A DNA stretch of 8,065 bases, taken from assembly GCA_022360105.1 (NCBI GenBank), contig JAKSDL010000483.1:1-8065 (forward strand). The letters are read 5' to 3'. Below, piece by piece: positions 1-8,065 of the stretch. Position 1 is the first letter of the stretch. The number at the start of each line of letters is the position of its first letter. Below the pieces are notes generated by a model. That model saw only the letters and a list, made by a program, of their open reading frames with translations, made no database searches and was not told where the DNA came from. This DNA is from Pseudomonadota bacterium. Its GTDB lineage: Bacteria; SAR324; XYD2-FULL-50-16; JAHJRI01. The position numbers and the translations under genes were made by a program.

Positions 1-110
<110 letters not shown>

Positions 111-174
111 ACAATATTCAGTTCAAAAGATGCCTTGGAAACAAGTGTTTATTGATTTTGAGGAGATATTTAAA

Positions 175-213
175 GATAAAAACACTTTATCGTATCATTT
201 GGTTAAATGATGC
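175..213. terminator. Tandem hairpins between convergent genes, possible bidirectional terminator
   Basis: Two adjacent inverted repeats lie in the gap between the dehydrogenase fragment and the end of the ABC operon. The first is GATAAA (175-180), loop AACAC, TTTATC (186-191). The second is ATCATTT (194-200), loop GGTT, AAATGAT (205-211), extendable by two pairs including one G-T wobble. Neither is followed by a long T-run on either strand, so classical intrinsic termination is uncertain. Position between two converging transcripts is the main argument. The rest of 111-283 shows no credible gene. Confidence 0.35.
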
Positions 214-283
214 CACCTTCCATATTACCCTGCCTATGATAGTCAGGTCCCGTTTGGATTATAGTCATTCGCAGCAATAAGTT

Positions 284-1399
284 TCAACTGATCCGGTTTT
301 CAGTGTCCTGATCGAAAAAGATGGCTTTGGACATGTCCAACATTAATATCATATCTTCCCCGGGATTTTTCGCGTCGGCCGGCTGAACCCTGCAAGTCAC
401 CTCTTTGTCGTTAATCAAAACAAACACCAGTGTGTCGGGACCCGTGGGTTCAAGAACCTGGACACGGCACTTGAGTTCGTGAATGTCAGGGTTTCCTTCC
501 TGCTCCGGAAAACCGTGGGCGATTTTTTCGGGACGAATGCCCAGGATAACCTCTTTGCCGATGTAGGATGTTAAGTCGCAAACAGCAGCAGGGATGGGAA
601 TCTGTTTGCCGGTTTCTACTCCCGTATTGAGTTCAATGGCCGGTAAATTACCGGATTTCCCTACCTTGCAACGAATGAAATTCATCGAAGGAGATCCGAT
701 GAATCCGGCTACAAAAATGTTAGCAGGATTGTCATACACCTGCTGGGGACTGTCCAGTTGCTGCACAATACCGTCTTTCATAATGGCGATTCTGTCTGCC
801 AGGGTCATGGCCTCGATCTGATCATGAGTAACATAAACGATGGTGGTGTTGATACGCTGGTGAAGAAGTTTAATTTCTGTCCGCATCTCCACCCGCAATT
901 TGGCATCCAGGTTACTGAGTGGTTCGTCAAAAAGGAATACTGCAGGGTTTCGAGCGATAGCTCTACCCATCGCAACACGCTGTCTTTGTCCACCGGAAAG
1001 TTGGGAGGGTTTTCTATCCAACAGCTCGGTAATCTGCAGCAATTTGGCAACCCTTTCCACGGCATTTTCAATTTCCTGCTTGGGAACACCCCTGGTTTCC
1101 AATCCGAAGGAGATATTTTTATAGACTGTCATGTTTGGGTACAGCGCATAGCTCTGAAACACCATGGCTATATCACGGTCTTTGGGGCTAACCTTGTTAA
1201 CAACTCTATCACCTATGGCTATCTCTCCTGAAGTGATGGTTTCCAGCCCGGCTATCAGGTTCAGCAGGGTTGATTTTCCGCATCCTGAAGGACCGACCAG
1301 AACAAGGAATTCTCCCGATTCCACATCTATCGAAACCCCTTTTAGAACGTCCGTAGATCCAAAGGACTTGCATGCGTTTTTAATGGTAAGTGAAGCCAT
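284..1399 (-). CDS. gtsD: Carbohydrate ABC transporter ATPase, MalK/UgpC/GtsD type
   Basis: This is the 371-residue cytoplasmic ATPase that powers the importer encoded upstream. All nucleotide-binding motifs are intact: Walker A GPSGCGKST at residues 36-44, Q-loop Gln82, signature LSGGQ at 134-138, Walker B VFLFDEP at 154-160, D-loop SNLD at 162-165, and switch His192. From about residue 235 to the end is the TOBE/OB regulatory domain typical of MalK-like proteins, including GIRPE at 287-291. Length and domain order are normal for the family. The ATG at 1399 has a modest GAG ribosome site 7 nt upstream. Automated annotation often calls this family UgpC or MalK, but its place as the last gene after gtsA, gtsB and gtsC makes a glucose/mannose role more likely. 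Such ATPases can serve more than one importer. The gap to gtsC is 169 bp and holds a REP-like element, so its expression may differ from that of the permeases. Confidence 0.93.
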   Translation of the reverse strand: MASLTIKNACKSFGSTDVLKGVSIDVESGEFLVLVGPSGCGKSTLLNLIAGLETITSGEIAIGDRVVNKVSPKDRDIAMVFQSYALYPNMTVYKNISFGLETRGVPKQEIENAVERVAKLLQITELLDRKPSQLSGGQRQRVAMGRAIARNPAVFLFDEPLSNLDAKLRVEMRTEIKLLHQRINTTIVYVTHDQIEAMTLADRIAIMKDGIVQQLDSPQQVYDNPANIFVAGFIGSPSMNFIRCKVGKSGNLPAIELNTGVETGKQIPIPAAVCDLTSYIGKEVILGIRPEKIAHGFPEQEGNPDIHELKCRVQVLEPTGPDTLVFVLINDKEVTCRVQPADAKNPGEDMILMLDMSKAIFFDQDTENRIS

Positions 1400-1454
1400 A
1401 GTTTTTCTCAGTAGTTTGTTTTGTTAATGTTAGTTTTATTTGTCGATAAGCTGC

Positions 1455-1529
1455 AGGGTGGATTGAGGAGAGAATCGACGAATCCACCTTAGAGCAAGTT
1501 GGCGGATCCGCTATCGCTCGATCCACCCT
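1455..1529. repeat. REP-like composite palindromic element between gtsC and gtsD
   Basis: This 75-bp element is bounded by a perfect 9-bp inverted repeat, AGGGTGGAT (1455-1463) and ATCCACCCT (1521-1529). Inside are two hairpins. One is GGTGGATT (1457-1464) with AATCCACC (1481-1488). The other is GGCGGATC (1501-1508) with GATCCACC (1520-1527), whose single mismatch becomes a G-U pair in the minus-strand transcript. The loop of the second carries a small nested GC-TATC-GC hairpin. The shared GGTGGAT/ATCCACC arms and the intergenic position inside an operon resemble a REP doublet. No second copy was seen in this window, so membership of a genomic repeat family is unproven. Confidence 0.6.
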
Positions 1530-1532
1530 ACT

Positions 1533-1558
1533 AAATGCATGCTTTTGCATTTTTTTTT
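1533..1558 (+). terminator. Intrinsic terminator-like hairpin facing against the operon
   Basis: AAATGCA (1533-1539) pairs with TGCATTT (1546-1552) around a 6-nt loop and is followed by further T residues to 1558. The T-run is on the plus strand, so it would stop transcription running antisense to the gts operon. Read on the minus strand the hairpin has no trailing U-tract and should not terminate the operon. The stem is AT-rich and only moderately stable. Confidence 0.4.
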
Positions 1559-1568
1559 AAAATTTACC

Positions 1569-2453
1569 TTACCCCTTCACCGAACCAGCCGTCAGACCCC
1601 TTAAAAAGTACTTGCCGGCCACGATATACACAAAAAGAGTGGGTAATCCGGCGATGATGGCAGCAGCCATGTCAACGTTATATCTTTTAACAGCCGAAGA
1701 GGTATTTACCAGATTATTCAATGCCACTGTTATAGGCTGCGTATCACCGGATGAGAAGACCACACCGAATAAAAAGTCGTTCCAGATCTGGGTGGTCTGC
1801 CAAATGATACTTACCACGAATATGGGAATAGACACAGGCAGCATGATCTTCCAGAAGATTCTGAAAAATCCGGCACCGTCTATGCGGGCTGCTTTAACCA
1901 GTTCATCGGGGATGGTGACATAAAAATTCCTGAAAAACAGGGTGGTAAAGGCCAAACCATAGACCACATGCACCAGGATCAAACCGGTGACATCTTGCGC
2001 TATATTAAGGATTCCCAGTGTCCGCGCCATGGGTAGCAGGATTACTTGAAACGGAATAAAACAACCGATCAACAACGAGGAAAATAAGATCTCGCTGCCC
2101 CTGAATCGCCATTTGGAAAAAACATAACCATTCACCGCACCAATCAACGTGGAGATGATCACAGCCGGTATCACCATGCGCACGGAGTTCCAGAAATAGA
2201 TTTTTATTCCTTCACACTTGACTCCAATACAGGCGGTATTCCAGGCATAAATCCATGGTTCCAGGGTGATGTCAACCGGGATGGAAATAATGGTGCCGTT
2301 GCGGATATCTTCCATGGTTTTAACTGAAGTGAAGACCATCACAATCAACGGTGCGATGAAATACAGCACAAACAGAAACAGTATGGCGTAGACAATAAAT
2401 CTTCCGATTTTTGCGCCTGTTGTTTGGGGAACAAAGTTAGATTCAGCTTTCAC
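1569..2453 (-). CDS. gtsC: Glucose/mannose-type ABC transporter permease (MalG family)
   Basis: This is an inner-membrane permease of the MalG class, 294 residues from the GTG start chosen here, with about six hydrophobic membrane segments (roughly 20-42, 93-111, 122-144, 155-173, 206-220, 263-280). The cytoplasmic coupling loop that docks on the ATPase is clear as KAARIDGAG near residues 187-195, followed by the conserved IFWKIMLP. The C-terminus GLTAGSVKG and internal stretches such as WNDFLFG and VALNNLV match what I recall of GtsC proteins. I chose GTG at 2453 because AGGAGA (2466-2461) lies 7 nt upstream. The longer in-frame ATG at 2492 would overlap gtsB by 50 bp and adds 13 residues of no family character. 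With the GTG start the overlap with gtsB is 11 bp, a normal arrangement for translational coupling. The loop after the first membrane segment holds two cysteines (near 75 and 80). Confidence 0.92.
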   Translation of the reverse strand: MKAESNFVPQTTGAKIGRFIVYAILFLFVLYFIAPLIVMVFTSVKTMEDIRNGTIISIPVDITLEPWIYAWNTACIGVKCEGIKIYFWNSVRMVIPAVIISTLIGAVNGYVFSKWRFRGSEILFSSLLIGCFIPFQVILLPMARTLGILNIAQDVTGLILVHVVYGLAFTTLFFRNFYVTIPDELVKAARIDGAGFFRIFWKIMLPVSIPIFVVSIIWQTTQIWNDFLFGVVFSSGDTQPITVALNNLVNTSSAVKRYNVDMAAAIIAGLPTLFVYIVAGKYFLRGLTAGSVKG

Positions 2454-3366
2454 GACGACTTCTCCTGAGTTCCGAGTATAGATAAGGGACAATAATAGCC
2501 ATCACCGTTGCAAACATCATCATTGCGCTGGCTGCCCCAAAAGCCAGGCGGTTTCTGGTAAAGGAAAAGGCATACATAAAAGTAGCCGGCAGATCTGACG
2601 AATAGCCCGGACCTCCCCTGGTCAGCACCATAACCAAGTCAAACGCCTTAATAGCAATATGGGACAGAATGATCATTGTACTGAAGAAAACCGGTCGTAA
2701 ACTGGGAATAATGATCCTTAAATAAATTCGAGGCAGGCTTGCCCCATCCACCTGTGCGGCTTTGATAATTGAGTCGTCAATGCCTCTTAATCCTGCAAGA
2801 AAGAGGGCCATGACAAATCCGGTGGACTGCCAGACTCCTGCAATAACCACCGTATAGATGGACATTTCGGAATTGACCAGCCAATCGAAAGTAAATTCCG
2901 CATATCCCATATTCTGCACCAGCCTTTCCAAACCCAGGTCCGGATTCAAAACCCATTTCCAGGCTGTACCGGTAACAATGAAGGAAAGGGCCATGGGGTA
3001 GAGATAAATGGTTCGTAAGGCGCCTTCGATTCGAATTTTCTGATCGATCAATATCGCCAGCAACAAGCCGAACACTGTGCAGAACAGGATGAACAAACCG
3101 CCAAACACAAACAGGTTCTGAATCGCTACCCACCAGCGTTCACTTTCGAACAATTTAATATACTGCTCAAACCCGACGATCTCGTATTTGGGAAGCAGCC
3201 TGGATTTTGTCAAAGACAGCCAGGCTGTCCAGATGATGAATCCGTAAACAAAGAAAAAGATGCAGGCAATGGTCGGAGACAGCACCACTTTGGGTAAGGC
3301 AATTTCCAACACATTAAGGAATTTCCTTACCGGGGTTTGTCCGCCGGAGGATGTCTGGCTGTTCAT
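2443..3366 (-). CDS. gtsB: Glucose/mannose-type ABC transporter permease (MalF family)
   Basis: This inner-membrane permease of the MalF class is 307 residues from ATG 3366. About six membrane segments are visible (roughly 27-51, 83-107, 119-138, 169-192, 225-245, 273-295). The coupling loop with the ATPase is KAAQVDGAS at residues 202-210, followed by the conserved Pro221. Stretches such as LYPMALSFIVTGTAWKW and TRGGPGYSSDLPATFMYA agree closely with my recollection of GtsB from Pseudomonas. It would pair with GtsC to form the membrane channel. The ATG at 3366 has an AGG ribosome site about 6 nt upstream. A TTG at 3420 lies in frame, but it falls inside a strong hairpin, lacks a ribosome site, and would place non-family residues at the front. 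The stop overlaps the start of gtsC. Confidence 0.92.
   Translation of the reverse strand: MNSQTSSGGQTPVRKFLNVLEIALPKVVLSPTIACIFFFVYGFIIWTAWLSLTKSRLLPKYEIVGFEQYIKLFESERWWVAIQNLFVFGGLFILFCTVFGLLLAILIDQKIRIEGALRTIYLYPMALSFIVTGTAWKWVLNPDLGLERLVQNMGYAEFTFDWLVNSEMSIYTVVIAGVWQSTGFVMALFLAGLRGIDDSIIKAAQVDGASLPRIYLRIIIPSLRPVFFSTMIILSHIAIKAFDLVMVLTRGGPGYSSDLPATFMYAFSFTRNRLAFGAASAMMMFATVMAIIVPYLYSELRRSRRES
2461..2466 (-). promoter_or_regulatory. Ribosome binding site that sets the gtsC start
   Basis: AGGAGA on the minus strand sits inside the 3' end of gtsB, 7 nt before a GTG codon at 2453-2451. It is the strongest ribosome site near either candidate start of gtsC and supports the shorter protein. Its location within the upstream gene suggests that ribosomes finishing gtsB re-initiate on gtsC. 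Confidence 0.7.
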
Positions 3367-3394
3367 CAGCGACCTGTTTCTGGAATGAATTAAA

Positions 3395-3426
3395 CCGGGG
3401 TTGTCACACAAAACCGCCAACCCCGG
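3395..3426 (-). promoter_or_regulatory. Strong hairpin between gtsA and gtsB (attenuator or mRNA stabiliser)
   Basis: CCGGGGTTG (3395-3403) and CAACCCCGG (3418-3426) form a perfect 9-bp, GC-rich stem with a 14-nt loop. In the transcript it begins 38 nt after the gtsA stop and precedes the gtsB start. On the minus strand it is followed only by TTTAATT, so it looks like a leaky terminator or a 3'-end stabiliser rather than a full stop. In binding-protein-dependent importers such a structure is a known way to make more binding protein than permease; that role here is inferred. Confidence 0.65.
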
Positions 3427-3464
3427 AAAGGAGGATCAAAATGAACCTGATGAAACCAAAGTTA

Positions 3465-4718
3465 TTATTTAGCTGCCTGAACGGCGCTTGCCAATTGTTT
3501 GGCTGCTTTTGCAGAGCTCATGTTGGAATTGTAAAAGTTGGTCACAACATCAAATATCGCTCCTCTAACAGCAGGATAAACAGCCATTTCATGGGCCATA
3601 CTTGGCAGTAAGGTACCGCTGGCTGCACTAGCTGCAAAAGAATCAAACGAGCTGTGTGCACAATCATCAAATTTCATGCGGGACATTCCCAGTCGAACAG
3701 GGATGGAGCCCTTGAAGACGTTGAATACTTCCTGGAACGTTGGTTCCATGATCAGTCGGGCCATAGCCTTTTGGGCTTGCTTCGCACTTCTGCTTTTCTT
3801 TTCAAACATGATGAAACTATCAACGTTAAAGAGAAAACTGTTGCTGGTCTGGGGAACAGGCATGCAAACAAAATCTACACCTGGAGTTTTACCGGCTTTG
3901 GTGAATTCACCCTTGGCCCAGTCACCCATGAACTGCATAGCAGCTTTTCCGGTGATAACCATGGAGGTTGCCAGATTCCAGTCTCTACCCGGAGCACCCT
4001 TGTCAGTATAGGTCTTAATCATCTTCAGGATATCAAATGCCTTGACCATGGTTTTACTGTTCAAAGCGGCAGGATCTGCGTTCACCAGTGCTTTTTGGTA
4101 AAAATCCGCACCACCTACTCCAATAACAATGGATTCGAAAACGGTTGCTTCTTGCCAAGCTTGTCCACCAAAGGCAACAGGAATAAAGCCGGCTTTTTTG
4201 ATTTTTTTGGCCGAAGCTTCGAACTCGTCCCAATTGGTTGGAATCTTTGCACCGGCTTTTCTAAAAACGTCCGGGTTAACCCACATCCAGTTAATTTTAT
4301 GAACGTTTACAGGGACAGCTACATAGTGTCCATCATACTTCATGATATCGGCCACGACCTTTGGCAGCAACTTGTCCCAATTATTCTTTTTGGCCACATC
4401 ATCCAGATTAGTGAGAACACCTTCATCTCCCCATTGTTGAATTTGAGGACCCTTTACCTGGGCTGCAGTCGGCGGATTTCCGGATACTGCACGGGATCTT
4501 AAAACGGTCATGGCGTTTTCACCAGCTCCTCCGGCAACGGCAAAATCCTTCCAACCGTGCCCTTCCTTTTCAAGCATGTCTTTTAACACACCAACAGCTT
4601 TTGCCTCACCACCGGATGTCCACCAATGCAAAACTTCTACTTCACCACCGTATACATATCCGGTGACCATCCCGATAGAAATAAGAAAAGCTACTACCTG
4701 TTTCATTAAATATTTCAT
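3465..4718 (-). CDS. gtsA: Periplasmic glucose/mannose-type sugar-binding protein
   Basis: This is an extracytoplasmic solute-binding protein (family 1) of 417 residues that delivers sugar to GtsBC. Residues 1-25 form a signal peptide (short basic start, hydrophobic VVAFLISIGMV core, cleavage probably near Gly24/Gly25). There is no lipobox cysteine, so it should be soluble in the periplasm. The mature protein begins EVEVLHWWTSGGE, and the stretches VAGGAGENAM, SGNPPTAAQVKGP, KYDGHYVAVPVNVH and MQFMGDWAKGEF agree with the glucose/mannose-binding GtsA group as I remember it. The length fits. I chose ATG 4718 because GGAGAG lies 7 nt upstream and the signal peptide starts there; an upstream in-frame ATG at 4787 would add 23 charged residues before the signal. 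It is first in the transporter operon and has a 254-bp upstream gap with candidate control sites. The substrate is inferred from family likeness; other aldohexoses or oligosaccharides remain possible. Confidence 0.93.
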   Translation of the reverse strand: MKYLMKQVVAFLISIGMVTGYVYGGEVEVLHWWTSGGEAKAVGVLKDMLEKEGHGWKDFAVAGGAGENAMTVLRSRAVSGNPPTAAQVKGPQIQQWGDEGVLTNLDDVAKKNNWDKLLPKVVADIMKYDGHYVAVPVNVHKINWMWVNPDVFRKAGAKIPTNWDEFEASAKKIKKAGFIPVAFGGQAWQEATVFESIVIGVGGADFYQKALVNADPAALNSKTMVKAFDILKMIKTYTDKGAPGRDWNLATSMVITGKAAMQFMGDWAKGEFTKAGKTPGVDFVCMPVPQTSNSFLFNVDSFIMFEKKSRSAKQAQKAMARLIMEPTFQEVFNVFKGSIPVRLGMSRMKFDDCAHSSFDSFAASAASGTLLPSMAHEMAVYPAVRGAIFDVVTNFYNSNMSSAKAAKQLASAVQAAK

Positions 4719-4837
4719 TTTCTCGCTCTCCATTTTGGGGTTGAGTATCTTTGATTTCTCAATGATAAGGTCTCTAGCCGAACACACCGACTAAAATGTG
4801 GAAGTTCGCTCTATATTGAAAGTATTAGACCAAAAGC

Positions 4838-4853
4838 AGCTAAAAAACTTCCT
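4838..4853 (-). promoter_or_regulatory. Weak sigma-54-like -24/-12 promoter candidate upstream of gtsA
   Basis: On the minus strand a GG (4852-4851) is followed after exactly ten bases by GC (4840-4839), with a T-run between them, giving the GG-N10-GC spacing that sigma-54 promoters require. Only part of the fuller TGGCACG-N4-TTGCW consensus is matched. If used, transcription would start near 4827 and leave a leader of about 110 nt, which contains an imperfect CGAAC/GTTCG hairpin (4779-4808). I found no convincing sigma-70 -35/-10 pair in 4719-4932. The call rests on spacing and on the nearby sigma-54 activator gene, so chance is a serious alternative. Confidence 0.3.
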
Positions 4854-4932
4854 ATGGGATTACCTAAAAATTACAATAAGTTGGATAAGAAAGAAGAGTT
4901 CTGTGGGGAGAAAGAAACAATAAATCGGATCA

Positions 4933-4976
4933 ATTGGGGCAGGGATGCCTCAACTATTGAGGCAGGGATACCTCAA
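4933..4976. repeat. Two tandem 20-bp palindromes, candidate enhancer or operator
   Basis: Two near-identical units repeat with a 23-bp period: 4933-4953 and 4956-4976 agree at 19 of 21 positions. Each unit is itself a palindrome, TTGRGG-N8-CCTCAA (4934-4953 and 4957-4976). The neighbouring inner arms also form an 8-bp hairpin, TGCCTCAA (4946-4953), loop CTA, TTGAGGCA (4957-4964). The right end overlaps the stop codon of the binding-protein gene at 4973. The array lies about 215-260 bp upstream of the gtsA start. It is well placed to bind a dimeric or oligomeric regulator such as the NtrC-like protein encoded nearby. A 3'-end RNA hairpin for the upstream gene is the alternative; no T-run follows it. 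Confidence 0.6.
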
Positions 4977-5986
4977 TCATATACCAGGTCACGCATCTTT
5001 TTTTCTGAAGAGTTGGCTTTGGTGACCATTTCGAAATCGATCACAATTCTGTCCGGAATGCCTTCTTGGGATTCTAAAAATCGATATCCCCAAAAAACTG
5101 CTGCCGAACCCATTTCTTCCGGTTTCTGAGCCAATGCCAGATCGACGATGCCGTTATCTATCGCTGTTACCATTTCCGGCGTGGTATCCCAAACGCCGAT
5201 TTTAACCGATCCTTCCAAGCCTGTTACCAGCATGGTTTGGATAATGCCTTTACCGCTGAGATCATTGGTGCAAAAAATGGCGTTGATATCAGGATGCTTT
5301 TGGACGATTTCCAGGGATTGCTTAAAGGCGTTACGTTCCAGCTCTTTACTGGAGCCTCCCAAGCCCTTGTCTGAATTGGAAAAATCGATACCTGCGATGT
5401 CAATTCCGACAATGGAAATGTTGGGGAACGATTCCAGCGCTTGCAGAAATGCTTTGAACCGTCTCGAAATCGAGGGAATATCCGGAAAGGTTGAGTTGAT
5501 ATAGACCGTTCCCTTGCTATCAATCAATTCAGCCATTCTGTCAGCCATCGCTTTGCCTCCCTTCCACTGATCTGTAGTGATATGCAACAAAGGAAAGCGT
5601 TGTTTTTGTTGAAGGTTCAAGTTTTTTGTGTTTATTTCGCGATTGATGGTAACAATTTTTATTCCCTGATTGTGAAGATCCAGCAGGGTTTGCCCCATTT
5701 TGCCATCTGAGGCAGGGGAAATCACCAAAATCTGCGGTGTATCGATGGTGAAAACGGATTGAATAATCTTGATTTGTTCATCAGCATCCCAACTTTCCGG
5801 ATATGCAGGGACTATGACCTGGGCGTTATATTCCCTGGCTTTTTTGCGTATTCCTTTTTCTACCGATTCATAAAACGAGCTTCGTTTTCCCGGAATATAC
5901 GCGATGGTAAATTTGCTCTTTGCCGCAAGATCACTTCCAACGATCAACAAGAATATGGGAACTAAAAACAAGCTTGGATATTTCAT
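4973..5986 (-). CDS. Orphan periplasmic sugar-binding protein, RbsB/LacI-like fold
   Basis: This 337-residue protein belongs to the periplasmic binding protein group shared by ribose, galactose and autoinducer-2 receptors (Peripla_BP_4-like). Residues 1-22 are a signal peptide ending SDLAA, with cleavage before KSKF and no lipobox. The mature part starts with strand FTIAYIPG, then helix FYESVEKGIRKKA, then ILVISPAS (86-93), VTINRE (112-117), QWKGGKAMADRM (140-151), NDLSGKG (241-247) and LAQKPEEMGSAAV (285-297), which follow the order of ribose-binding-type proteins. It differs in fold class from the family 1 binding protein gtsA. No matching permease or ATPase of the ribose class is visible. 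It sits downstream of a kinase and NtrC regulator on the same strand, so a sensory role, as for ChvE with VirA or LuxP with LuxQ, is a fair inference. The ATG at 5986 has no clear ribosome site; the preceding bases are T-rich. No alternative start was found nearby. Confidence 0.85.
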   Translation of the reverse strand: MKYPSLFLVPIFLLIVGSDLAAKSKFTIAYIPGKRSSFYESVEKGIRKKAREYNAQVIVPAYPESWDADEQIKIIQSVFTIDTPQILVISPASDGKMGQTLLDLHNQGIKIVTINREINTKNLNLQQKQRFPLLHITTDQWKGGKAMADRMAELIDSKGTVYINSTFPDIPSISRRFKAFLQALESFPNISIVGIDIAGIDFSNSDKGLGGSSKELERNAFKQSLEIVQKHPDINAIFCTNDLSGKGIIQTMLVTGLEGSVKIGVWDTTPEMVTAIDNGIVDLALAQKPEEMGSAAVFWGYRFLESQEGIPDRIVIDFEMVTKANSSEKKMRDLVYD

Positions 5987-6146
5987 AACAAAAACTGTCT
6001 GATTCAGGTCTCACAAAAAAGATTCGAACGGCTTTTCAATTTGACGGGTTGTAAAGCATTGGTGCCGTCTCTGCGGGGCTCAACTGTTCCTTGATGCCAA
6101 TTCAGTGGTTTCAACCGTTGGTTCAATGGTTACTTGAATGTTCCTA

Positions 6147-6159
6147 GTCCCGTAGGGAC
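6147..6159. repeat. Short perfect palindrome GTCCC-GTA-GGGAC
   Basis: A 5-bp GC-rich stem with a 3-nt loop lies in the 216-bp gap between the regulator gene and the binding-protein gene. To its left, 6101-6140 holds several degenerate AACC/GGTT arms, including the palindrome CAACCGTTG (6112-6120). The whole stretch has a REP-like look but is not copied elsewhere in this window. The remainder of the gap, 5987-6100, shows no gene and no convincing promoter. Confidence 0.35.
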
Positions 6160-6172
6160 GATACCGAATAAC

Positions 6173-6208
6173 ACCTGATTTTGTGATTGACAGACCTCCA
6201 AATCAGGT
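6173..6208 (-). terminator. Hairpin overlapping the end of the NtrC-like gene, weak terminator candidate
   Basis: ACCTGATTT (6173-6181) and AAATCAGGT (6200-6208) form a perfect 9-bp stem with an 18-nt loop. The arm at 6200-6208 includes the regulator's TGA stop codon. No U-tract follows on the minus strand, so it may act as a transcript end or stabiliser rather than a classical terminator. Confidence 0.35.
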
Positions 6209-7603
6209 CTCCTTGACTATATCGATGTTGTATTTTTGTATTTTGCGCCAAAGGGTCTTGCGATCCACTTTTAAGGCCTTGGCAGCCCTGGATTGGTTGT
6301 AATTTTCGCGGATCAGAAAATGTTCGATTACTTTTTTCTCGTATTCCACGCTGACCGCTTCAACCATTTCCTGAAGGGAGGTAAATTTTGAGAAATCCGG
6401 GCGCGGCAGTGTCTTATGTTGACCGAACAAAGAGCTGAACTCCAGGTCTTCGGCTTTAACTTGCGAGTCTTCGCTTAGCAAGATCACTTCGTTGATAACA
6501 TTTTTCAGCTGCCGAATATTTCCCGGCCAGGCACAGGAAACAAGCAGGTTTGTTGCATCATCGGAAAAGGTGTGAACGTCCTTGCGGTAGCGTTCGTTGT
6601 AAATTGATTTGAAATGATCAATGAGATGAACGATCTCCTCTTTGCGCTCTCTTAAAGGAGGCAGCTGAAGATTGACCACGTTGATGCGGTAGTAGAGATC
6701 TTCACGAAATTCTCCGCTTTCCACTTTTTGTTTTAAGTTACGATTGGTGGCCGTTAAGACACGCACATCAACGTGAATGGTTTTGTTTCCACCCACTCTT
6801 TCAAACGACTTGGATTCCAAAACTCTCAATAATGCGGCCTGACTGGCCTGTGTCATATCACCTATTTCATCCAAAAACAGGTGACCACCATCTGCCAGTT
6901 CAAACTTGCCTATCTTCACATTGTTGGCCCCTGTAAAAGCCCCTTTTTCATGACCGAATAGTTCGCTAAGCAGCAAAGGCTCGGAAATGGCAGCGCAATT
7001 AATAACGATAAAAGGTTTATCGCGTCGTTCCGACGTGTAATGGATATATTTAGCCAGTACTTCTTTGCCTGTGCCGCTTTCACCGGTAATGCAGATCGGG
7101 ACGGGTTCATTTTTAATCTTGTCTGCCTTATCCCGAATAAACTTCATTTGGTCGCCATGGGCCACAAAACCGTAGGGAAAGTCCCGTTTGATCAATTCAT
7201 TTTTGAGGCTTTTGTTTTCTTCCTGCAGGTTCTTGATTTCGAGACATTTCGTTATTGTCCCCAACAGCCGTTCATGATCGACCGGTTTTAACAAATAATC
7301 CTTGGCTCCCTCCTTCATCAGGGCAACTGCATCCTCGATATTGCCATATCCGGTAACCAGAATAATTATCATTTCCGGATATTGCCTTATTAGTTCTCTG
7401 AAGAGGTCGATGCCGGTTTTTTCTCCTTTCAGCCTGATGTCAAGTACGGCCACATCGATGTGCCATGTTCCGGCTGTTTTCAGCGCCTCCTCGTATTCCC
7501 CGGTATCGAATACATTGAATCGTTTTTTAAACCAGTTTTTCAATCCGTGGCGGATACCTTCCTCGTCATCGACGATCAGTACGGAAAGATTTGAATAGTC
7601 CAT
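6203..7603 (-). CDS. NtrC-family sigma-54-dependent response regulator
   Basis: This 466-residue cytoplasmic regulator is complete and appears fully functional. The receiver domain (about 5-120) has the acidic pair Asp12/Asp13, phospho-acceptor Asp55 in VAVLDIRL, Thr84 and Lys106. A linker helix follows (about 120-140). The AAA+ domain (about 145-375) has Walker A GESGTGKE (174-181), the sigma-54 contact loop GAFTGA (221-226), Walker B HLFLDEIG (241-248), the LYYRINV arginine at 306 and the WPGNIRQLKN sensor 2 region with Arg364. The C-terminus (about 420-460) is a Fis-type helix-turn-helix with SRAAKALKVDRKTLWRKI. An intact GAFTGA means it should activate sigma-54 promoters. I start at ATG 7603; the in-frame TTG at 7624 would add seven residues and neither has a clear ribosome site. 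It lies 60 bp after a histidine kinase gene, its likely partner. Its target genes are not proven; the neighbouring binding protein and gts operon are the obvious candidates. Confidence 0.93.
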   Translation of the reverse strand: MDYSNLSVLIVDDEEGIRHGLKNWFKKRFNVFDTGEYEEALKTAGTWHIDVAVLDIRLKGEKTGIDLFRELIRQYPEMIIILVTGYGNIEDAVALMKEGAKDYLLKPVDHERLLGTITKCLEIKNLQEENKSLKNELIKRDFPYGFVAHGDQMKFIRDKADKIKNEPVPICITGESGTGKEVLAKYIHYTSERRDKPFIVINCAAISEPLLLSELFGHEKGAFTGANNVKIGKFELADGGHLFLDEIGDMTQASQAALLRVLESKSFERVGGNKTIHVDVRVLTATNRNLKQKVESGEFREDLYYRINVVNLQLPPLRERKEEIVHLIDHFKSIYNERYRKDVHTFSDDATNLLVSCAWPGNIRQLKNVINEVILLSEDSQVKAEDLEFSSLFGQHKTLPRPDFSKFTSLQEMVEAVSVEYEKKVIEHFLIRENYNQSRAAKALKVDRKTLWRKIQKYNIDIVKET

Positions 7604-7663
7604 TGCTTTTTTTATTTGTTGCAATCGCGTGCATGTTTTCAGAATTGTCTTTCTGCAACTGTC

Positions 7664-8065
7664 TTAGTTTTCTGCCGCTATTTTTTCCTTGATGCTGACA
7701 GGCACTGAAATGGTGAAGACACTGCCTTTTTCCGGTTCACTTTCGACCTCAATGTCACCCCCGTGGTTTTTAACAATACCATAAACTACGGATAATCCAA
7801 GTCCTGTCCCGACTCCCGTTGGCTTGGTTGTGAAAAAGGGGTCAAATATTTTGGGAATAACCTCTTCGGACATGCCTATACCTGAATCCTGGATGACTAT
7901 TTTAATGGTGTCCCCACTACCTGAAGTAGTTGTGCTTACTTTTACTTCACCACCTTCCTGGCAAGCCTGCACAGAGTTTGTAAGCAGGTTGATAATGATC
8001 TGCTTGAATTCCGTCGAACTGATCGGTGTTTCAGGAATCGTTTCATCCAGGTGAAGGTCAATCAC
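7664..8065 (-). CDS. Sensor histidine kinase, C-terminal ATP-binding domain (partial)
   Basis: The last 133-134 residues of a histidine kinase are visible; the gene continues past the right edge, and the GTG-like codon at 8065 is not a real start. All ATP-binding (HATPase_c) boxes are present: N box with QIIINLLTNSVQA (fragment residues about 22-34), G1 DSGIGM (60-65), F box FDPFFTTK (74-81) and G2 GTGLGLS (86-92). The form is that of NtrB-like kinases, which usually pair with NtrC-type regulators such as the one encoded next. The histidine-phosphotransfer part, any membrane segments and any periplasmic sensor domain are outside the window, so the signal cannot be read here. Whether it has a periplasmic domain that could contact the orphan sugar-binding protein is the key unknown. 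Confidence 0.92.
   Translation of the reverse strand: MIDLHLDETIPETPISSTEFKQIIINLLTNSVQACQEGGEVKVSTTTSGSGDTIKIVIQDSGIGMSEEVIPKIFDPFFTTKPTGVGTGLGLSVVYGIVKNHGGDIEVESEPEKGSVFTISVPVSIKEKIAAEN

Follow-up and report, generated by a model that had tools for sequence, protein, structure and literature searches.

The 8,065-nucleotide stretch analyzed here (hereafter the window), probably from an uncultured bacterium of the SAR324 group, carries, all on the minus strand and in this order, the end of a sensor histidine kinase gene, an NtrC-type regulator, a Peripla_BP_4 protein and a gts-type importer. The kinase is represented by its C-terminal ATPase domain (7664-8065; Pfam HATPase_c, E 1.9e-29), which is cut by the window edge and leaves only about 133 residues visible. 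It is followed by an NtrC-type sigma-54 response regulator (6203-7603; 466 residues from a probable ATG; Pfam receiver, Sigma54_activat and HTH_8 domains) and by an orphan RbsB-class periplasmic binding protein (4973-5986; Pfam Peripla_BP_4, E 6.1e-36), the proposed sensor protein. Just past the stop codon of the latter, folding predicts a perfect 8-bp hairpin on the same strand (4946-4964), and beyond it lies the leader of the importer operon (4718-4836), which alignment shows to be conserved with the related locus L001. The importer comprises its own binding protein (3465-4787; SBP_bac_1 of the gts/glucose type, Pfam 1e-31; probable start at 4718 or 4733), two permeases (2443-3420, probable start near 3366, and 1569-2492; both Pfam BPD_transp_1, with the NCBIfam models GlcT and GlcU, respectively, as best matches below cut-off) and a MalK/UgpC-type ATPase (284-1399; NCBIfam PRK11650, above cut-off). 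A first-pass annotation had described kinase, NtrC-family regulator and RbsB-like binding protein as consecutive on one strand upstream of a glucose/mannose (gts) ABC importer. All of these genes are present, and the binding protein, both permeases and the MalK-type ATPase expected of the importer are present; the kinase possesses its HATPase domain but is incomplete, its 5' part lying beyond the window edge. An Rfam search of the window gave no match.

The importer's binding protein matches the 'Binding protein component of ABC sugar transporter' in PDB entry 5dvf at E 5.1e-145 and, at E 8.8e-44, the 'glucose-binding protein' of 2b3b, so that calling the importer glucose-type appears fair by sequence similarity. 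In genome G029, the orthologous importer is followed by a glucokinase gene. Between the orphan binding protein and the importer, a 66-base stretch of the window folds into a stable hairpin (-20.7 kcal/mol, z -3.6), and the counterpart of this region in L001 folds differently (z -2.1). The importer leader contains an imperfect dyad, ATCATTGA-N4-TCAAAGAT, in both the window and L001.

The order seen in the window, from kinase through regulator and binding protein to the beginning of the first importer gene, recurs in L001 (JANQLH010000449.1, from a SAR324 metagenome-assembled genome), with identities to the window of 93% for the regulator and 85% for the binding protein. Since this order has been kept in L001, the trio-plus-importer arrangement is, judged by sequence comparison, more than a chance one. 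The spacing between regulator and orphan binding protein differs considerably, with 216 bases in the window versus only 16 in L001. A scan of genome contigs with only two peptide patterns, by which distant relatives may be missed, gave two loci, L001 and L002 (Gordonibacillus, 25%); none of 53 pattern matches on viral contigs encodes a relative. Among 52 genomes, a close importer permease was detected in 16 and the trio only in G001, so that the importer is common without the trio; the kinase and regulator searches covered the 21 or 31 top-scoring candidates of each genome. G001 is a draft metagenome-assembled genome of about 6.7 Mb that encodes RpoN, and its importer-trio link spans two contigs (C372 and C465), for whose joining the window's arrangement is the only model.

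A full homologue of the kinase is available in L001 (1799-3952; 717 residues, domain order by Pfam), and P0135 differs from the window kinase at 1 of 129 residues. In the L001 kinase, a stretch of about 250 residues lies between two hydrophobic segments (residues 8-26 and 276-294), which supplies the periplasmic domain between two membrane segments that the first-pass annotation had proposed to look for. As predicted from this homologue, the kinase is not wholly cytoplasmic. The periplasmic region is predicted to form a Cache-like domain, with LuxQ among the best structural matches (Foldseek); the underlying model is weak (pLDDT 60.9; TM-scores to the query of 0.18-0.34 among the matches listed) and is matched equally well by the dCache domains of chemoreceptors.

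The regulator, read as an open frame of 473 residues (6203-7624) with a probable ATG at 7603, shows receiver, AAA+ and Fis-type HTH_8 domains (Pfam E 8.8e-23, 1.9e-68 and 2e-10, respectively) and an intact GAFTGA motif at residue 228 of this reading, bearing out its earlier assignment to the NtrC family. P0012 is identical to it from the probable ATG, and the NCBIfam PgtA model matches it far below the cut-off. The importer leaders contain no consensus sigma-54 promoter: the best sites with a GG+GC core score 7/11 in the window and 8/11 in L001, at different places, and a 9/11 site without the GC core in the L001 leader was not found in the window. Searches of the regulator/binding-protein gap in the window and of the region upstream of the L001 kinase likewise gave no convincing sigma-54 site. 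The importer leader shares no 14-base motif with the sequence that precedes the L001 kinase, while shuffled sequences had one in 23/100 and 17/100 cases.

The orphan binding protein begins with a hydrophobic segment resembling a signal peptide and carries a 15-residue insert (residues 202-216) that is absent from its nearest transport relatives. This insert is conserved in the window's binding-protein family and adjoins an almost invariant GIDIAGID; the pocket residue D267 is altered in P0007, P0008 and P0010. The structural model of the protein resembles transport proteins just as closely as it does AraP or XylFII. No close kinase/regulator pair lacking the binding protein was seen among the readable contigs, a set outside which lie those of 170402, 4552, 7101 and 14221 bases; the last three carry close pairs, and for them the binding protein is not among the matches listed. 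The next closest pair, in G032 (regulator 49%), differs in its sensor domain, and the orphan protein that comes after it belongs to a different class.

A different sensor module occurs at the same importer in six other SAR324 genomes, where a different orphan RbsB-class protein and a CHASE5-type kinase are found together with the importer. Besides the orphan protein, this module comprises a kinase of the CHASE5/HisKA_2 type, a receiver protein and an uncharacterized protein of about 190-200 residues. The association of kinase with orphan protein (5/5 versus 0/8; Fisher p 0.0008) is a statistic that ignores relatedness; in G043, which belongs to the 0/8 group, genes for a kinase and a response regulator do lie downstream of the importer. 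The neighbour in L079 was considered as a kinase and left out of the count, as it shows weak similarity only and no Pfam domain. Related kinases in G030 and G032, as well as a kinase/NtrC pair in G033, also adjoin sugar or polyol importers.

Taken as a unit, the trio is probably a three-component sugar sensor that controls the glucose importer next door. The RbsB-class protein would bind a sugar in the periplasm and, in its loaded (or empty) form, would dock on the kinase's Cache-like periplasmic domain, perhaps via the 15-residue insert. The kinase would then phosphorylate the NtrC-type regulator, which together with sigma-54 RNA polymerase may adjust transcription, most likely that of the neighbouring importer. 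The gene order, its conservation, the membrane kinase and the lack of a visible permease agree with this proposal of the first-pass annotation, which nevertheless stands only in part because docking and control are inferred, no good sigma-54 promoter accompanies the importer, and its novelty was overstated. None of the three refuting conditions that the annotation had named was borne out. Counting against the proposal are also the hairpin between binding protein and importer in the window, the lack of a motif common to the importer and kinase leaders, the altered D267, the weak kinase model with its equal likeness to chemoreceptor domains, the equally good match of the binding-protein model to transport proteins, and the frequency of the importer without the trio.

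Other explanations deserve consideration. The absence of a recognizable sigma-54 promoter before the importer, together with the hairpin that separates the two units in the window, would fit a sensor for other genes to which the importer is merely a neighbour. However, this is unlikely in view of the order retained in L001, the different orphan-protein-plus-kinase module that this importer has elsewhere in SAR324 and the related kinases beside sugar or polyol importers. It is a little less likely still that the importer's own SBP_bac_1 protein activates the kinase and that the RbsB-class protein works in some other process, such as chemotaxis. The importer protein does resemble the sugar-binding components that act in this way, and GtrS is bound by GltB, without which it is not activated (PMC7927077); on the other hand, homologues of the kinase sensor part (8 found) and of the orphan protein (11 found) are rare and fall on same-sized contigs, whereas the importer is widespread without either.

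The orphan protein might also work with a permease encoded at another locus and lie next to the kinase only incidentally, as the closest of its relatives in the phylum that are not orphans (G034, G037 and G038; E about 4e-50 to 1e-50) adjoin permease and ATPase genes (the L016 permease assigned by Pfam, the other neighbours by eye). This appears improbable: no permease adjoins the protein in the window, and none of the 18 PF02653 matches in G001, a draft from which a gene could be missing, looks ribose-type, their loci being Liv-type, nucleoside-type or TrpXYZ-like, labels assigned by eye on the basis of protein starts and gene order. Read in the same way, the other five of the six PF13407 matches in G001 are LacI-like regulators (three) or other binding-protein classes (two). 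The earlier statement that the binding protein has no permease of its own holds for the window and for what was seen of the draft, and the locus is not an RbsABC ribose importer, with no RbsC-type permease alongside and none seen in G001.

Several known systems invite comparison with a three-component sugar sensor. In LuxP-LuxQ-LuxU-LuxO of Vibrio, an RbsB-class protein sits on a Cache-like kinase domain, and an NtrC-type regulator stands at the end of the pathway; the predicted Cache-like domain of the L001 kinase is a point of likeness. LuxQ is a hybrid kinase that works with a separate phosphotransfer protein in quorum sensing, whereas Pfam finds no receiver domain in the L001 kinase, so that the two are not the same system. 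Nor is the locus a GtrS-GltR pair, the window regulator being NtrC-type by Pfam, which GltR is not known to be. PgtC is presumably related to binding proteins.

A close counterpart is CuaD-CuaS-CuaR with CuaABC in Ruminiclostridium cellulolyticum, an orphan-protein three-component system that controls a neighbouring sugar importer (PMC10384115). Its second binding protein, kinase and regulator lie in an operon upstream of an importer operon with a binding protein of its own, and it senses the imported sugar, as proposed here; it differs in being Gram-positive and cellobiose-responsive, the regulator of the window being an NtrC-type sigma-54 activator. In Salmonella, PgtC, PgtB and PgtA likewise form a sensor protein, kinase and response regulator that switch on a transporter, but PgtP carries phosphoglycerate and PgtC is called membrane-localized (PMC11077982). 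AioX-AioS-AioR of arsenite oxidizers combines a periplasmic binding protein, a kinase and a sigma-54-type regulator, although it senses arsenite and controls an oxidase rather than a sugar importer (PMC7533571). AatJ, an ABC binding protein of Pseudomonas, is needed for full signalling by AauS-AauR, which also controls the importer and whose kinase resembles DctB; AatJ, however, is the transporter's own protein, the ligands are amino acids, and that study does not settle whether AatJ touches AauS directly (PMC7386598). In Pseudomonas aeruginosa, a periplasmic glucose-binding protein, GltB, activates the kinase GtrS of GtrS-GltR at a glucose importer, with the difference that GltB belongs to the importer itself (PMC7927077).

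The principle of binding protein plus kinase plus regulator is therefore already known from CuaDSR, PgtCBA, AioXSR, AatJ/AauSR and GltB/GtrS, and the earlier impression that no sigma-54 NtrC-type binding-protein system at a gts importer had been described overstated the novelty, given AioXSR, CuaDSR and GltB/GtrS. The apparent novelty lies in a sigma-54 form of such a system beside a gts importer and in the presence of exchangeable orphan-protein-plus-kinase modules at one importer. A more tentative generalization, put somewhat below even chances, is that in SAR324 an orphan RbsB-class protein and its matched kinase form an exchangeable sensor cartridge, with two unrelated cartridges at one importer, each having its own binding-protein subfamily, and with the 15-residue insert gained by the window's family as a candidate kinase-docking loop. 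If true, these loci would provide a natural series for how a binding protein shifts from transport to a signalling role, in which a single importer within the phylum has a CHASE5-type sensor, a Cache/sigma-54 sensor or none beside it, and they would add a well-defined insert to examine. They would also offer a concrete hypothesis for sugar detection by SAR324, an uncultured group.

The end of the histidine kinase gene (7664-8065), the NtrC-type regulator gene (6203-7603), the RbsB-class binding-protein gene (4973-5986) and the importer genes (4787 down to 284), which encode an SBP_bac_1 protein, two permeases and an ATPase of the MalK/UgpC type, form a single minus-strand series in the 8065-base window. 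The C-terminal end of a short-chain dehydrogenase, recognized by eye at approximately 3-110 on the plus strand, is convergent with the importer operon; a whole short-chain dehydrogenase with the same ending is likewise convergent to the importer in a relative (L036, 5040-5858). Regulator and binding protein are separated by 216 bases without a gene of their own (5987-6202), the gap in the related locus L001 being 16 bases. Directly 3' of the binding-protein gene lies a perfect 8-bp hairpin (4946-4964; z -3.6 for a 66-base fold), and two weaker hairpins (z -2.1) follow this gene in L001, whose kinase gene is preceded (2-1426) by the end of a hybrid kinase together with a protein weakly matching DUF2914.

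The binding protein and the kinase sensor part are both rare. When only proteins having short words in common with the query were scored, the window-type binding protein yielded 11 homologs at E<=1e-3 and the kinase sensor part 8, the query's own copy included in each case. Comparing the longest contigs listed and taking equal size as the same contig, binding-protein and kinase matches have contigs of 64451, 7137 and 170402 bases in common, the 7137-base contig carrying the L001 kinase exactly. Binding-protein matches share contigs of 3230 and 170402 bases with the regulator matches (the best 120 of 7999 scored), and kinase matches share those of 4552, 7101, 14221 and 170402 bases with them. 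No binding protein is among the matches listed for the 4552-, 7101- and 14221-base contigs, which is compatible with either truncation of the contig or absence. The unit is real, and well supported as a unit.

Whether the binding protein is an orphan was considered in G001, the approximately 6.7 Mb draft genome of L001. One of its six PF13407 matches is the window-type protein; the others were assigned by eye to three LacI-like regulators and to nucleoside-type and TrpX-like binding proteins. All 18 PF02653 matches fall in loci that were examined, and appeared by eye to be Liv-type, nucleoside-type or TrpXYZ-like. Within the phylum, the closest transport relatives (G034, G037 and G038; 27-28% identity) adjoin permease and ATPase genes, which suggests a transport protein as ancestor of the window-type protein; compared with them, the latter has an insertion of 15 residues. 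G030 encodes another weak relative (E 2.5e-21), a double Peripla_BP_4 protein of 579 residues flanked by a hybrid kinase on one side and a receiver/kinase protein on the other (L019, 5109-11133); this locus is another binding-protein-plus-kinase unit.

The importer permease was detected in 20 of the 52 phylum genomes at E<=1e-60 and in 16 at E<=1e-110, and the loci of the latter were examined. The upstream side was visible in 14 (not in G017 and G030); for G001 it lies on another contig, L001. An orphan Peripla_BP_4 protein lies immediately upstream of the importer in six: G001, where it is of the window type, G012, G029, G033 and G040 (by Pfam), and G021 (by 74% identity). Beyond the orphan, G012, G021, G033 and G040 have a protein of approximately 190-200 residues and then a CHASE5/HisKA_2 kinase (by Pfam); the G029 locus is cut by the contig end. 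This small protein, conserved between CHASE5 kinase and orphan (L045, 5661-6254; L041, 7509-8075; L038, 6954-7553; L062, 4658-5251), has no Pfam match in its G012 copy (L045). Neither an orphan Peripla_BP_4 protein nor a CHASE5 module was found upstream in the remaining eight of the 14 (G015, G019, G025, G026, G027, G032, G043 and G044). A Liv-type binding protein occurs near the importer in several of these (Pfam Peripla_BP_6 in G025), and likewise near some importers having the CHASE5 module. Searching with the CHASE5-linked proteins gave matches in 8 of 52 genomes, adding G018 and G020, where the module again precedes the importer binding protein, and G022, where the contig stops at the orphan. 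Apart from G001, six genomes (G012, G018, G020, G021, G033 and G040) therefore combine kinase, orphan and importer, the kinase being assigned by Pfam in four and, in G018 and G020, by its 77-85% identity to that of G012; a receiver protein was seen in all of these except G040.

Because window-type and CHASE5-type binding proteins gave no mutual blastp match at 1e-3, they are treated as putative separate subfamilies. G033 encodes seven CHASE5-linked proteins, six of them extra: one is directly ahead of a kinase-like protein (Pfam HATPase; L075, 8312-11333), one has a neighbor without a Pfam domain (L079), one comes, by eye, after ATPase and permease genes (L078), and no adjacent kinase was noticed for three (L074, L076, L077). 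A further copy of this RbsB-class type, in G029, directly precedes a hybrid kinase (Pfam HATPase; L080, 8796-12609).

The next closest kinase, in G032 (L024), shares approximately 40% identity in the cytoplasmic part only, its sensor part being different. Next come its regulator and an orphan SBP_bac_1 protein, the latter with 52% identity to the G030 importer binding protein; divergent to this set lies an importer that has a binding protein of its own. A sister kinase in G030 (L023), for which no regulator was seen, diverges from an importer accompanied by a mannitol dehydrogenase gene. In G033 (L060), a kinase and an NtrC-type regulator head the operon of a sugar or polyol importer that includes an additional 688-residue SBP_bac_3 + SBP_bac_1 fusion (11332-13398).

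Judging from gene position, the sensor may control the importer. Approximately 120 bases of the importer leader are conserved between the window and L001, and both leaders contain an imperfect dyad, ATCATTGA-N4-TCAAAGAT. No convincing -24/-12 site was found in either leader; RpoN is present in G001.

The genes of characterized binding-protein/kinase couples adjoin or lie very close in 10 of 11 cases (PMC11113362), which supports the three-component reading and places it in an established kind. The nearest known system is CuaDSR in layout and AioXSR in the use of a sigma-54-type regulator. Among the open-licence papers listed for the present combination, for CHASE5 with a binding protein and glucose, and for SAR324 with kinases and sugar importers, none describes this combination. 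The sensor unit is ordinary in principle; its interest lies in the modular pattern within the SAR324 lineage.
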